Source: Parapedobacter tibetensis
Lineage (GTDB): Bacteria > Bacteroidota > Bacteroidia > Sphingobacteriales > Sphingobacteriaceae
Length of the DNA: 64,000 nt
NCBI RefSeq assembly: GCF_024704835.1
Contig: NZ_JAMXBE010000002.1
Coordinates: forward strand, 310,001-374,000
Reading direction: 5' to 3'
Shown here piece after piece: positions 1 through 64,000 of the stretch (positions within the stretch are counted from its first letter, which is position 1; each line of letters opens with the position of its first letter). The notes below the pieces were generated by a model. It ran no database searches. It worked only from the letters and a program-made list of their open reading frames with translations, and was not told the DNA's origin. The translations under genes were made by a program, and so were the position numbers.

Positions 1-140
1 CCGTCATTTTCCAGCATGAAACCGACCACCTGTATGGTATCCTCTTCACGGATCGATTAGCCGAGCAGGAATCCAATACCTATCACCGTATCAACGAGGA
101 AGTAGAATTATACCTGGAGCAACGGCTACGGAGACAGTAG
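1..140 (+). CDS. def: Peptide deformylase, C-terminal end (partial)
   Basis: This is the 3' end of an open frame that enters from outside the window; 45 residues and a TAG stop are visible (codons start at base 3). The residues QHETDHLYGILFTDRL carry the third conserved motif of peptide deformylases, HExDH, whose two histidines and glutamate bind and activate the catalytic metal. The enzyme removes the formyl group from the initiator methionine of new proteins in the cytoplasm. The acidic tail after the motif fits the end of a Bacteroidota Def protein. It converges on the GH109 gene, only 19 bases away. Only the C-terminus is seen, so the other two family motifs cannot be checked. Confidence 0.85.
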   Translation, partial: VIFQHETDHLYGILFTDRLAEQESNTYHRINEEVELYLEQRLRRQ

Positions 141-159
141 GGCTCCATAGGAATATTGA

Positions 160-1581
160 CTACCCTGTTTTCCTTACGCCAGTAGTGGCTCCTCCCTCCA
201 AGGTGAGATCCACCGGCTTGTTGGTCTGCCAAGCGCCACGGGTAAAATCAGGCACATCCAGGGAGCGCGAGCGCTTGGCTACGGACCGCTCACTCAATGG
301 GAAGATACTGCTCCATAAGGCACCATCATACACATCCTGATCGAGTGGTAGTCCATTGCGCAGGCAGTCAATCAACCGCCAGTCCATGATGAAATCCATG
401 CCGCCATGGCCACCTACCTGCTTGGCTACCTCACCCACATGCTTGATTAATGGAGGGGTATACTTCGCTTCCAGTTCCTTCATTTCTGCGTCTTTGACCC
501 ATTCGTGGCCAAAAGCGATACGTTCTGGCGATGGATACTTGGAAGCTACGCCTTTGGTGCCGCTAATGAGGTGGATGCGTGAATACGGGCGGGGAGAAGT
601 CACATCGTGTTGCACCATCATTGTCTTTCCCTTGGCGGTATGGATCATGGTGGTATTCATATTGCCCCGATAAGGCCTACCCACAAAGGGTTGGAAAAAC
701 GCATCTTCCTTTGCCTTTTCTATGGCCGTATCGCCCATCATAAAATCATTGGTCGACATCGATACCAGATAATCCATCTTGTCGCCCCTGTTGATGTCGA
801 GGCATTGAGCAATGGGACCAAGGCCATGGGTGGGGTATAGGTTGCCGTTGCGTGACGCATTCTGTTCCAATCGCCACATATCCGTATAGCCCGTTTTAGA
901 AAAGTTGAGGTCGCGCAGGTCATGGATATACGCCCCCTCGGCATGGACAATCTCCCCAAACATTCCATTGCGTGCCATGTTGAGGGTGAGCATCTCAAAA
1001 AAGTCATAGCAGCAGTTTTCCAACATCATGCAATGCTTTTTGGTTTTTTCGGATGTTTCCACAAGATCCCAACATTCATCCAGCGTAACGGCTATAGGTA
1101 CTTCACAGGCCACATGCTTACCATGTTCCATGGCAAAGAGCGACATGGGCGTATGCAGGTGCCATGGTGTGCAGATATAGACCAGGTCGAGCTCCTCATT
1201 GGCCACCATGTCTTTCCAGCCTTCTTCTCCTGAATATTCCTTGGCTTTGGGAAGACCGCTTTTTGCCAATATGTCCTGCGCTTTGGTTGCGCGGGCGGGA
1301 TCCTTATCGCATAGGGCCTTTATCTCCACCCCCTCAATGCGCGACATCCGGTTTACCGCTCCCGGGCCGCGCTGGCCCAGGCCGATGAAGCCGATGCGCA
1401 CCTGATCGATTTTCGGGGCGGCGTATCCGCTCATATTAAATCGTTGTGGGCGCGAAGGCTGGGTATCGCGCATCCAGGACTCGCTATTGCTACGTGCCTC
1501 ACGCGCCATGGCCGGCAATGTGGCCACGGCTCCGGACAGGAGGGTGGCGCTTCTCAAGAAATTTCTGCGATTGTATTTCAT
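160..1581 (-). CDS. GH109-type glycosidase, Gfo/Idh/MocA fold, Tat-exported
   Basis: The 473-residue product starts with a twin-arginine type signal (NRRNFLRSATLLSG), so it should be exported folded, with its cofactor bound. A Rossmann segment (RIGFIGLGQRGPGAVNRM, about residues 62-79) and EVPIAVTLDECW identify the Gfo/Idh/MocA fold. The stretch YPTHGLGPIAQCLDINRG near residue 250 and the C-terminal GGHGGMDFIMDWRLIDCLRNG are what I expect in family GH109, which uses NAD in a redox-assisted mechanism to release alpha-linked N-acetylgalactosamine. It is the last gene of the minus-strand utilisation locus but is separated from the M60 gene by 127 bases that hold a putative operator, so it may have its own promoter. 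A different Gfo/Idh/MocA specificity is possible. Confidence 0.88.
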   Translation of the reverse strand: MKYNRRNFLRSATLLSGAVATLPAMAREARSNSESWMRDTQPSRPQRFNMSGYAAPKIDQVRIGFIGLGQRGPGAVNRMSRIEGVEIKALCDKDPARATKAQDILAKSGLPKAKEYSGEEGWKDMVANEELDLVYICTPWHLHTPMSLFAMEHGKHVACEVPIAVTLDECWDLVETSEKTKKHCMMLENCCYDFFEMLTLNMARNGMFGEIVHAEGAYIHDLRDLNFSKTGYTDMWRLEQNASRNGNLYPTHGLGPIAQCLDINRGDKMDYLVSMSTNDFMMGDTAIEKAKEDAFFQPFVGRPYRGNMNTTMIHTAKGKTMMVQHDVTSPRPYSRIHLISGTKGVASKYPSPERIAFGHEWVKDAEMKELEAKYTPPLIKHVGEVAKQVGGHGGMDFIMDWRLIDCLRNGLPLDQDVYDGALWSSIFPLSERSVAKRSRSLDVPDFTRGAWQTNKPVDLTLEGGATTGVRKTG

Positions 1582-1676
1582 ACATCAGTATTTTAGGGTA
1601 GTCAGCAACCACATATCACACGTTGTTCGTTTAACAAGTATCGGATAGTTTGCCGAGTTATCAAAATATCAGAACA

Positions 1677-1692
1677 ACGCAACCGTTTGTTT
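1677..1692. promoter_or_regulatory. LacI-type operator-like palindrome upstream of the GH109 gene
   Basis: ACGCAACCGTTTGTTT matches the LacI/GalR-family operator plan (central CG, CAAnCGnTTG core). It lies about 100 bases upstream of the GH109 start, between that gene and the M60 gene. An 18-base identical copy (1675-1692 against 9923-9940) stands upstream of susC at the other end of the locus, which argues for a shared regulator. No LacI gene is in the window. Confidence 0.55.
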
Positions 1693-1708
1693 GATTTTTC
1701 CCAGGCAC

Positions 1709-3301
1709 TCAATCACTCAGTTTGCTGATGTCGACCGTTGGTTTTGGTAAATTCATTGCTTTGATCTCAGCCTTGCACGTATCCACCATTTCCTGGGTCA
1801 TGCTGTAACTATAATTTCCATAATCATTATAATCAAAATCGCCGACATAGAAGAAACCGTATTGATCAAAAAATTCCGTTAAATCTACTTTACCTATTTT
1901 GCAGGCGGTCTTGACAAAAGTGAGTTGGTATTGGGCAGGATTACTCCCTCGGTCTCCCCATCCTCCGGTCCTTCGTGATCTCCTGCCACTGGCATGGTCA
2001 CCAGTGCCTTCAGTGCGGAATGCTTCAAATAGGTCGGGATAGAAATCGGGATTGCCACCAGCGCCTGAAAAGTAAAGCTGCAGTTGCCAAAACGGCACCA
2101 GCCGGTTGAACACGTCATCATCTTGCAGGTAGCTGATCTTGCGGTTGATGATGCTATCGCGCGCTTTTTGGTAGTTATCCTGTCCCCATAGCCGACTTTC
2201 AACGCCAAAAGATGTCGTTACATACATGGTAAACACATTATTGCTCACCTCGCCCAAGCCGCCCCAGTTGAAAGCGGGGCGCAACTGATGCACGTGTCCC
2301 ACTTCATGGCTAAAGCCCCAACAGGGGTCGCCTGATATTACCCGGTCCGGGTCGACCACCAAAGGCATCGCATTGCCCGGCTCTGTACCCATATAGGCTA
2401 CGCCATCGCCATCACGAAACATGTAGTAATTGTAGTTGACACGTGCCAGTATGTGGTTGTTGGGCACTTTGTTATATTTCACCAACCCCATGACGCGGTG
2501 TTGGCGGTAAACCAATGAGTCGTAATTGCTGATTAATTCAACACCTCGATTGTAAGCATATGTCTTGCAATCAGCAGCAGGGTATGCGATTTGGATATGT
2601 TTGCCTTTTGCGTCAATGATGGGATATACAGCATTGTTAATCAGGTTATTCCAATCGGTATTGTTATGCATGGCGATATCGAAATACCCATTTATTAAGG
2701 ATGCTGGAAAGTGCACCTGCACCGGTTTTGCTTCTTCAGGAGTGTCCGTGAAGTAATCAAGATAAGCTAGTCCGTCAAAATCTTTTACTTCGATTATATT
2801 TACGCCATTATGCAAGCTGAATTGTTGTTTTACAATGCCCCATCCTGCCGGATCTTTGGTAGGCTCAATCCCTTCCGGAGCTCGCCGGTTCCAATTGGGT
2901 ATAACAAGGTTTACTTCTTTATCCTGCGCGATATGATCAACCAATACAATATGCTTACCTATAGGTAAATAAATACCTGTAATATTTTCATATTTACTAT
3001 AGCCATCGCCAATCATTAATTGCTGGCCTAATGTACTGGGCGTAAGATAAGCCTCATAACTGGCCATGCGGTATTTGGTGTTATACTGCTTAGTAAACAG
3101 CAGGCGGGCTGTTTCCCTTAACTGGTCATTCTTTATTTTTTCGATGTCACCCTTTTTTATTCCCTTCTTCAAGGATAGCGCCATCGGTGTCTCAAATAGT
3201 GAAAGGTCGGCATAAGCAGCAGCCAGTTCTTTAGCGGATTGTGCTTGCGCGACAGGCAAAGTACAAGCAAGATAAATTAGTAGAAGCAAGTTTTTTCTCA
3301 T
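1709..3301 (-). CDS. M60-like (enhancin-type) zinc metallopeptidase, secreted
   Basis: The 530-residue protein has an N-terminal signal peptide (LLLLIYLACTLPVAQAQ). The zinc motif HEVGH is at residues 332-336, and the downstream glutamate of the gluzincin-like site is E351 in GGLGEVSNN; this spacing is typical of the M60/enhancin family. Family members cleave mucins and other O-glycosylated proteins. Residues 30-330 would hold the accessory N-terminal region. It lies 6 bases downstream of the DUF5007-like lipoprotein gene in the minus-strand locus and precedes a GH109-type glycosidase, so a role in O-glycoprotein breakdown at or outside the outer membrane is a reasonable inference. The exact substrate cannot be read from the sequence. 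Confidence 0.9.
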   Translation of the reverse strand: MRKNLLLLIYLACTLPVAQAQSAKELAAAYADLSLFETPMALSLKKGIKKGDIEKIKNDQLRETARLLFTKQYNTKYRMASYEAYLTPSTLGQQLMIGDGYSKYENITGIYLPIGKHIVLVDHIAQDKEVNLVIPNWNRRAPEGIEPTKDPAGWGIVKQQFSLHNGVNIIEVKDFDGLAYLDYFTDTPEEAKPVQVHFPASLINGYFDIAMHNNTDWNNLINNAVYPIIDAKGKHIQIAYPAADCKTYAYNRGVELISNYDSLVYRQHRVMGLVKYNKVPNNHILARVNYNYYMFRDGDGVAYMGTEPGNAMPLVVDPDRVISGDPCWGFSHEVGHVHQLRPAFNWGGLGEVSNNVFTMYVTTSFGVESRLWGQDNYQKARDSIINRKISYLQDDDVFNRLVPFWQLQLYFSGAGGNPDFYPDLFEAFRTEGTGDHASGRRSRRTGGWGDRGSNPAQYQLTFVKTACKIGKVDLTEFFDQYGFFYVGDFDYNDYGNYSYSMTQEMVDTCKAEIKAMNLPKPTVDISKLSD

Positions 3302-3307
3302 GAGTTA

Positions 3308-4297
3308 TTATCGTTTGGTTATACCGTCAACAATAACCCTTATCTCGTATGTTCCGGGTAAAAATGCTCTAAAAGAGAATCGGGCATTACAAGAATAGGT
3401 GTCGTTGGGTAACTCCAGGCCCTCGTCAAATTGCACATATTGAGTGGGAATTCGGTAATAATAGTTGAAGCCATTTCCCAACGAATTCAGTGGAAACGGC
3501 ACCACTGCATAGTCAAATTCCATTCGATCCTCAAAAACTTCGTAGCTCAACGCATAGTCCTGCATGGTTTGCAGCCAGCCCCCGCCAGTACCTGAAGCGG
3601 GTCTGCGGGCTATTTCCCCTGCTGCTGGATTGAACGGCACACCATTTTTGTCTACGATACGCACAATGATCTTGTCTTCATCATCTCCGATACGATTTAC
3701 TTCAATTCCGCCGGCGGGGAGGAGCTTGGTGGTCGACTCCTCGCCAACCTTCATAGCCACCGTGCTGCGTACAGCAGGAACTTCAAAAAAGGGCGCTTCG
3801 TTCAAGTTAAATTCACCGATTAGGGGGTAATGTTTCGTACCCGCAGAGTTCGTGACTTCCAAGTCGAACTCATAGGAACCTAATGGCAGATTCACTGTTC
3901 CGCGATTGGCTTCCAGCTGCCCACTGGCTTCATTGATGCTGATCGGATAAACCAAGGAATCTTTTCGTTTGGCATCGATGAGTTCCAATGTCGTGTCGAC
4001 CTTCGGATCGTAATACCCCGTCCATACCGGAAGTTCATATTTTTGCATAAAGAGGTCGGTTACGTCATCGCCCGAGACTTTGTCATAAATATGGAGCAAT
4101 TTGATTTTTGCCGGTTTGTTTGAACCATCGGGATTGAGTGCATAGCTGACGTACGCACGACCCTGCGGCACATTAATAGGAAGCTCTTCGTATCGTATGT
4201 AATCGCTTAGAAAGCCATCGGGGACTTTTTTGCAAGCTGCAACCATCACGACGAGGGATGCGGCTATCAGAATATTCAGTCTTATATTGCGTTTCAT
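3308..4297 (-). CDS. DUF5007-like surface lipoprotein
   Basis: A 329-residue protein with a lipoprotein signal (hydrophobic run ending VVMVAAC, cysteine 22), hence probably anchored in the outer membrane. The start KKVPDGFLSDYIRY and the two predicted beta-sandwich halves resemble proteins annotated DUF5007 in Bacteroidota, but I base this on memory of the family and not on a search. It has no catalytic motif that I recognise. Such accessory lipoproteins in SusC/SusD loci often bind glycans or proteins at the cell surface. It lies between the fasciclin lipoprotein gene and the M60 gene, only 6 bases from the latter, and so belongs to the same transcript. Confidence 0.7.
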   Translation of the reverse strand: MKRNIRLNILIAASLVVMVAACKKVPDGFLSDYIRYEELPINVPQGRAYVSYALNPDGSNKPAKIKLLHIYDKVSGDDVTDLFMQKYELPVWTGYYDPKVDTTLELIDAKRKDSLVYPISINEASGQLEANRGTVNLPLGSYEFDLEVTNSAGTKHYPLIGEFNLNEAPFFEVPAVRSTVAMKVGEESTTKLLPAGGIEVNRIGDDEDKIIVRIVDKNGVPFNPAAGEIARRPASGTGGGWLQTMQDYALSYEVFEDRMEFDYAVVPFPLNSLGNGFNYYYRIPTQYVQFDEGLELPNDTYSCNARFSFRAFLPGTYEIRVIVDGITKR

Positions 4298-4339
4298 GTT
4301 CTTATGAATTTGAAATGTACGTATCTATATATTATTACG

Positions 4340-5041
4340 TTATAGGTTTTGCCTAAAGAAAAACAACTGATGGCCATTTTCCAGTACATTGACTCTCCCT
4401 GTCGTACTGATCACTCCAGACGTCTGTACCCGTGTACGAATGAAAGAAAGGGAAGAGCCGGGGCTAAGATCCGGTGTTGTACCACTAGGAATTTTTAAGT
4501 AGTTGTAGTACATGATCCGTGGGAAATGGGAACTGTTGGGATTATATCCTAATGCGGGGTCATTGGTCTCTTCGTAGGTAACAGCCACGTAGTCGTTGTT
4601 TAGCGTCTGGTAGAGTATGCCTTCGCCATTTAGATTCAGATCTTCATACGTAATCGGCTCGGGGATGATGTACATGCGTAGGGAATCCGCGAATTGCGGT
4701 AACTCGTACTTCATGATGGAGTCGACGGTCCACATCCGAAAAGGATCGATGTTTTGCTCGATTGCTGTGCGGGCTGCAACGTAATTCTTGATGGAGTAAT
4801 CCGTGGGGGCAAAGAATGTGATACCCGATTGGTTAATCTCTTCCTGCATACCGGCGGCGTCGACGAGCATCAATAGCGTGTCAAACAACCCACGGTCATT
4901 ATTTTTCAGGAAGTCATACGTGTTATGCGGTACATTCGGGTTATGGAGGTCTCCGCCCACAAAGTAGTCATCTTGCTTACAGGAGGCTACAGCAAACGTC
5001 AGTGCTGCAGCAAATACAATATAATTGATGGCTATTTTCAT
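4340..5041 (-). CDS. Fasciclin-domain lipoprotein
   Basis: The 233-residue product begins with a lipobox (LTFAVASC, cysteine 21). The segment from about residue 43 to 125 (TYDFLKNNDRGLFDTLLMLVD, then GITFFAPTDYSIKNY) has the FAS1 signature, including the conserved FFAPTD motif. Fasciclin domains are adhesion and ligand-binding modules. Here it should sit on the outer membrane as an accessory binding protein of the SusC/SusD complex encoded just upstream; SusD ends 24 bases before it. The second half of the protein (residues 130-233) is less typical and could be a degenerate continuation of the same domain. It carries no enzyme motif. Confidence 0.85.
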   Translation of the reverse strand: MKIAINYIVFAAALTFAVASCKQDDYFVGGDLHNPNVPHNTYDFLKNNDRGLFDTLLMLVDAAGMQEEINQSGITFFAPTDYSIKNYVAARTAIEQNIDPFRMWTVDSIMKYELPQFADSLRMYIIPEPITYEDLNLNGEGILYQTLNNDYVAVTYEETNDPALGYNPNSSHFPRIMYYNYLKIPSGTTPDLSPGSSLSFIRTRVQTSGVISTTGRVNVLENGHQLFFFRQNL

Positions 5042-5065
5042 TGTTGTTTGATTTTATGTTGGTCA

Positions 5066-6532
5066 TTAGTTTGCACTCCACCACTCGTTTTGGGTCAGTT
5101 CTGGGTTTTGGGGAAGCAGTTCACGCATGTTTAAAGGCCAATAATATCCCTGTTTCGCAATCCGCTCGTTGGTATACTGTGAAGGGTAGAGCCGTTGCAG
5201 TTGCTCCATGCGGATCATGTCAAATTGCGTATGGCCTTCGCCAATGAGTTCCCGTCGCCGCTCGTCAAAGATTTCGTTGAAGAGCGCATCGCCCGAACCG
5301 GTGAAGTCAGCTAATTTAGCTCGTTGGCGGATAAAGTTAAGGTCGGCCAGTGCACCGGCTTCGTTGCCGTTTTTGAAGCGAGCTTCTGCGCGAAGCAAGT
5401 AGAGGTCGGCCAGCCGATATAGCACAAGGTTGTTGCTTACCACATATTCATTGGGATTATTGGCATCATAATAGTCGACTCCTCTATACTTATTCAACAG
5501 CATTGTCGAACTTGCTCCGGCGGTGGTGATGGTGTCAAACCGGGCTTCCTCTTGGTGGAACAGCAACTGGGAAACTTCGTCGCCGATTGTCCAAGATGAC
5601 GCGGCTGATTTGTTTCGGATGAAGGGGTCAGTCAAAAAGATATTGAAAAATCCCGCTGTGGCTTCGTTGCCTACCGCATCAAACAGCATGTTCAGCTCGA
5701 AGATGCTTTCCTGCGAGTTGCCCTTCCAGATATCGATATAGTTTTCGATGGATTCTAACCCATATGGACCTGCAATAACGTCATCCGCATAGGATTCGGC
5801 TTGCTGGTAATCGTGTTTCCAAGCGTAGATGTGGGCGAGCAACGCTTGGGCCGCCCCTTTGCTGGCCAGTGTTTTATCGCTGGTATTATCCAGCAAGGTG
5901 ATGCTTTTTTCCAGATCCTCAATACAGAAGGCCAATGTTTCTTCTTCCGGGATGCGCGGTATGATAGGAATATTCTGGGGGTCGCGGAATGATTCTTTGG
6001 TTAATACTACATCGCCCCAAACGCGCTGCATATAGAAATAGGTAAAAGCGCGTAGGAAGAGAGCTTCGCCTTCGAGCTGCCGTTGCTGGGCCTCGCCACC
6101 GCTGAATTTGGAGACGTCGATGGCAGCGGTATTTTCAACGATGAGGTGGCACTGGTTGATGATGCCATAAAACCGGCTCCAGTTCCATACCGAGGCTTCT
6201 AGGTAAGGGGCATAGCCGAATCGGAAATTGCCGCTTTCGACAAATGTATTATAGTTCCAGAAATCACCTCCCAATACAAAATTATTGGCAGCTACATCTC
6301 CGAATATAAAATAACTCCGGTCTTGTCGTAAAGCACTTCGAAGCATGCTATAGGCACCAGAAAGTGCTTTTTGCACGTTGGCACCATTAACCCAGAACAC
6401 GCCATCATAGGTTGAGTTTTTCGGCTCCAGGTTGATGTATTTTTCGCATCCTACAAGTGCATTACCAGTAATGGCTATGGCCATCAGGTATATGGATAGT
6501 TTATAAAGTCGTTTTTTCATGATTCTTCTCAT
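5066..6532 (-). CDS. SusD/RagB-family nutrient-binding lipoprotein
   Basis: A 488-residue SusD homologue with a lipobox ending at cysteine 29 (GNALVGC). The N-terminal stretch after the cysteine (INLEPKNSTYDGVFW) and the C-terminal ADLYLLRAEARFKNGNEAGALADLNFIRQRA with EIFDERRRELIGEGHTQFDMIR are hallmark RagB/SusD segments. The protein caps the TonB-dependent SusC pore and captures ligand at the cell surface. Two in-frame ATGs exist, at 6532 and 6520; the second gives MKKRLYKLSIY, the more usual signal peptide start. It follows susC by 14 bases and precedes the fasciclin gene. The substrate is not determined by sequence, but the M60 and GH109 partners point to glycoprotein. Confidence 0.95.
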   Translation of the reverse strand: MRRIMKKRLYKLSIYLMAIAITGNALVGCEKYINLEPKNSTYDGVFWVNGANVQKALSGAYSMLRSALRQDRSYFIFGDVAANNFVLGGDFWNYNTFVESGNFRFGYAPYLEASVWNWSRFYGIINQCHLIVENTAAIDVSKFSGGEAQQRQLEGEALFLRAFTYFYMQRVWGDVVLTKESFRDPQNIPIIPRIPEEETLAFCIEDLEKSITLLDNTSDKTLASKGAAQALLAHIYAWKHDYQQAESYADDVIAGPYGLESIENYIDIWKGNSQESIFELNMLFDAVGNEATAGFFNIFLTDPFIRNKSAASSWTIGDEVSQLLFHQEEARFDTITTAGASSTMLLNKYRGVDYYDANNPNEYVVSNNLVLYRLADLYLLRAEARFKNGNEAGALADLNFIRQRAKLADFTGSGDALFNEIFDERRRELIGEGHTQFDMIRMEQLQRLYPSQYTNERIAKQGYYWPLNMRELLPQNPELTQNEWWSAN

Positions 6533-6546
6533 TTCAACGTTATCAA

Positions 6547-9500
6547 TTAAAAGGTAATCTCCAAGCCGAACGTGAATTTACGTGGGAGGGGATAAGCACC
6601 GCCGTCATATTCTCCTTGGGGGGTAATAAGTTCGGCATCAGGAACCGTGGCCGACTGGAAGGTTAGGATATTATCCATGATAGAATACAAGCGTATACCT
6701 TGGATTCCCATTCCAGTTCGGCTCAGCAGCCGTGGGGAAAAGTTATATCCTACTGTCACGGTCTTGATTTTGAAATAATTGCCATTTTCGTTCCACATCG
6801 TACTGAACGGAAGAAACTGGTAGTAATTCGGTCCATACGGGCTGAGCGATGGGAATTCCGCCTGGTAGTTGGGGTCTTGGGCCTTACTGGGCGTCCAGTA
6901 GTCGACTTCGCTATAATCGGGGAGCCGCTGGTTGGCGAAATCGCTGATGCCATTGCTGGCGAAATTCCAAACGCCACTGTATTGGTCGGCCAAAAAGGTA
7001 TTGATGATGTCTCGTTTGAAAGTGAATACACCGAGTACCCCAAGGGACACACTTTTCCAAGTAAATTCGTTATACAATCCACCGGTAAAGTGTGGATTAG
7101 GGTCGCCCGTGGGGGTCAAGTCACCATCGGCCGCACCGCGGTCTTCGTCACTCCACACATCCCAATCGCCGTTGATATCTTGCCAATTGGGAAAACCGGG
7201 TTGCACGGCATAGTTGCCCTTGAAATAGGTGAGCCTGCTACCCGTCACCGGATTGACCGGGATTTCGTCGGCATGGGTATAAACGCCTTGATAGATCATC
7301 TGCGCCCATTGGTAAATGGGCGAGCCCACCGAAAATAGTAGCTGCTGTCCACCGCGGGCGTCTTGGTAAAACGAGCGATCGCCATTCGGCAGCGAGCCCA
7401 ACCTGTTTTTGTTATAGCTCAGATTGAGAGTGGTAGACCACTGCAACGGGCTAGAAGTTTTCAGATTGCGTGAGGTGAGCTGTACATCGACCCCTTCATT
7501 GAGTATATTCATCGGTACATTATACGACAGGCTAGTGTATCCTGTATAGAAAGGAAAGTCGAAAGACATGATGGGGTCCTTGGTCTCTTTGCGGTACACA
7601 TCAACCATACCGTTCAACCGCCCTTGGAAAAGCGAGAAATCCGTCCCGATGTTCGTTTGTACTGATTTGTTCCACGTCAGGATATCGAGCGTCAATGGCC
7701 GGTTAAACGATGGGACGGCAATGGTATTGCCACCATAGGTCGTAGATGGTAAATCCCAGACGTTGAATGGTGCGTAGAAGTCGCGCGGCAAGGTGCCGGA
7801 TTCTCCCCAGCTTGCACGGAGCTTCAACGAGCTCAGCCATGCGACGTCCTGTAAGAATGGCTCATCAGAAACATTCCACGCCATTGATACTGCCGGAAAA
7901 TAGCCCCATTTGGTATTCGTACCGAACCGCGAGGAAGCATCGGCTCGCCAAGAGGCATTTAAGATATACTTTGATTTGTAGTCATAAGCAAATTGTCCCA
8001 TAAAGGACAGCAATCCTGCCTCGCGGATGTCGGAAAAACCCGAGAGGTCTCGCTGTGCGATGCCGGTTACGACCTCGATGTCGTCGGTGGGTACGTTATA
8101 CCCGATGAGGTATGATCTTTTGTGCTGGGTATAGTCAAAAGATTGCATCCCGGTGAGGATGAATGTGTGGTCATTACCAATGGTTTGTGTATAATTCAGT
8201 ACATTGGCAATGTTGTACACATAGTTGTCATTCTTTTCAGATGAGGCGAACGATTCGCCTTCGGTCGCGATGGTGGTAGGCATGAACCGGTCGCGGCGGT
8301 CCAATGTGCCCTGTATAGATCCTTGAAAACTGTAGGTGAGATTCTTTAGGAGGTCGATATCTGTTTGGGAAAATAAGCTGAGCGCATCGGTGATGTTGTC
8401 GTCCCGTAACTGGTCATATTGCCCGTAGTAAAAGTCGTAATCGGCATCTTCCAACCGGACAAACGATGCCGGGAGGGAGGTGGCATTTATCGGCGTAATT
8501 TCGTCGATGGGATTTCGCCCCAGCCCCCGTTTACGGTTCATCCGCGAAGCGGCAACGATGAGGCTGGTCCGTGCGATGGGAAAAAGGTTAAAGTTAAAGT
8601 TACCGCGTAGGGAATAACGGGTAAAGCCGGTATTTCGAACAATACCCTCCTCATCGTAATAGTTCAACCCAAGTCGGTAGTTCAATTGCTCGGTGCCACC
8701 CGAGAAATTGACATCCATGTTCTGGAGCATTCCGGTATTGTAGAACAACTCTTGCCAGTCCGTGGCATTATTGAAACTCGGATTGAGACTGTCGGTCAGG
8801 ACCTGCGGAATATTGGCAAGTTGCTGGTGCGTACCGTATTCTTTGATGAGTCCCATTTTTTGCCGGCGTTCCTGCAGACCGGCGATAGTTCGTTGGAGTT
8901 CGGGGGTTTGTGTCATGCCCGCATAGTAGCCCACACGGACACTGGGCTTGCCGGTTTTTCCTTTTTTGGTGTTAATGAGAATCACACCATTTGCTCCCCG
9001 CGACCCCCATACCGCGGTAGCAGCGGCGTCTTTCTGTACGGTAATCATCGCGATATCGTTCACATTGATGCCGGCAATGTAGTTGGTTCCGGTGGCCATC
9101 GATCCGGCGAGGTCATTGGTCGATACCGGCATACCATCGATGATGAAAAGCGGCGAACTTAAGGTGTTTGCGAGATCGATCTCGGAGCTAAGGTCTTGTG
9201 ATATAGTGGTATTACCGCGCACCGTGAATGTGTTGCGCGCACCCGGTGCCCCCGAGAAGTTCTGGATGTTTACCCCCGATACGCGACCTTGAAGTAAGGA
9301 TTCGAAACTTGGCGCAGGTAAATTCTCGATTTCTTCACCACCAACAATCTGCATCGCGCCGGTCGTTTTTTTCCGCGACTGACGTTGATAGCCGACAATC
9401 ACGATTTCATCCAGTGATGAAACGTCTTCCACTAACGTAACATCTAAGAGCGTACGCGATCCGACAGTCAGCTCTTGAGGCCGATAGCCTACGTAGGTAA

Positions 9501-9714
9501 AGATAAGGCTACTCTTGCTGCCATCTACAGTAATCGAAAATTGACCATCGTCGTTGGTCTGCACTTGGTTGGCGGATACATTCTTCTCAAATACAGTAAC
9601 ACCGGGCAACGCGGAGCCATCGCTATCGCGCACGACACCAGTTACCGTTTTTTGTTGTGCATTGGCGATACATATCGCAAGCCAAAACACTGTCATAGTA
9701 AAACATTGCTTCAT
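6547..9714 (-). CDS. SusC/RagA-family TonB-linked outer-membrane transporter
   Basis: About 1055 residues from the ATG at 9714 (MKQCFTMTVFWLAICIANAQ, a signal peptide); the longer frame to 9720 would need a TTG. The order is a carboxypeptidase-regulatory-like domain (TVTGVVRDSDGSALPGVTVF, about residues 23-100), a SusC-type signature DEIVIVGYQRQSRKKTTGA, a plug with FTVRGNTTI and GVILINTKKGKTGK, and a 22-strand barrel ending in an aromatic (FTFGLEITF). It would import oligomers released at the surface, driven by TonB. It is the first gene of the minus-strand locus. Three LacI-type operator-like sites are associated with the locus, two of them 210-250 bases upstream of this start. Confidence 0.95.
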   Translation of the reverse strand: MKQCFTMTVFWLAICIANAQQKTVTGVVRDSDGSALPGVTVFEKNVSANQVQTNDDGQFSITVDGSKSSLIFTYVGYRPQELTVGSRTLLDVTLVEDVSSLDEIVIVGYQRQSRKKTTGAMQIVGGEEIENLPAPSFESLLQGRVSGVNIQNFSGAPGARNTFTVRGNTTISQDLSSEIDLANTLSSPLFIIDGMPVSTNDLAGSMATGTNYIAGINVNDIAMITVQKDAAATAVWGSRGANGVILINTKKGKTGKPSVRVGYYAGMTQTPELQRTIAGLQERRQKMGLIKEYGTHQQLANIPQVLTDSLNPSFNNATDWQELFYNTGMLQNMDVNFSGGTEQLNYRLGLNYYDEEGIVRNTGFTRYSLRGNFNFNLFPIARTSLIVAASRMNRKRGLGRNPIDEITPINATSLPASFVRLEDADYDFYYGQYDQLRDDNITDALSLFSQTDIDLLKNLTYSFQGSIQGTLDRRDRFMPTTIATEGESFASSEKNDNYVYNIANVLNYTQTIGNDHTFILTGMQSFDYTQHKRSYLIGYNVPTDDIEVVTGIAQRDLSGFSDIREAGLLSFMGQFAYDYKSKYILNASWRADASSRFGTNTKWGYFPAVSMAWNVSDEPFLQDVAWLSSLKLRASWGESGTLPRDFYAPFNVWDLPSTTYGGNTIAVPSFNRPLTLDILTWNKSVQTNIGTDFSLFQGRLNGMVDVYRKETKDPIMSFDFPFYTGYTSLSYNVPMNILNEGVDVQLTSRNLKTSSPLQWSTTLNLSYNKNRLGSLPNGDRSFYQDARGGQQLLFSVGSPIYQWAQMIYQGVYTHADEIPVNPVTGSRLTYFKGNYAVQPGFPNWQDINGDWDVWSDEDRGAADGDLTPTGDPNPHFTGGLYNEFTWKSVSLGVLGVFTFKRDIINTFLADQYSGVWNFASNGISDFANQRLPDYSEVDYWTPSKAQDPNYQAEFPSLSPYGPNYYQFLPFSTMWNENGNYFKIKTVTVGYNFSPRLLSRTGMGIQGIRLYSIMDNILTFQSATVPDAELITPQGEYDGGAYPLPRKFTFGLEITF

Positions 9715-9924
9715 AAACAATAAGATTAGTCGTCAATTTATCGGGGCTTAAAATTATTTCTAGAATGAGATACTCCATCGTCTGTTGTTCAACGTGCTTA
9801 TCCCTTCCTCAAATAATCTTTCTTTAAAAATTAGTTAGCATGGGAGGCAACAATTTTCTGTGCAGCTGCCTCAATTGTTAAACAATGTTAAAGTATATTT
9901 ATGACAAAAAAAAGACATTGCGCA

Positions 9925-9940
9925 ACGCAACCGTTTGTTT
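9925..9940. promoter_or_regulatory. LacI-type operator-like palindrome upstream of susC (first copy)
   Basis: ACGCAACCGTTTGTTT is identical to the site upstream of the GH109 gene, the identity covering 18 bases (9923-9940). The core CAACCGTTTG is self-complementary at 8 of 10 positions with a central CG, as in LacI/PurR-type sites. It lies about 210 bases upstream of the susC start and 21 bases, two helical turns, from the next site. Confidence 0.55.
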
Positions 9941-9945
9941 AATTT

Positions 9946-9961
9946 ACGCAATCGGTTGTGT
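9946..9961. promoter_or_regulatory. LacI-type operator-like palindrome upstream of susC (second copy)
   Basis: ACGCAATCGGTTGTGT keeps the ACGCAAnCGnTTG plan of its neighbour with a different centre. The 21-base start-to-start distance would place two bound dimers on the same face of the helix. The function is inferred only from this pattern. Confidence 0.45.
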
Positions 9962-10086
9962 TAAATCGACAAGATTTAGTCAATCGTTTGCCATGTCTCC
10001 AACGCCTCGTATTCTATACTATTAGTATTCAATCGCGCCAACAGTCAACTATTTTGTGTGCTTTTGGCGCAAATGAATCTTATCAA

Positions 10087-10734
10087 ATGGAACAACAAGT
10101 AATTGGCAGAGTCGAGGAAATCGCTATGCCTTTGATTACTTTTGGAATGCTTGGTGTACCAAACGAACTGATATCATCGTCGTTATATGCGGATCCGCTG
10201 CATCGTGGATGATCGAAAAAATACTGTTCAACAAGGACGGTCTCCACAACCGCATCACCCGTCAGATCCGGTTATTGCCATTTACGCTCCGGGAGACTAA
10301 AGAATTTTTCCACTACAAAAGGGTTAAACTGAATGACTACCAGATTGCCGAGTTGTACATGACTATTGGCGGGATACCCCACTACCTAGACCTGATCAGA
10401 TCCGGCAAAAGTGCCACACATAATATCGACGATCTTTGCTTTTCGCCGCAAGGCATGCTACGCAAATAGTTTATTACCAACTACTTGCCCATCAATCGCA
10501 AATCAAAAGACGCCATTATCCGGCTCACCGATGAATACTCGTTATTCTACCTAAAGTTTATAGGAAAATCCCGCCCACAACAAAAAGCTACACCACAAAA
10601 CGCTGGCCTACAAAAATGCGTTAAAGTCCAAAAAGACTACGTTCACCACGTTCATTACTACCTACGGTATTGCTAAGAATGAATACAAAGATCAATATGT
10701 GGATAACGAGGTGACGCTTGCACAGTTATTTTGA
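10087..10734 (+). pseudogene. Decayed AAA-family ATPase (DUF234/archaeal-ATPase type)
   Basis: A gene for a roughly 380-residue ATPase is recognisable in pieces. The ATG at 10087 gives MEQQVIGRVEEIA, the usual N-terminus. About 100 residues that should hold the Walker A and B motifs are then missing. From about 10128, in another frame, come FDYFWNAWCTKRTDIIVVIC and GSAASWMIEKILFNKDGLHN, then RLLPFTLRETKEFF and ELYMTIGGIPHYLDLI. A TAG at 10467 interrupts this frame, which continues with the family's DEYSLFYLKFIGK. A further frameshift near 10600-10630 restores the C-terminal TYGIAKNEYKDQYVDNEVTL, ending at TGA 10734. With a deletion, a stop and shifts it cannot make an active enzyme. Confidence 0.85.
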
Positions 10735-10795
10735 AAATTAGCGCACACGATTGCATCTCACGTTTTGGAAGAAAATTGAAAAAGTGATGCCATCT

Positions 10796-10829
10796 TTTGC
10801 TATTTTTTTCAAATAACTGTGTATTTTTG
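10796..10829 (+). promoter_or_regulatory. Bacteroidota-type promoter of the nagB-like gene
   Basis: A TTTG at 10796-10799 and TATTTTTG at 10822-10829 fit the Bacteroidota -33 TTTG and -7 TAnnTTTG boxes, with a slightly long spacing of 22 bases. The predicted transcription start near 10836 leaves a leader of about 20 bases before the ATG at 10858. Confidence 0.6.
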
Positions 10830-10857
10830 CGTCTCACCTTATACGTAATTCCTTACA

Positions 10858-12786
10858 ATGGCAAGATTAAATTTACTGGAAGAGACACGCTTCGAGAAGG
10901 TACCTGTAAGCGTTTACTCCGACCCCACCACAGCTTCCATTGCTGTGGCCCAGCGTATCGCCGACCTGATCCGCAGCAAACAAGAAAAAGGTGAGCAGGC
11001 CATCCTTGGCCTTGCTACAGGTGCAACCCCTGTAAATGTGTATGCAGAGCTGGTGCGCCTGCATAAGGAAGAAGGACTGAGTTTCAAAAACGTGATTACC
11101 TTCAACCTGGATGAGTACTACCCCATGCAACCCGATTCAGAGCAGAGCTATGTGACGTTCATGAATAGGAACCTCTTTAACCATGTGGATATCGAAAGGG
11201 GCAATGTGCACATACCCGATGGGACATTGCCCATGGAAGAAATCCACGACTATTGCCTGGCCTATGAGCAAAAAATCACGGCTTTAGGCGGGCTCGATCT
11301 ACAAGTACTGGGCATTGGCCGTACAGGCCACATCGGGTTCAACGAACCGGGCTCGGCACCCAACTCGGGGACACGGCTGGTTACCTTGGATGATTTGACC
11401 CGCCGGGATGCCTCACGTGACTTTGGAGGTAAGGAGAACGTACCGACCAAAGCCATCACCATGGGTATCGGTACCATCTTCAAGGCCCGCGAAATCATCC
11501 TGATGGCATGGAATGAGAAAAAGGCTGAAATCGTGAAGAAAGCGATAGAGGGCGAGATCTCCTCGGATGTTCCGGCCACCTATCTCCAGCTTTCGGAAAA
11601 CGTGGAATTTGTGCTCGACGTGGACGCGGCTTCACAGCTGACCCGCTTCGATACGCCTTGGCTCGTGAAGGATTGTGTATGGGATCGCCGGACCATCAAG
11701 AAGGCCGTCGTATGGCTCTCGCACACGCTTAAGAAACCTGTGCTCAAGCTTACCGAAGATGATTATAACAACAACGGTATGGCCCAGCTTGCTACGGAGA
11801 AAGGCCCCGTATACCATATCAATATCGATATTTTTAACCAACTGCAGCATACCATCACTGGGTGGCCAGGAGGTAAGCCCAATGCAGACGATAGTCAGCG
11901 CCCGGAACGGCGCGAACCAAGCAAGAAGCGCTCCGTCATCTTTTCCCCGCATCCCGATGATGACGTGATATCAATGGGTGGCACGTTTATCCGCTTGGCA
12001 GACCAGGGCCATGAGGTGCATGTTGCCTACCAGACGTCGGGTAATACGGCCGTATGGGATGACGATGCGCTGCGATTCGTCGAATTTGCCACTGATTTTG
12101 TCAAATCGCAGGGAATCGACACACAAAAATTGGAAGCGCTCTATAAGGATGCCCGTCGGTTTCTTGTCGACAAGAAGCCCAACCAAGTTGATACGCCGGA
12201 GCTGCTCACCGTCAAAGGACTTATCCGCAAGGGGGAGGCCATAGCAGGTGCCCGTTTTGCGGGCCTACCGGACGAAAACATCCACTTCCAAAACCTGCCC
12301 TTCTATGACCACGGCAAATACAGCAAGGAACAGGATTACGAAGATGACATCCAGCAGACCATGGAGCTCCTGCAACGTATTAAGCCCCATCAAATCTTTG
12401 CCGCGGGCGACTTTGCTGACCCGCATGGCACGCATAAGGTGTGTTTTGATATCATTCACAATGCCATGAAACGCCTCCGTGAAACGGAAGCGTGGACCCA
12501 AGACTGCTGGGTATGGCTTTACCGTGGGGCTTGGCATGAGTTTGAAATCCATGAGATTGAGATGGCGGTACCGCTCTCCCCACAGGAAGTGTTGCGCAAG
12601 CGTCACGCGATCTTCAAACACCAGTCGCAGAAAGATGTGCCGGTATTTCCCGGCGATGATGCCCGCGAATTCTGGGTGCGTGCAGAGGAACGTACACGTG
12701 AAACCGCCCGGTTATATGACGGACTGGGTATGGCTGAATATGAGGCCATCGAAGCGTTCGTGCGCTGGAAGTTTGAAGAGGAATGA
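10858..12786 (+). CDS. nagB: Glucosamine-6-phosphate deaminase-like protein fused to a PIG-L/LmbE deacetylase domain
   Basis: The 642-residue protein has two modules. Residues 1 to about 275 are NagB-like: GLATGATPVNVY (51-62), FNLDEYYPM (D85) and GIGRTGHIGFNEPGS with H158 and E163. NagB converts glucosamine-6-phosphate to fructose-6-phosphate and ammonia. Residues about 355-565 are a PIG-L/LmbE-type zinc deacetylase with SPHPDDDVISMGGT and GDFADPHGTHK, which in relatives removes N-acetyl groups from GlcNAc conjugates. At the position of E. coli catalytic Asp141 this protein has Thr156. Fusions of this design are familiar in Bacteroidota. Deacetylation followed by deamination in one polypeptide is an inference. 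It converges on the LytTR gene, 8 bases away. Confidence 0.9.
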   Translation: MARLNLLEETRFEKVPVSVYSDPTTASIAVAQRIADLIRSKQEKGEQAILGLATGATPVNVYAELVRLHKEEGLSFKNVITFNLDEYYPMQPDSEQSYVTFMNRNLFNHVDIERGNVHIPDGTLPMEEIHDYCLAYEQKITALGGLDLQVLGIGRTGHIGFNEPGSAPNSGTRLVTLDDLTRRDASRDFGGKENVPTKAITMGIGTIFKAREIILMAWNEKKAEIVKKAIEGEISSDVPATYLQLSENVEFVLDVDAASQLTRFDTPWLVKDCVWDRRTIKKAVVWLSHTLKKPVLKLTEDDYNNNGMAQLATEKGPVYHINIDIFNQLQHTITGWPGGKPNADDSQRPERREPSKKRSVIFSPHPDDDVISMGGTFIRLADQGHEVHVAYQTSGNTAVWDDDALRFVEFATDFVKSQGIDTQKLEALYKDARRFLVDKKPNQVDTPELLTVKGLIRKGEAIAGARFAGLPDENIHFQNLPFYDHGKYSKEQDYEDDIQQTMELLQRIKPHQIFAAGDFADPHGTHKVCFDIIHNAMKRLRETEAWTQDCWVWLYRGAWHEFEIHEIEMAVPLSPQEVLRKRHAIFKHQSQKDVPVFPGDDAREFWVRAEERTRETARLYDGLGMAEYEAIEAFVRWKFEEE

Positions 12787-12794
12787 AGGCCATT

Positions 12795-13550
12795 TTAAAG
12801 ATTCTTGGTATTCATCATACGAAGAAATTCATCTTTCTTTTTTGGCGATATAATCACCGGGAAATCATCACTCATGACTGCATAACCTCCGTCTGTTTTG
12901 AGCATTCGTTTAATTTTATTGAGGTTGATGATATGGGAGTTATGTATGCGCATAAATTGATGGCCCATCAGCAGTAATTCATATTCTTTGAGGTTTTTGC
13001 TCACCATGATATTCCGGCCATCTGCCAAATGGAAGGTAGAGTAAGCCCCGGCGGCTTCAATCCTGACAATGTCTTGCAAAGGAATAAACTCAAGTTCATT
13101 GGCTAGGGAGAGGGTAAGGGTGGGTTGGCGATTACGCTGCAGTTGTTCCAAATTGTGCATCAGGGAAGTCATCATTTGCTGATGGCTTTCCTTATTCCGC
13201 TCCAATACCTTAGCCACCGCTTCCTTCAATTCGTCGATATCAATCGGCTTGAGCAGGTAGTCGGCTGCGCTGAACTTGATGGCTCTGATGGCATAATGGT
13301 CGTACGCCGTGGTGAATATGACTGCCGGGCTCAGGTCAGATATTTGCTGGAGAATTTCAAATCCGGTTCCGGTTTGAAGTTCAATATCCAAAAATAACAA
13401 ATCTGGTTTATGTGCCCTGATGAGCGTGACCGCTTCATCAATGGTGCCCGCCAAGGCTACAACCTCGATTTCCGGGCAATTCATTTTTACGAGATCATGT
13501 AATAATTCCCTGCCACGGGCCTCATCTTCGATGATTATTGCTTTTTGCAT
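12795..13550 (-). CDS. LytTR-family response regulator
   Basis: A 251-residue two-domain regulator. The receiver domain (residues 1-120) has the acidic pair E8/D9, the phospho-acceptor D55 in LLFLDIELQTG, and the conserved lysine in DYLLKPIDIDEL. A LytTR DNA-binding domain follows from about residue 145, with FIPLQDIVRIEAAGAYSTFH and FMRIHNSHIINLNKIKRM. It should be phosphorylated by the histidine kinase encoded 8 bases upstream and would then bind DNA as a dimer at direct repeats. Its targets are not evident; the FMO-like gene further upstream on the same strand is one candidate by position only. Confidence 0.95.
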   Translation of the reverse strand: MQKAIIIEDEARGRELLHDLVKMNCPEIEVVALAGTIDEAVTLIRAHKPDLLFLDIELQTGTGFEILQQISDLSPAVIFTTAYDHYAIRAIKFSAADYLLKPIDIDELKEAVAKVLERNKESHQQMMTSLMHNLEQLQRNRQPTLTLSLANELEFIPLQDIVRIEAAGAYSTFHLADGRNIMVSKNLKEYELLLMGHQFMRIHNSHIINLNKIKRMLKTDGGYAVMSDDFPVIISPKKKDEFLRMMNTKNL

Positions 13551-13558
13551 TGCCGCTA

Positions 13559-15343
13559 TTAGTAATCAAGTATAACTGGATCTTGAACGCGTGAGCTGAC
13601 GACGATATGTAGTACCACACTGGTGCCTGCGGGCTTTCCATCGGGCGTCACTAGGTCTCGGACATCGACGGTTATTCGATTGGACAGCTCATCATTCAAA
13701 ATATGAATTCGATCCTGAAGGAGTCGTTTATAAGGTGTTGTATCATTCGAATCGCGTTTTTGGTTCCGCTCTTTGGCCGCTTTCCTTCCACATCCATTGT
13801 CGGTGATGGTACAAACTAAATGAGGAGCCTGGTAGCTGAAGGATATGTTGATTTCTCCTTTACCATCCAGATTAAGGATACCATGGTATAATGCGTTTTC
13901 TACATAATGGTAGATAATGAGCGGGGGCAGACCTGATAAATCCGCAGGCGTATCCTCATCCGTTTCAATGCTATAGTCAAACTTTCCAGCATACCTCATT
14001 TTTTCGAGATTTAGATAAAGCGCTAGAAATTTCTCCTCTTGCATCAAGGTAATCTCGGGCACATTTGCTTGGGTAAGTAGTTCACGGATAAAACGGGAAA
14101 AGCGCGAGACATAACTTAACGAAATTTGGGTATCACCCTTGTTAATGTAGTATTGTAAATCATTGAGTGAATTAAATACAAAGTGGGGATTTACTTGGGC
14201 TTGCAGCACACGCATATGCAGTTTTCGGTTGATGCGTTCGATGTCCCGATTTTGTTTCCCAATTACCGCATTGCGCTGCGTCAATAATTTAGTCAGATGC
14301 GTTTTCATCCGGTATCTATTGTACATCAACACCGCTATCACAATCACGATGATGATGAACAGAATACTCACATTGCGCAGTATTTTATCGCGTTCGGCCG
14401 CCAGCAACGTGCTTACCAATCGCTGCGATACAATTTCTCGTTCTTTGGTGAGTAGTTCAAGTTCAGCGTCACGCTGCCCTTCAGCGCTGGCGCCGGGACC
14501 TTCCATGATGATTTCCCCAATTTCACTACCTAGATACTTTGATAGTAGATCACTCACCAGTCGTTTGCATTCGAAACTCTGAAAGTATTCATTCACCACG
14601 GGTTGCCAATCGCTGTTTATCGGGAATATACCGGACAGTCCGTCCCGTTCCTTTGCAAACAGGTGCTGTCTTTTCACTTTAATCCCTTTTTGCAGACTCA
14701 CTACATACACGGTAAGAGGGACGTACCCGAACGCATTTTTTTCTGCTGCAATTTTTCTCAATATTTCATAGTCATCGTATTGGCGTGAGATTGGAATACG
14801 ATGTCCATGTGTAAGGGTGTCCATATCCTGCTCCATGGCGGTATGTCGCATCGTATATCCATGCAGATGGGGTATGGTATCCAAAAATGCAGATTCATTG
14901 CCAAACAAAGGCATAAAGTCATTAGTTACCAATACATTGATGTCCGGCATATACGGGGGGGTAAACCGGACTTCTTTTTGCCTTTCTGGTGTGATGGAGA
15001 AAAAAGACCATCCAAACACCCCATTTTCTTGGGTCTCCCGAACTTGGTCATAAATGCCATCAAAACTCCCCGCGTCTTTCCATTGGACGGTAACTTCATA
15101 ACCATATTTCTTCTTGATCCATTCGACAAAAGACTCCATCAATTCATATTCGACACCTTGAAGGGTGCCGTTGTGATCTTCAAATATAAAGGGGTCTATA
15201 TCATACCACAGGGCGGTAATGGTCCCCCCTTTGTTGTGTTGTACCTGTGCCCAACTGTCCGTTTCCTGAGCTGAAATAATACCTATACCCATCATAACCA
15301 ATGTGATAGATAGCACAAGTATATATTTCTTAAAACGAATCAT
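13559..15343 (-). CDS. Histidine kinase of LytS type with periplasmic solute-binding (SBP_bac_3) sensor
   Basis: The 594-residue kinase begins with a signal or anchor helix (residues 5-25). Residues about 38-275 resemble an extracellular amino-acid-type solute-binding domain (TALWYDIDPFIFEDHNGTLQ, GVFGWSFFSITPERQKEVRF, GYVPLTVYVV), so the sensor should bind a small ligand in the periplasm. A transmembrane helix (324-341) and a short coiled coil lead to the kinase core: QVNPHFVFNSLNDLQYY with phospho-acceptor H387, then an ATPase domain with NALYHGI and TDNGCGRKAAK. The gene is 8 bases before its LytTR partner, a clear two-component pair. The ligand is unknown. Confidence 0.93.
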   Translation of the reverse strand: MIRFKKYILVLSITLVMMGIGIISAQETDSWAQVQHNKGGTITALWYDIDPFIFEDHNGTLQGVEYELMESFVEWIKKKYGYEVTVQWKDAGSFDGIYDQVRETQENGVFGWSFFSITPERQKEVRFTPPYMPDINVLVTNDFMPLFGNESAFLDTIPHLHGYTMRHTAMEQDMDTLTHGHRIPISRQYDDYEILRKIAAEKNAFGYVPLTVYVVSLQKGIKVKRQHLFAKERDGLSGIFPINSDWQPVVNEYFQSFECKRLVSDLLSKYLGSEIGEIIMEGPGASAEGQRDAELELLTKEREIVSQRLVSTLLAAERDKILRNVSILFIIIVIVIAVLMYNRYRMKTHLTKLLTQRNAVIGKQNRDIERINRKLHMRVLQAQVNPHFVFNSLNDLQYYINKGDTQISLSYVSRFSRFIRELLTQANVPEITLMQEEKFLALYLNLEKMRYAGKFDYSIETDEDTPADLSGLPPLIIYHYVENALYHGILNLDGKGEINISFSYQAPHLVCTITDNGCGRKAAKERNQKRDSNDTTPYKRLLQDRIHILNDELSNRITVDVRDLVTPDGKPAGTSVVLHIVVSSRVQDPVILDY

Positions 15344-15381
15344 TAGCCAATTACTTCACTGCTAAGGTAGTAAAAAAGGCA

Positions 15382-16833
15382 CTAAAACACTTTTGATTTT
15401 CCTGAAAGCATTTTTTTATAGTCTTTTGGATTGATAGGCTTGAAAAATTCATAGATAAAATTTTGGGAGGCTCGGGTACGGAATCCCAAATCGTTCATCA
15501 ATTCATCTAAATGCTGGTAATTAAACGGGGCCACGCATAAGCCACTAAATTCTGAAGCAATGGGTCTTCCTTCGCATCGCCACTTCTCCATGCGTTTCAT
15601 TTCACGTAGCATTTCTTCGGCGGGGGGAAGGATAAGGTCTCCCGACAAGGCGGCTACCAACCAATGGGCTGCCACTTCGGAAGTAAGCGTGGTGAATAAG
15701 CTCGAATTGAATCCAACAAATCCCATTTGCGGGAGGTCCGGATGTAGAATGTTCCGGTAGAGGGTGTACATGCCATTTGCGTTGGTAATCATTTCTTGGT
15801 AATGCACTTGAAGGAATGGCAAGCGTTGCGTGAAACCTGTACCAAATACCACAAGATCTGGCCGTATGACCTGCCCGTTTTTCAATACCACATCTCGACC
15901 TTCGAAACGTTCAATTTCGGAACAAATAGATTGTATCTGCCGTGTGGCGACTTTCTTGTAGAAATCTACTGGTTCAACCCCCAAGCTACAGCTAATCTGG
16001 TCTTCAATGCGATGCGCTGGCAACATATCACATTTCTTCAGTCCAAATTGTTTTTTCAACAAAAGTTCGAGCATTCGCCAGTGTATCCATACCATAGGTT
16101 TACCCACAGAATGCAGGACACGTTGAAATATTGTTTTTTTACGGGCGTCGAAAAATGCTTCGGAAAAACGAGAAAACAGCAGGTATTTCATGTTGATGCT
16201 ATTGCCAAAATAGCGAGGTATCTTCCACTGGGCACGGCGGTAAATCAACGTACAGCTTTTGCTGATTTCGGAAGCTGTGGCTGCAATATCGGTAGCCGAT
16301 TTGGCAAAACCTATAATGGCCACGTCTTTATCGACCAACTGTTCGGCAGATGAAATGCTGGATGAATGCAACAGCGTTCCACCTGCCTCTTTATAAGAGG
16401 CTATGCCTGGTATTTCAGGAATATAAGGTTCATGGAATGTGCCTGTGCAGACTACTACATAAGAAAAGGAGAGCGTCTCGTTGCCATTGAGCTTCACAAT
16501 CCAATTGAAGCCGTCGTAATACATGTTTTTTACGACAACACCAAAGCGGATGTGGGGCATGACGCCAAAATGCACGGCATAATTTTCTAGGTATTCCTGC
16601 ATCTGATTACCTGTAGGCCACATGGGATAATTCTTTGGCATTGGAAAATCAGAAAAGGAATATTCATCGCGGGTGGTCTGCGTAGTCACCCCCGCATAGG
16701 AGCGGCTCTTATGCCATACACCGCCCACTCCATCAGACTTTTCCAATACGGTTACTAGATAGCCTTTTTGTAAGAAGGCTTTTGCTGTGGTGAGGCCACT
16801 AATTCCGGCCCCAATTATTCCTATATGCTTCAT
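15382..16833 (-). CDS. Flavin-containing monooxygenase-like NAD(P)/FAD oxidoreductase
   Basis: The 483-residue flavoprotein starts with the FAD-binding GIIGAGISGL (GxGxxG, residues 8-13) and VTVLEKSDGVGGVWHKS. A second dinucleotide site, VAIIGFAKSATDIA near residue 170, would bind NADPH. Between them GTFHEPYIPEIPG and YKEAGGTLLHSSS resemble the region of the FMO fingerprint, though the spacing is not exact. DLVVFGTGFTQ near residue 330 is the usual second ATG-like motif. Relatives oxygenate nitrogen or sulfur of small molecules or carry out Baeyer-Villiger reactions. It lies 38 bases upstream of the kinase gene on the same strand. Substrate is unknown, and the HSSS variation makes the exact subfamily uncertain. 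Confidence 0.85.
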   Translation of the reverse strand: MKHIGIIGAGISGLTTAKAFLQKGYLVTVLEKSDGVGGVWHKSRSYAGVTTQTTRDEYSFSDFPMPKNYPMWPTGNQMQEYLENYAVHFGVMPHIRFGVVVKNMYYDGFNWIVKLNGNETLSFSYVVVCTGTFHEPYIPEIPGIASYKEAGGTLLHSSSISSAEQLVDKDVAIIGFAKSATDIAATASEISKSCTLIYRRAQWKIPRYFGNSINMKYLLFSRFSEAFFDARKKTIFQRVLHSVGKPMVWIHWRMLELLLKKQFGLKKCDMLPAHRIEDQISCSLGVEPVDFYKKVATRQIQSICSEIERFEGRDVVLKNGQVIRPDLVVFGTGFTQRLPFLQVHYQEMITNANGMYTLYRNILHPDLPQMGFVGFNSSLFTTLTSEVAAHWLVAALSGDLILPPAEEMLREMKRMEKWRCEGRPIASEFSGLCVAPFNYQHLDELMNDLGFRTRASQNFIYEFFKPINPKDYKKMLSGKSKVF

Positions 16834-16919
16834 TTGTTTGTTAAATTGAAACTTTGTTTTTATTTTGTTATGATAGCTGCCTTAAATTCACTTACTTTAC
16901 TTAGCCTATCAACATATGC

Positions 16920-17681
16920 ATGACTAGCTATTTTCTCATCGCAGCAGCTTCTTCATTCGTTACAGCGTGCTGTTGCTTATGGTACCTCCGAATAAAAACA
17001 ACACGTATGTACACGGTTTATCAACGGCGGACAGACGAGTTGGAGGATATTGCTTGGCGTTCGCAGATGAACCCCCACTTCCTGAATAATTGCCTAAATA
17101 GTATTAATAGCATGATTCACCAGCATGATGGGCAATTAGCAGCGAGCTATTTGGTTGGCCTTTCCCGGCTTACGCGTAAGGTATTGGAAAATGCCGAGGC
17201 TCCTACCATCACGCTCGCCGAAGAACTGGATATGGTGAACCAATATATCCACCTTGAGCAGCTCCGTTTCGGCGACCATGTTTCCATGAGCATTGTGCTC
17301 CCCCCTGATATCGACCCCACAAAAATTTGGGTACCCCCGCTATTCATACAACCCTTTGTTGAAAATGCCCTTATCCATGGGTTGCTTCCCAAGCAGGCGT
17401 GTGGAACCATCACGATCCAGTTTCTGATATCCGAAGGTGGTAAGTTATGCTGTTCCATTACCGATGATGGTGTCGGTCGAGCAGTTCCCGTAAAAGCCGA
17501 TAGCAATTTATCCATCTCCACCAAGTCACTCGGTATTGCCATTACCCGCAAACGCATTGCAGCATTCAATAAAGCGGCAGGCCGTGTGTTATCCTTTATC
17601 ATCAGAGACCTTGTCGACTTCGAAGGCAAGGGAACAGGTACCTCGGTGGAGATACAGCTTGCTTTGGTCCATGTGGAATAA
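16920..17681 (+). CDS. Orphan LytS-type sensor histidine kinase without sensor domain
   Basis: A 253-residue kinase with a single N-terminal hydrophobic helix (residues 4-24) and no extracellular or PAS domain. The H-box is AWRSQMNPHFLNNCLNSINS, and the ATPase domain has PLFIQPFVENALIHGL, TDDGVGRAV and the C-terminal GTGTSVEIQL. It would phosphorylate a LytTR regulator, but none lies beside it; the nearest one (12795-13550) is already paired. The gene diverges from the FMO-like gene and ends 10 bases before the collagen-like gene, which points toward it. Cross-talk with the neighbouring LytTR system is possible but only an inference. Confidence 0.88.
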   Translation: MTSYFLIAAASSFVTACCCLWYLRIKTTRMYTVYQRRTDELEDIAWRSQMNPHFLNNCLNSINSMIHQHDGQLAASYLVGLSRLTRKVLENAEAPTITLAEELDMVNQYIHLEQLRFGDHVSMSIVLPPDIDPTKIWVPPLFIQPFVENALIHGLLPKQACGTITIQFLISEGGKLCCSITDDGVGRAVPVKADSNLSISTKSLGIAITRKRIAAFNKAAGRVLSFIIRDLVDFEGKGTGTSVEIQLALVHVE

Positions 17682-17691
17682 CCGGTTGTCA

Positions 17692-20600
17692 TCATTTTAC
17701 ATTGACGAACACCTGGATCTTTCCCACGTCCACACCATCATAGGGCTGCAACGCTTTGCCTATCACCTGTCCAATGCCGACTTTGCTTTTTTCGGCTTTC
17801 ATCGCCACTCCGGGCATTGATGAGGTAACCAGTAAATCTCCCCGCTTAATGGGGCCGCCTTCCAGGCATACTTTGGTAGGGATTACCCCTACCACGCCCA
17901 TGGGTACCATGTGGGAGATGTCATCATCGATGCCTTCCTCGGTGAGCAGTACACCCGGCTTCGTGGCGTATACGCCAATTACGACATCCGAGTAGGGCTC
18001 GGCTGATTTCATTACGGTCCGGTCTTCATCCATGGAAATGACCAGCACATCGCCCGGTTCGTATTGTTCAATCGATCCCATTACATCAAATGCTTCGGCG
18101 ATGTCGGCGCCTCCATTAATCGTTCCTCCATTGAAAAAACCAACACCGGCTGCATTGATCCGGGCACGGTTAGCGCCATTACTGTGGAACACGGCCAGGT
18201 TGCCGCTGCCGACTGAATTCACGAGGAATACATCAGTGAGACTCGCTGCGTTTGTTCGGGTTAACGCCAGCAAACTTCCTGTTCCAGTTCCACTGTCTGT
18301 ACTTTGCATAACGGTAGAGTTGTTTATACTGTTGGCCATGAACGCTGCCCCCAAGGTACTCATCTGCTGTGCGCGCAGCGCCGGTTGGCTACCACCATTG
18401 TCATTGCTAGCAATAAACTCGCCGGCACCGCCATCACCATTGTTTCTCGCTCTTATTGTCGGTCCTGTGCTGTTACTTAAGAAATAAGCGGCCATGCCCA
18501 AATTGCTCTTGGTTTCGACCTCCAAGGCGGTGCTGCCATTGGTTGGGCGGGTATTTGTTACTTTGACGACGTGTCCGGTAGCGCCTACGCCGTTAGCTAT
18601 CTCGACAACAGGAAGGGCGCCCTGTGCCTCGGCGCGGATTGCTGTGCCTGTTCCTGTATTGTTAGCATAAAACGTGGTTCCGCTACCCTGATGTGAGGCA
18701 CGTAGCGCAAAGCTTGTATTAGCGGGATTGACGTTCCAGAAAAAACCACTACCCCCACTTGTGCCATCTGATCTGGCATCAACGAGCGGCCCAGTACCGC
18801 TACCCCTGAAACGAGCAGCTGGGGCACCGGTACTAGCGGTTTCGACATGCAGCGCAGGATTTAAATTTCCAGGGTTTGTATTTCTGATATCCGCGGAGAT
18901 GCCTGATCCGGCATTTTCGGAATAGATGGCAGAACCAGTAGTGCTCTGGGTATGGACATACAGGGCGGGATTTGTATTATCAGCGGTAATGTTTCTGATT
19001 TCGGCCGCATGGCCTGTCCCCGAATTCGCGGCATAAACGGCATTGCCGCTGCCTAAGGCCAGGGCAGTCAACGCATTTCCTCCTTTTTCCGTCCTTGTAT
19101 TGATGGCGCTGCCTTCGCCGTTGGTTTCGACCAACAGCGCCGTTTTATTGTTAGACGCATTTTGAATACCGAAAAAACCGGCCCCTCCACCTGCTCCATT
19201 TGCTACGGCATTGATGGCGTAACCCCCGGATCCCACATTGGAATTGTTCTCTGCCCTCAGCGCATGACCGGTGCCATTTGCGTTGTTATATGTGAAATAA
19301 CCGCCATAGCCAATCAGGCTATTGCTTTGAACGGTCAGTGTCGGCAGCGAATTGTCGCTGTTTCCGTTAATAAAATATGCGGCTCTTCCCTGGCCGTCGG
19401 TAGGTACATGCCCATAAACAGCGGTGCCTCCACCCGTTACCGTAGCATCCAGTGCATTTCCTTCTTTTTTGGAAGATGCGACAAGGGCATGTCCATTGCC
19501 CTCAACCAAGGCTACTAATCCATGGCCGTTGCCATTTGGGTTGGAGGATTGGAAAACTCCACCAAATCCACCCGTGCCTGTTGCCTCACCATACACGCCG
19601 GCCGCAGGCTGGTCGCCCACCTGGGAGTTGACCACGCCCATTAATGCTGGTTTGGTTCCATTGGTATTGTTGAGCTCGAAGTTACCCGCTGTACCATCGC
19701 CTTCATTGGTGATGGAAAATAAGGTGTTTGGCATATTTTCCGTAGCAATAAATGGAAGCGTAAACCCTCCTCCTCCCATGGGTGACGGAATCCATTGGGC
19801 ACCGTCATATTTCAACACGTCATTCAGTATAGGAGCAGCAGCTGAAACAGGGTGTTCTTGTATCTTGGCTACTACGGGATTTGGGTAATTGCCGGTTAAA
19901 TCGCCTCCGGCCTCACCTGTAAGCACGCCATCAGCTCCCGCGGGGCCCTGCTCACCTGCATCGCCCTTTTCACCTTGGGGGCCTTGCGGTCCTTCGGGTC
20001 CCTGTGGCCCGGCAACACCTTGCAGTCCTTGTTCACCGGTATCACCCTTTTCACCTTGAGGGCCTTGCAGTCCCTCGGGTCCCTGTGGCCCGGCAATACC
20101 CGGTAGCCCTTGCTCACCCGTATCGCCCTTTTCACCTTGGGCCCCTTGCGATCCTTCGGATCCCTGTGGCCCGGCAACACCTTGCAGTCCTTGCTCACCC
20201 GCATCGCCCTTTTCGCCCTGGGGGCCTTGTGGTCCTTCGGATCCCTGTGGCCCGGCAATACCCGGTAGCCCTTGCTCACCTGTATCGCCCTTTTCACCTT
20301 GAGGACCTTGCGGCCCAGCCGGACCATTCGGATCCCCTTTTTCGCCTTTTTCACCCTGTGGACCCTGCGGTCCCTGCGAACCTGCAGGGCCTTGTGGTCC
20401 CGTCTCTCCTGGTGAGCCTCCACCCGATGCAGCATACAATGCGAAAGGGACACTCATCAATTGGGTGGTGCCCAATTCCGTGAATGTACCGCCGTTGAGG
20501 GCAAGCTCCACTTTCAGGAACTGGTTGGCGTTTTGCCAAGGAATGGCATTGAACGTGCCCAGGCCAGGCTGCCCCTTGCCGATTTGCAAGGTGAATAAGC

Positions 20601-20847
20601 CCAACTTATTCGTTATCAATTGGTGTTCTTCCCGGTATTGGACTTCGCCTGCGGCGTTTTCGCCAATTACGGAAATCCGTACCCTGATGGGCTTTTCGGC
20701 GAGTACCGTACCATCGATGTTTCGTGCTACTGCTTGGTAGTTGATGCCGTCAAAGCCGGTTTGGGCGCTGACATTTGCTGAAAACAACAGCAGCGTAATT
20801 GCAGTGATTAGTATACTTTTCATCATTATTCGTTTTTTGGATTGCAT
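17692..20847 (-). CDS. Collagen-like repeat fibre protein with beta-structured stalk
   Basis: A 1051-residue exported protein. After the signal peptide ([20 protein letters not shown]) comes an N-terminal module (residues 30-140, [20 protein letters not shown]) common in Bacteroidota surface proteins. Residues 147-307 are uninterrupted Gly-X-Y triplets, including a 27-residue unit ([19 protein letters not shown] and variants) repeated about four times with LPGIA and LQGVA alternating. Residues 320-890 consist of degenerate repeats of the kind [17 protein letters not shown], suggesting a trimeric beta stalk like that of tail fibres. The C-terminal domain (from [11 protein letters not shown]) has a conserved [10 protein letters not shown] segment. 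It is third in a likely operon with the PorV-like and T9SS-sorted genes. It has no T9SS C-terminal domain itself. Confidence 0.85.
19927..20409 (-). repeat. Collagen-coding tandem repeats (81-base unit, 162-base higher-order unit)
   Basis: This stretch encodes the Gly-X-Y region. An 81-base unit recurs, and units two steps apart are almost identical: CGGCAATACC starts at 20091 and again at 20253, exactly 162 bases apart, with nearly the same flanks. Such repeats are prone to gain or loss by recombination, so the length may differ between strains. Confidence 0.85.
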
Positions 20848-20868
20848 AGTTATGTTGATTTTTTCTTG

Positions 20869-22038
20869 TTATTGGCTGCTTGTGTCACCTAAGTTAAAGC
20901 TCAAGGTTGCCTTGAATTCGTTGCGTACCGTATAACGCTTGGCCATAGGCATGGTATAGCTCATATCCAATTGGAAGGCACTTACTCGGAGTCCTAGTCC
21001 CGTGGATAGATGCTGCCTATTACCTTTATCCGGTGCCTCGTGAAAGTATCCGGCACGGAGGAAAAACTGCCGGTAATAGCTGAATTCGAACCCGCCTGAG
21101 ACGGTGAATTCCGATAGTTCTTCCTTGAATCCCCCGGGGGCGTCAAATAGTGAAGAAAAAAGTGCCGAAGGGACACTCCTGTCGGGATCCTTTCCCTTTT
21201 CTATTTCATTCGTGATGTTTCCCTGCTCATCCTGTTTGTAGATAGGCATGGTAGGCACCATGAGTTTGTTAACATCCATCAACAGGGTCAGCCTATTATT
21301 GGGGTCGTTGTATAATGCATAGCCCGCGCCAAGTCTCAGGTTCATGGGCAGGAAACTCTCCTTGGACTTGGTGTAGTTTATTTTGGTGCCTACATTGCTG
21401 AGATTCACTCCCCAGGCGAAGCGCCTGCCAAATTGGTGGTTACGGAAAAAAGTACGCTCCGAATAGATGCTTACATCAACAGCAAAAGCATGCGCCTTAT
21501 CCATTTGCAAACCGTTGTAGTTGCCTACACCCAGGTCACTATTGATATAACGAGCGGTCAATGCCATGGCAAAATTCTCGCCCAGCTTGCGTGCATAGCT
21601 TGCATCGAAGGCAAACTCGGCGGGCTTGTATTTGGTCAGCATATTCCCCATCTCATCCCGAAAATTGGCCTCGCCCAGATCCAGGTACTTGATGGATAAA
21701 CCCAGGGTCTCCCGATCAGTCAATCGGAAGAACCCAGTAAGGTAGCTAAGGTGTTCGTCCTCGACCAACTGGCGCATCCATGGCGTATAGGACATGCTGA
21801 TGCCCATTTTGTCGGCAAAGGCCAACTTGGCGGGGTTGACAAACAGGGTGTTGGCGTCTGCCTCCAAGCCCGTACCTGCTTCTCCTACGCCAGCGTTTCG
21901 TGCATCTGGGCTTAGCAGCAGGAAAGATGCTCCGGTGGTCACCGTGCGATGGTTTGTTTGGGCACTTGCCGGAGCCAATCCCTCGACCATCCACCATACA
22001 AGCACCATGAGTGTAATTGAGATAATCTTTCTATTCAT
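20869..22038 (-). CDS. porV: PorV-like outer-membrane protein of the type IX secretion system
   Basis: The 389-residue protein has a signal peptide ending near APASAQ and a FadL/PorV-type beta-barrel. The N-terminal SFLLLSPDARNAGVGEAG followed by ANTLFVNPAKLAF is the hallmark of PorV (LptO), which shuttles T9SS cargo from the translocon to the attachment machinery at the outer membrane. The C-terminus ends in alternating hydrophobic strands (FKATLSFNLG). The gene is 27 bases downstream of one encoding a T9SS-sorted protein and 21 bases upstream of the collagen-like gene. Genomes may carry several PorV paralogues, so this could be a dedicated copy for its neighbours and not the main PorV; PorQ-like identity is less likely given the SPDAR motif. 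Confidence 0.85.
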   Translation of the reverse strand: MNRKIISITLMVLVWWMVEGLAPASAQTNHRTVTTGASFLLLSPDARNAGVGEAGTGLEADANTLFVNPAKLAFADKMGISMSYTPWMRQLVEDEHLSYLTGFFRLTDRETLGLSIKYLDLGEANFRDEMGNMLTKYKPAEFAFDASYARKLGENFAMALTARYINSDLGVGNYNGLQMDKAHAFAVDVSIYSERTFFRNHQFGRRFAWGVNLSNVGTKINYTKSKESFLPMNLRLGAGYALYNDPNNRLTLLMDVNKLMVPTMPIYKQDEQGNITNEIEKGKDPDRSVPSALFSSLFDAPGGFKEELSEFTVSGGFEFSYYRQFFLRAGYFHEAPDKGNRQHLSTGLGLRVSAFQLDMSYTMPMAKRYTVRNEFKATLSFNLGDTSSQ

Positions 22039-22065
22039 GTCTTTATGATTATAATTTCAGTTTGC

Positions 22066-22605
22066 TTACTGAATGATTAGTTTTTCCGTATATTTTCGTG
22101 ACGAACCGATAGATAATACGAGGTAGTACATACCAGAGGCATAGTTTTGGAGCGGTATGGTATATTCCAATAGTCCTGCTTCTACATCCATCGTTTTTGA
22201 ATGGACGACTTGACCAGCATTATTCACCAGCATGGCCACCATATTGCCAGGCGCAAATACATTGAATCGAATTGTGGTGTAATCGGAGGCCGGATTGGGA
22301 AATACGATAAAGTCGGTTATATAAGGTATTTGAGGAATATGTTGGAGTACCGTTACTTCCGGTTGCTGGAAGCCTTGGGTTAATAAGATCGTACCCTGAG
22401 CCAACGTTATTACGGCCGCTTCACCAACCGTGTATTGGTATATGGTGTTTCCCCATTCCTTACTAAATCCTGTACTGCCTACTACTTGTCGTTCAAGGAT
22501 GACATCCTGTGAAAAAGCGGTGACTACCCACATGATTAAAAAGATAGTGGAGCCTAAGCACTTGCTGAATAGCCTATTTGTGTCCGATTGTGTTAAATGT
22601 TCCAT
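22066..22605 (-). CDS. Small T9SS-sorted secreted protein
   Basis: A 179-residue protein with a hydrophobic signal (residues 17-33). Its last 80 residues are a type A T9SS sorting domain: FIVFPNPASDYTTIRFNV, then MVAMLVNNAGQVVHSKTM, and YASGMYYLVLSIGSSRKYTEKLIIQ. The mature part before it (about 60 residues, RQVVGSTGFSKEWGNTIYQY and VTLAQGTILLTQGFQQPEV) resembles short domains often attached to such tails. After export the tail would be cut off or exchanged for surface attachment. It is the first gene of the likely operon with the PorV-like and collagen-like genes. A perfect TAnnTTTG box sits just upstream. Confidence 0.85.
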   Translation of the reverse strand: MEHLTQSDTNRLFSKCLGSTIFLIMWVVTAFSQDVILERQVVGSTGFSKEWGNTIYQYTVGEAAVITLAQGTILLTQGFQQPEVTVLQHIPQIPYITDFIVFPNPASDYTTIRFNVFAPGNMVAMLVNNAGQVVHSKTMDVEAGLLEYTIPLQNYASGMYYLVLSIGSSRKYTEKLIIQ

Positions 22606-22628
22606 CTGTCGTGTATATGTTGACGAAC

Positions 22629-22636
22629 CAAAACTA
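22629..22636 (-). promoter_or_regulatory. TAnnTTTG promoter box of the T9SS/PorV/collagen operon
   Basis: On the minus strand TAGTTTTG matches the Bacteroidota -7 box exactly. The predicted start near 22623 leaves a leader of about 18 bases before the ATG at 22605. No clear -33 TTTG is present at the expected distance. Confidence 0.5.
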
Positions 22637-22779
22637 GGGACTAATGGAGTCTGTTTTTAGGGGCACTTGACGAAATGGGGCTGCGGATTGACGGATGCAA
22701 GGTTTGAGTTTCTAAAGCGTAAAAGATTGCATCATTTGGTTGGCCTGCTTCATTATGAATACAGGGATTTCTTCGTCTT

Positions 22780-22925
22780 TGCTGCCTGTCCCGAACTTGC
22801 TTCGGGAAGGCTGCGTTGGGCTGTGTGAGCTGAAGCAATCTATATAGGACGAAGATTGGTTTCCTTCGGAGCTGCTTCGCGGTCGCTCCATTTCACTTTC
22901 AAACGCTCTTGCTCGCAATGACGCT
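22780..22925. repeat. REP-like intergenic palindromic repeat block
   Basis: Several stem-loops follow each other: TCCCGAA/TTCGGGA (22789-22807), CAATCT/AGATTG (22836-22858) and a CTTCG-rich stem. On the minus strand the block starts with CGTCATTGCGAGC and reaches GAAG..., wording that recurs between genes in many Bacteroidota genomes. It is best seen as a dispersed non-coding repeat. There is no second copy in the window to align it with. Confidence 0.55.
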
Positions 22926-23148
22926 GGATAGTTTTATTTTAAAGCGAAATCCCTGATCATGAACAGCGATCTTTAGTGACGAAACGCCGTGGCAGTTTCT
23001 TTGAAGCAACAAACATGTTACATTCAGGTGAAATAATCTAAAATCAGTCTACCGATTGAAAAGGGTCAAAAACACAATTTATGGCCACCATAAATTTTAG
23101 TTATTCATGGATATGGATGTGTTGTATACGTTGAGCATCAGTTTAAGC

Positions 23149-23156
23149 TATCTTTG
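23149..23156 (+). promoter_or_regulatory. Candidate promoter box of the second SusC/SusD pair
   Basis: TATCTTTG matches the TAnnTTTG box; the -33 element is not convincing. It would give a leader of about 145 bases before the ATG at 23309. Confidence 0.4.
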
Positions 23157-23294
23157 AGGTACAGATACGATGACCAATTAGGTAACCACAAAACAATAAG
23201 TAAGATTGATTCCATACCCAAGAATAGGTGGAGTAGGGTATGATTGAAACTGTGTCGCGGTTTCGCTACTAACCATTGCCATTTAAACACACAA

Positions 23295-23301
23295 AAGGAG
23301 G
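23295..23301 (+). promoter_or_regulatory. Unusually strong Shine-Dalgarno site of the second susC
   Basis: AAGGAGG lies 7 bases before the ATG at 23309. Most genes in this window have no such site, as is usual in Bacteroidota, so this site both decides the start and suggests efficient translation. Confidence 0.7.
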
Positions 23302-23308
23302 ATAAATT

Positions 23309-26300
23309 ATGATTTACATGTACCTGCGATGCTTGCGCCTAGGCAAGGCGAAGCATCTGGCGTTGCTCATGGTAACGCTGTCTTTAACATTTCCAATTCT
23401 ATTACTGGCACAGCAGACCATTGACGTACGAGGGAAGGTCACCGAAACGGGCGATGGTACCTTCGGTATTTCGGGTGTGACCGTGTTGGAAAAAGGCACC
23501 ACGAATGGAGTCACCACAAACGCCGACGGGAATTACATGTTGCGAAACGTGGCGCCCGATGCCATTCTCGTGTTTTCGTCTCTCGGTTATACAACGATGG
23601 AGATCTCCGTCCAAAATCGGCAGGAGATTAATGTGGCGCTTAGCTCCACAGTATCCGATTTGGATGAAGTGGTGGTAGTTGGGTATGGTACCATGCGTAA
23701 ACGGGATCTTACTGGTGCGGTATCTTCGCTCAGTGCAACAAAAATTCAGAATGAAGCTCCCACCCAGCTCACTGATGCCTTGCGGGGTAATATAGCCGGG
23801 CTGAACGTAGGTTTCAACTCGGGGGCCAAGGGTGGCGGAGATTTGCAGATCCGGGGTAGAACGTCCCTGAATGCAGGCACCAGTCCGCTGATCGTGCTTG
23901 ACGGTGCAATCTATTACGGGGCTTGGGAAGACATCAACCCATCGGACATCGAATCGGTGGATGTGTTGAAAGACGCCAGTTCGGCGGCTGTTTTCGGCGC
24001 CAAGGCGGCATCAGGCGTTATACTGATCACCACCAAAAAAGGCAAGGAAGGTAAGCCGCTGATCAACTACAATACGACCATGGGCTTGGCCACGATGTCG
24101 TTAAATCAGCGCGTACATGAAGGACAGGATTTTGTTAACTGGCGATCTGACGTATTCAAAAGCATCAATGCCAATGCCCAGCCCTACCGATTCGATGATC
24201 CACGGAACTTACCTTCGGACATCAGTATCGAAACCTGGCTGGCTTACGACGGCTCTACAGGCGATCCGGTGCGCACCTGGTTAAGGCGGCTCAACATGCA
24301 GCCGAACGAAATCGATAACTACCTGGAAGGGCGTAGTGTCAATTGGTATGACCAGGTGTTTCAAAACGGCTTCCGCCAAGACCACAACCTAAGTGTGTCG
24401 GGCAAGAACAAGGATATCGCCTATTATTTAGGGGCTGGTTATTTGGATAACGAGGGCATCATCACGGACGACCGGTTCAAAACCTTGCGCACACGCGCCA
24501 ACATCGAGGCGAACATTACCGATTTCTTGTCGGTGGGCATGAACACGCAGTTTATCTCACGCAATGAAAGTGCCATTCCGCACAGCTGGAGGCAAATTAC
24601 CAACCTTTCGCCCTGGGGGACGCAGTATGACGAAGACGGCAACTTGATTTGGCGCCCGAATCAAGAGGTCTCAGGAGGGGTGAATCCGGGCTACGATGCG
24701 TTCCACACTGATCGGTTGCAACGTATCACGTCACTCAACAGCACGATATTCGCCAAGGTGAAACTACCCTTGGGCTTTTCCTTCCAAACCAATTTCACCC
24801 CGCAATTGGAGCTGTATGAGCGTTACAACCATGAAAAATCAAGCCACGAGTCTTGGGCAACTTTCGGGGGGCGTGCCTCACGACAGCAGCGCCAAACCTA
24901 TTATTGGCAGATTGACAACATCCTGAAATGGGAAAAGGAGGTTGCCGGAGGGCATCGGTTTGACGTGACCATGCTGGCCAATGCGGAGAAATACCAGCGA
25001 TGGGACAATACCATGACCAACGATAATTTCGCCCCGAATGACGACCGTGGTTATCATGGTATCGACGGGGGTATTAACCCCATCCTGGCAAGCAATGACC
25101 AATACAGTACTGGAGACGCCCTAATGGCAAGGTTGGTTTATTCATTGAAAGACCGCTACATACTCACAGGTACTTTCCGGCGCGACGGGTATTCTGCATT
25201 CGGGCAGCGCAATCCTCGGGCCAATTTCGGTTCGGTTGCCCTGGGTTGGGTGTTCACCGACGAGCAATTCTTCAATAGCGACTGGTTCGATTATGGAAAA
25301 CTGCGGCTGTCTTGGGGTAGCAATGGTAACCGTGATGTGGGCACTGGCCGGGATATGTACGTAGCCTTATCAGATCTTACTACGGGTAAATACCTTTATG
25401 TGCAGCCCGATGGTACGGTTGTCCAGGCTAGCCAGCTTTGGGTAAACCGGATGGCCAATCCGAATTTCAAATGGGAGCGCAATACCTCCTATAATGTAGG
25501 GCTCGACTTTGCCTTGTTCAACAACCGATTGGATGGAAGTTTGGAATTGTACCAAATGAACTCCACGGATTTGTTGGTGCAGCGCACATTGCCCGAAGTA
25601 GTAGGGTTTGATTGGGTGATGGATAACCTTGGAGAAGTGCGTAACCGTGGATTTGAAATAACACTCAATTCGCTCAACATCAACCGGGATAATTTCTCGT
25701 GGCGCACCACCGCATTGTTCCAATTGAACCGCAATAGCATTCAGCATATCTACCGCAATTATGGCCCAGATGGCAGGGAGTTGGATGATGTACAAAACCG
25801 CTGGTTTATCGGACAGCCGATTGACGCTGTTTGGGATTGGAGGGCGCTGGGCATTTACCAATTGGGAGAGGAAGAAACGGCGGCCCGATATGGCTTGCGT
25901 CCCGGCGACTATAAGTTGGAGGATGTGAATAACGATGGCCTGTTTACCAATGCCGACCGGCAGTTCCTCGGATTTTCCGAGCCACGTTTCCGCTGGTCAC
26001 TACGGAATGATTTCCAATTCCTGCAGAACTTCAGCGCTTCCATTTCCATGTACTCCTTGTGGGGGCATCAATCCAGCTTCAACTCGCTGAAGAGCAGAAG
26101 TGGCTTCCCTGACCGGCAAAACAGCTATCAATTCCCGTATTGGACACCGGAAAACCCTTCCAATGAGTGGGCGCGGATCAACTCCAATGAAGGCAGTGCC
26201 ACAGGTTTCAACGTGTATCGTAAACGCTCGTTTATTCGGATAGACAATGTTTCACTCGCGTATAACGTGCCAAGCAAATTTCTGAGCAAGTACCGTATCC

Positions 26301-26467
26301 AAGGGCTCCGGCTGTTTGTCAATGTACGGAATGTGGCCATGTGGGCACCCGAATGGAGCTTCTGGGATCCGGAGTGGAAACCAAATGATGATATCGACAG
26401 CGACATATTAGAGGATCCTGGCCCTACGCCGCGGATTTTTAACTTCGGTTTGGACCTGACGTTGTAA
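23309..26467 (+). CDS. SusC/RagA-family TonB-linked outer-membrane transporter
   Basis: The 1052-residue protein starts at an ATG preceded by AAGGAGG. A signal peptide (residues 14-35, ending LLAQQ) precedes a carboxypeptidase-regulatory-like domain (DVRGKVTETGDGTFGISGVT; about 38-115). The SusC signature DEVVVVGYGTMRKRDLTGAV, a plug with IRGRTSLNAGTSPLIVLDG and ASGVILITTKKGKEGK, and a barrel ending FNFGLDLTL follow. It has no STN domain, so it is not expected to signal through a FecR-type anti-sigma. The SusD partner follows after 32 bases. No hydrolase or regulator gene accompanies the pair, so the substrate cannot be guessed. Confidence 0.95.
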   Translation: MIYMYLRCLRLGKAKHLALLMVTLSLTFPILLLAQQTIDVRGKVTETGDGTFGISGVTVLEKGTTNGVTTNADGNYMLRNVAPDAILVFSSLGYTTMEISVQNRQEINVALSSTVSDLDEVVVVGYGTMRKRDLTGAVSSLSATKIQNEAPTQLTDALRGNIAGLNVGFNSGAKGGGDLQIRGRTSLNAGTSPLIVLDGAIYYGAWEDINPSDIESVDVLKDASSAAVFGAKAASGVILITTKKGKEGKPLINYNTTMGLATMSLNQRVHEGQDFVNWRSDVFKSINANAQPYRFDDPRNLPSDISIETWLAYDGSTGDPVRTWLRRLNMQPNEIDNYLEGRSVNWYDQVFQNGFRQDHNLSVSGKNKDIAYYLGAGYLDNEGIITDDRFKTLRTRANIEANITDFLSVGMNTQFISRNESAIPHSWRQITNLSPWGTQYDEDGNLIWRPNQEVSGGVNPGYDAFHTDRLQRITSLNSTIFAKVKLPLGFSFQTNFTPQLELYERYNHEKSSHESWATFGGRASRQQRQTYYWQIDNILKWEKEVAGGHRFDVTMLANAEKYQRWDNTMTNDNFAPNDDRGYHGIDGGINPILASNDQYSTGDALMARLVYSLKDRYILTGTFRRDGYSAFGQRNPRANFGSVALGWVFTDEQFFNSDWFDYGKLRLSWGSNGNRDVGTGRDMYVALSDLTTGKYLYVQPDGTVVQASQLWVNRMANPNFKWERNTSYNVGLDFALFNNRLDGSLELYQMNSTDLLVQRTLPEVVGFDWVMDNLGEVRNRGFEITLNSLNINRDNFSWRTTALFQLNRNSIQHIYRNYGPDGRELDDVQNRWFIGQPIDAVWDWRALGIYQLGEEETAARYGLRPGDYKLEDVNNDGLFTNADRQFLGFSEPRFRWSLRNDFQFLQNFSASISMYSLWGHQSSFNSLKSRSGFPDRQNSYQFPYWTPENPSNEWARINSNEGSATGFNVYRKRSFIRIDNVSLAYNVPSKFLSKYRIQGLRLFVNVRNVAMWAPEWSFWDPEWKPNDDIDSDILEDPGPTPRIFNFGLDLTL

Positions 26468-26499
26468 TACGTTCATCGTAAATTTTAAAAAGAAACAAC

Positions 26500-28335
26500 A
26501 TGAAGACAATAGCAAATAAAAAAAGATACGTGTTTGGCCTGTTTTTGTTGGTGATGGCCATCGGATGCAAACGTGAGTTCTTGGAACCTAAGCCCTTATC
26601 CATCTATATACCCGATGAAACATTCCGGTCAGCAGAGGCTTTGTGGGCAGCCGTCGTTGCCTGCGAAAGAAATTTGCGTCTGGAATATGTGGGCGATGCC
26701 GCACCGCTCATCACGGAGCTAATTTTTTCGGAAGTGGCGGTGGAGGGAACAACGGATAAACCCGGTCCGGCGCAGGATTTGAATCTGGCCATCACACCGG
26801 ATGCACAGTTGAACCATACGGACTACACCAAAGTAGGCTGGTATTTCAGAGAAGGATACCGAGCGATACGCTACGCCAACACCGCAATCAAATACATCGA
26901 TGTGCCCGAGGATTATGCCTCCGAGGAGGAAAGGAACCACCTGCTGGGAGCGGCATATTTCCACCGGGCGCTGCGCTATTACCGATTGGTTCACCAATTC
27001 GGTGATATTCCGGTTACCTTGACTGTTGCTGAAGGTCCCAAACTGGACTTTTATAGCACCAAGCGCGAAGTGATTTTACAACGGATGAAACAGGATCTGG
27101 AGTTTGCACAGGAGTGGGTGCCGGATAATGTGAACAAGGGACAGGTAACCAAAGGTGCGGTAAGCCATTTGCTCACGAAAGTAAACCTTGCCTTGGGGTT
27201 ATTTGACGATGCCATCCAGTCGGCCAATAATGTGATTAATGGAAGCATCTATCGCCTGATGACCGATCGGTTCGGTGCCGAGCAAAGCGACCCTGACCGT
27301 AACGTGGTGTGGGATTTGCACCGGCCGGAGAATAAATCACTATCGGGCAACCGGGAGGCCCTGATGTTGGTCATTGACCGTATCAATATCGATGGCAATC
27401 ACGATGGAGGGATCCAGTTGATGCGGAATGCCCTGCCTTTTTGGGGTAGTGCAGGGATCATTACACCCAACGGGAACCGCGGGATGTCTGACCAACCTAC
27501 TGTTGCAAACCCACAGGTCCTGCAATACGGCCGGGGTATTGGTCGCCTTAGGCCAACCTGGTACAGCCAACAGGCCGTGTGGGATGATGAAAATGACCTG
27601 CGCCATGCCCCGGGCAACTGGATGACCATGGAAGACCTTGTTTACAACGACCCGGGGCTAATAGGAAAGGATTCTTACTACGGGAAACCTTTGCAATTCA
27701 GGAATGCGCAAGGGACTGTACTTTCCAATGACACCATCCGGCAGTGGTTTCAGTGGCCGCACTACAAGCTCTTCATTGAAGATCCCCAGCGCGTGCAACC
27801 AGCGGGGGGGCATACCGACTGGTACGTGTTCCGTTTGGCAGAAACCTACTTGTTACGTGCGGAAGCATACGTTTGGAAAGGCGATTTGGCGAATGCGGCG
27901 GCCGACATCAATGCGGTACGTGTGCGGGCCAATGCAGCACCCATTGCGGCATCGGCTGTCAACATCGGTACGGTGCTTGACGAGCGAGCCCGTGAGCTGT
28001 ACTATGAAGAGCCACGCAAAACGGAGCTGACGCGCATTTCCTACATCTTTGCGCAAACGGGTATCGCCGCATACAACGGCAAGTCATACAGCCTGGCGAA
28101 TTTTTCCGATGATAATTTTCTCTATGACCGGGTCATGGAGAAAGGTAATTTTTATAATAAAAACGTGGCCACAAATTTCGGTGTAACCTACCGGATGAGT
28201 CCGTACCATGTGTTGTGGCCTATCCCGGTTGATGCCATCAACGCTAATACATTAGGGGTAATTAACCAGAATAAAGGCTACTCCGGATACGAAAACAATG
28301 TTCCTCCCCTTGAGGAGATCATTGAAGAAGAATAA
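26500..28335 (+). CDS. SusD/RagB-family nutrient-binding lipoprotein
   Basis: The 611-residue protein has a lipobox (LLVMAIGC) and the SusD plan: [23 protein letters not shown] near the N-terminus, a TPR-like middle ([20 protein letters not shown]) and the C-terminal [29 protein letters not shown] with [19 protein letters not shown]. It is about 100 residues longer than the other SusD proteins here, which suggests extra loops around the binding site. It would pair with the SusC encoded 32 bases upstream. The transcript should end at the hairpin 30 bases after the stop. Confidence 0.95.
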
Positions 28336-28364
28336 TAATAGTTGGTTTGGTTGAGTTTGTTGCG

Positions 28365-28393
28365 AGGTGCCTGAGGAATCGGGCACCTTTTTT
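28365..28393 (+). terminator. Rho-independent terminator after the second SusC/SusD pair
   Basis: The perfect 7-base stem AGGTGCC/GGCACCT (28365-28371 with 28382-28388) has a 10-base loop and is followed directly by a run of six T that overlaps the stem end. It begins 30 bases after the SusD stop. Confidence 0.85.
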
Positions 28394-28463
28394 ATGATCG
28401 TATTGCTGGGAATGTCCGGCCAGTACGCTGAAAATATTCCTTTTCAATGTCGAAAAAATTCGA

Positions 28464-28471
28464 TACCTTTG
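28464..28471 (+). promoter_or_regulatory. TAnnTTTG promoter box of the RES/Xre pair
   Basis: TACCTTTG is a perfect -7 box. The predicted start near 28477 leaves a 16-base leader to the ATG at 28493 and so supports that start over longer frames beginning inside the terminator. Confidence 0.6.
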
Positions 28472-28492
28472 TTTGAAGTCACGAAAGCAATT

Positions 28493-28915
28493 ATGGCACT
28501 TACAAAATCTTCAATCGGCAAGCGATTCAAATCATTAGACGTTGGCAATGATGCCGCCATTTTCTTTGCTGCCCGTAGCGGTATAAAGCCCATTGTTTTT
28601 TATCATTTTGCTGAAGCGGCCCAATTGGCCGAAAAAGAATTGGCCCGCCTGATCAATCTTTCGGCACGTACCATCAGTAACTATAAGGACCAAAAGAAGC
28701 CGCTGGCGCGAGTGGAGAGCGAACACTTGCTTAAACTCATTGCCCTTTATGAAAAGGGAGAAGAAATTTTGGGAGGTGTGGAGGAATTCAACCACTGGCT
28801 ACGCAAGCCGTTCTGGGATCGGGTTGACTGTCCGATTGATTGGCTGGATACTCCCTCGGGCGTAGATTTGGTAACGGCTGAGTTGGACCGGTTGGCGCAC
28901 GGATATGCATTATAA
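28493..28915 (+). CDS. Xre-type antitoxin of a RES/Xre toxin-antitoxin pair
   Basis: A 140-residue protein from the ATG at 28493 (MALTKSSIGKRFKSL); longer frames run into the preceding terminator and are rejected. Residues about 35-75 form an HTH-like region (LAEKELARLINLSARTISNY), and the C-terminal part (LIALYEKGEEILGGVEEFNH, then WLDTPSGVDLVTAELDRLAHG) is the MbcA/ParS/Xre toxin-binding domain (formerly DUF2384). Antitoxins of this type neutralise RES toxins and usually repress their own promoter. The toxin gene starts 8 bases after this stop. Confidence 0.9.
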   Translation: MALTKSSIGKRFKSLDVGNDAAIFFAARSGIKPIVFYHFAEAAQLAEKELARLINLSARTISNYKDQKKPLARVESEHLLKLIALYEKGEEILGGVEEFNHWLRKPFWDRVDCPIDWLDTPSGVDLVTAELDRLAHGYAL

Positions 28916-28923
28916 CAATACCC

Positions 28924-29385
28924 ATGTTGTTATACCGCATCACCCATAAAGCATTTAGTCATTCCTTATTTGCCCCGGGATTCAGTGGCCGGTGGAACAG
29001 TGATGGAAAAAAGGTCATTTATACAGCTGAATCTATTGCATTGGCCTTTGTGGAGAGTATGTTGCGAAGGCAGGGTAGTGGTTTCAATAGGGATTTTAAT
29101 ACGATGGTTATTGAAGTGCCCGATACGTTGTTGGTTACGCATGTTGAGCTGAATGCGTTACCTAGCCAATGGCGAAGTGCCCATGACTATCGCCCTTGTC
29201 AGCAAATTGGTGACAAATGGTATGACCGAATGGTTTCTCCGATGCTTAAGGTGCCGTCCGCTGTATTGCCGGAGGCCTATAATTATGTGATCAATACCCT
29301 TCATCCTGACTTTGCAAAAATCAAACTTCTGCACGTAACCGGACTGATACCTGACGACCGCATTGAACAAATGCTGAAGAAGTAG
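28924..29385 (+). CDS. RES-domain toxin
   Basis: The 153-residue protein shows the RES-domain landmarks in order: LLYRITHKAF at the N-terminus, GFSGRWNSDGKKVIYTAES (about residues 19-37) and LAFVESMLRR, followed by the usual RPCQQIGDKWYD near residue 90. RES toxins use a fold related to ADP-ribosyltransferases and deplete NAD+. All landmark residues I can judge are present, so the toxin appears intact. It converges on the minus-strand cytochrome gene with a 48-base gap. Confidence 0.9.
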   Translation: MLLYRITHKAFSHSLFAPGFSGRWNSDGKKVIYTAESIALAFVESMLRRQGSGFNRDFNTMVIEVPDTLLVTHVELNALPSQWRSAHDYRPCQQIGDKWYDRMVSPMLKVPSAVLPEAYNYVINTLHPDFAKIKLLHVTGLIPDDRIEQMLKK

Positions 29386-29433
29386 GGTAATTGGGGAGTT
29401 CAACGGTTTGGTAAAGATAGGAAAAAAGTACGT

Positions 29434-30840
29434 TTACTGATACACCACCGTATCCGAGGACAAGATCGGCAATTGATAATTCCCGGTATCGATTTCCAGC
29501 TTTGGCATTGCTTGGGCCAATGTGGCTATCCCTTGGGTGGTAACACCGGTTTGGTAGAGGTATACAGCATGCAACGTGGGGAGATGAGCCAGGGCTTGAA
29601 GCCCTTTGTCGGTCACCTTAGTGTTTACCAGGTTGATGTACCGGAGTTGTTTACAGCCATTGAGTAGATCGAGCCCTTTATCGCTTACCGCCGTATTTTC
29701 CAGGTGTAGCCGTTGCAGTCCACGCAATTGCCCAATGTGTCGTAGGGCACTATCCGTGATTTGCGTATCCCCGAGTTTGAGCTGGGTGATGTTAGCACCT
29801 AGCCCCGATAGGAGTCGACTGTCTTCATCATTAAATTGGGGGCAATTGACGGCATTCACTAGCAGTTGATTTTTGGCTGCGGCCAAGGGAATGACCTTTA
29901 CCCCCTTGGCGACCAGTTTTTCAACAGCCTCGGTATCGGCAGCGGGAATATCTTCGGAAGCAGCAGGAGAAGCCAGCGCGAGCAATACAGGTTGGATTTC
30001 CTCAGGCTGTTCCAGCTCCATTACTTTTTTATCAGTAGGCGCACCGGCATCAATCCACCAGGCAATCAATTTGATTTGACCCTCGCTGATGGGCGTACGC
30101 CCCTTGGGTGGCATGCGCTCTTCATGCCCTTCGGGCAGTATCAAGCGTCGATAGAGTTCACTTTCGCCTGCATTGCCCGCCGCGATTACCTGTCCACCCT
30201 CGCCTCCCTGCGCGAGCGCTTCCATGGTATGCACGGCCAACCCATTTTCCTGTTTCTTGGCCCCATGGCAACTTTGGCAACGCTGCTTTAGGATGGGTTG
30301 GATAATATCCGCATATACAGCCGCTTCCTGCACATTTTCGATAACCACCTGCTCGGGCTGCCACCCCGTTAGGCGACGTACCCGTTCCGGTAAAGCTTCC
30401 ACCAAGTACCCATCGCCATGGGTGAGTGTGCCACCGAAATGCCCGGCGACGCAAAGCAGCACCAGCATGAATGTGAGCAAAGCAAAGCGTAGTTTTCGGA
30501 GGGGGTGGAGAACATCTTTTTCGCTAATGGGTCTCCGATATAGCAGCCAGCATAATGTGCTTACAAGCGCCACGGTGATGCCCAACCATTGGTGGAGTGA
30601 TAAAGTGCGGGCATCGTATCCGCCATTGAGCGATAGTAAATATCCGGATACGGCAGCGATCAACGCTGATGCCGAGCCAAACAGCAACGAGATGGATACG
30701 GCAGGAGTAAAAACCTCCTTGTTTTTTTTCCGGCTGAGCAAGGCGAAGGCAAATGCCATTATTAACATCCCGATGGGAAGGTGTACCAACAGCGGATGCC
30801 ATCGGCCTAAAAAAAGAAGGATATCGCCATCACTTTCCAT
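29434..30840 (-). CDS. Membrane protein with DUF2231-like helices, planctomycete-type cytochrome c domain and leucine-rich repeats
   Basis: About 468 residues from the ATG at 30840, which overlaps the stop of the upstream gene as TGATG; a TTG one codon earlier is less likely. Residues 15-140 contain four hydrophobic helices (WHPLLVHLPIGMLIMAFAF first) like DUF2231. A PSCyt1-type domain follows with one haem site, CQSCH (residues 188-192), and MPPKGRTPISEGQIKLI downstream. Residues 340-455 hold leucine-rich repeats (TDSALRHIGQLRGLQRLHLE, then VSDKGLDLLNGCKQLRYINL). The haem domain should face the periplasm. It is last in a four-gene operon of planctomycete-type proteins. Its reaction is not known. 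Confidence 0.85.
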   Translation of the reverse strand: MESDGDILLFLGRWHPLLVHLPIGMLIMAFAFALLSRKKNKEVFTPAVSISLLFGSASALIAAVSGYLLSLNGGYDARTLSLHQWLGITVALVSTLCWLLYRRPISEKDVLHPLRKLRFALLTFMLVLLCVAGHFGGTLTHGDGYLVEALPERVRRLTGWQPEQVVIENVQEAAVYADIIQPILKQRCQSCHGAKKQENGLAVHTMEALAQGGEGGQVIAAGNAGESELYRRLILPEGHEERMPPKGRTPISEGQIKLIAWWIDAGAPTDKKVMELEQPEEIQPVLLALASPAASEDIPAADTEAVEKLVAKGVKVIPLAAAKNQLLVNAVNCPQFNDEDSRLLSGLGANITQLKLGDTQITDSALRHIGQLRGLQRLHLENTAVSDKGLDLLNGCKQLRYINLVNTKVTDKGLQALAHLPTLHAVYLYQTGVTTQGIATLAQAMPKLEIDTGNYQLPILSSDTVVYQ

Positions 30841-31733
30841 CAATTGCTGTAACGGTTTTTCAACAGGTTGAACATGTATTTATTGATTTCCCACTGGTCG
30901 GCCACGGGTTGCCTAGTATAAGGCAGGGTGGGTAAGTAATCAGGCGGGCCAAATTCCATGGTGATGGTTAACGGTTTATGCTGGTCGCGATGAGTGGCCA
31001 CAATAGTGTCCCACCAATCCAAATGACGTTGTACCTTTTCTTCCCATTCCGGCGCGCGTGGGTCATTTACCTGAGGGCCCTCCGGGTGGCCTATGCGCGC
31101 ATGGATATGGCCCGTGCGTTGCAGGGCTAGGGATACGGCTTCGGGTTGGTCGTCTAACATGGATTCATGCACGGCACACCAATGGGAAATATCCAATGTG
31201 AGCTGAAGGTTGGGTAATCGTTCCAAGTAGCGGCGTGTCACATGGGCGGCGAAACTAAAGCGCCCGCGGTGGGTTTCATGCATGATGGAGATTTGGTGCG
31301 CCCGGCTTATCGAATCGGCAGCATTGATGAGTGCCTCATTTTGTGCAACGCTGAAATGATCCTTTCCGGTATGGCTGTTGATGAGTACTGGGCTAAGGGC
31401 GACCGCCCGTTCCAATTGATGCTTGTAAGCTGTCAGGTATGTATTGAAATCAGGCCCTGAACCCCTGCACAGGAAGATATAGGCTAGGTTGTAGTGGCGG
31501 AATGCATCCATCATTTCTTGCAGCGTGGCGCTATCAGCGGGTACCCAGGTCTCCACGCCATCGAATCCAGCATCGGCTATCCGTTTGCAAAAATCATCCC
31601 AGGAGACATCCCGACCCCAATCCGTGCAGAAATAGGTGATGCCTGCGGAGCGTTTTTGTTGCTGGGCCTTTGCGGAGGAGCTTACCAGCGCAGATAGGAT
31701 AAGTAGCAAAGTAATAGCGATGTAACTTTTCAT
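30840..31733 (-). CDS. Secreted sugar phosphate isomerase/epimerase-like TIM-barrel protein
   Basis: The 297-residue product has a signal peptide (residues 4-24, ending AKAQ) and then an AP-endonuclease-2-type TIM barrel: FCKRIADAGFDGVETWVP, INSHTGKDHFS, ISIMHETHRGRFSF, LQLTLDISHWCAVHES and ITMEFGPPDYLP. These hold the glutamate, aspartate and histidine ligands expected for a divalent metal. Family members isomerise or epimerise sugars, but an exported member beside cytochrome and DUF1501 genes is unlikely to act on sugar phosphates. It lies between the DUF1501 gene (18 bases) and the cytochrome/LRR gene (1-base overlap). Confidence 0.87.
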   Translation of the reverse strand: MKSYIAITLLLILSALVSSSAKAQQQKRSAGITYFCTDWGRDVSWDDFCKRIADAGFDGVETWVPADSATLQEMMDAFRHYNLAYIFLCRGSGPDFNTYLTAYKHQLERAVALSPVLINSHTGKDHFSVAQNEALINAADSISRAHQISIMHETHRGRFSFAAHVTRRYLERLPNLQLTLDISHWCAVHESMLDDQPEAVSLALQRTGHIHARIGHPEGPQVNDPRAPEWEEKVQRHLDWWDTIVATHRDQHKPLTITMEFGPPDYLPTLPYTRQPVADQWEINKYMFNLLKNRYSN

Positions 31734-31751
31734 GGATGGGATTTGGAAAGA

Positions 31752-33245
31752 TTAAATGATTGCTTGGATAAGGTGCCCTTCCACATCGGTGAGTCTGAAC
31801 GGGCGCCCTTGGAATTCGTAAGTCAGTTTTTCATGGTCGAAACCCAGCAGATGGAGCATGGTGGCGTGTACATCATGCACGGCGGTACGGCCACTCACGG
31901 CAGAGAAACCGATTTCATCCGTTTCACCCCATACCACTCCTTTTTTTATGCCGCCTCCCGCCATCCAGATGGTGTAGGCATCGGGATGATGGTCGCGCCC
32001 AGCAAAGGGCATATCGCTATTGTTGCGGTTTTCCTGCATGGGTGTACGGCCAAATTCCCCGCCCCATACCACCAGTGTTTCATCCAGGAGCCCCCGTTGC
32101 TTAAGGTCGAGCAGGAGGGCGGTCATTGGGCGGTCTATTTCCCGGCATTTATTGCGGAATCCGATGTCGAGGGAATCACCAGCATTGGTGCCGTGGCTGT
32201 CCCATCCCCAATCAAACAGCTGTACGAAGCGCACACCCTGTTCGACCAGTTTGCGGGCTAACAAGCAATTGTTGGCAAAGGATTCCTTACCCGGCTGGGT
32301 ACCGTATAATGCATGGATAGCCTCTGGCTCATTGCTGATGTCCATCACCTCAGGTACAGCTACCTGCATCTTATAGGCCATCTCATACTGGGCAATACGG
32401 GCAAGGATTTCGGGATCCTTGTACGTATTGTGCTCTTCCATATTCACGGTGTTGATGGCGTCGATAACCTGTCGTTTCAAGCCTCGGTTCATTCCTTCCG
32501 GATCGCTGATGTACAATACAGGGTCTCCTTTTGAGCGGCATTGTACGCCTTGGTATACCGAGGGTAGGAAACCGCTGCCCCATACGCTTTTTCCGGCATC
32601 AGGTGTATTGCCGCCGGAAGTAAGGACGACAAAACCGGGTAGGTTACTGTTTTCGGTACCCAGGCCATACGTCACCCATGATCCAATACTTGGCCTTCCC
32701 AATCGGGCATGCCCGGTATGCATGAAAAGCTGGGCCGGGCCATGGTTGAACTGGTCGGTATGTACGGCTTTGAGGAAACTCACCTCATCTACCACCTTGG
32801 AAAAATGGGGAAGCAGTTCCGATACCCAAGCTCCGCTTTCTCCGTATTGGCGGAACGAGGTCTGTGGACCCAGCATTTTGGGGACACCCCGGATGAAAGC
32901 AAATTTTTTGCCTTCGAGCAGTGACTGTGGACAGGGCTTGTTATGGAGTTTGTGGAGTTCGGGTTTATAGTCAAACAGCTCCAATTGCGATGGCGCACCA
33001 GCCATATGGAGGTAAATGACGTTTTTGGCACGACCGGCAAAATGCGGCAACTTGGGGGCAAGAGGGTTCATGGTATCGGCAAATAGACCGCTATCATGGA
33101 GTCCGTTGCTGCGGGACCCTAAACATCCGCCCAACATCGACCCCAGGGCCAGGCTACCTACACCGGCTACGCAGTCCATGAGGAAGTGCCTCCGTGTGAC
33201 GGCTTTCAATGTTACTTCTTGTGCTTCTTTCAGTAGCTTTTCCAT
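31752..33245 (-). CDS. DUF1501-family exported protein
   Basis: About 497 residues from the ATG at 33245 (a TTG at 33251 would only add two residues). A twin-arginine motif in TRRHFLMDCVAGVGSLALG (residues 17-35) predicts Tat export. The body is typical of DUF1501: YLHMAGAPSQLELFDYKP, NHGPAQLFMHTGHARLGRPS, ETLVVWGGEFGRTPM and GRDHHPDAYTIWMAGGGIK; DUF1501 belongs to the alkaline phosphatase/sulfatase fold group. DUF1501 genes nearly always pair with DUF1549/DUF1553 (PSCyt2/PSD1) genes, as here: the upstream partner ends 2 bases before this ATG. Substrate unknown. Confidence 0.93.
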   Translation of the reverse strand: MEKLLKEAQEVTLKAVTRRHFLMDCVAGVGSLALGSMLGGCLGSRSNGLHDSGLFADTMNPLAPKLPHFAGRAKNVIYLHMAGAPSQLELFDYKPELHKLHNKPCPQSLLEGKKFAFIRGVPKMLGPQTSFRQYGESGAWVSELLPHFSKVVDEVSFLKAVHTDQFNHGPAQLFMHTGHARLGRPSIGSWVTYGLGTENSNLPGFVVLTSGGNTPDAGKSVWGSGFLPSVYQGVQCRSKGDPVLYISDPEGMNRGLKRQVIDAINTVNMEEHNTYKDPEILARIAQYEMAYKMQVAVPEVMDISNEPEAIHALYGTQPGKESFANNCLLARKLVEQGVRFVQLFDWGWDSHGTNAGDSLDIGFRNKCREIDRPMTALLLDLKQRGLLDETLVVWGGEFGRTPMQENRNNSDMPFAGRDHHPDAYTIWMAGGGIKKGVVWGETDEIGFSAVSGRTAVHDVHATMLHLLGFDHEKLTYEFQGRPFRLTDVEGHLIQAII

Positions 33246-33247
33246 AA

Positions 33248-36025
33248 TCAAGATTTGGTGAGGAATTCATCCAAGTTGAGCAAGGCATTGGCCACCACGG
33301 TGTAGGCGGCGGTGGCGGTGTCCTTTTCTTTTGAGCCAGCTATTGTTCCAAGCAGTTTAGCCGCTTCTTCCGGTTGTTGGCGATAATACTGGTACGCCTC
33401 CCGATAAAGTTTTTCAAGTGCCACCAACCTATCGGGTAACAGCTGCTTCTGCACCGTGAGATGATATCCCGTCTTGATGGATTGTGGAACATCTCCCTTT
33501 CCAGCAGCTTCCATCCGCTTGGCCAAGTGAACGGCAGCTTCCAAATACACGGGGTCATTGAGTGTGGTGAGCGCTTGTAAAGGGGTGTTGGTGGTTATAC
33601 GGTCTATCAGGCATACCTCCCGGCTGGATGCATCAAAGGTGACATAGGAAGGATAAGGACTAGTGCGTTTGATGAAGGTATAGACTCCCCGGCGGTATTG
33701 ATCTTCGCCCTCGCTTTTTGTCCAACGCTCACCACTATATACACTCATCCATACCCCTTCAGGCTGATAAGGCATCACGCTTGGGCCATGCATCTTGGTG
33801 CTCAGTAGACCACTCACGGCAAGTGTCTGGTCGCGTATTTGCTCGGCCGAAAGCCTAAACCTTGGGCCCCGGGCATAATAGTGGTTGTTGGGATCTTTTT
33901 CAGCCAATTCAGTAGTTAACACCGCCGATTGACGGTAGGTCGTGGACGTGACCAGTTCCTTAAGCAAGCGCTTGACACTCCAGTCCATCTCGTGCATAAG
34001 CTGCAAAGCAAGCCAGTCCAGTAGTTCGGGGTGCGTGGGTGGGTCGCTTTGTGTGCCCATATCGCCCAATGGTTCCACAATGCCGTGGCCAAACAGCTGT
34101 GCCCATAACCGGTTTACCAAGGTACGGGCAGTGAGTGGATTTTCCTCGCTCACCAGCCATTGGGCAAAGCCCAAGCGGTTTCGGGGTGCATCTGTGGGGA
34201 AATCGTGAAGCGACTGAGGTACGTCGGGCTCCACAGCTTGCCCATGCACCAACCAGTTGCCCCGCTCGAATACGTGGGTTTCCCTTGCCATCTCCGGTGG
34301 GTTTTCAATCAATATGGGCACAGACGGAGTTTGTTTGTTTACCAGTTGTAAAAATGTTTCATGTACTGCTGGATACCCCGGTTGATCGCGGCCCGGCAAT
34401 GCCTTCCGAAATGCCATCCATTCTGCCAGACATACTGCTTGACTAGGGGGTATGGAGGGGTTCTTGAAAAGCAAGTAGATGTCGTGTTTACCCTTCAACG
34501 CAGTTATGGGAATGGTAATGGTTTCCATGCCTTGGGTGGCGGGCAACGTGACCTTGGCCAATAGCGGGCCGGAAAGCCCTCCCACGCGCATTTCCAACAA
34601 TCCTCCAGACGTACCTGTTGTGTAGTTCATGTAGAACAGCTCGTCTTCGCCCAGGGTGATGCCAGGTAACCGAGCGCTTCCGCCATTGCGGATACCCAGC
34701 CATTTGGTATCTACCAGCGCGCCATTGACCAATTGGTCGCATGCATGCGCATGTATTTTGGGCTCAAGTGTATACAAGAAGCGATCGGTAGATGCTGCCA
34801 TTTCCGGATTCGAATACGTTGCCACCCATTGTTTGATGCGTGCGGCTTGTACGCTATCTTCCTTATTATAGAAACGGAGTTTAGGATAATCGCCGGGTGT
34901 ATCTTCGTCGCGCGTATTGTTGAAAAACGCCATGGACTTGTAATATTCCTCGAACTTGATAGGGTCGTAAGTATGGCTATGGCATTGCACGCATTCAAAG
35001 GTGGTGGATAACCATGCCTGATAGGTGGTATTGACACGATCGATGACCGCGGCTACACGGAATTCCTCATCATCGGTACCGCCTTCGTCGTTTGCCATGG
35101 TGTTGCGATGAAAAGCTGTAGCGATAAGCTGGTCTTTTGAGGCGTTAGGCAATAGGTCTCCGGCCAACTGTTCAATCGTAAATGTATTAAAAGGCATATC
35201 GCGGTTAAAGGCCTTAATTACCCAATCGCGATAGGCCCATATTTCCCTTGATGAATCCTTTTCATATCCCTTGGTATCCGCATAGCGGGCTATATCCAGC
35301 CACCATGAAGCCCAGCGTTCACCAAAGCGGGGCGAGGCCAGCAAACTATCCACCCGCCGTTCGTAAGCATCGGTTTGCTTATCGTTTATAAATGCCGCTA
35401 CTTGTTCTGGTGAGGGGGGTAGGCCTATAAGGTCCAATGACAACCGACGGAGCAAGGTGGCTCGATCCGCTTCGGGCGAAAAGGACAACCCTTGCTCTTT
35501 GTGTTTAGCGTTGATGAAATAATCGATATCGCTATGCAACGGGGTACTGTTCCAAAAACTGAACAAGGAAGCCATGGCCAGGCGGCTTCGGGGAACCTTT
35601 ACTTCCTTGGGCAAGGAGTAAGCCCAATGCTCACCCCACTTCGCTCCTTGTTCTATCCAGCGTGTGAGTAGATTGATTTCCTTTTTACTCAACGGAGGCG
35701 CATTGTAGGGCATGCGTTCCTCGGGATCCTCTGCTGTAAGCCTGCGGATGAATTCGCTGTGTTTGGCATCACCGCGGATGATGGCGGGATTGCCCGACTC
35801 CGTTGCGGCAAAGGCTTCCTCCTCAAATAAGAGGCTGAATCCGCCATTCTTTTTCACCCCACCATGGCAAGTGATGCAATGCTTATTGATAATGGGTTTT
35901 ACCTCCGCGCTGAAATCAACCGGCTCCTCCTTCCCTTGTAGCAAGGCTATTGCTACCACGACTACAGCAATGCCGATACATAATTTCAGCTTATTACTGT
36001 GCCAATGAATTGGATAACTTGTCAT
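33248..36025 (-). CDS. PSCyt1-PSCyt2(DUF1549)-PSD1(DUF1553) multidomain cytochrome
   Basis: The 925-residue protein has an N-terminal membrane anchor (residues 13-30), then a planctomycete-type cytochrome domain with the haem site CITCH (50-54) and RMPYNAPPLSKKEINLL. DUF1549 follows (RRLSLDLIGLPPSPEQVAAF, RWASWWLDIARYADTKGYEK) with a second CVQCH site near residue 350. A carbohydrate-binding-like middle (about 420-560) comes before DUF1553 (NRLGFAQWLVSEENPLTART, then RLSAEQIRDQTLAVSGLL). Such proteins are periplasmic or surface bound and were first noted in Planctomycetes. It is the first gene of the operon. Transfer between phyla has been proposed for similar loci but is not shown by this sequence. 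Confidence 0.92.
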   Translation of the reverse strand: MTSYPIHWHSNKLKLCIGIAVVVVAIALLQGKEEPVDFSAEVKPIINKHCITCHGGVKKNGGFSLLFEEEAFAATESGNPAIIRGDAKHSEFIRRLTAEDPEERMPYNAPPLSKKEINLLTRWIEQGAKWGEHWAYSLPKEVKVPRSRLAMASLFSFWNSTPLHSDIDYFINAKHKEQGLSFSPEADRATLLRRLSLDLIGLPPSPEQVAAFINDKQTDAYERRVDSLLASPRFGERWASWWLDIARYADTKGYEKDSSREIWAYRDWVIKAFNRDMPFNTFTIEQLAGDLLPNASKDQLIATAFHRNTMANDEGGTDDEEFRVAAVIDRVNTTYQAWLSTTFECVQCHSHTYDPIKFEEYYKSMAFFNNTRDEDTPGDYPKLRFYNKEDSVQAARIKQWVATYSNPEMAASTDRFLYTLEPKIHAHACDQLVNGALVDTKWLGIRNGGSARLPGITLGEDELFYMNYTTGTSGGLLEMRVGGLSGPLLAKVTLPATQGMETITIPITALKGKHDIYLLFKNPSIPPSQAVCLAEWMAFRKALPGRDQPGYPAVHETFLQLVNKQTPSVPILIENPPEMARETHVFERGNWLVHGQAVEPDVPQSLHDFPTDAPRNRLGFAQWLVSEENPLTARTLVNRLWAQLFGHGIVEPLGDMGTQSDPPTHPELLDWLALQLMHEMDWSVKRLLKELVTSTTYRQSAVLTTELAEKDPNNHYYARGPRFRLSAEQIRDQTLAVSGLLSTKMHGPSVMPYQPEGVWMSVYSGERWTKSEGEDQYRRGVYTFIKRTSPYPSYVTFDASSREVCLIDRITTNTPLQALTTLNDPVYLEAAVHLAKRMEAAGKGDVPQSIKTGYHLTVQKQLLPDRLVALEKLYREAYQYYRQQPEEAAKLLGTIAGSKEKDTATAAYTVVANALLNLDEFLTKS

Positions 36026-36438
36026 GTATTCATTGCCGTTTTAAGGCTATTTAGTGTCTGTCTATAATGTTGTCTGGCTGCGTTGCACTCACTCAAAAAA
36101 TGCTCATTTACCGTCAGTAAACTGCGCTTTTTATTCATCTCATGTTTACTTTACGGGCATTCATGATTGCTTCGCAGTTTTCATTTCGCGCGCCTTGCCA
36201 GTCATCATTATTCCAACGGTCTGCTTTCAGCGGCAGTCATGAGGCTGCAAGCAGCGTTCTAGTCTAGCCACCGACTTTATGGATAGACTCTATTTAAGGA
36301 TTATGTTCGTTATATTGGTTAAATTAAGAAGCACCTATACAAGCAGGTACTTCAAATCAGATTCTAATATAGCAATTCACACTATTGTTATATGTTCCAG
36401 CACGATTATTGAAACACACAGGATTCCGAGCTTTCGCA
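36026..36438. other. Gene-free region with repeat-like sequence
   Basis: About 410 bases without a supportable gene. The part at 36049-36270 contains small stems such as TTTACcgtcaGTAAA (36102-36116) within GCTGCGTTGCACTCACTC... and reads like a dispersed Bacteroidota intergenic repeat. The remainder is AT-rich and leads into the truncated PIN gene. Confidence 0.5.
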
Positions 36439-36606
36439 TCACAGCAGCTTTACAAAATCTTCCAATTTGATTACGTTAATGGCTGGGAACTCGATGGATT
36501 TCAAAATATTGAAGTGCTTGTCGTCTACGATAACAGAAAAAGCCGAACGACGGGAGATAGACCGTAGAATCACATTGGTGTCAAGCACCACTTTTAATGT
36601 CGGCAT
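36439..36606 (-). pseudogene. PIN-family toxin with internal deletion
   Basis: This 55-codon frame starts 2 bases after the antitoxin stop. Its first 20 residues, MPTLKVVLDTNVILRSISRR, are the N-terminus of a PIN-family toxin and contain the first catalytic aspartate (D9). Its last 30, DDKHFNILKSIEFPAINVIK then LEDFVKLL, are the family's C-terminus. A full-length protein has about 135-140 residues, so roughly 80 residues with the remaining acidic active-site residues are missing. The fusion is in frame, so a short peptide could still be made, but RNase activity is not expected. Confidence 0.8.
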
Positions 36607-36608
36607 GG

Positions 36609-36821
36609 TTAAGCCTTATCCAATAGCTGCTTCAATTTTTTGTCACTGTATCTTTTCTCGTCCCAAATGGTATCGGCTTTATCCCTCGCCCTTTCGAGCA
36701 AGAATTTGGACATTACCTTTTTTAGTTCCAACAATTGGCCTTCCGGCAAGTCCACAGAAAATAACTTCAGTAATTCTGCTTGCACATTACTCAAAGGAGG
36801 ATTAATTGATATAGTTGCCAT
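36609..36821 (-). CDS. Antitoxin of a PIN-type toxin-antitoxin pair
   Basis: A 70-residue protein with no membrane segment. The residues LLKLFSVDLPEGQLLELKKV and KADTIWDEKRYSDKKLKQLL match the small antitoxin-like proteins that stand before PIN-family toxins in Bacteroidota; the C-terminal helix would wrap around the toxin. The following frame is a PIN toxin remnant, starting 2 bases after this stop, so the antitoxin may now be without a partner. TAATTTTG on the minus strand at 36838-36845 fits a -7 promoter box and leaves a leader of about 11 bases. Confidence 0.75.
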   Translation of the reverse strand: MATISINPPLSNVQAELLKLFSVDLPEGQLLELKKVMSKFLLERARDKADTIWDEKRYSDKKLKQLLDKA

Positions 36822-36837
36822 AGTTATCCGTTTTATT

Positions 36838-36845
36838 CAAAATTA
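36838..36845 (-). promoter_or_regulatory. TAnnTTTG promoter box of the antitoxin gene
   Basis: TAATTTTG on the minus strand is a perfect -7 box about 17 bases before the antitoxin ATG. No -33 TTTG stands at the expected distance. Confidence 0.45.
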
Positions 36846-36965
36846 CTAAAATTTTTTAATTTAATTATTCTTCGCCTTTACCCTGCAGGGCAACCACATT
36901 TAACTTTTTCGTCATTGCGAAATTTTAGAGTTGTGCCAACCCATTGGAGGGATAATGACAGCACG

Positions 36966-37379
36966 CTATGAAGCGTGTTCTTCTGTCATCAGACCGTCCT
37001 GCTTTTTCCGGGACGTTAATGCTTCATTTCCCTGTTGCTGTGTTTCTAGGAGCTGGAGTGAGGCAGTTAACGACTTGTCAAGTGCATCCGTAGCGCTGTT
37101 CGTTTCAGTCATACGCATGTCGTCTCGGATCAGCGATAATAGTTTCAGGTTTTCTTCCTGTTGTTGGCGACCAAGCTCAGTTTGGAGGTCGGCCAGTCCG
37201 TTGTGCAACGATGTTTCGAAGCTCGCGTCATTTACCGGTACTTCGATTCTGGGCATAACCACCGCTACTTGTGCAGTTTCATGATTGTCCTTTGTTCCCT
37301 TATCATGGGCTACCGCGCCGAAGATGGTCGTTGCCATCAGTGCGCCGGTTAATAATAGATTTTTTGTCTTCATTGTCAT
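36966..37379 (-). CDS. Hypothetical exported protein with helical body
   Basis: A 137-residue protein I do not recognise. A signal peptide (MKTKNLLLTGALMATTIFG) ends near GAVAHD; ATGs at 37379 and 37373 are both possible starts. The mature chain is charged and probably helical (LADLQTELGRQQQEENLKLL, then LDKSLTASLQLLETQQQGNE), with glutamine-rich stretches that could form a coiled coil. It stands alone, between the antitoxin gene and the divergent gene at 37578. It has no cysteine and no obvious ligand motif. Length and composition support a real, small periplasmic protein, but function is unknown. Confidence 0.65.
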   Translation of the reverse strand: MTMKTKNLLLTGALMATTIFGAVAHDKGTKDNHETAQVAVVMPRIEVPVNDASFETSLHNGLADLQTELGRQQQEENLKLLSLIRDDMRMTETNSATDALDKSLTASLQLLETQQQGNEALTSRKKQDGLMTEEHAS

Positions 37380-37577
37380 TTGTTAAAAGTTATTTATCCA
37401 TAAGATACCTTTTAAGCCAAAAGGTTGCAAAACAATGTGTTAAAAATTGTTAATGAGATTTTCATGACATTTTGTTTTAAGTCGGTGTCCATGATAGATG
37501 CCCGGTTTCAGTAAGGACATTGTAAACTTAATATCCCCTTAATCCCTGCATAATAAGGCTTCCGTTGTTTTGGCAAT

Positions 37578-38453
37578 ATGAAATCGCGTCTGTTGCCAGC
37601 ATATCTGCTGATCCTATGCTGTATTGGCTTAATGAACACCCAAGCTCAGCCGAGATCTGCCGTTCGGCACTTGCAAACACTGGATTCTTTGGGGGCAGCG
37701 CAAGGTGTGGCATATATACAAGGCCAACTGTTTGCCTATGGCGATCGCGAAGTTGGGGTGATGCGCGCCTATACAGTGACTGATACACTCAAGTACCTGC
37801 ACCGTGAGTATCAATTTACAGTGGACGGAAAAAACCTGATTAATCACCCAACGGGTATCGCTTGGAATGGGAGTTCCCCTACTTTTGTTGGCAATACTGT
37901 ACGCCTGAACAAGGAAGGAACACAATGGAAGGCAGTGATCCACGCCGTGGATTGGGACGGGTTGATGCGTACCAAGACCTTGGATGGCAACTTGCTGGCG
38001 ACCATTGAGGACGATGCCTGCATACAGGGGACAAGGCCGGAATACGTGCGCTATAAAGACAAATGGATGGTGGCGACTGCCGATTATGGTCCGCAGGGAA
38101 ACGAAGTACGGCTGTATGACCCTGAAAAGTTATTGACGGCAAAGAAAACTTCCGAAAAAGGAGTGTTGATCGGAAAGTTTAGCTGCTCACCTTGGGTGCA
38201 AAACCTTCACTGGATACCCGAGAAAGGGATGTTGGTATTGGTACAAAACCAAATAGAAGGTAGGCGGTGGCGGCTTACCTTTCTCAATCTTGAAGCTTCA
38301 ATGGAAAGCGGAGAGGAAGCCGTAGTGAATGTGGCGGATATCGACCGGGGCGACGAATTGGAAGGATTTACGTTATTGGGGGATACTTCCAATGGCGTTG
38401 CGATATCTTCATCGCGAAAAAACAATGCGGCATTGCTGGATATCCAATGGTAA
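37578..38453 (+). CDS. Hypothetical secreted protein, possibly beta-propeller
   Basis: The 291-residue product has a signal peptide (AYLLILCCIGLMNTQAQ). The mature part is rich in short beta strands ending in conserved turns (GVAYIQGQLFAYGDREVGVM, NHPTGIAWNGSSPTFVGN, MVATADYGPQGNEVRLYDP, MLVLVQNQIEGRRWRLTFLN, DELEGFTLLGDTSNGVAISS), the pattern of a five- or six-bladed propeller. I do not recognise a named family. It precedes the third SusC gene by 32 bases on the same strand, so it may be the surface binding or processing protein of that system. No catalytic motif stands out. Confidence 0.75.
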   Translation: MKSRLLPAYLLILCCIGLMNTQAQPRSAVRHLQTLDSLGAAQGVAYIQGQLFAYGDREVGVMRAYTVTDTLKYLHREYQFTVDGKNLINHPTGIAWNGSSPTFVGNTVRLNKEGTQWKAVIHAVDWDGLMRTKTLDGNLLATIEDDACIQGTRPEYVRYKDKWMVATADYGPQGNEVRLYDPEKLLTAKKTSEKGVLIGKFSCSPWVQNLHWIPEKGMLVLVQNQIEGRRWRLTFLNLEASMESGEEAVVNVADIDRGDELEGFTLLGDTSNGVAISSSRKNNAALLDIQW

Positions 38454-38485
38454 TCTTCTTTAAGTCAAATTCAATCAACTAGTAT

Positions 38486-41400
38486 ATGGTAACTCGTTTA
38501 TTCATTATTTTCTTTTTTCTTTTTGGGTTTCTAATCGAAACCTCTGCGCAATCTGTTGTTGAGGGAACCATTACCGGCGAAAACAATGCGCCGCTGGCTG
38601 GTGTATCCGTAGTAGAAAAGGGGACTTCCAACGGTGTCTCAACCAATGCAGACGGACATTACCGCATCAATATTGGCGCTGGTGCTACCCTAATAATTAC
38701 CCATATGGGGTACGCACCCAAAGAAGTGGCAGTCGATGGCCGTCGTTTGGTAAACGTCCAGTTAGATCTTGAAGCGCAACTTTTGGAAGAAGTGGTCATG
38801 ATCGGTTACCAAAGCTTACGCAAATCGGACCTTACAGGAGCCATCTCAAATGTACAGGCCAAGGACCTTAACCTGACCACACCCACCGTGGGGCAGGCGA
38901 TGGTAGGTAAAATTGCCGGCGTGCAAGTGTCGCAGGTGTCAGGAGCACCCTACGAAACCACCAAAGTAAGGATAAGGGGTGTAGGATCCATTAACGCCAG
39001 CTCGGCGCCACTGTACGTTATTGATGGATATCCTGCAGGTAACGACGTGTACATCAATCCAAACGACATTGAGTCCATCGATATCCTGAAAGACGCCGCT
39101 TCCGCCGCCATCTATGGGTCAAGGGCTTCCGGCGGCGTGGTGCTCATCACTACCAAACGTGGTAAAGAAGGTAAAGCCCAGATCAATTTTGACTATCAGT
39201 CAGGCATACAGCAATTGGAAAAGAAGGTGAAGCTACTCAACGCCACACAGTTTGTGGATTTGTTGATCGATGCCCGGAATAACAATTATCGCAACCTCAT
39301 GGAAAATGCAGGGCGTACTTGGAATGATGCCATGTATTCCGACCCCAATGATGTGCGGGTGGCCAATGTAGGAAACGCCGGAGGAGTGAGTATCCCAACC
39401 GAATATTATGATTTCGCCAACCAACGGATGGTTGCACCTACTGTCAATACCGACTGGCAGGATGAACTCTATCGAAATGCACATGCCCAGCGTTATAATT
39501 TATCGTTTGCCGGGGGAAACAACCTGGCCCGGTATTTCGTGAGCGGGGGTTACCAAAAGCAACCGGGAATCATCAAAACGACTGGACAAGACCGGCTCAA
39601 TCTACGGGTAAATATCGACTCGGATGTGAGCGAAAAGTTTAAGGTGGGTGCAAACATTGCTGTGACCTCCAATGAAAACCGGGAAGTGCGGGAAGGGCGC
39701 TTTCACCAAGGCCCAATCCTAGGAGCGCTCATTTATATGCCCATTTTCCCGGCATACAACGAAGACGGTACCCTAGCAAAAAACAAGGCTGCGTCGTTGG
39801 CTCCTGCTTTCGGTTTCCAGACCATCGAAAACCCATTGGCGTTGGCCAGCGAAACCATCATCAGCAGACGGGGGCAACGGGGAACATATAACGTGCATGC
39901 CAGCTACGACATTTTGGATGGGTTGACATTCAAAGCCAATGTGGGGATGCAGACCTACCACGAGAAATATGAGTTTTACCTGCCTACGAGCCTGAGCAGC
40001 GGTAATAACCCGCCGTATTCCGACCAGTCCAAAACAGCGGCGATGGCCACGGCACGCACCATTGACGAGCGCGACCAAGTGGGCGAATTTACGCTGAGTT
40101 ACCTCAAGGATTTCGGCAAGCATTCCATCAATGCCCTGGCCGGCTATACGGTGCAGGTTACTGATCGGGATGTCATCAGTGTGACAGCAAACGGTTTTGA
40201 AAATGACAACATTCCGGAGATTACCGGCAAAGGGGCCGATCCTTCCAACTTCCAACTAAATGATGCCACAGGCAAGTCTGAAAACCACTTGCTGTCATAC
40301 CTGGCCCGGATAGGTTATAACTTCGATAGCCGCTACTACTTGTCAGCTTCGTTCCGGCGTGATGGCTCTTCCCGTTTCGGCCCGCTCAACCGCTACGGCA
40401 ACTTTCCTTCCGTATCAGCTGCTTGGAATATCTCGAATGAGCCATTCTATGACGATTGGCTGGGTATGGGGTCGTCCCTGAAGTTACGAACAAGCTGGGG
40501 GTTAAGCGGCAATAACAACATCGGTAACTACAATTACGAACAGGTGGTATCCAGTCCGGGAGGGGTGGTATTCGGCGATGGTACCATCGCCTCTGCCATC
40601 TGGCCGCGAGACATGCGCGACTTGTCTCTCGGTTGGGAATCAACTAGCCAATTTAATATAGGGGTGGATGCCGAATTGTTGAACAGGAGATTGTCGGTCA
40701 TTGCCAACTTATACTTGAGCCAGTCGTACAATTTGCTCTTTTACCGACCTATTTCAGCCATTTCAGGCACATCAACCATATTGACCAATATGCGCAATTC
40801 CAACGTAGAGAACAGGGGATTCGACCTGCAATTGGATGCGGTGGTCGTTGCCAAACAAGATTTCAACCTCAATATGAGCGGCAATTTCTCACTCAATCGA
40901 AATGAAGTGCTTGATTTAGGAGGCGCGAGCACCATCATAACCAATGGCGCCGAACGTTCGTACCTCACCCATATCACCACCACGGGCCACCCCATAGGGA
41001 TGTTCTACGGATTCAAGGTAGCGGGTATGGTACGTGAAGTTGATATGGAAAACATCGCCAAGGACGATGCCATGTACGATGCGGCCACGCAAAGTTTTCC
41101 CGCTGGTTACCAGATACAGGGGCCGCCGCGCTCCCTCGCATCAAGCAATCCGCTACGGCCTGGCGACCTCTATTTCGCAGACGTGAATGGCGATGGGATA
41201 GTGAATGATGAGGATAAAACGGTCATCGGAAACCCTTATCCAGATTTTACTTATGGGCTATCAGTTACCGGCAACTATAAAAACCTCGACTTTTCGGTGG
41301 CGCTTAACGGGTCGCAAGGCAACGAGGTGTTGGATGGCCAGGACTATTACCTCTTTAACATGGAAGCTTCAGGCAATCAATATGCCGTGGTGGATGACCG

Positions 41401-41752
41401 TTTCCGGAGCGAGAACGACCCGGGTAATGGCTGGGTGTACAAAGCGTCGCGGGGAGGAACCCAGAGCAATAGTACGCGGTTGTCTACTTTTTATCTCCAG
41501 GATGGGTCTTATTTACGGATCACCAACATCACGCTGGGCTACACCTTGCGTAACCTAGCGACTTTGGATCGGATGAACGTTTCCGCGTTGCGGATTTTCC
41601 TTGGGGTTGATAATGCCTACACGTTTACCAATTACCTGGGCTACAACCCGGAGGTAGATTACAACGACGGGGAAAACCTTACACCGGGTGTTGACTATGG
41701 GAAATATCCCCTGATGCGGGCGTACAATCTTGGGGTGAAAGTTACTTTTTAA
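38486..41752 (+). CDS. SusC/RagA-family TonB-linked outer-membrane transporter
   Basis: The 1088-residue protein has a signal peptide (LFIIFFFLFGFLIETSAQ), a carboxypeptidase-regulatory-like domain (VVEGTITGENNAPLAGVSVV, about 23-100), the signature EEVVMIGYQSLRKSDLTGAI, a plug with KVRIRGVGSINASSAPLYVI and ASGGVVLITTKRGKEGK, and a barrel ending AYNLGVKVTF. It has no STN domain. The SusD partner starts 22 bases downstream and a secreted hypothetical protein gene lies 32 bases upstream, suggesting a three-gene operon. Substrate is unknown. Confidence 0.95.
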   Translation: MVTRLFIIFFFLFGFLIETSAQSVVEGTITGENNAPLAGVSVVEKGTSNGVSTNADGHYRINIGAGATLIITHMGYAPKEVAVDGRRLVNVQLDLEAQLLEEVVMIGYQSLRKSDLTGAISNVQAKDLNLTTPTVGQAMVGKIAGVQVSQVSGAPYETTKVRIRGVGSINASSAPLYVIDGYPAGNDVYINPNDIESIDILKDAASAAIYGSRASGGVVLITTKRGKEGKAQINFDYQSGIQQLEKKVKLLNATQFVDLLIDARNNNYRNLMENAGRTWNDAMYSDPNDVRVANVGNAGGVSIPTEYYDFANQRMVAPTVNTDWQDELYRNAHAQRYNLSFAGGNNLARYFVSGGYQKQPGIIKTTGQDRLNLRVNIDSDVSEKFKVGANIAVTSNENREVREGRFHQGPILGALIYMPIFPAYNEDGTLAKNKAASLAPAFGFQTIENPLALASETIISRRGQRGTYNVHASYDILDGLTFKANVGMQTYHEKYEFYLPTSLSSGNNPPYSDQSKTAAMATARTIDERDQVGEFTLSYLKDFGKHSINALAGYTVQVTDRDVISVTANGFENDNIPEITGKGADPSNFQLNDATGKSENHLLSYLARIGYNFDSRYYLSASFRRDGSSRFGPLNRYGNFPSVSAAWNISNEPFYDDWLGMGSSLKLRTSWGLSGNNNIGNYNYEQVVSSPGGVVFGDGTIASAIWPRDMRDLSLGWESTSQFNIGVDAELLNRRLSVIANLYLSQSYNLLFYRPISAISGTSTILTNMRNSNVENRGFDLQLDAVVVAKQDFNLNMSGNFSLNRNEVLDLGGASTIITNGAERSYLTHITTTGHPIGMFYGFKVAGMVREVDMENIAKDDAMYDAATQSFPAGYQIQGPPRSLASSNPLRPGDLYFADVNGDGIVNDEDKTVIGNPYPDFTYGLSVTGNYKNLDFSVALNGSQGNEVLDGQDYYLFNMEASGNQYAVVDDRFRSENDPGNGWVYKASRGGTQSNSTRLSTFYLQDGSYLRITNITLGYTLRNLATLDRMNVSALRIFLGVDNAYTFTNYLGYNPEVDYNDGENLTPGVDYGKYPLMRAYNLGVKVTF

Positions 41753-41774
41753 CAACATTAAATCAGTTGAAAGC

Positions 41775-43313
41775 ATGAACAATATCAGCAAAATATTCTT
41801 GACCCTGGTTCTTGCCACTAGCATCGCGGGTTGCGGCGAGCAATTCTTGGAGCTATCAGATCCCAACGCGGTGCCGGCTGGGTCTTTCTTACGCTCCGAA
41901 GGGGATGTAGGGGCCGCCGTGAATGGCATTTATGTGGCTATCCGTAGCAACAACGCGTTGGGCGAGAGCAGTGCCCTGTATACGGATGAACGTGGGGATG
42001 ATATCGGGCGCAACGATAACCAATCCAATGCCGGCGAACCTTTCCAGTTCAACGACTTCTCCTTGCTGCCGAGCAATACCTACCTGAAATCCCATTGGTC
42101 GGCACTATACACGGTAGTTGCTCGGGCCAACTATGTCATCAACAACATCGATGATGTTGATTTTGCGGATGATAGCCGTAAGGAAAGCCAACAAGCGGAA
42201 GCACGTTTCCTCCGGGCATTGGCCTATTACCACTTGGTACGGAAATGGGGGGCAGTGCCGTTGGTCACCATACAGGTAATTACCCTTGATGAACTAGAAG
42301 CCATTACCTTCCGCGAACGGGAAGAACAAGTATATGCACTCATCATAGCCGACCTCGAAGCGGCGATAGCAAGCCCATTGCCCAACCACCAACCACTGGC
42401 TGGAAAAGGGAGGGTATCAAAGGTTGCAGCTTATGCCTTGTTGGGCGAAGTGTACCTGACCATGGGCAGCAACGACATACCGGGACAACAGCCGGAAGCA
42501 TACTTCACGTTATCCCGCCAGTACCTCAACGAGGCATACAACCGGCGGGAATTTGGCGAGTTGAAGGATATCAGCTATGAATCGGTCTTCGATGTGAACC
42601 AAAAGTCGACCAACCCGGAGTTGATTTTCCAAATCGTATACAAACAAGAAGATCCCAACCTGAGCTCCGCAGTGGCTCGCAACAATCAGGCATTGGGAGA
42701 AACCATCAATTCGCTACGCCCGGCCACGGGGGCAGGCGCCCGGGTAAACCTTGATTTGGTGAACGAATATGAAGCCGAGGACCCCCGTAAAACGTTCGCT
42801 GTAAAGTATGCTGCTGCCTCCACCGTGCAACAATGGTTTATTACCAAGTTCAGGGATGTTAGCGATGCGGCAGGTGTGAATGGGTTTGGCGGAAACGACC
42901 ATGTGTTGATGCGCTATGCCGATGTCATCCTGTTATTGGCAGAGGTGAGCATGCGATTGGGCAATGAAGCTGAAGCGATTGCGTTTCTAGATCAGGTGCG
43001 CGAACGGGTAGGACTTCCAAAATACGCTGATGCGATGCAACATCCAACCTACGCTGCCAAGTTCCCCACGTTAAAACTGGCAATCCTGCACGAGCGAAGG
43101 GTGGAGTTGGCCTTTGAGCAGAAACGGTGGTACGATCTGATACGGACATTTACCAACGACGAATTGGTGCAATTTTTCAACGCAAAAAAGCAGTCGGAAT
43201 ATGGTGTCGCCAATTTGCAGAACTTCAGTACGAAAGATCGATATTTCCCCATCCCATTTGATGAATATAAACTAGACCCCGAGCGGATGTACCAAAATCC
43301 GGGGTACAACTAG
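41775..43313 (+). CDS. SusD/RagB-family nutrient-binding lipoprotein
   Basis: A 512-residue lipoprotein (lipobox LATSIAGC, cysteine 20) with the SusD segments FLELSDPNAVPAGSFLRSEG near the start, QQAEARFLRALAYYHLVRKW in the TPR-like part and VILLLAEVSMRLGNEAEAIA followed by LAILHERRVELAFEQKRWYD near the end. It would form the lid of the SusC transporter encoded 22 bases upstream. A hairpin 16 bases after its stop probably ends the transcript. Confidence 0.95.
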   Translation: MNNISKIFLTLVLATSIAGCGEQFLELSDPNAVPAGSFLRSEGDVGAAVNGIYVAIRSNNALGESSALYTDERGDDIGRNDNQSNAGEPFQFNDFSLLPSNTYLKSHWSALYTVVARANYVINNIDDVDFADDSRKESQQAEARFLRALAYYHLVRKWGAVPLVTIQVITLDELEAITFREREEQVYALIIADLEAAIASPLPNHQPLAGKGRVSKVAAYALLGEVYLTMGSNDIPGQQPEAYFTLSRQYLNEAYNRREFGELKDISYESVFDVNQKSTNPELIFQIVYKQEDPNLSSAVARNNQALGETINSLRPATGAGARVNLDLVNEYEAEDPRKTFAVKYAAASTVQQWFITKFRDVSDAAGVNGFGGNDHVLMRYADVILLLAEVSMRLGNEAEAIAFLDQVRERVGLPKYADAMQHPTYAAKFPTLKLAILHERRVELAFEQKRWYDLIRTFTNDELVQFFNAKKQSEYGVANLQNFSTKDRYFPIPFDEYKLDPERMYQNPGYN

Positions 43314-43328
43314 TTTGTTTGTAAAAAA

Positions 43329-43355
43329 CTCATAGGTTTGATGGAAACCTATGAG
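43329..43355. terminator. Palindromic hairpin terminator, copy 1 of a repeated element
   Basis: The 11-base stem CTCATAGGTTT/AAACCTATGAG encloses loop GATGG, with an A-run before it and GTTT after. It begins 16 bases after the SusD stop. An exact 27-base copy in inverted orientation stands at 54069-54095. The element looks like a mobile or dispersed palindrome used as a terminator. Confidence 0.7.
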
Positions 43356-43433
43356 GTTTGCTAAGCTGGTCAATCTCGTGGAAAGGTTGACTGTCCCATT
43401 TTTATTGAACAGTTATAAATCGCTATTTTTATG

Positions 43434-43441
43434 TAAGTTTG
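43434..43441 (+). promoter_or_regulatory. TAnnTTTG promoter box of the ECF sigma gene
   Basis: TAAGTTTG is a perfect -7 box. The expected start near 43447 leaves about 14 bases before the ATG at 43461. No -33 TTTG lies at the usual distance. Confidence 0.5.
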
Positions 43442-43460
43442 CCGGCACACCAACTGGGTT

Positions 43461-44039
43461 ATGGCTGCGTATACGTCCAAAAGCGACCTTGAACTGGCGA
43501 CCTTGCTCCAGGCAGATGATGAGGCGGCCTACGCCGAATTGTACCGGCGTTACGCGTTGATGCTGCTCAACCATGCCTATAACAAGACGCGCGATCGGGA
43601 AGAAGCCAAAGACATCGTGCATGAGGTGTTTTCCATGCTATGGAGTCGGCGCAAGGCGTTACGGTTCAGCAGCAACCTATCCGGATTCCTATATACCGCC
43701 GTGCGCAACATCATTCTAAATCAGGTAACCCGTCGTGAAGTTGAAGCGAAATACTTCCAATCCATGCAGCATTTTGCTGATACGGAAGAGTCCATTGCTG
43801 ATTACCTTATCCGGGAGCAACAGCTGGCCGAGCTGGTGGAACGGGAAATCGAACAACTTCCTAAAAAAATGCGCCAAGTGTTTACGCTGAGCCGAAAAGA
43901 ATACCTTTCTCATCAAGAGATTGCTGAAAAATTAGGGATATCCGAGCAAACCGTCAGCAAACATGTCACAAATGCCTTAAAAATACTGCGAGGCAAGCTT
44001 GGCATCCTTGTTTATTTGCTTTGGTTAATCAAATTTTAG
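43461..44039 (+). CDS. ECF-type RNA polymerase sigma-70 factor
   Basis: The 192-residue protein has region 2 (residues 20-85: AYAELYRRYALMLLNHAYNK and DIVHEVFSMLWSRR) and region 4 (about 125-180: EIEQLPKKMRQVFTLSRKEY then LSHQEIAEKLGISEQTVSKH) separated by a short linker, the ECF plan. It belongs to the Bacteroidota sigma factors that pair with FecR-like anti-sigmas. The FecR gene follows after 86 bases and an STN-type SusC gene comes next, so ligand binding outside should release this factor and switch on the SusC/SusD operon. The C-terminus (LGILVYLLWLIKF) is unusually hydrophobic. Confidence 0.93.
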   Translation: MAAYTSKSDLELATLLQADDEAAYAELYRRYALMLLNHAYNKTRDREEAKDIVHEVFSMLWSRRKALRFSSNLSGFLYTAVRNIILNQVTRREVEAKYFQSMQHFADTEESIADYLIREQQLAELVEREIEQLPKKMRQVFTLSRKEYLSHQEIAEKLGISEQTVSKHVTNALKILRGKLGILVYLLWLIKF

Positions 44040-44125
44040 ATTTTTATAAAAAATAATTATTTTTTTTACCTGTTGTTGCCTCGTATCTTGTCTTACTTAT
44101 ATAAACAAGCGAGCAACAAGCCAAC

Positions 44126-45397
44126 ATGCGACCCGAAAACATCAAATCTATCCTCGTCCGTTATCGAAATGGAGAAGCCACCGATGCTGATAAGGCCTTT
44201 TTGGAAAGCTGGTATGCATGGTATCAAAAGCAGGGGCTACCTGCCGATTATCCCGTTGCCGACCGGCTTGCCGATGCCGAAGTTGTGTGGCGCCGTTTGC
44301 AACACAAGCCCAACAGGCTCCGCCGCTGGCTACCTTATGCCGCGGCCATTTTCATTGCTGCGGTAGCCGGTACGTGGATATTTTTAGATAATAGGCAACA
44401 GACGACAGACAACAGACTTGCCGCCACTGATATCCAACCTGGCGGCAACCGTGCCACGCTCACCCTCGCCGACGGCCGGACGATAGACTTGAGTGAGGGG
44501 CACGAGGGAATTGTTGTTGGAGATGGGATTACGTATCAAGACGGCAGCAAGATTTTAGATGTGAGATATGAGACGTTAGACCGTGTCCGACCACTGGCGG
44601 ATATGAGAGCAGATTCGGCGTCAGAAAGTTATCTCACATCTCACATCTCACATCTCATGTCTTTAACCACTCCCAAAGGCGGTACCTACCGAATCACCCT
44701 ACCCGACGGTTCCAAGGTCTGGCTTAATGCGGCGTCTACCTTGAGATACCCCTCGCGATTTGATGGGAAAGAACGTGTAGTCGAACTTGAGGGAGAGGCG
44801 TATTTTGAAGTTAGTCATCAGTTATCGGCCGTCAGTAGTCGGCTATCAGCTACCGGCCATCGGCCAATGGACGAAAATAATCCGAGAGCCGAAAGCCGAA
44901 AGCCGACGGCTGAGAAAGTATCCTTCAAAGTCAAGACTAAAAACCAAACCATCGAGGTTCTCGGTACGCAATTTAACATCACGGCATACGCTGATGAATC
45001 CGAAACAAAAACCACCTTGGTGGAAGGCGCTGTTCGATTGAGCGTCGGAGCCACTGGCGCAAGTGTGTCACTTGTGCCTGGCGAGCAGGGGGTATTGGAA
45101 AGCGGTAAGTTGCAAGTCAAAGAAGTAGACGTAGAACCCTACACCGCTTGGCGATATGGCAAGTTTAGTTTTAACAACAAAACATTCGCGCAGATCATGG
45201 AAGAGCTGGCGCGCTGGTACGATCTGGATATCGTATACGAAAACGGCATTCCCGAGGAGGAACTAGCTGGAGACGCTTTCCGCAACCAAAACTTCAGCCT
45301 CATCCTCCGCATCCTGGACGCTGTAGAGATCAATTACAAGCTGGATGCGCCCAGCCGCAAGTTAATCATCAACGGGAAAAAGCAACAGATTAGATAA
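44126..45397 (+). CDS. FecR-family anti-sigma factor with in-frame repeat insertions
   Basis: The 423-residue protein has a cytoplasmic N-terminus (residues 1-65) that should hold the sigma factor, one transmembrane helix (WLPYAAAIFIAAVAGTWIFL, 68-87) and a periplasmic FecR domain (TPKGGTYRITLPDGSKVWLN, RVVELEGEAYFEVS, EVLGTQFNI) followed by a DUF4974-type end (FSFNNKTFAQIMEELARWYD). It is longer than usual because of low-complexity inserts at residues 88-102, 145-179 and 230-264 (for example LTSHISHLMS and SAVSSRLSATGHRP), whose DNA contains inverted arms. The STN domain of the SusC encoded downstream is the expected signalling partner. Confidence 0.92.
   Translation: MRPENIKSILVRYRNGEATDADKAFLESWYAWYQKQGLPADYPVADRLADAEVVWRRLQHKPNRLRRWLPYAAAIFIAAVAGTWIFLDNRQQTTDNRLAATDIQPGGNRATLTLADGRTIDLSEGHEGIVVGDGITYQDGSKILDVRYETLDRVRPLADMRADSASESYLTSHISHLMSLTTPKGGTYRITLPDGSKVWLNAASTLRYPSRFDGKERVVELEGEAYFEVSHQLSAVSSRLSATGHRPMDENNPRAESRKPTAEKVSFKVKTKNQTIEVLGTQFNITAYADESETKTTLVEGAVRLSVGATGASVSLVPGEQGVLESGKLQVKEVDVEPYTAWRYGKFSFNNKTFAQIMEELARWYDLDIVYENGIPEEELAGDAFRNQNFSLILRILDAVEINYKLDAPSRKLIINGKKQQIR
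44558..44662 (+). repeat. In-frame palindromic insertion in fecR (first large insert)
   Basis: The insert encodes residues 145-179. Its left arm GATGTGAGATATGAGA is complementary to the right arm TCTCACATCTCACATC (within 44632-44657), which also holds a TCTCACA direct repeat. The whole is a multiple of three and leaves the FecR frame open. Confidence 0.55.
44813..44917 (+). repeat. In-frame palindromic insertion in fecR (second large insert)
   Basis: The insert encodes residues 230-264. GCCGTCAGTAGTCGGCTATC near the left side is partly complementary to the AGCCGAAAGCCGAAAGCCG run with GACGGC near the right side. The usual FecR chain passes directly from YFEV to the SFKVKT segment, so these codons are extra. 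Confidence 0.5.
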
Positions 45398-45467
45398 CTA
45401 AAACATGAACGATATGGAGACATAAAAACTACACCCCCAACCTGGCAGCATATCCCAAAAGATAAAA

Positions 45468-45493
45468 CAGGAAAGGATTCCAGTCCTTTCCTG
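45468..45493 (+). promoter_or_regulatory. Stem-loop in the leader of the STN-type susC
   Basis: CAGGAAAGGA pairs perfectly with TCCTTTCCTG around a 6-base loop, 78 bases before the susC ATG. No T-run follows, so a simple terminator is unlikely. It may be a structured 5' leader element that affects translation or RNA stability. Confidence 0.5.
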
Positions 45494-45570
45494 CGGTCAT
45501 CTGGATAGCAGCGCCAACTCATCCTTTAGCAAAATAGAATTACATACTATCCAAACCTAGGGTAAAGTTA

Positions 45571-48500
45571 ATGAATAAAAATTACTTAGTACGAGTGATG
45601 AAGATCATCATGTTCTTGCTTTTCGGCGGATTCCTAAGCGTCAGCGCATCTAGCTATTCGCAAAGCATCACCTTCAAAGGAACCAACATCCCGTTTGCCG
45701 ACGTGATAACGGTCGTCCGCAACCAAACGGGTTACACCGTTTTCAGCGCCAAAAGCCTGTTGGAAGAAGCCAAACCGATCACAGTAGATGTCAGCAATAT
45801 GTCGCTACGTGATTTTTTGGAAACCATCATTGCAAACCAGCCAATCGCTTATCAGCTCGAGGACAAGACGATCTCGCTATCCAGAAAACCTGTTGTTAGC
45901 AATTCCTCCGGCCAGCCGGTTGTTTCGCACATGGTCAGGCAACAGGCCACCATCACCGGGAGGGTTATCGACGCTGATACCGGGGAACCCATGGCGGGCG
46001 TAACGGTCCAGATCAAGGAGGAGAAAATTCAAACCTTGACCGACGATGAAGGCCGCTACAGGCTTGCCATCCCGCAGCACATGGACCAACCTATCTTGGT
46101 GTTTTCATTTGTTGGCCGGACGCCGACAGAAATTAGTTATACCGGCCAGCAAACCATTAATGTCTTCTTGAAGCCCGACGTAGAAACCATCAAAGATGTG
46201 GTGGTAACCGGTATCTACCAGCGGCAAAAGGAAAGCTTTTCAGGCTCTTCTGCCACCTATACCGCAAAAGACCTACAGGTGGTTGGCAACCAGAATGTCT
46301 TGCAAAGCCTCAAGACCCTCGATCCATCTTTTGCCATCATTGATAATAACCAATTCGGTTCTGACCCGAACCGCTTGCCCGATATCGAAATCCGGGGAAA
46401 GAGTAGTGTCATCGGGTTGACCGAGGAATTCGGCACCAATCCGAACCAGCCGCTCTTTATCCTGGACGGCTTTGAAAGCACGCTGGCCATTATCAGCGAC
46501 CTGAGCATGGATCGTGTGGAGAGCATCACGCTATTGAAAGATGCCGCGGCGACGGCCATTTACGGTTCAAAAGCCGCGAACGGTGTTGTCGTGGTGGAAA
46601 CGAAACGACCAGTCGCGGGACAGTTGCGCATCAACTACAACCTTAACTCGTCCGTGAGCTTTGCCGATCTGATGGACTATAACTTGATGAATGCCGAAGA
46701 AAAGCTGCAGTTCGAGTTGCTTTCCGAACATTATGGATTTATCGACGAAAACAACAACATTATCCGGAACGCCGAAAACGAAGTCCTTTACTATGAGCGG
46801 CTGAAAGAAGTGCGCCGGGGGGTAAACACCTACTGGGCAAGCGAGCCGTTGCGTACCGGTCTGTTCCATCGCCACACGCTCTTTGCCGAAGGTGGGGATG
46901 ATAACTTACGGTACAGCGCCTCGCTCAACTACGGCAACAACAACGGTGTGATGAAAGGCTCCTCACGCCAAACGACCAATGGCAACGTGCGGTTGATGTA
47001 CCGCAAGGGTCGCCTATCGGTCAGCAACTCCCTGAGTATTGACTACATCAATGCCAACCGGGAAACCGTACCCTTTTCACAGTTTTCCCGTGCCAACCCT
47101 TACCACCGGAAGTACAACGCCGAAGGGGGTATGGACAAAGTGCTGGACGCCTATGAGTTTGGAGGGATCACCGTACCGCTGGTAGCCGTGAACAACTATA
47201 ACCCGCTGTACGACCTCAATAACCATAACGTGAATCAGCAGGAATCCCAGGGCTTTACCAATAATTTTGAGCTCGACTGGCGGATGGTCGATGCGCTGCG
47301 TGTACGCGCCCGTATCGGTATCCGGCGTTTCACCGATCACGACGAGATTTTCAATTCGCCATTCAACAGCCAGTTTGAGGGGGTTGACGACCTCCGCAAG
47401 GGTACGTATGAAGAGTCCAACAGCAAGCGCCTGAATTATGACGGTGACCTGAGCCTGACCTATGGCAAGCTATTGGCCGACAAACACATGGTCAATGCGG
47501 TAGGGGGTATGCGCATGGAACAGGCATCCACGCAGCAGAGTGCCTATCGGGTTGAAGGTTTTGTGGACGACGATTTTGCCAATCCCAATTTTGCTTTTGG
47601 CTATCCGGAAGGCAGTCGTTCCGACTACCAGAGATCCATGCGCCGGGGTGCCAGCTTCTTTATGAATGCGGGCTATGCCTACGATCAGCGGATACTGGTG
47701 GATGCAACCGTTCGTTCTGACGGGTCATCCATCTATGGCTCCACCCGGCAGTTCACCACCATCTGGTCGGCCGGTTTGGGCTGGAATATCCACAACGAAC
47801 CTTTTCTGAAAAATGCCAGTGGGAACTGGTTCAGCCAGCTTCGTCTAAGGGGTTCCATTGGCAACCCGGGCAATCAGAATTTCGACGATTACATTTCCAT
47901 GCGGATTTACCGGTACAATAATGAAAATCGCAACCCTTTCGGTGCTAGCGTCATTCTTAATGATTTGGGCAACAGTAACCTACAGTGGCAAAAGACGCTG
48001 GACCGGAACGTCGGAATCGATGTGACGACCCTCAACGACCGGCTTCGGATCAACTTCGATTATTTCGTTAAAAACACCGATCCATTGCTCGTTTTTGTTG
48101 CGTTGCCGTCTTCCTCCGGCACGAACCGCGTCGCACAGAACATCGGCGAACAGATTACCCGGGGCTTCACAGGGATGGCCGATTATACACTGCTACGGCG
48201 GCAGCAGCTGAATTGGCGGGTCAACCTGAATATGCGTCAGCTGAAAGCCGAATATCAAAACATGGGCAATCGGCTGAACAACTTTAATGAAGCGAACCAA
48301 AGCCGTAACTTGGTACGCTACTATGACGGTGGAAGTCCTTCTGACCTATGGGCCGTTCGCTCGTTAGGGATAGATCCGGCAACGGGACGCGAGGTATTCC
48401 TCAACAAGAATAATGAACAAACCTTCGTGCACAACTACGCGGATGAAGTGGTCGTGGGCAACAGCGAACCGACATTAGAAGGCATTATCGGAACTAGCTT

Positions 48501-48930
48501 TTTTTATAAAGGGTTCTTGGCATCGGTCAATTTACGTTACCGCTTAGGTGGGCAGGTGTTTATGCAGACGCTGTACGAAAAGGTTGAAAATATCACCAAC
48601 GTAAACGCTGCACTTAATCAGGACAAGCGCGCGCTGTATGAACGTTGGCAAAAACCAGGAGATAATGCCCAGTTTAAGGCTATTTCCACCAACGAAATTA
48701 CACCGATTTCATCGCGATTCGTAGAAGACAATAATATGCTGATCGGTGAATCTTTTTCATTAGGATACGAGACCACCAATGCGGCTTGGCTACGAGCTAT
48801 CCGGGCATCATCCATTACCTTTCGTACATATATGAATGATATCTTCTATGTGGCCACGGTGACCAACGAGCGGGGTATCGACTATCCATTTGCCCGTTCG
48901 GTTTCCTTCTCCGCGGCAGTTCGGTTTTAA
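45571..48930 (+). CDS. STN-containing SusC/RagA-family transporter (FecA-like signalling type)
   Basis: The 1119-residue protein has a signal peptide (MKIIMFLLFGGFLSVSAS region), then a secretin/TonB short N-terminal (STN) domain (residues about 35-105: FKGTNIPFADVITVVRNQTG, LRDFLETIIANQPIAY). Next are a carboxypeptidase-regulatory-like domain (ITGRVIDADTGEPMAGVTVQ, about 127-205), the signature KDVVVTGIYQRQKESFSGSS, a plug (IEIRGKSSVIGL, AANGVVVVETKRP) and a barrel ending SVSFSAAVRF. The STN domain should signal to FecR and the ECF sigma factor encoded upstream. It heads an operon with SusD, DUF4843, PKD-like and thioredoxin genes. Confidence 0.95.
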   Translation: MNKNYLVRVMKIIMFLLFGGFLSVSASSYSQSITFKGTNIPFADVITVVRNQTGYTVFSAKSLLEEAKPITVDVSNMSLRDFLETIIANQPIAYQLEDKTISLSRKPVVSNSSGQPVVSHMVRQQATITGRVIDADTGEPMAGVTVQIKEEKIQTLTDDEGRYRLAIPQHMDQPILVFSFVGRTPTEISYTGQQTINVFLKPDVETIKDVVVTGIYQRQKESFSGSSATYTAKDLQVVGNQNVLQSLKTLDPSFAIIDNNQFGSDPNRLPDIEIRGKSSVIGLTEEFGTNPNQPLFILDGFESTLAIISDLSMDRVESITLLKDAAATAIYGSKAANGVVVVETKRPVAGQLRINYNLNSSVSFADLMDYNLMNAEEKLQFELLSEHYGFIDENNNIIRNAENEVLYYERLKEVRRGVNTYWASEPLRTGLFHRHTLFAEGGDDNLRYSASLNYGNNNGVMKGSSRQTTNGNVRLMYRKGRLSVSNSLSIDYINANRETVPFSQFSRANPYHRKYNAEGGMDKVLDAYEFGGITVPLVAVNNYNPLYDLNNHNVNQQESQGFTNNFELDWRMVDALRVRARIGIRRFTDHDEIFNSPFNSQFEGVDDLRKGTYEESNSKRLNYDGDLSLTYGKLLADKHMVNAVGGMRMEQASTQQSAYRVEGFVDDDFANPNFAFGYPEGSRSDYQRSMRRGASFFMNAGYAYDQRILVDATVRSDGSSIYGSTRQFTTIWSAGLGWNIHNEPFLKNASGNWFSQLRLRGSIGNPGNQNFDDYISMRIYRYNNENRNPFGASVILNDLGNSNLQWQKTLDRNVGIDVTTLNDRLRINFDYFVKNTDPLLVFVALPSSSGTNRVAQNIGEQITRGFTGMADYTLLRRQQLNWRVNLNMRQLKAEYQNMGNRLNNFNEANQSRNLVRYYDGGSPSDLWAVRSLGIDPATGREVFLNKNNEQTFVHNYADEVVVGNSEPTLEGIIGTSFFYKGFLASVNLRYRLGGQVFMQTLYEKVENITNVNAALNQDKRALYERWQKPGDNAQFKAISTNEITPISSRFVEDNNMLIGESFSLGYETTNAAWLRAIRASSITFRTYMNDIFYVATVTNERGIDYPFARSVSFSAAVRF

Positions 48931-48959
48931 TGCGTAAATAGATGTTAACATAACAAAAT

Positions 48960-50438
48960 ATGAAGATAGCTAAACTATTCCTTTGCTTGATATCCTGCTA
49001 TATGCTAGGTGCATGTAGTAAATGGATCGATGTAAAGCCCACCGACCGACTTTCTGAAGAGCTCCTTTTCTCCGATCGGGACGGATTTCTGAAAGCCCTG
49101 AACGGTGTATATATAGAAATGGCCAACCGGTCACTATACGGACAGGAAATGTCCGCAGGAACTATCGATGTATTGGCGCAATATTACTATATTCCAGACT
49201 CCAGACATCGTTATCGTGAACACACAGTATTTGATTACCTCGACGATTTTCCAAAATCGACATTTGACAATGTCTGGAGCAAGGTCTATGAGCTCATCGC
49301 CAATTGCAATGTAATCCTTGAACATTGTGACGCAGCGCCAAGCGAATTCCTGCCAGCACCTTATTACGGCATTGTAAAAGGTGAAACGCTGGCACTCCGG
49401 GCCATGTTGCACCTGGATATGCTGCGCCTATTCGGCCCGATCTGGTCAGAAGCAAACAAATCGGTCATCAGCATCCCTTATGTTGCCCAAACCGGGTTCG
49501 AGGTTTCACCGCTTCTTTCGGCCGAGGAAATCATGCAACATATTATAGTAGACCTGACCATGGCCCTATCCTTGCTTGAAAGCACCGACCCGATCCGTAC
49601 CGAAGGCGTGCGGCATACCAATAACCCAACAGGATCTAACGAATTGTATTACCGGCAATACCGGCTCAACTACTACGCGGCCAAAGCCTTATTGGCGAGA
49701 ACTTACCTTTGGCAGGGAGACAAAGCTTCCGCGCTGGAACAGGCCGAAGCGCTACTGGCTGAAGTGCAGGTGCCCGGGGCGGAAATTTTCCCATTTGTGA
49801 CGTTTGCCGCAGCTACCCATGCCGAGCGTCCGGATCGTATGTTTTCCACCGAAGTCATGTTTGCATTGTATGATGTCAACCGGGTGAATATGTTCAACGC
49901 ACTGTTCGCAGCTGCCCTGAATCCCTTTCTTCGGCTTTCGTTCAACGGGGGCAACACCAATGAATCCCGCGTCATCGAGCTGTATGACGACGCCAACGAC
50001 TACCGCCGTCGTATCTGGCAAAACGTGACGTCGGGTACCGAGACTACACTAACCAACCTCAAATACCAGGATATTCCCGATGCGAATACGCCAGGCCGAT
50101 ACATGATTCCATTGATCCGGATTAGTGAAGTATTGTTGATCGCCGCCGAATGCAGCCCCACATTGCAGGAAGGCATAGCCTATCTTAATCAAGTACGTAC
50201 GAGCAGGAACTGCTTTGATGTCGTGCCTACGGATGACGCAACATTGAAAGCCGCCATCACACGGGAATTTCGTAAGGAGGTCATCGGTGAGGGACAGCAA
50301 TTCTATTATTTCAAGCGGAATGCCATGCAGGTGGTACCAAACAACGGGGCTCTGGTGGGCACCAAAACGATGGTCCTGAATAACTACGTTGTTCCGCTGC
50401 CAGACAGTGAAGTCTCCCAACGAAACGATTTGAATTAA
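48960..50438 (+). CDS. SusD/RagB-family nutrient-binding lipoprotein
   Basis: A 492-residue lipoprotein (lipobox SCYMLGAC) with WIDVKPTDRLSEELLFSDRD after the cysteine, a TPR-like part (KGETLALRAMLHLDMLRLFG) and the C-terminal LIRISEVLLIAAECSPTLQE then TREFRKEVIGEGQQFYYFKR. It follows the STN-type SusC by 29 bases. The partner genes (DUF4843, PKD-like, TlpA-like) are those found in many Bacteroidota loci of this class, for which no substrate is firmly known. Confidence 0.95.
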   Translation: MKIAKLFLCLISCYMLGACSKWIDVKPTDRLSEELLFSDRDGFLKALNGVYIEMANRSLYGQEMSAGTIDVLAQYYYIPDSRHRYREHTVFDYLDDFPKSTFDNVWSKVYELIANCNVILEHCDAAPSEFLPAPYYGIVKGETLALRAMLHLDMLRLFGPIWSEANKSVISIPYVAQTGFEVSPLLSAEEIMQHIIVDLTMALSLLESTDPIRTEGVRHTNNPTGSNELYYRQYRLNYYAAKALLARTYLWQGDKASALEQAEALLAEVQVPGAEIFPFVTFAAATHAERPDRMFSTEVMFALYDVNRVNMFNALFAAALNPFLRLSFNGGNTNESRVIELYDDANDYRRRIWQNVTSGTETTLTNLKYQDIPDANTPGRYMIPLIRISEVLLIAAECSPTLQEGIAYLNQVRTSRNCFDVVPTDDATLKAAITREFRKEVIGEGQQFYYFKRNAMQVVPNNGALVGTKTMVLNNYVVPLPDSEVSQRNDLN

Positions 50439-50462
50439 TCTGAAAGATAGTTAGCTACGAAT

Positions 50463-51317
50463 ATGAAAAAGATACTGTTTTATATCACCGCTATAACCGG
50501 GCTTTGCGCCAGCGCAGGTTGCGAAAAGGAACTGATGGAATATGAAGGCAACGAAGGCGTCTATTTTGCGGTCCAGCATGGTCAGGGCCATTTAAGCGAG
50601 AATTCGTGGCCTTACCAGCCTTATAGTAGGGTGGATTTTGTCCAGCTTGATCAGGACGAAGTCACTTTTCTGGTCAAGGTCATGATTACAGGCTCCGTCA
50701 AAGACTATGACCGGCCGTTTTTGGTAGCGGTCAACCCCGATTCGACCACTGCCATGTTGGGGGTACACTATGAAGCCCTGCCGGAAGAAGTGATTATTCC
50801 GGCTGGTGAAATCAGCGCCTCGGTGCCCGTCCGGTTAAAAAGGGCGGCGGATCTGGAGGAGAATGAGCACACGTTGGGTTTACGCTTGTTGCCCAACGAA
50901 CATTTCGGGCTTTCCTTTCCCGAGTGGGATGCGATTCCATCCTTGGAGGGTGGAGACGTCGTTCCGGAATTTGATGCAAGTTTACATACCTTGCGCATTA
51001 ATGACTTTATGGTTGAGCCAGGAGTATGGCCCGGTTCCATCCAGAATGGCAACCGGGAGTCGGGCCTATGGGGTGTATTCACGCGAAAAAAATTCGACCT
51101 TTTCGTTGAGCTGTTCGGTGTTACCTATGCCGATTTTGTAAACTCGGAAACCATGCCCATGGTTCGTATGATGGTGATGACTAATGAGGCGACGGCATAT
51201 TTGGTTGAGCGTTACAACGCAGGGGATCCGATGTTGGAAGATGACGGCCGACTGATGTGGCTTGGAAGCGTTCCTTGGGACTCCTATATTGGCGTTCCTT
51301 GGGTTCCAGGTTCTTAA
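50463..51317 (+). CDS. DUF4843-family lipoprotein
   Basis: The 284-residue lipoprotein (cysteine 20 in CASAGC) has the DUF4843 plan: YEGNEGVYFAVQ just after the anchor, a Calx-beta-like middle (RPFLVAVNPDSTTAMLGVHY, IIPAGEISASVPVRLKRAAD, LGLRLLPNEHFGL) and a conserved WGVFTRKKFDLFVE segment in the second half. It should sit on the outer membrane and bind ligand or support the SusC/SusD complex. The gene lies 24 bases after susD and 29 before the PKD-like gene. Confidence 0.85.
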   Translation: MKKILFYITAITGLCASAGCEKELMEYEGNEGVYFAVQHGQGHLSENSWPYQPYSRVDFVQLDQDEVTFLVKVMITGSVKDYDRPFLVAVNPDSTTAMLGVHYEALPEEVIIPAGEISASVPVRLKRAADLEENEHTLGLRLLPNEHFGLSFPEWDAIPSLEGGDVVPEFDASLHTLRINDFMVEPGVWPGSIQNGNRESGLWGVFTRKKFDLFVELFGVTYADFVNSETMPMVRMMVMTNEATAYLVERYNAGDPMLEDDGRLMWLGSVPWDSYIGVPWVPGS

Positions 51318-51346
51318 CATTCTTCCATTAACTTTAATACGTAAAA

Positions 51347-52894
51347 ATGACACGATATTTTTCTAGTTTTATCTTCGGGCTGTCTGCCCTACTGCTTACG
51401 GTTTCATGTAGCAAGGATCTGGGTAATTACGATTATCACGATATTAATGAGTTGGCCATCACGGGCGTTGAAAGTACGTATTCGGTGCTGACTGGTGTAG
51501 ATACCCTGCATATCGAACCGGAAATCGCAGCCACGGAAGCTGACCAGCCAGATGAGCGTTACGACTATTTCTGGATTTTGAGGGGAAGCAACCAGTTTGT
51601 AGACACGGTCGGTACCGAGCGGGCCCTGGACTACCCCATTGACCTTGCGCCCGAAACGTTTACCCTGCATTTCCGTACGGTAGATAAACAAACCGGTGTC
51701 GCCTGGTGGACCAATAGTGATTTGGTCGTCGGTACGCCTTACTCCCGTGGCCTGCTGCTCATTGGCGAAAACGAACAAGGGCAAGCCGAGGCAGAGATGA
51801 TCTCCATGGTGTCAGATACCCTGCACATACCGAATATCCTATCCAATAGCGGGCTCCCTGCATTAACTGATCCAGTAGGTTTTTTGCATACCGGGGGCTA
51901 TTATGTCAAAATGTGGGTATTGACGCGTTCGGGTTCTTACTACTTGGATCGCATGACGATGAAGAGTACACCTGCCAATCAGTTTGGCAGCTTGGTGTAC
52001 ACGACAGACCCTATCCAAACCGAAACCCTCGATCCCATTGTCATTGCGCCGCAGATTGGAAGCGAGGCGGGTGCCACCGGTCAAACTTGGATACGGGCAG
52101 TGCTTTGCAGCGACGGCAGTGTTTTTGTCAGCTATACGCTGCTTAATGGGGGGGATTTTTACCCCAACCCTATGAACCGTACCAGTGATGACCCCGATAG
52201 GTTGCTGAAGGCAGCACCCTACCTGCTGTATTCCATTGGCAGTTTGAATGCCGTGATGTGGTACGATAGCGAAAATGAACGATTTATGAACATCTCGAAT
52301 ATCGGGTTGAGTACGTCATCGACGGTACTCACCGACGGCGCTTCCGATCCCTTCCCTTGGAACCAAGCTGCGGCGGGAAGGATCTTGGTGTATGCCGAAA
52401 ACACGCGAAATACCGACGGCGGCTCCGTGAATGGCAATTCCTTTGCGATCACGAAGGATGGCAACAATCGACACTACATCTATAAATTCTATGCGAATGG
52501 AGCCAATCCGGCAAAACACGCGGCATACACCGTATTACCGATGGCGACCGATTTCGACAAGGCTGATTTTTATGCCTTCTCGTCCAACCGTACCGTGGTC
52601 TTCTATTCCGTTGGCAACAAGCTTTACGCCTACGACTATAACCCGGGCAATGAGCGGATCTATCCATATCCCACCATCGGTACGGATGAGATCACCATGC
52701 TGAAATTTGATACGCAGATAGACCACTTGACAAACTCCCTTTACATAGCGACATATGGTGCCGGTACCAAAGGTACTTTACGCCGGTTTATTGTGGGGTC
52801 AAATCCCAATGTAGTCGAATTGACGCCTGCTGAAAACGGTGAGTGGAACAACTTGATCAACGTAACAAACATGAGTTGGCGGGCGGCCAACTAA
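51347..52894 (+). CDS. PKD-like family lipoprotein
   Basis: A 515-residue lipoprotein (lipobox SALLLTVSC) starting with SKDLGNYDYHDINELAITGV, the standard N-terminus of the PKD-like family of SusC/SusD loci. Residues 40-125 form a PKD-like sandwich (YDYFWILRGSNQFVD, LHFRTVDKQTGVAWWTNSDL). The remaining 380 residues contain repeated strands and turns (RGLLLIGENEQGQAEAEMIS, AVMWYDSENERFMNISNIGL, KLYAYDYNPGNERIYPYPTI) that suggest a beta-propeller. A binding role at the cell surface is inferred. It lies between the DUF4843 and thioredoxin-like genes in one operon. Confidence 0.85.
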   Translation: MTRYFSSFIFGLSALLLTVSCSKDLGNYDYHDINELAITGVESTYSVLTGVDTLHIEPEIAATEADQPDERYDYFWILRGSNQFVDTVGTERALDYPIDLAPETFTLHFRTVDKQTGVAWWTNSDLVVGTPYSRGLLLIGENEQGQAEAEMISMVSDTLHIPNILSNSGLPALTDPVGFLHTGGYYVKMWVLTRSGSYYLDRMTMKSTPANQFGSLVYTTDPIQTETLDPIVIAPQIGSEAGATGQTWIRAVLCSDGSVFVSYTLLNGGDFYPNPMNRTSDDPDRLLKAAPYLLYSIGSLNAVMWYDSENERFMNISNIGLSTSSTVLTDGASDPFPWNQAAAGRILVYAENTRNTDGGSVNGNSFAITKDGNNRHYIYKFYANGANPAKHAAYTVLPMATDFDKADFYAFSSNRTVVFYSVGNKLYAYDYNPGNERIYPYPTIGTDEITMLKFDTQIDHLTNSLYIATYGAGTKGTLRRFIVGSNPNVVELTPAENGEWNNLINVTNMSWRAAN

Positions 52895-52929
52895 TTCAAT
52901 CCGTTCATTAAATAAATAGATACATACAT

Positions 52930-54018
52930 ATGATTATCAAAACACTTAAAATTGCCTTATCGGCATGTTGTATTGCGGTTGCATCGCAAGCCGCATCAGC
53001 ACAGGAAGGAACATTTGAAGTAACAGGAGCCATTCGCAATGTCGGCGTTGAGGGCGGTATGGTACTCCTTAGTTATTACGACGGGACCAAATTGCGATAC
53101 GATACCACACGGGTACGCAACGGTGCTTTCCGCATTTCGGGTACGGTGGCCCAGCCGGTCAAGTCGTTTCTGTACCTTGAATATCCCAAATCCGAAGGCG
53201 AGCGAAAAAAGGAAAAAGGTGGGCACCAAGAGTTTTTCTTGGAAAGTGGACGTACACGGATAAAAGGGAAGGACATCGTTTCAGCCAAGATAGTAGGAGG
53301 AAATGCACAAAAGGACTATACCAAATTGCAAAAAAAATTGCGCAAGATCGGCTGGCCCTGTGACGACGGGAACGATAAGGATTTGAAGGCGAAAAAAGAT
53401 GAAGTCGAATTCGCTTTTATGCTAGCACACCCCAACTCCCAAGTATCCTTCGGATTAATGAAGGAAATGGCTACTCCCAACTTTTTAGGTGAGCATCACG
53501 AAACGGTAGAAACCGTTTATAGCGGGCTCAGTGAAGCTTGGCGCAGGTCTGACGATGGTCAGAAAATCGCTCAGCGAATCGAGGCAGCAAAGAAGTTGGG
53601 TGTGGGCAAGCCAGCCATTGATTTCACAATGAATGATACATTGGGCAACCCCGTTAGCCTCTCGGATTTCCGGGGCCAATACGTGTTCTTGGATTTCTGG
53701 GCATCTTGGTGTGCGCCCTGTAGGGCGGAGAATCCGCATGTTGTGGCTGCCTATGAACAATTTAAGGATAAGAATTTTACCGTGCTAGGTGTTTCGTTGG
53801 ATAAAGCCGAAGACCGGCAGAAATGGTTGGGCGCAATCCATAAAGATGGACTGCCTTGGACACACGTGTCCGATCTGAACGGTTGGGACAATGCCGCAGC
53901 ACGCGCCTACGGTGTGCAATCCATCCCGATGAACTACCTGATTGATCCGGAAGGCAAGATTGTTGCGGTCTCCCTTCGCGGTAAGCAACTCATTCAGACC
54001 CTCTCCGAATTGCTGTAG
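52930..54018 (+). CDS. TlpA/ResA-like thioredoxin with DUF4369 domain
   Basis: The 362-residue protein has a signal peptide (residues 1-24, ending AASAQ). Residues 28-125 are a DUF4369-like beta domain (EVTGAIRNVGVEGGMVLLSY, AFRISGTVAQPVKSFLY). Residues 225-360 are a thioredoxin-like domain with FLDFWASWCAPCRAENPHVV (C261 and C264) and the cis-proline loop SIPMNYLIDPEGKIV. It should act as a disulfide reductase in the periplasm or outside. It is the last gene of the sigma/FecR-controlled operon, followed by a bidirectional hairpin. Confidence 0.93.
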   Translation: MIIKTLKIALSACCIAVASQAASAQEGTFEVTGAIRNVGVEGGMVLLSYYDGTKLRYDTTRVRNGAFRISGTVAQPVKSFLYLEYPKSEGERKKEKGGHQEFFLESGRTRIKGKDIVSAKIVGGNAQKDYTKLQKKLRKIGWPCDDGNDKDLKAKKDEVEFAFMLAHPNSQVSFGLMKEMATPNFLGEHHETVETVYSGLSEAWRRSDDGQKIAQRIEAAKKLGVGKPAIDFTMNDTLGNPVSLSDFRGQYVFLDFWASWCAPCRAENPHVVAAYEQFKDKNFTVLGVSLDKAEDRQKWLGAIHKDGLPWTHVSDLNGWDNAAARAYGVQSIPMNYLIDPEGKIVAVSLRGKQLIQTLSELL

Positions 54019-54068
54019 GGGCCACCGAGTTTCAAAACTCGAGCAATCCACTAAGACTATGAAAAAAC

Positions 54069-54095
54069 CTCATAGGTTTCCATCAAACCTATGAG
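54069..54095. terminator. Palindromic bidirectional terminator, copy 2 (inverted) of a repeated element
   Basis: CTCATAGGTTT/AAACCTATGAG with loop CCATC is the exact reverse complement of the hairpin at 43329-43355. A-run on the left and T-run on the right (54096-54100) suit termination in both directions, between the convergent thioredoxin-like and holin-family genes. Confidence 0.8.
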
Positions 54096-54109
54096 GTTTT
54101 ATTGTGGAA

Positions 54110-54469
54110 TCAATCTCTTTTCTTAGCACCAAAAATACGACCCAATAGCATTTGGATCAATGCCACGATGATGGCGAACACGGCTGCCCACCAGAAATTG
54201 GCCACCTCAAATTTGCTGCCCATGAAATAGCTGGTGAGCTGTACCATCAGCACCGTGATGATAAAGGAGATGAGTCCCAGCGTGAGGATGTTGAGCGGCA
54301 GCGTGAAAAACCGCAGCAACGTGCCAATGGTGGCATTGACAACTGCAATGATCAACCCGGCCAAAACGGCCCAACCAAAGCCGGCAACGCTCACCGCCGA
54401 ACTCGGAAGGATATAGGCTCCAAGGAAGACAGCCAATCCTGTCAATAGTACATCAATGATGAATCGCAT
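54110..54469 (-). CDS. Phage holin family IV-like membrane protein
   Basis: A 119-residue, strongly hydrophobic protein with four predicted transmembrane helices (IDVLLTGLAVFLGAYIL, FGWAVLAGLIIAVVNATIG, LNILTLGLISFIITVLMVQL, FWWAAVFAIIVALIQMLLG) and a short basic tail (IFGAKKRD). The LLRFFTLPLNILTLGL segment is typical of the family named after mycobacteriophage holins (PF04020). Such genes are common single genes in bacterial chromosomes with no phage near them, and there are no other phage genes here. Its role is unknown; a lytic function is not implied. Confidence 0.88.
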   Translation of the reverse strand: MRFIIDVLLTGLAVFLGAYILPSSAVSVAGFGWAVLAGLIIAVVNATIGTLLRFFTLPLNILTLGLISFIITVLMVQLTSYFMGSKFEVANFWWAAVFAIIVALIQMLLGRIFGAKKRD

Positions 54470-54625
54470 AATGAATTAAGTTTATATCGTAAATATAGCA
54501 ATAATGTGATAGTACTATAATGTATTTTAGGCATAAATTGTTTTCCTTTGTTTAGTGCGGGGTTAGCATTTAATCATATACTTAGCTTTTGCATTGACTA
54601 TAGGAATTGTTATCCAATACAAGCC

Positions 54626-55753
54626 ATGATTTCAGAACCCACCTATTTAGCGGCAAAGATGGTGTCGCATACCGTACGACAGCATTTTGAGCAGCAGCGA
54701 ACACTACTTGGGTATCCAAGTGACGATGGGGTTTATGTGCCTGACATACAAATAATCGAAGCTATTATTGATGCCGCGTTTTGGGCCAGCCTAAGACGCG
54801 AGGAAGGATATGAACCCAAAATATCCCTTGCCCTGCTACCACCCGAGCCAACGGAGCACAACCTCATCTTCCAAAGGCGTCAGCGGTTTACCCCCTACAA
54901 CCTTGTGAAATTGTCGCCAGCCGTTGTGCAACCCGGTATACACCTGGGCATATGGTTTGAAGACGACAACCTGCATATATGGGGTACGGCTCAAGATTTG
55001 CCTCCCTTATGCTTTGTGTTGGAAGTAGTGGAAGCCGGATTACTGGTGGTGAAACAGAAACAGAGCGACCAAGTGGGGAAGTTTATCAACGTCGCCGTCC
55101 TTAAAGGTGACCAAATTAAAATCATTGATGAAACCCAATGGGGGATGTCTGAGAGCCCAGACATGCTTTCGGCGTTGTTGGGCTTTCCGATTTCAGCCCG
55201 AGCGGACCGTTCGGCAAACGTATTGGTACAGCTTGCCATGGGCATGCGAAGCCATGGACGTGGTGCGCTGCTGCTGGTGGTGCCCCAAAACAGTTCGGCG
55301 TGGTTGCATTCTGTTGTGAAACCCATCAACTACTTGATCGATCCAGTCTTTTCGCTGGTTCCAAATGGGAATGGGGAAACCTCCAGCCACGCTCATACAG
55401 AAGCGCTCCATAAGGCCATCACAGCAGTAGGGGGCTATTCTGCCATTGATGGAGCCACTGTAATTACCAAAGACCACCAGTTGCTGGCCTTTGGGGCGAA
55501 GATAGCCCGATCACCTAATGCCTTGCCCGTGGAGAAAATCATGTTGACTGAACCCATTGCTGGCGGTGCGATCCAGCAGCTTGATGCCACCAATATCGGG
55601 GGAACCCGTCACTTGGCGGCGGCGCAGTTTGTGCACGATCAGCGCGATTCACTTGCGCTGGTAGCCTCTCAAGATGGCACCTTTACCGTATTTTCATGGT
55701 CTGAAAACCAGGAAATGGTACATGGTCACCGCATCGATACGTTGTTGATGTAG
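54626..55753 (+). CDS. DisA_N/DAC-like (DACNV-type) putative nucleotide sensor
   Basis: About 375 residues from the ATG at 54626 (MISEPTYLAAKMV); an earlier in-frame ATG at 54548 adds an unlikely 26 residues. The C-terminal third (residues 255-355) has the diadenylate cyclase motifs: YSAIDGATVITKDHQLLAFG (DGA at 275-277) and GTRHLAAAQFVHDQRDSLAL followed by SQDG. The cyclase RHR motif reads RHL here. Proteins of this kind have been described as DAC-derived sensor domains in nucleotide signalling (DACNV). The N-terminal 250 residues are mostly beta and have no motif I recognise. It has no signal peptide, so it is cytoplasmic. Enzyme activity is uncertain. Confidence 0.75.
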   Translation: MISEPTYLAAKMVSHTVRQHFEQQRTLLGYPSDDGVYVPDIQIIEAIIDAAFWASLRREEGYEPKISLALLPPEPTEHNLIFQRRQRFTPYNLVKLSPAVVQPGIHLGIWFEDDNLHIWGTAQDLPPLCFVLEVVEAGLLVVKQKQSDQVGKFINVAVLKGDQIKIIDETQWGMSESPDMLSALLGFPISARADRSANVLVQLAMGMRSHGRGALLLVVPQNSSAWLHSVVKPINYLIDPVFSLVPNGNGETSSHAHTEALHKAITAVGGYSAIDGATVITKDHQLLAFGAKIARSPNALPVEKIMLTEPIAGGAIQQLDATNIGGTRHLAAAQFVHDQRDSLALVASQDGTFTVFSWSENQEMVHGHRIDTLLM

Positions 55754-56034
55754 CTCTTGATAAATGATACGGTCTTTTTGGTTGATTCGGCGCGACCAAT
55801 GACCGGGGTGAGCGAATACGCTTTAGTCCGTCCAGCCTCAACATCTGCAATCCCCGCCTTAACTTTGGCCATATTTTCCGGATCAAGGAACCACTTATCC
55901 CCGGAAGGGCTGGGGTTTTCAGCTGTCGCAGATTCTTCCTCCTCCACCTGATAGCGGACGCCAAGCGCTTTCAATACTGCCAGTACGGCTTTTTCGGATT
56001 TCTTATAATCGATTTCAACCCGTGGTGTAGTCAT
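55726..56034 (-). CDS. Small DUF2683-like/antitoxin-like protein
   Basis: A 102-residue hydrophilic protein. The N-terminal VEIDYKKSEKAVLAVLKALG and the middle WFLDPENMAKVKAGIADVEA then GRTKAYSLTP resemble small proteins of the DUF2683 or antitoxin-like type in Bacteroidota, but I could not confirm the family. The last 25 residues (VIGRAESTKKTVSFIKSYIN) are less typical. Its 3' end overlaps the end of the DAC-like gene on the other strand by 28 bases. TATCTTTG on the minus strand (56039-56046) lies 5 bases before the ATG, which would give a nearly leaderless transcript. No toxin gene is adjacent. Confidence 0.55.
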   Translation of the reverse strand: MTTPRVEIDYKKSEKAVLAVLKALGVRYQVEEEESATAENPSPSGDKWFLDPENMAKVKAGIADVEAGRTKAYSLTPVIGRAESTKKTVSFIKSYINNVSMR

Positions 56035-56079
56035 ATGGCAAAGATAGTGAAAACCTTTATTAGCGTTTTTCTAAAAAGA

Positions 56080-56111
56080 TTTGGCTATGTAAAAAATACT
56101 TCCCACTTTTG
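56080..56111 (+). promoter_or_regulatory. Promoter of the GntR/ABC operon
   Basis: A TTTG at 56080-56083 and CACTTTTG at 56104-56111 are 20 bases apart, the spacing of Bacteroidota promoters; the -7 box has one mismatch to TAnnTTTG. The start point near 56118 falls inside the palindrome at 56114-56135. Confidence 0.55.
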
Positions 56112-56113
56112 TG

Positions 56114-56135
56114 GTGTACTAATTAACTAATACAC
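56114..56135. promoter_or_regulatory. Putative operator of the YtrA-type GntR repressor
   Basis: GTGTACTAAT and ACTAATACAC form an imperfect palindrome (8 of 10 pairs per arm, centre TA) overlapping the expected transcription start and ending 6 bases before the first ATG. GTGT...ACAC ends are typical of sites for YtrA-type GntR regulators, and such a regulator is the third gene of the operon. Confidence 0.65.
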
Positions 56136-56141
56136 TAAAAC

Positions 56142-56990
56142 ATGGTGAGACTAACTGACTTGGTATTTGGCTATCGAAAACAACCATTGCTATTTGACGG
56201 GTTGAACCTGCGGTTGAATGTTGGGCATATTTACGGACTACTAGGCAAGAACGGAGCGGGGAAGACAACGCTGCTGAAAAACATGTTGGGGCTGGCCTAC
56301 CCGAAATCGGGTACATGCCGGATAAATGGCTTGGATGCGACGAAGCGGCTTCCGGCATGCTTGCGTCAGGTTTACCTGCTGCCCGAAGAGCCTTATATAC
56401 CTAATCACACGGCCAAACGGTTTGTTGGGTTAACGAGCCCGTTTTATCCGGACTTCAATGGGGAGGATTTTGAACGGTATCTGGATGAGTTTGATGTACC
56501 TGCTCGGCAGACGCTGACCAAACTATCGCTTGGCCAACAGAAGAAATTCATGATTGCTTTTGCGCTTGCTTGCCATACGCCGCTGCTGATCATGGACGAG
56601 CCGACCAATGGATTGGACATTCCTTCGAAGGCGCAATTCAGGAAAGTACTGGCTGGTGCGTTTGATGAAACACGGTGCATGGTGATTTCGACGCATCAGG
56701 TGCGGGATTTGGACAACCTTATTGATACGGTATTGATACTCCACGACCAGCAAATTTTACTCCACGCCAATTTGGATGAACTCACCGCCAATTTGCTGTT
56801 TACCACCATAAGTCCGGCGGAAGCGGATAGTGCGCTTTATTATGAAGAGACGTACAGCGGATGCCGGGCCATATTAGCCAATGCAATGCAGGTCGAAAGC
56901 AAACCTGATTTGGAATTATTGTTTAACGCAGTGATTAAGCGGAAAGCGGCGCTTTTTGATCATTTAACAACAAGTGAAGAAAATGGATAA
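56142..56990 (+). CDS. ABC transporter ATP-binding protein (first system)
   Basis: The 282-residue ATPase has Walker A GLLGKNGAGKTTL (K41), a Q-loop region, the signature LSLGQQKKFMIAF (128-140) and Walker B LLIMDEPTNGLD (D152, E153). The signature is LSLGQ in place of LSGGQ, common in exporters of the YtrB/BcrA type. The C-terminal 80 residues (ILLHANLDELTANLLFTTIS) are the usual regulatory extension. It should power the membrane protein encoded next, whose start overlaps its end. The gene opens the GntR-regulated operon. Confidence 0.93.
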   Translation: MVRLTDLVFGYRKQPLLFDGLNLRLNVGHIYGLLGKNGAGKTTLLKNMLGLAYPKSGTCRINGLDATKRLPACLRQVYLLPEEPYIPNHTAKRFVGLTSPFYPDFNGEDFERYLDEFDVPARQTLTKLSLGQQKKFMIAFALACHTPLLIMDEPTNGLDIPSKAQFRKVLAGAFDETRCMVISTHQVRDLDNLIDTVLILHDQQILLHANLDELTANLLFTTISPAEADSALYYEETYSGCRAILANAMQVESKPDLELLFNAVIKRKAALFDHLTTSEENG

Positions 56991-57801
56991 TGTATTTAGT
57001 TTGGAGCGCTTCGCGCTATTGATGCGGCGGCATTTTAGCTTGTATTTCCGGACGTATGTGATGGGTGCTTTGGTGCTTGCGGGGGGTACGGTGTTGTTGT
57101 TTTCATTGCTTGCATGGCTTGCCTCTGGCCGGAGTGGTGGAGTGTCGGCTGGGAATCAAATTACCGTTTATTTATTGGTGATGTATGGCGGGCTGATCCT
57201 TTTTACAGGTGCCGTATTGCAACCTTATCAACGGCCGCGCGAAGCCACGTTCAATCTGTTGCTTCCGGCATCCAAGTTTGAGAAGTACGCGTTGACTTGG
57301 CTGCTGTCGCTGGTCTTTTATTCCATATGCGCCAATGGCATTTATTTCATCGTCAGGTTTTTGATGGTGCAGTATTGGGAAGGGCAGGGTTTGGCGGCGG
57401 AATCGCTGTGGTCTTATGATCGGTTGTTGGTTAAATCCGCGACGGATTTCACACCGCTTCATATGTTCATAGTAGTTTATCTTTTGGTACACGCGTGTGG
57501 ATTGCTGGGGAGCATCGTTTTTCGGAAACATGCCGTACTCAAAACTGCCTTGGCGCTTTTCGTGCTTGTAATGCTTTATCGATATATAAATGCCTTATTG
57601 TTCAAGGCGTGGCATATGCCGAATGTGGAGGTGACCCAGCCCCCACTTTTGCCTTTTTTGCCTGCCTATATCCAACATCAGGGTATTTCCCAAGGCGTTG
57701 GGTTGGATTCAGGGCCTTATTGGGCGTTTGGTTTTTGTAGTGTTTTTATCGTATCGCTTTGGTTTGTGGCCTACCTCAAACTAAGGGAAAGGGAAGTTTG
57801 A
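56974..57801 (+). CDS. ABC-2-like transporter membrane subunit (first system)
   Basis: A 275-residue membrane protein with six predicted helices (YVMGALVLAGGTVLLFSLLA, VYLLVMYGGLILFTGAVL, ALTWLLSLVFYSICANGIYF, MFIVVYLLVHACGLLGSIVF, ALALFVLVMLYRYINALLF and a C-terminal pass). RPREATFNLLLPASKFEKYA is the cytoplasmic loop typical of permeases that pair with YtrB/BcrA-type ATPases. The start is a GTG at 56974 or an ATG at 56983; both overlap the upstream ATPase gene. The GntR gene begins one base after its stop. Confidence 0.85.
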   Translation: MKKMDNVFSLERFALLMRRHFSLYFRTYVMGALVLAGGTVLLFSLLAWLASGRSGGVSAGNQITVYLLVMYGGLILFTGAVLQPYQRPREATFNLLLPASKFEKYALTWLLSLVFYSICANGIYFIVRFLMVQYWEGQGLAAESLWSYDRLLVKSATDFTPLHMFIVVYLLVHACGLLGSIVFRKHAVLKTALALFVLVMLYRYINALLFKAWHMPNVEVTQPPLLPFLPAYIQHQGISQGVGLDSGPYWAFGFCSVFIVSLWFVAYLKLREREV

Positions 57802-57802
57802 T

Positions 57803-58189
57803 ATGGAATTTAAGGGTAACGAAGCGATATACCTGCAGATAGCCGATTATGTGAGTGAACGTATCCTATTGGGCAAATGGGCGATCAACGAGAAGATTCC
57901 TTCCGTGCGCGAATTGGCTGCGGATCTACAGGTAAACCCTAATACGGTGATGCGTACGTATGAACATCTGCAACAGGCAAGGATCATCTTCAATAAACGG
58001 GGAATCGGGTTTTTTGTAGCCGAACAGGCAAAGGAGGAAATCAACAAGCAGCAGCGCGAACGGTTTATGACGCGCGATCTGCCTGAATTTTTCCGCAATA
58101 TGTACCTGTTGGAGATATCATTGGAGGAAATAAAGGGAAAATATGAAACATACCTGCTAAACCATTACAAAGATGAAGACAAGCAATAA
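57803..58189 (+). CDS. GntR-family transcriptional regulator (YtrA type)
   Basis: A 128-residue protein consisting of a winged helix-turn-helix (residues 8-75: AIYLQIADYVSERILLGKWA, then RELAADLQVNPNTVMRTYEH) and a short helical tail with no large ligand domain, the YtrA subfamily plan. Such regulators repress the ABC operon in which they lie until an antimicrobial or envelope signal appears. The palindrome at 56114-56135 is the likely target, making the operon autoregulated. Its end overlaps the next gene by 17 bases. Confidence 0.93.
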   Translation: MEFKGNEAIYLQIADYVSERILLGKWAINEKIPSVRELAADLQVNPNTVMRTYEHLQQARIIFNKRGIGFFVAEQAKEEINKQQRERFMTRDLPEFFRNMYLLEISLEEIKGKYETYLLNHYKDEDKQ

Positions 58190-58916
58190 ATTGTTAATGG
58201 CACTGGGAATCGCGCTATTGGTGGCGACTATCGTAAATGCATGGGTTATCAAAGCCGAGTCGCGGAGAATAATAAATCAATCGGTCATGTTGGAAACTTT
58301 TCCGATTGACTCCATCACGGAGGTGGTTATCACCGGGACTGCGCCAAAGTGGGAGCGCTTGCAGGTGCAGATATCACACAGCGATAAAACCACTGTACAG
58401 CATACCCAACACGACTTTATCCATATCTCCAAAGATGGGAATAAACTAAACATAGCCATCGACCATCCGAAAGACTATGAATATAAGGTAATTGCCCCGC
58501 CCGAAGTGATGATCCATTGTCCACGGTTGACCCGGTTTTCTATGGTGGGTACGCCGTTGGATAGCCTGGATTTGCCTGAAGATACGCACATCATGACACG
58601 GCGGAATTACGCCCGAAGTGTAGTAAAGCTGAGTGGGTTGCGCGGAGACCGATTGGAATTGTTTGTTTCAAATGGCGCGGAACTGACGCTGACCGACACA
58701 AACGTTGACTCGCTACATGCAGCGGCTGGTGCGTTTGGTAAATTGATTATCGATGGCAATACAGCTGACTACGCCTATTTGCGAGCTGGGAAGGATGGGG
58801 AAATTGAAGCAACGAACCCCAAAGCGAACATCCTCCGTACACATATTGACCCAGAGGGCGAGCTGATCATGAAAATGAAAGGAACGGATGCGACGATAAA
58901 ACGGGACACACTTTGA
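58173..58916 (+). CDS. Membrane-anchored beta-helix-like hypothetical protein
   Basis: The 247-residue protein has one N-terminal helix (residues 7-24) as signal anchor; the rest should be periplasmic. The pattern of short repeating strands (VVKLSGLRGDRLELFVSNGA, ELTLTDTNVDSLHAAAGAFG, KLIIDGNTADYAYLRAGKDG) resembles the GIN/DUF2807-type head-like beta-helix. No enzyme motif is visible. It is translationally coupled to the GntR gene (17-base overlap) and comes 27 bases before the second ATPase, so it probably serves the transporter, for example as an envelope sensor or accessory protein. This role is an inference. Confidence 0.7.
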   Translation: MKTSNKLLMALGIALLVATIVNAWVIKAESRRIINQSVMLETFPIDSITEVVITGTAPKWERLQVQISHSDKTTVQHTQHDFIHISKDGNKLNIAIDHPKDYEYKVIAPPEVMIHCPRLTRFSMVGTPLDSLDLPEDTHIMTRRNYARSVVKLSGLRGDRLELFVSNGAELTLTDTNVDSLHAAAGAFGKLIIDGNTADYAYLRAGKDGEIEATNPKANILRTHIDPEGELIMKMKGTDATIKRDTL

Positions 58917-58943
58917 AATAGGACTTTTCTAAACTTTCAGCAG

Positions 58944-59858
58944 ATGACGAATATTATAGAAACCGAAGCGTTGAGTTTCCGATACGGGAAAGGCAAGCAC
59001 GTACTGGATCATGTCTCCTTGCATATTCCGCGGGGAGCAATATATGGTTTCCTCGGGCCAAACGGCGCGGGCAAATCGACAACCATGCGCCTGCTTACGG
59101 GCATTATTCCGGAACAGGGGGATGCCATCCGGTTATTTGGTGCGCCATTGCGAGGGCAAATGCCTAGCGTTTTTGCCAGGATCGGTTCGCTGGTGGAACA
59201 GCCAGCATTGTATTTACATTTAAGCGGCATCAATAATCTCCGGTATATCGCCAGGCTGCGGGGTATTGCTGAAGATAAGATTCTACCGGCGTTGGAGTTG
59301 GTCAGACTGGCCCAAGACGGTAAGCGCAAAGTGAGACAATATTCGTTGGGTATGAAACAACGACTGGCCATTGCGATGGCATTGTTGGACGAGCCGGAGT
59401 TGCTCCTGTTGGACGAACCTGTAAACGGGTTGGATCCCAATGGTATGCAGGAAATCCGCCAACTGCTTATCCGGCTCAACAAAGAAAAAGGGGTAAGTAT
59501 ATTTGTATCCAGTCACCTGCTCGCCGAAATCGAAAAAATGTGTACCCATATCGGGATTATCCATGAAGGGAAGCTGCGTTTTGAAGGGCGCATGGATGAA
59601 TTATCTACTACATTTGGCGTAACCACATTGAAGGTAACGTTGGCGGATGCGGACCGTTGGGCGGAAAAGTTGCGGGAAGTTTATCCCCACATGGTGGTGG
59701 AAAACAATCAGCAACTCAGTATTGGCGTATCGGGCAGGGAAGCCATTCCTGCCGTGGTGCGTGATTTGGCAGATCGGGGTGCTGAGGTATATGAAGTACG
59801 CATAGCTGGTGGATTGGAAGATTGGTTTATGTCTTTGGTGGAAACTAATAATCGATGA
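58944..59858 (+). CDS. ABC transporter ATP-binding protein (second system, BcrA-like)
   Basis: The 304-residue ATPase has Walker A GFLGPNGAGKSTTMRL, the signature YSLGMKQRLAIAMALL, Walker B LLLLDEPVNGLDPNGM and the H-loop VSSHLLAEIEKM. The order and the C-terminal extension (about residues 215-304) are those of BcrA/lantibiotic-immunity type ATPases. Its partner is the permease-thioredoxin fusion starting 3 bases after its stop. Both likely move a peptide or lipid-linked compound across the inner membrane. Confidence 0.94.
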   Translation: MTNIIETEALSFRYGKGKHVLDHVSLHIPRGAIYGFLGPNGAGKSTTMRLLTGIIPEQGDAIRLFGAPLRGQMPSVFARIGSLVEQPALYLHLSGINNLRYIARLRGIAEDKILPALELVRLAQDGKRKVRQYSLGMKQRLAIAMALLDEPELLLLDEPVNGLDPNGMQEIRQLLIRLNKEKGVSIFVSSHLLAEIEKMCTHIGIIHEGKLRFEGRMDELSTTFGVTTLKVTLADADRWAEKLREVYPHMVVENNQQLSIGVSGREAIPAVVRDLADRGAEVYEVRIAGGLEDWFMSLVETNNR

Positions 59859-59861
59859 CCC

Positions 59862-62078
59862 ATGACTAAGTTTGTCTTTAAGGATTATGCGACTGCGCTC
59901 CGGGCAGAGCATATCAAGAAAAAAGGAACGGGTATTTATGCGCTCAGTGCTGTTGTTGGTGCATTGTTTCCATTCATCATGTTGGTTGTTGCACTTTTCC
60001 GCAATGCAGAACAGACGCAGCCGTTTGACTATTCCTATTATTTGTTTTTTATCCAGGAATCGGCCATTCCGCTGACCAATTTTTTTCTGCCGTTGTTGAT
60101 CATTGTGATGGCGAGCCGGATTGCCCAACTGGACCACCGGAACGGGGGGTGGCAACTGATGGAGACCCAACCTGTACATAAGTTTGCTATTTACTTCTCG
60201 AAGTTTACCGTAGTGCTGATCAGCGTTGCTGTTGCTTTGCTTTCGCTTATCTTATCCGGGTTGTTGATTGGTTGGGTGCTTACCCTTTTTACGACAATCC
60301 CGGAAACGGCTCAATTTTATATTCCATATTGGAAACTGATTCAGCTAGCGGTACGGATTTTTTGCTGCTGTGTTTACATCGCGGCGCTCCAGTATGTGAT
60401 TGCGGTATTGGTGCCAAGTTTCATCTGGTCCATCATCATCGGATTTGCCGGATTGCTGGCCGGGGTTTTCGTCAAACCTTTCGGGTATGATTTTGATTGG
60501 TATCCCTATCACATCCTTCCACGTATTACCACCTTCAGGGATGGGAGCGATTTTGGGTACTGGTTTACCTATACCGATGTGGTGAGTGTGGTGATTACGG
60601 TGGCCTTCCTGTACATTGGTTTCCAGTGGTATCGGCACCGTACATGGAAACTGGCTTTCCTGCAGAAGGGGACACGGCTCTGGTCATTGGTCGCAGTCTT
60701 AGCGATAACCGGTGGCGCAGTTGGTTATCTGTTGGCCCCGAAAGTGATGAAACCCTATCATACCTCGGTCATAGCCGGAAAGGTCGATACCGAATTTCCA
60801 CTTCAGCAGATTTACATAGTGAACCATACTATACAAGATACCCTGGCAGTCATTCCGGTTCATAACAATACGTTTCATTATGTGTTTGATAAACAATTGG
60901 TGACGGATTACTATGCTGTCGAATTTGACCATTTTTTTCGAACAAATCTATATTTCGGTTCCCTTGATAGTATATTCATCGCCGCGAAAGCAAACGAGAA
61001 CGCAACTGAGTTTAAGATTACGGGAACGCGACTCGCTGAAAACCGGGCTCCGGGTTTGCAACAATCGTGGTCTATGGTTAGTTATTATTTACAGAATAAC
61101 CTGCATTTGGATAATCCGCAGTTTTTCGGCAAAGAAATATATAAAGACTGGCAGAAGAAAGTCAAGGAGCGAAAGGTATTCAAAACCGTGGACGGTTACA
61201 CATCAAGGGCAGATTTTGATGGGCGGATAACGAAGATGCTTGCTGTCCGATACCTCAATTATTGGAATGAGTATGAAAAGAAAAGAGTGGCCGTCTATCC
61301 GGATGAAACAACTGCCGTCTCCCCGGAAATCCAGCAGATAAAAGACCAAGTTTCGCTATCAGATGAAAGCCTGTTGGCCCATGAACCTTATCTGGATTAC
61401 GTCATTTACGCCATTTCGGCATCTAACAAGTCGGATATCGCTGAAGATACCAAGGCCCTGATGGGCATCACCCAACTTCCTGATGGGCTGTTCAAAGACA
61501 AATTGCTTTTTTGGCAAATCAACAAGAGCCTCAATGATGCGGCAGACAGTAGGGAGCGGGCAGCCATTGTTGAACAGTATGCCATGGTATTTTCGGATCA
61601 TAAATATAAAGATAAGGCAATCCACATTTACGAGCTTCTGCAAAGTTTGGGTAGGGGTGAACCCGCTCCCGGACTTAATGCGGTAGATTTGCAGGGGAAT
61701 ACGGTTAGTTTGGCCGACCTGAAAGGCAAATATGTAGCCGTGGATGTATGGGCTACGTGGTGCGGGCCTTGTAAATATCAATCGCCATATTTTGAAAAAC
61801 TAGCTATCAAATATCACGACCAACCTATTTCTTTTCTTGCCATTAGTATCGATAACGATAAAAGTAAATGGGTTGTTGAGGCCAAGAATAAATCCAAGTC
61901 TGTGATGCAATGGCATATGTCTGACATGGAATCCTTTGGCCGCGATTTTAATATATCGAGTATACCTCATTTTATATTTCTTGATCCGGAAGGCAAATTT
62001 GTTCATTCAAAGATGTCCTTTCCCTCGGAAAATGCTTTTGAGATTATCTTGCGTAAGGAGTTGGGGTTGCCGGATTAA
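59862..62078 (+). CDS. ABC-2-type permease fused to a periplasmic TlpA-like thioredoxin domain
   Basis: The 738-residue protein joins two functions. Residues 1-292 carry about six hydrophobic helices with the permease loop LDHRNGGWQLMETQPVHKFA (90-109), as in BcrB-like permeases. After the last helix (274-292) a large domain, presumably periplasmic, follows: a DUF4369-like beta part (305-390), a helical linker (395-595) and a thioredoxin domain (600-738) with VAVDVWATWCGPCKYQSPYF (C634, C637) and cis-proline loop ISSIPHFIFLDPEGK. The DUF4369-linker-thioredoxin order equals that of separate TlpA-like proteins such as the one at 52930. No frameshift or stop lies at the junction, so this is one gene. 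It ends the GntR-controlled operon. Confidence 0.88.
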   Translation: MTKFVFKDYATALRAEHIKKKGTGIYALSAVVGALFPFIMLVVALFRNAEQTQPFDYSYYLFFIQESAIPLTNFFLPLLIIVMASRIAQLDHRNGGWQLMETQPVHKFAIYFSKFTVVLISVAVALLSLILSGLLIGWVLTLFTTIPETAQFYIPYWKLIQLAVRIFCCCVYIAALQYVIAVLVPSFIWSIIIGFAGLLAGVFVKPFGYDFDWYPYHILPRITTFRDGSDFGYWFTYTDVVSVVITVAFLYIGFQWYRHRTWKLAFLQKGTRLWSLVAVLAITGGAVGYLLAPKVMKPYHTSVIAGKVDTEFPLQQIYIVNHTIQDTLAVIPVHNNTFHYVFDKQLVTDYYAVEFDHFFRTNLYFGSLDSIFIAAKANENATEFKITGTRLAENRAPGLQQSWSMVSYYLQNNLHLDNPQFFGKEIYKDWQKKVKERKVFKTVDGYTSRADFDGRITKMLAVRYLNYWNEYEKKRVAVYPDETTAVSPEIQQIKDQVSLSDESLLAHEPYLDYVIYAISASNKSDIAEDTKALMGITQLPDGLFKDKLLFWQINKSLNDAADSRERAAIVEQYAMVFSDHKYKDKAIHIYELLQSLGRGEPAPGLNAVDLQGNTVSLADLKGKYVAVDVWATWCGPCKYQSPYFEKLAIKYHDQPISFLAISIDNDKSKWVVEAKNKSKSVMQWHMSDMESFGRDFNISSIPHFIFLDPEGKFVHSKMSFPSENAFEIILRKELGLPD

Positions 62079-62388
62079 CAAGGCTTTCAAATCTGATGAA
62101 TAATTTAAAAACCATGCGTCCGTTTGGGTGTCAAGATCAGGAAGCAAAATGGTCGACGATCTTCGACGCAGTGGTTTTTAATAGGAAAATGGAACCTGCA
62201 CGTCGGATAAATCAAAATTAATAGCGTGTGCGGGTTAGCCAATTTTTTTTTACCTTGCAATTGCAAATAGCCAATTTAGTGACCAAAAAAAGTAAAGAAA
62301 ATGGTCGACACTATCCGCTATAGAATTGGCGACATTCGCTTTCGGGCTTTGTTCGCGAAAATTTATTTATGTAAAGTACATTTTTCAA
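62079..62388. other. Gene-free region with a long inverted repeat
   Basis: About 310 bases without a supportable gene. Its left half holds the inverted repeat at 62105-62181. TACCTTGC near 62252 resembles a -7 box with mismatches and might serve the downstream gene with a long leader. Nothing else stands out. Confidence 0.5.
62105..62181 (+). terminator. Long inverted repeat, possible terminator of the ABC operon
   Basis: TTAAAAACC-AT-GCGTC (62105-62120) pairs with GACGC-AGT-GGTTTTTAA (62165-62181), and AAGATC (62133-62138) with GATCTT (62158-62163) inside. The right arm ends in a T-run. It starts 27 bases after the stop of the fusion gene; it may be a terminator, a structured RNA or a small palindromic element. 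Confidence 0.5.
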
Positions 62389-62868
62389 ATGATGACAACA
62401 AGTAAAATTCATACAACAACCTATTGGAATAAAGGTGTGTTGCTCGCATTGATGCTATTTGCATTGCCTTCCATGCAATCATTTAGTCAGGGAAACCGTG
62501 CGGATTTGTTTGTGGGAGTGTGGGAACTGGTGGGTATGGCGAATGCGAACACCAATGGTGAGGTGCTGAAGGTTCCTGCCGGTAACTACAAGATTTTCGG
62601 CGCGGATGGGAGCTATTTATTTATGCAGTGGACTCCCCAAGGCTCGCGTTATGTACAGGAGGGAACCTTCAATGTGCTTACTGACAGTACATACGCAGAG
62701 CATATTAAACATGCGCTGAACAAAAATCTTGAAGGCAACCAATATGAAATCACTTACCGTTCTGCAGAAGACAGTACGATAACGATTGAGGGCAAGATAG
62801 ATGGTTTCAGTTATCGGGAGTTGTGGCGGAAGGTAATGGCAGAAGTATTGCCCCCTGTTTCCCGTTAA
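62389..62868 (+). CDS. Small secreted lipocalin-like (DUF4488-type) protein
   Basis: About 159 residues from the ATG at 62389 (MMTTSKIHTTTYWNK); an upstream in-frame ATG adds 21 unlikely residues. A signal peptide (VLLALMLFALPSMQSFSQG) leads to a body with FVGVWELVGMANANTNGEVL, GNYKIFGADGSYLFMQWTPQ, EGTFNVLTDSTYAEHI and TITIEGKIDGFSYRELWRKV. The GVWELV start and up-and-down strands are typical of small lipocalin-like domains of Bacteroidota (DUF4488 and relatives). It is probably periplasmic. No clear partner gene is visible. Confidence 0.75.
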   Translation: MMTTSKIHTTTYWNKGVLLALMLFALPSMQSFSQGNRADLFVGVWELVGMANANTNGEVLKVPAGNYKIFGADGSYLFMQWTPQGSRYVQEGTFNVLTDSTYAEHIKHALNKNLEGNQYEITYRSAEDSTITIEGKIDGFSYRELWRKVMAEVLPPVSR

Positions 62869-62925
62869 TTGCGTTGTCCTATAATAATTCAAATTCAGTG
62901 GCGTTGTTTGTTTAAGGTAAATAAA

Positions 62926-62957
62926 TTTGCTTGCTTTAACTTGGTGCCCTAACTTTG
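62926..62957 (+). promoter_or_regulatory. Textbook Bacteroidota promoter of the serine hydrolase gene
   Basis: TTTG at 62926-62929 and TAACTTTG at 62950-62957 match the -33 and -7 consensus exactly, 20 bases apart. The expected start near 62964 leaves a leader of about 18 bases to the GTG at 62982 and thus supports that start codon. Confidence 0.8.
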
Positions 62958-62981
62958 GCGGCTCAATCATTCAACACCATT

Positions 62982-64000
62982 GTGCGATATTCATTAAGAC
63001 CGACTTCCATTTTAGTTATTACCGCCCTAATCATTGCATCATGCACCTCTTCCGAAAAGAAAAGACTGAGAACCGCACGTAAACAGCAGGAGAAAGACAG
63101 CCTGATGCTGGTATATGATGCCACGAAAGCGGACCAGCGCCTCGAAGCGTTTATGCAACGGCTGCATAGTCGCTCTGGCTTCAATGGCAATGTGCTCATC
63201 GCTAAAAAAGGCAAAATTCTTTATCAAAATACTTTTGGCTGGGCCGATTACCTGATGAAAGACAGTCTCAAGATTACCTCGCAATTTGAATTGGCCTCGG
63301 TATCCAAGCCACTCACAGCCACTGGGCTGCTCAAACTTTGGGAAGAAGGCAAAATTAAGCTGGAGCAGACCGTGGATGAGTTTTTTCCGGATTTCCCGTA
63401 TTCCGGCATCACGATCAAGCAACTGCTTTCCCACCGCTCGGGTCTTACCAACTACCTCTACTTTACAGATAAACTATGGCCGGATAAGCGCAAAGGAATG
63501 TCTAATATGGACGTGATGGAACTGTTGGCCATGCACAAACCAGAGAAATACGCCAATCCCAATGTGCGGTTCTTCTATAACAATACCAACTACATGATTT
63601 TAGCGGCCATCATCGAGAAGGTGAGCGGGCAAGATTTTGCCGTGTATATGCAAGAAAACGTATTCGGTCCCGCAGGCATGAAAAATACAGCAGTGTACTC
63701 CACTGCGGTATATGAAAAAATCCCAACGGGAGTCATCGGGCACGACAGGGTCTGGCGGCGCTCCGTGGTGCAGAATTTCCAAGATGGGCCAGTAGGTGAC
63801 AAAGGCATCTATAGTACGGTGCAGGATTTGTTTCTGTTTGATCGGGCGCTGCAAGAAGAACGCCTGCTTAAGGCGGAAACCTTGGATTCGGCTTATGCCG
63901 GCCACAGTACACCCACCAAGGAAATATTCAACTACGGCTACGGGTGGCGCACCTTCGACCCCGGTAACCATAAGGTGGTGTACCATACCGGTTGGTGGCA
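62982..64000 (+). CDS. Serine hydrolase of the class C beta-lactamase/penicillin-binding family, lipoprotein (partial)
   Basis: The frame opens with a GTG at 62982, 25 bases after a consensus promoter, and runs off the window end; 339 residues are visible. The lipobox LIIASC gives a lipid anchor at residue 21. The catalytic SxxK is SVSK (S106, K109) and the second motif YxN is YNN (199-201). HTGWW at the end of the window fits the third motif region. LLSHRSGLTNYLY is the usual conserved stretch between them. Family members include beta-lactamases, D-alanyl-D-alanine carboxypeptidases and esterases; the sequence does not decide which. An ATG-initiated frame over the signal region was not found. 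Confidence 0.88.
   Translation, partial: MRYSLRPTSILVITALIIASCTSSEKKRLRTARKQQEKDSLMLVYDATKADQRLEAFMQRLHSRSGFNGNVLIAKKGKILYQNTFGWADYLMKDSLKITSQFELASVSKPLTATGLLKLWEEGKIKLEQTVDEFFPDFPYSGITIKQLLSHRSGLTNYLYFTDKLWPDKRKGMSNMDVMELLAMHKPEKYANPNVRFFYNNTNYMILAAIIEKVSGQDFAVYMQENVFGPAGMKNTAVYSTAVYEKIPTGVIGHDRVWRRSVVQNFQDGPVGDKGIYSTVQDLFLFDRALQEERLLKAETLDSAYAGHSTPTKEIFNYGYGWRTFDPGNHKVVYHTGWW

Follow-up and report, generated by a model that had tools for sequence, protein, structure and literature searches.

Does one gene of Parapedobacter tibetensis encode both the membrane part of an ABC transporter and a thiol-disulfide oxidoreductase, and what might the two do in a single chain? The initial annotation of the 64,000-nucleotide stretch analysed here (the window) had described an uninterrupted frame joining a permease to a periplasmic thioredoxin domain of the TlpA type, two kinds of proteins that are normally separate. 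We found a single open frame on the forward strand, starting with ATG and encoding 738 aa, with the following parts:

59862-62078, + strand: permease-thioredoxin fusion (open frame, Pfam, 27 full-length homologues)
59862-60641, + strand: six-helix ABC-2 permease of the BcrB/MutG type, residues 1-260 (PF12730, hydrophobic peaks, positive-inside pattern)
60675-60737, + strand: predicted seventh membrane helix, residues 272-292 (hydropathy peak, K/R count, low-confidence model)
60756-61631, + strand: eight-strand beta domain and helical linker of long-form TlpA proteins, residues 299-590 (hhalign, model)
61650-62075, + strand: thioredoxin-fold (TlpA/ResA-type) domain, residues 597-738 (PF08534, PDB neighbours, fold match)

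Both ends of the protein were matched by Pfam profiles above their gathering cut-offs: ABC2_membrane_4 (PF12730) at residues 13-199 (51.9 bits, cut-off 27), Redoxin (PF08534) at residues 599-717 (59.6 bits, cut-off 26.6), and AhpC-TSA over the same C-terminal region (50.9 bits, gathering score 26). The region between them had been described as a DUF4369-like beta part followed by a helical linker. The Pfam DUF4369 profile did not match the fusion protein, but both elements were recovered by other means: residues 299-590 alone matched the N-terminal half of Bacteroidota TlpA-family proteins of approximately 470 aa (hhalign probability 97.6%), and a model of residues 296-738 (pLDDT 75.4) comprises a beta domain of eight strands, then a helical stretch, then a thioredoxin fold. 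Residues 299-738 aligned with long Bacteroidota TlpA-family proteins over 428 columns (hhalign 100%), hence the whole mature TlpA-type protein is present. In the product of the gene at 59862-62078, an ABC-2 (BcrB/LanG-like) permease continues into a complete TlpA-family thiol-disulfide oxidoreductase of the long form.

The same frame is found in other genomes. The search for proteins with both parts joined, set beforehand as a test that could refute the annotation, returned 27 full-length homologues besides the window protein, encoded in joined frames of about 732-765 aa without a stop. They come from two Parapedobacter species (P. lycopersici and P. composti), 22 genomes of a single genus (g51), and three further genera of the family of g51 (f26). 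Given the more than 200 genera in this family and the hundreds of species in its largest genus, f26 is probably Flavobacteriaceae and g51 Flavobacterium; we dropped Chryseobacterium as the identity of g51, because a family with approximately 228 genera better suits Flavobacteriaceae. A sequencing or frame error is excluded by the recurrence of this joined frame in 27 more genomes, and we give a negligible probability to any artefact (frameshift, mis-assembly, or chance joining of neighbouring genes) when 28 genomes have this frame in differing surroundings. Neither does the joint correspond to a common gene pair that was misread, since none of 43 loci encoding stand-alone permeases had a TlpA gene nearby (in fetched flanks of approximately 1.5 kb where the contig allows). 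These flanks also lacked candidate intermediates between operon and fusion, i.e., permease and TlpA genes side by side.

The fusion is present in three of the nine Parapedobacter species and in 22 of the 249 g51 genomes, where the open frame of 737-760 aa covers permease and linker. In a sample of 400 genomes of the family of P. tibetensis, full-length proteins occurred only in the three Parapedobacter, and the other matches were stand-alone permeases of approximately 250-300 aa; a strong stand-alone thioredoxin match of 185 aa in this family (G023) had no adjoining permease. A sample of the phylum gave one full-length homologue outside the family (G747, in f26), and a survey of approximately 228 genera of f26 gave three genera with the fusion besides g51. 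We found no match among 72,556 plasmid records and only two distant thioredoxin matches in the viral collection. This patchy occurrence, with differing flanks, resembles that of accessory defence genes. The claim of a rare joined architecture was therefore well founded, as homologues, profile comparison, topology and model all back it. The permease-TlpA fusion is a conserved protein family in Bacteroidota with a constant ATPase partner (see below). The architecture is undescribed in the literature that we searched for the fusion, its families and precedents (with most subscription papers and database-only annotation outside the scope), so the family is apparently an undescribed join of two known halves.

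The thioredoxin domain had been described as having a WCGPC motif and a cis-proline loop. Both are present, together with a thioredoxin-type Asp:

61743-61745, + strand: D628, the buried-Asp position of thioredoxins in D-x-W-x-x-W-C-x-P-C (D in 25/25 aligned proteins)
61761-61772, + strand: C634-G-P-C637 active-site motif (both Cys and Pro in 25/25)
61965-61967, + strand: P702, cis-proline of the thioredoxin fold, preceded by I701 (P in 25/25, I in 24/25)

Among the 25 aligned proteins, which diverge down to 26% identity, D628, W630, W633, C634, P636, C637, P702 and F704 are invariant, the active site is mostly CGPC, and no other cysteine is conserved. All 28 fusions, including three homologues beyond the alignment, have a CxxC near the C-terminus. 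Conservation is also highest in the thioredoxin part, whose mean identity to the window protein is 0.49 (permease 0.42, linker 0.36). The invariance of the CxxC, the cis-proline and the thioredoxin-type Asp, together with this high conservation, indicates that the redox site is under selection. The sequences in the PDB nearest to the domain are 2lja and 4k9z. Its modelled fold matches 4ka0 (Z 18.5, rmsd 2.1 over 140 residues), and part of the modelled helical stretch also matches 4yod (Z 16.2, 201 residues, rmsd 3.7). The module is neither ResA nor TlpA proper, since it missed the NCBIfam cut-offs for ResA (66.7 bits, cut-off 170) and for rhizobial TlpA (52 bits, cut-off 230). The glutamate found in ResA three residues after the CxxC is absent as a rule (position 640 is Q in 20, E in four and L in one of the 25 proteins). 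In enzymes of the thioredoxin fold, a buried Asp and an Ile before the cis-proline are a hint of reductase activity. The D-x-W-x-x-W-C-x-P-C and Ile-cisPro signatures thus suggest a module working in the reductive direction. Yet this direction is not safe: the related stand-alone thioredoxin FetE, whose gene accompanies those of an ABC transporter, was considered a likely oxidase in vivo (PMC10783030).

The placement of the thioredoxin domain depends on the number of membrane helices. The initial annotation counted six, but the average hydropathy of 25 homologues has seven peaks, at residues 37, 76, 127, 175, 195, 244 and 282. Loops rich in K/R (residues 1-24, 86-108 and 257-272) fall on one side of the membrane, and K/R-poor loops (50-69 and 136-160) on the opposite side. 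The last peak averages 2.14, with 4.6 K/R within residues 257-272 in the same 25 proteins, and a helix at 272-291 appears in a full-chain model of low confidence (built from three sequences, pLDDT 45.9, too poor for use). With K/R-rich and K/R-poor loops on alternating sides, the chain beyond residue 292 is predicted to be periplasmic; a seventh helix is needed for the C-terminal part to lie outside. The seven helices with positive-inside loops hence predict a periplasmic thioredoxin domain, as had been proposed. The putative helix 7 lies where stand-alone TlpA proteins have their signal sequence. Long-form Bacteroidota TlpA proteins (about 450-480 aa; thioredoxin domains 2lja, 4k9z/4ka0 and 4grf) share with the fusion an alignment over their whole length, the CxxC, the cis-proline and the fold, but they start with an N-terminal signal sequence where the fusion has the six-helix permease and the seventh helix, and they lack its accompanying ABC ATPase gene.

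This ATPase is encoded immediately upstream:

58944-59858, + strand: ABC transporter ATPase, 304 aa, constant partner of the fusion (PF00005, 98 bits)

Its gene stops 3 nt before the start of the fusion. An ATPase gene lies directly upstream in 28 of 28 fusion loci, at distances that range, by ORF call, from about -38 to +30 nt. BcrAB/LanFEG-type transporters also have a PF12730 permease and a separate ATPase encoded directly upstream, and the best named NCBIfam models belong to these systems, although both scored under their cut-offs: TIGR03740 (lantibiotic-protection ATPase) for the ATPase, at 232.1 bits (cut-off 309.75), and TIGR03733 for the permease part, at 34.9 bits (cut-off 117.2). These transporters lack helix 7 and the 440-residue periplasmic redox module that the fusion adds at the C-terminus. 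LanFEG has a LanE/LanG permease pair and linked lantibiotic genes, whereas the fusion loci have one permease gene, with no second one beside the ATPase-fusion pair, and no peptide gene seen.

The constancy of the ATPase bears on the possibility that the permease is a mere anchor or partner, and that the thioredoxin maintains another envelope protein with its cysteines reduced or properly paired, so that the targets of transport and redox chemistry differ. TlpA-type proteins are numerous (the P. tibetensis genome has 42 matches to the fusion, nearly all via the thioredoxin part) and mostly work without a transporter. Moreover, the fusion contains a long TlpA protein in its entirety, with beta domain and linker, as if transferred unaltered. 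Yet the ATPase and the permease residues are kept in every lineage, when an anchor alone needs neither, and a single helix or a lipid anchors such domains elsewhere. We regard this explanation as unlikely.

The phylogenies concern the history of the pair. When the permeases of the fusions were placed in a tree together with 43 stand-alone ones, they formed one side of a single branch (support 100/99). The fusion set is also on one branch of the thioredoxin tree (support 99), and the partner ATPases separate from those of stand-alone permeases (SH-aLRT 99). The permease and TlpA-part trees have 14 of 22 splits in common, with one marginal conflict (supports 90 and 92). The permease, thioredoxin and ATPase trees agree on one origin, and the simplest account would be a single fusion event, after which the ATPase and the fusion descended together. 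The three Parapedobacter permeases are placed inside a group of 20 members (100/98), the remainder of which are all from g51, and this nesting suggests transfer between families, in a direction that rests on sampling. A stand-alone BcrB-like permease gene may thus have been joined once to a TlpA-family gene, with the signal sequence becoming helix 7, and the ATPase-fusion pair would then have been retained and passed among lineages as a cassette.

Four genes precede the pair on the same strand in the window:

56142-58916, + strand: probable shared operon with the pair, encoding an ABC ATPase (56142), a membrane protein (56974), a GntR/YtrA-type regulator (57803) and a 247-aa protein without Pfam match (58173)

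This block probably forms an operon with the fusion pair in this genome. It is not constant beside the fusion: P. composti (L146) has the same block before the pair (the GntR/YtrA-type regulator was not called as an ORF), and it is absent in P. lycopersici and in other lineages. The block exists also without the fusion. One Parapedobacter (G006) has it followed by an ATPase and a plain PF12730 permease of 258 aa, and another (G004) has it without any ATPase-permease pair. The P. tibetensis genome itself encodes a paralogous plain pair (C23), with an ATPase 53% identical. These arrangements indicate that the fusion occupies a slot otherwise held by an ordinary ATPase-permease pair.

Farther upstream, the window encodes at 48960-54018 (+ strand), approximately 6 kb from the fusion, a SusD-like lipoprotein, two more lipoprotein-like proteins and a stand-alone TlpA; the latter (52930-54018, + strand) is an ordinary TlpA protein and carries DUF4369. 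Next to them, a 401-aa protein with a DACNV sensor domain (54548-55753, + strand; PF21751, 108 bits) has a homologue in the same place in P. composti; its match to the DisA/DAC diadenylate cyclase family is weak (16.7 bits, below cut-off).

Neighbours of the pair vary by lineage, and include yaaA-like and LuxR/DUF4199 genes, an mnmE-like gene, an MFS gene with BlaI/M56-like genes downstream, and a TonB-type outer-membrane protein, among others (several names come from reading the sequences, without family search). Five loci (L145, L158, L160, L162 and L163) encode closely downstream of the fusion a small membrane protein of approximately 158 aa with a LuxR-type HTH and a DUF4199 membrane protein. 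In four divergent g51 loci (L168-L171) the pair is preceded, at approximately 85 bp and in the same orientation, by a gene for an 802-aa TonB-type outer-membrane beta-barrel protein, and a functional link of these four to uptake across the outer membrane is possible. No bacteriocin, lantibiotic or other linked peptide gene was seen at the fusion loci, where gaps are mostly too short for one. With most flanks differing between lineages and no peptide gene seen alongside, the ATPase and the fusion together resemble an accessory cassette that is complete in itself.

These surroundings weigh against a role in the export of a peptide or protein containing cysteines, on which the thioredoxin would form or shuffle disulfides as it emerges. 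We consider such a role very unlikely. Flanks vary among lineages with little space for a peptide gene, the active site resembles that of a reductase (mostly CGPC, with Asp628 and an Ile ahead of the cis-proline), and BcrB-type pumps are usually protective and without peptidase domain. The geometry of the fusion would nevertheless suit it, and separate oxidoreductases such as BdbA (sublancin), BlpGst (thermophilin 13) and probably PedC (pediocin) offer parallels. Thiol-disulfide oxidoreductases are known in bacteriocin production: PedC is encoded in the pediocin operon beside the ABC transporter gene (PedD), and PedC and BdbA are thioredoxin-fold enzymes serving exported peptides (PMC4919988). 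They are, however, separate disulfide-forming proteins tied to a peptide gene, in contrast to the single chain studied here, and PedD, which cleaves signal peptides, belongs to another kind of ABC exporter.

The TonB-type receptor, as direct upstream neighbour in four loci, would suit another role, in which the ABC part exports a small thiol (e.g., cysteine) that recharges or assists the thioredoxin, providing periplasmic reducing power for, e.g., metal or haem handling. To our knowledge, however, BcrB/LanG-type ABC-2 permeases are not known as exporters of small thiols, and the genome has two DsbD homologues for the same task. The closest parallel is the FetBCD and FetE/FetF cluster of Campylobacter jejuni, where an ABC transporter and membrane-associated thioredoxins act in one gene cluster and FetBCD was proposed by the authors to supply reducing power for FetE/FetF (PMC10783030). 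The fusion thioredoxin domain matches the fold of FetE (8t4c, Z 16.2), but the likeness seen here is one of cluster make-up and of this fold. Furthermore, the Fet proteins are separate and belong to a cluster for iron-limited growth with FetM/FetP, which were not seen at the fusion loci. We judge this role improbable.

We tentatively favour, at somewhat less than even chances, a role in envelope protection, in which a membrane-active and possibly disulfide-bonded compound is extracted while disulfides are reduced locally; both the substrate and the redox direction are here our inference. The locus would encode a two-gene ABC transporter of a BcrA/LanF-like ATPase and a permease that is most likely homodimeric, because a single permease gene is present. 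With each permease ending in helix 7 and a periplasmic long-form TlpA module, every transporter would carry two thioredoxin modules. Like protection pumps of the BcrAB/LanFEG type, the transporter might pick up a membrane-active or envelope-damaging compound at the inner membrane, either in its outer leaflet or at its periplasmic face. The tethered domain, presumably recharged by DsbD-type membrane reductases, might reduce disulfides of the substrate or of a nearby client, leading to its unfolding or inactivation. This role is consistent with the nearest named models being those of lantibiotic protection (TIGR03740 and TIGR03733), with the GntR/YtrA-type regulator upstream in the window, with the plain pair in the same slot of G006, and with the two DsbD homologues as possible electron source. 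Against it count the scores of these models, below cut-off, the little room for a linked peptide gene at most loci, and the TonB-type neighbour of the four divergent loci, which also fits uptake. The initial annotation had suggested that transport is coupled to thiol-disulfide chemistry, with a peptide containing cysteines or a protein of the envelope as its target, and these sequence data are compatible with that idea. Its stricter version, in which the transport cycle is itself coupled to periplasmic thiol-disulfide exchange, with two tethered modules reducing the disulfides of the substrate, once captured, at the pathway mouth and so clearing a folded disulfide-bonded peptide from the membrane, is possible but doubtful.

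A permease and an oxidoreductase kept in one chain, with an intact active site through divergence to about 26% identity, argue that transport and disulfide chemistry share a target or a place. TlpA-type proteins are abundant in Bacteroidota and mostly without assigned role, and the fusion ties one of them to a recognisable kind of transporter. It offers a concrete system in which a mutant of the CxxC can be compared with a mutant of the ATPase.
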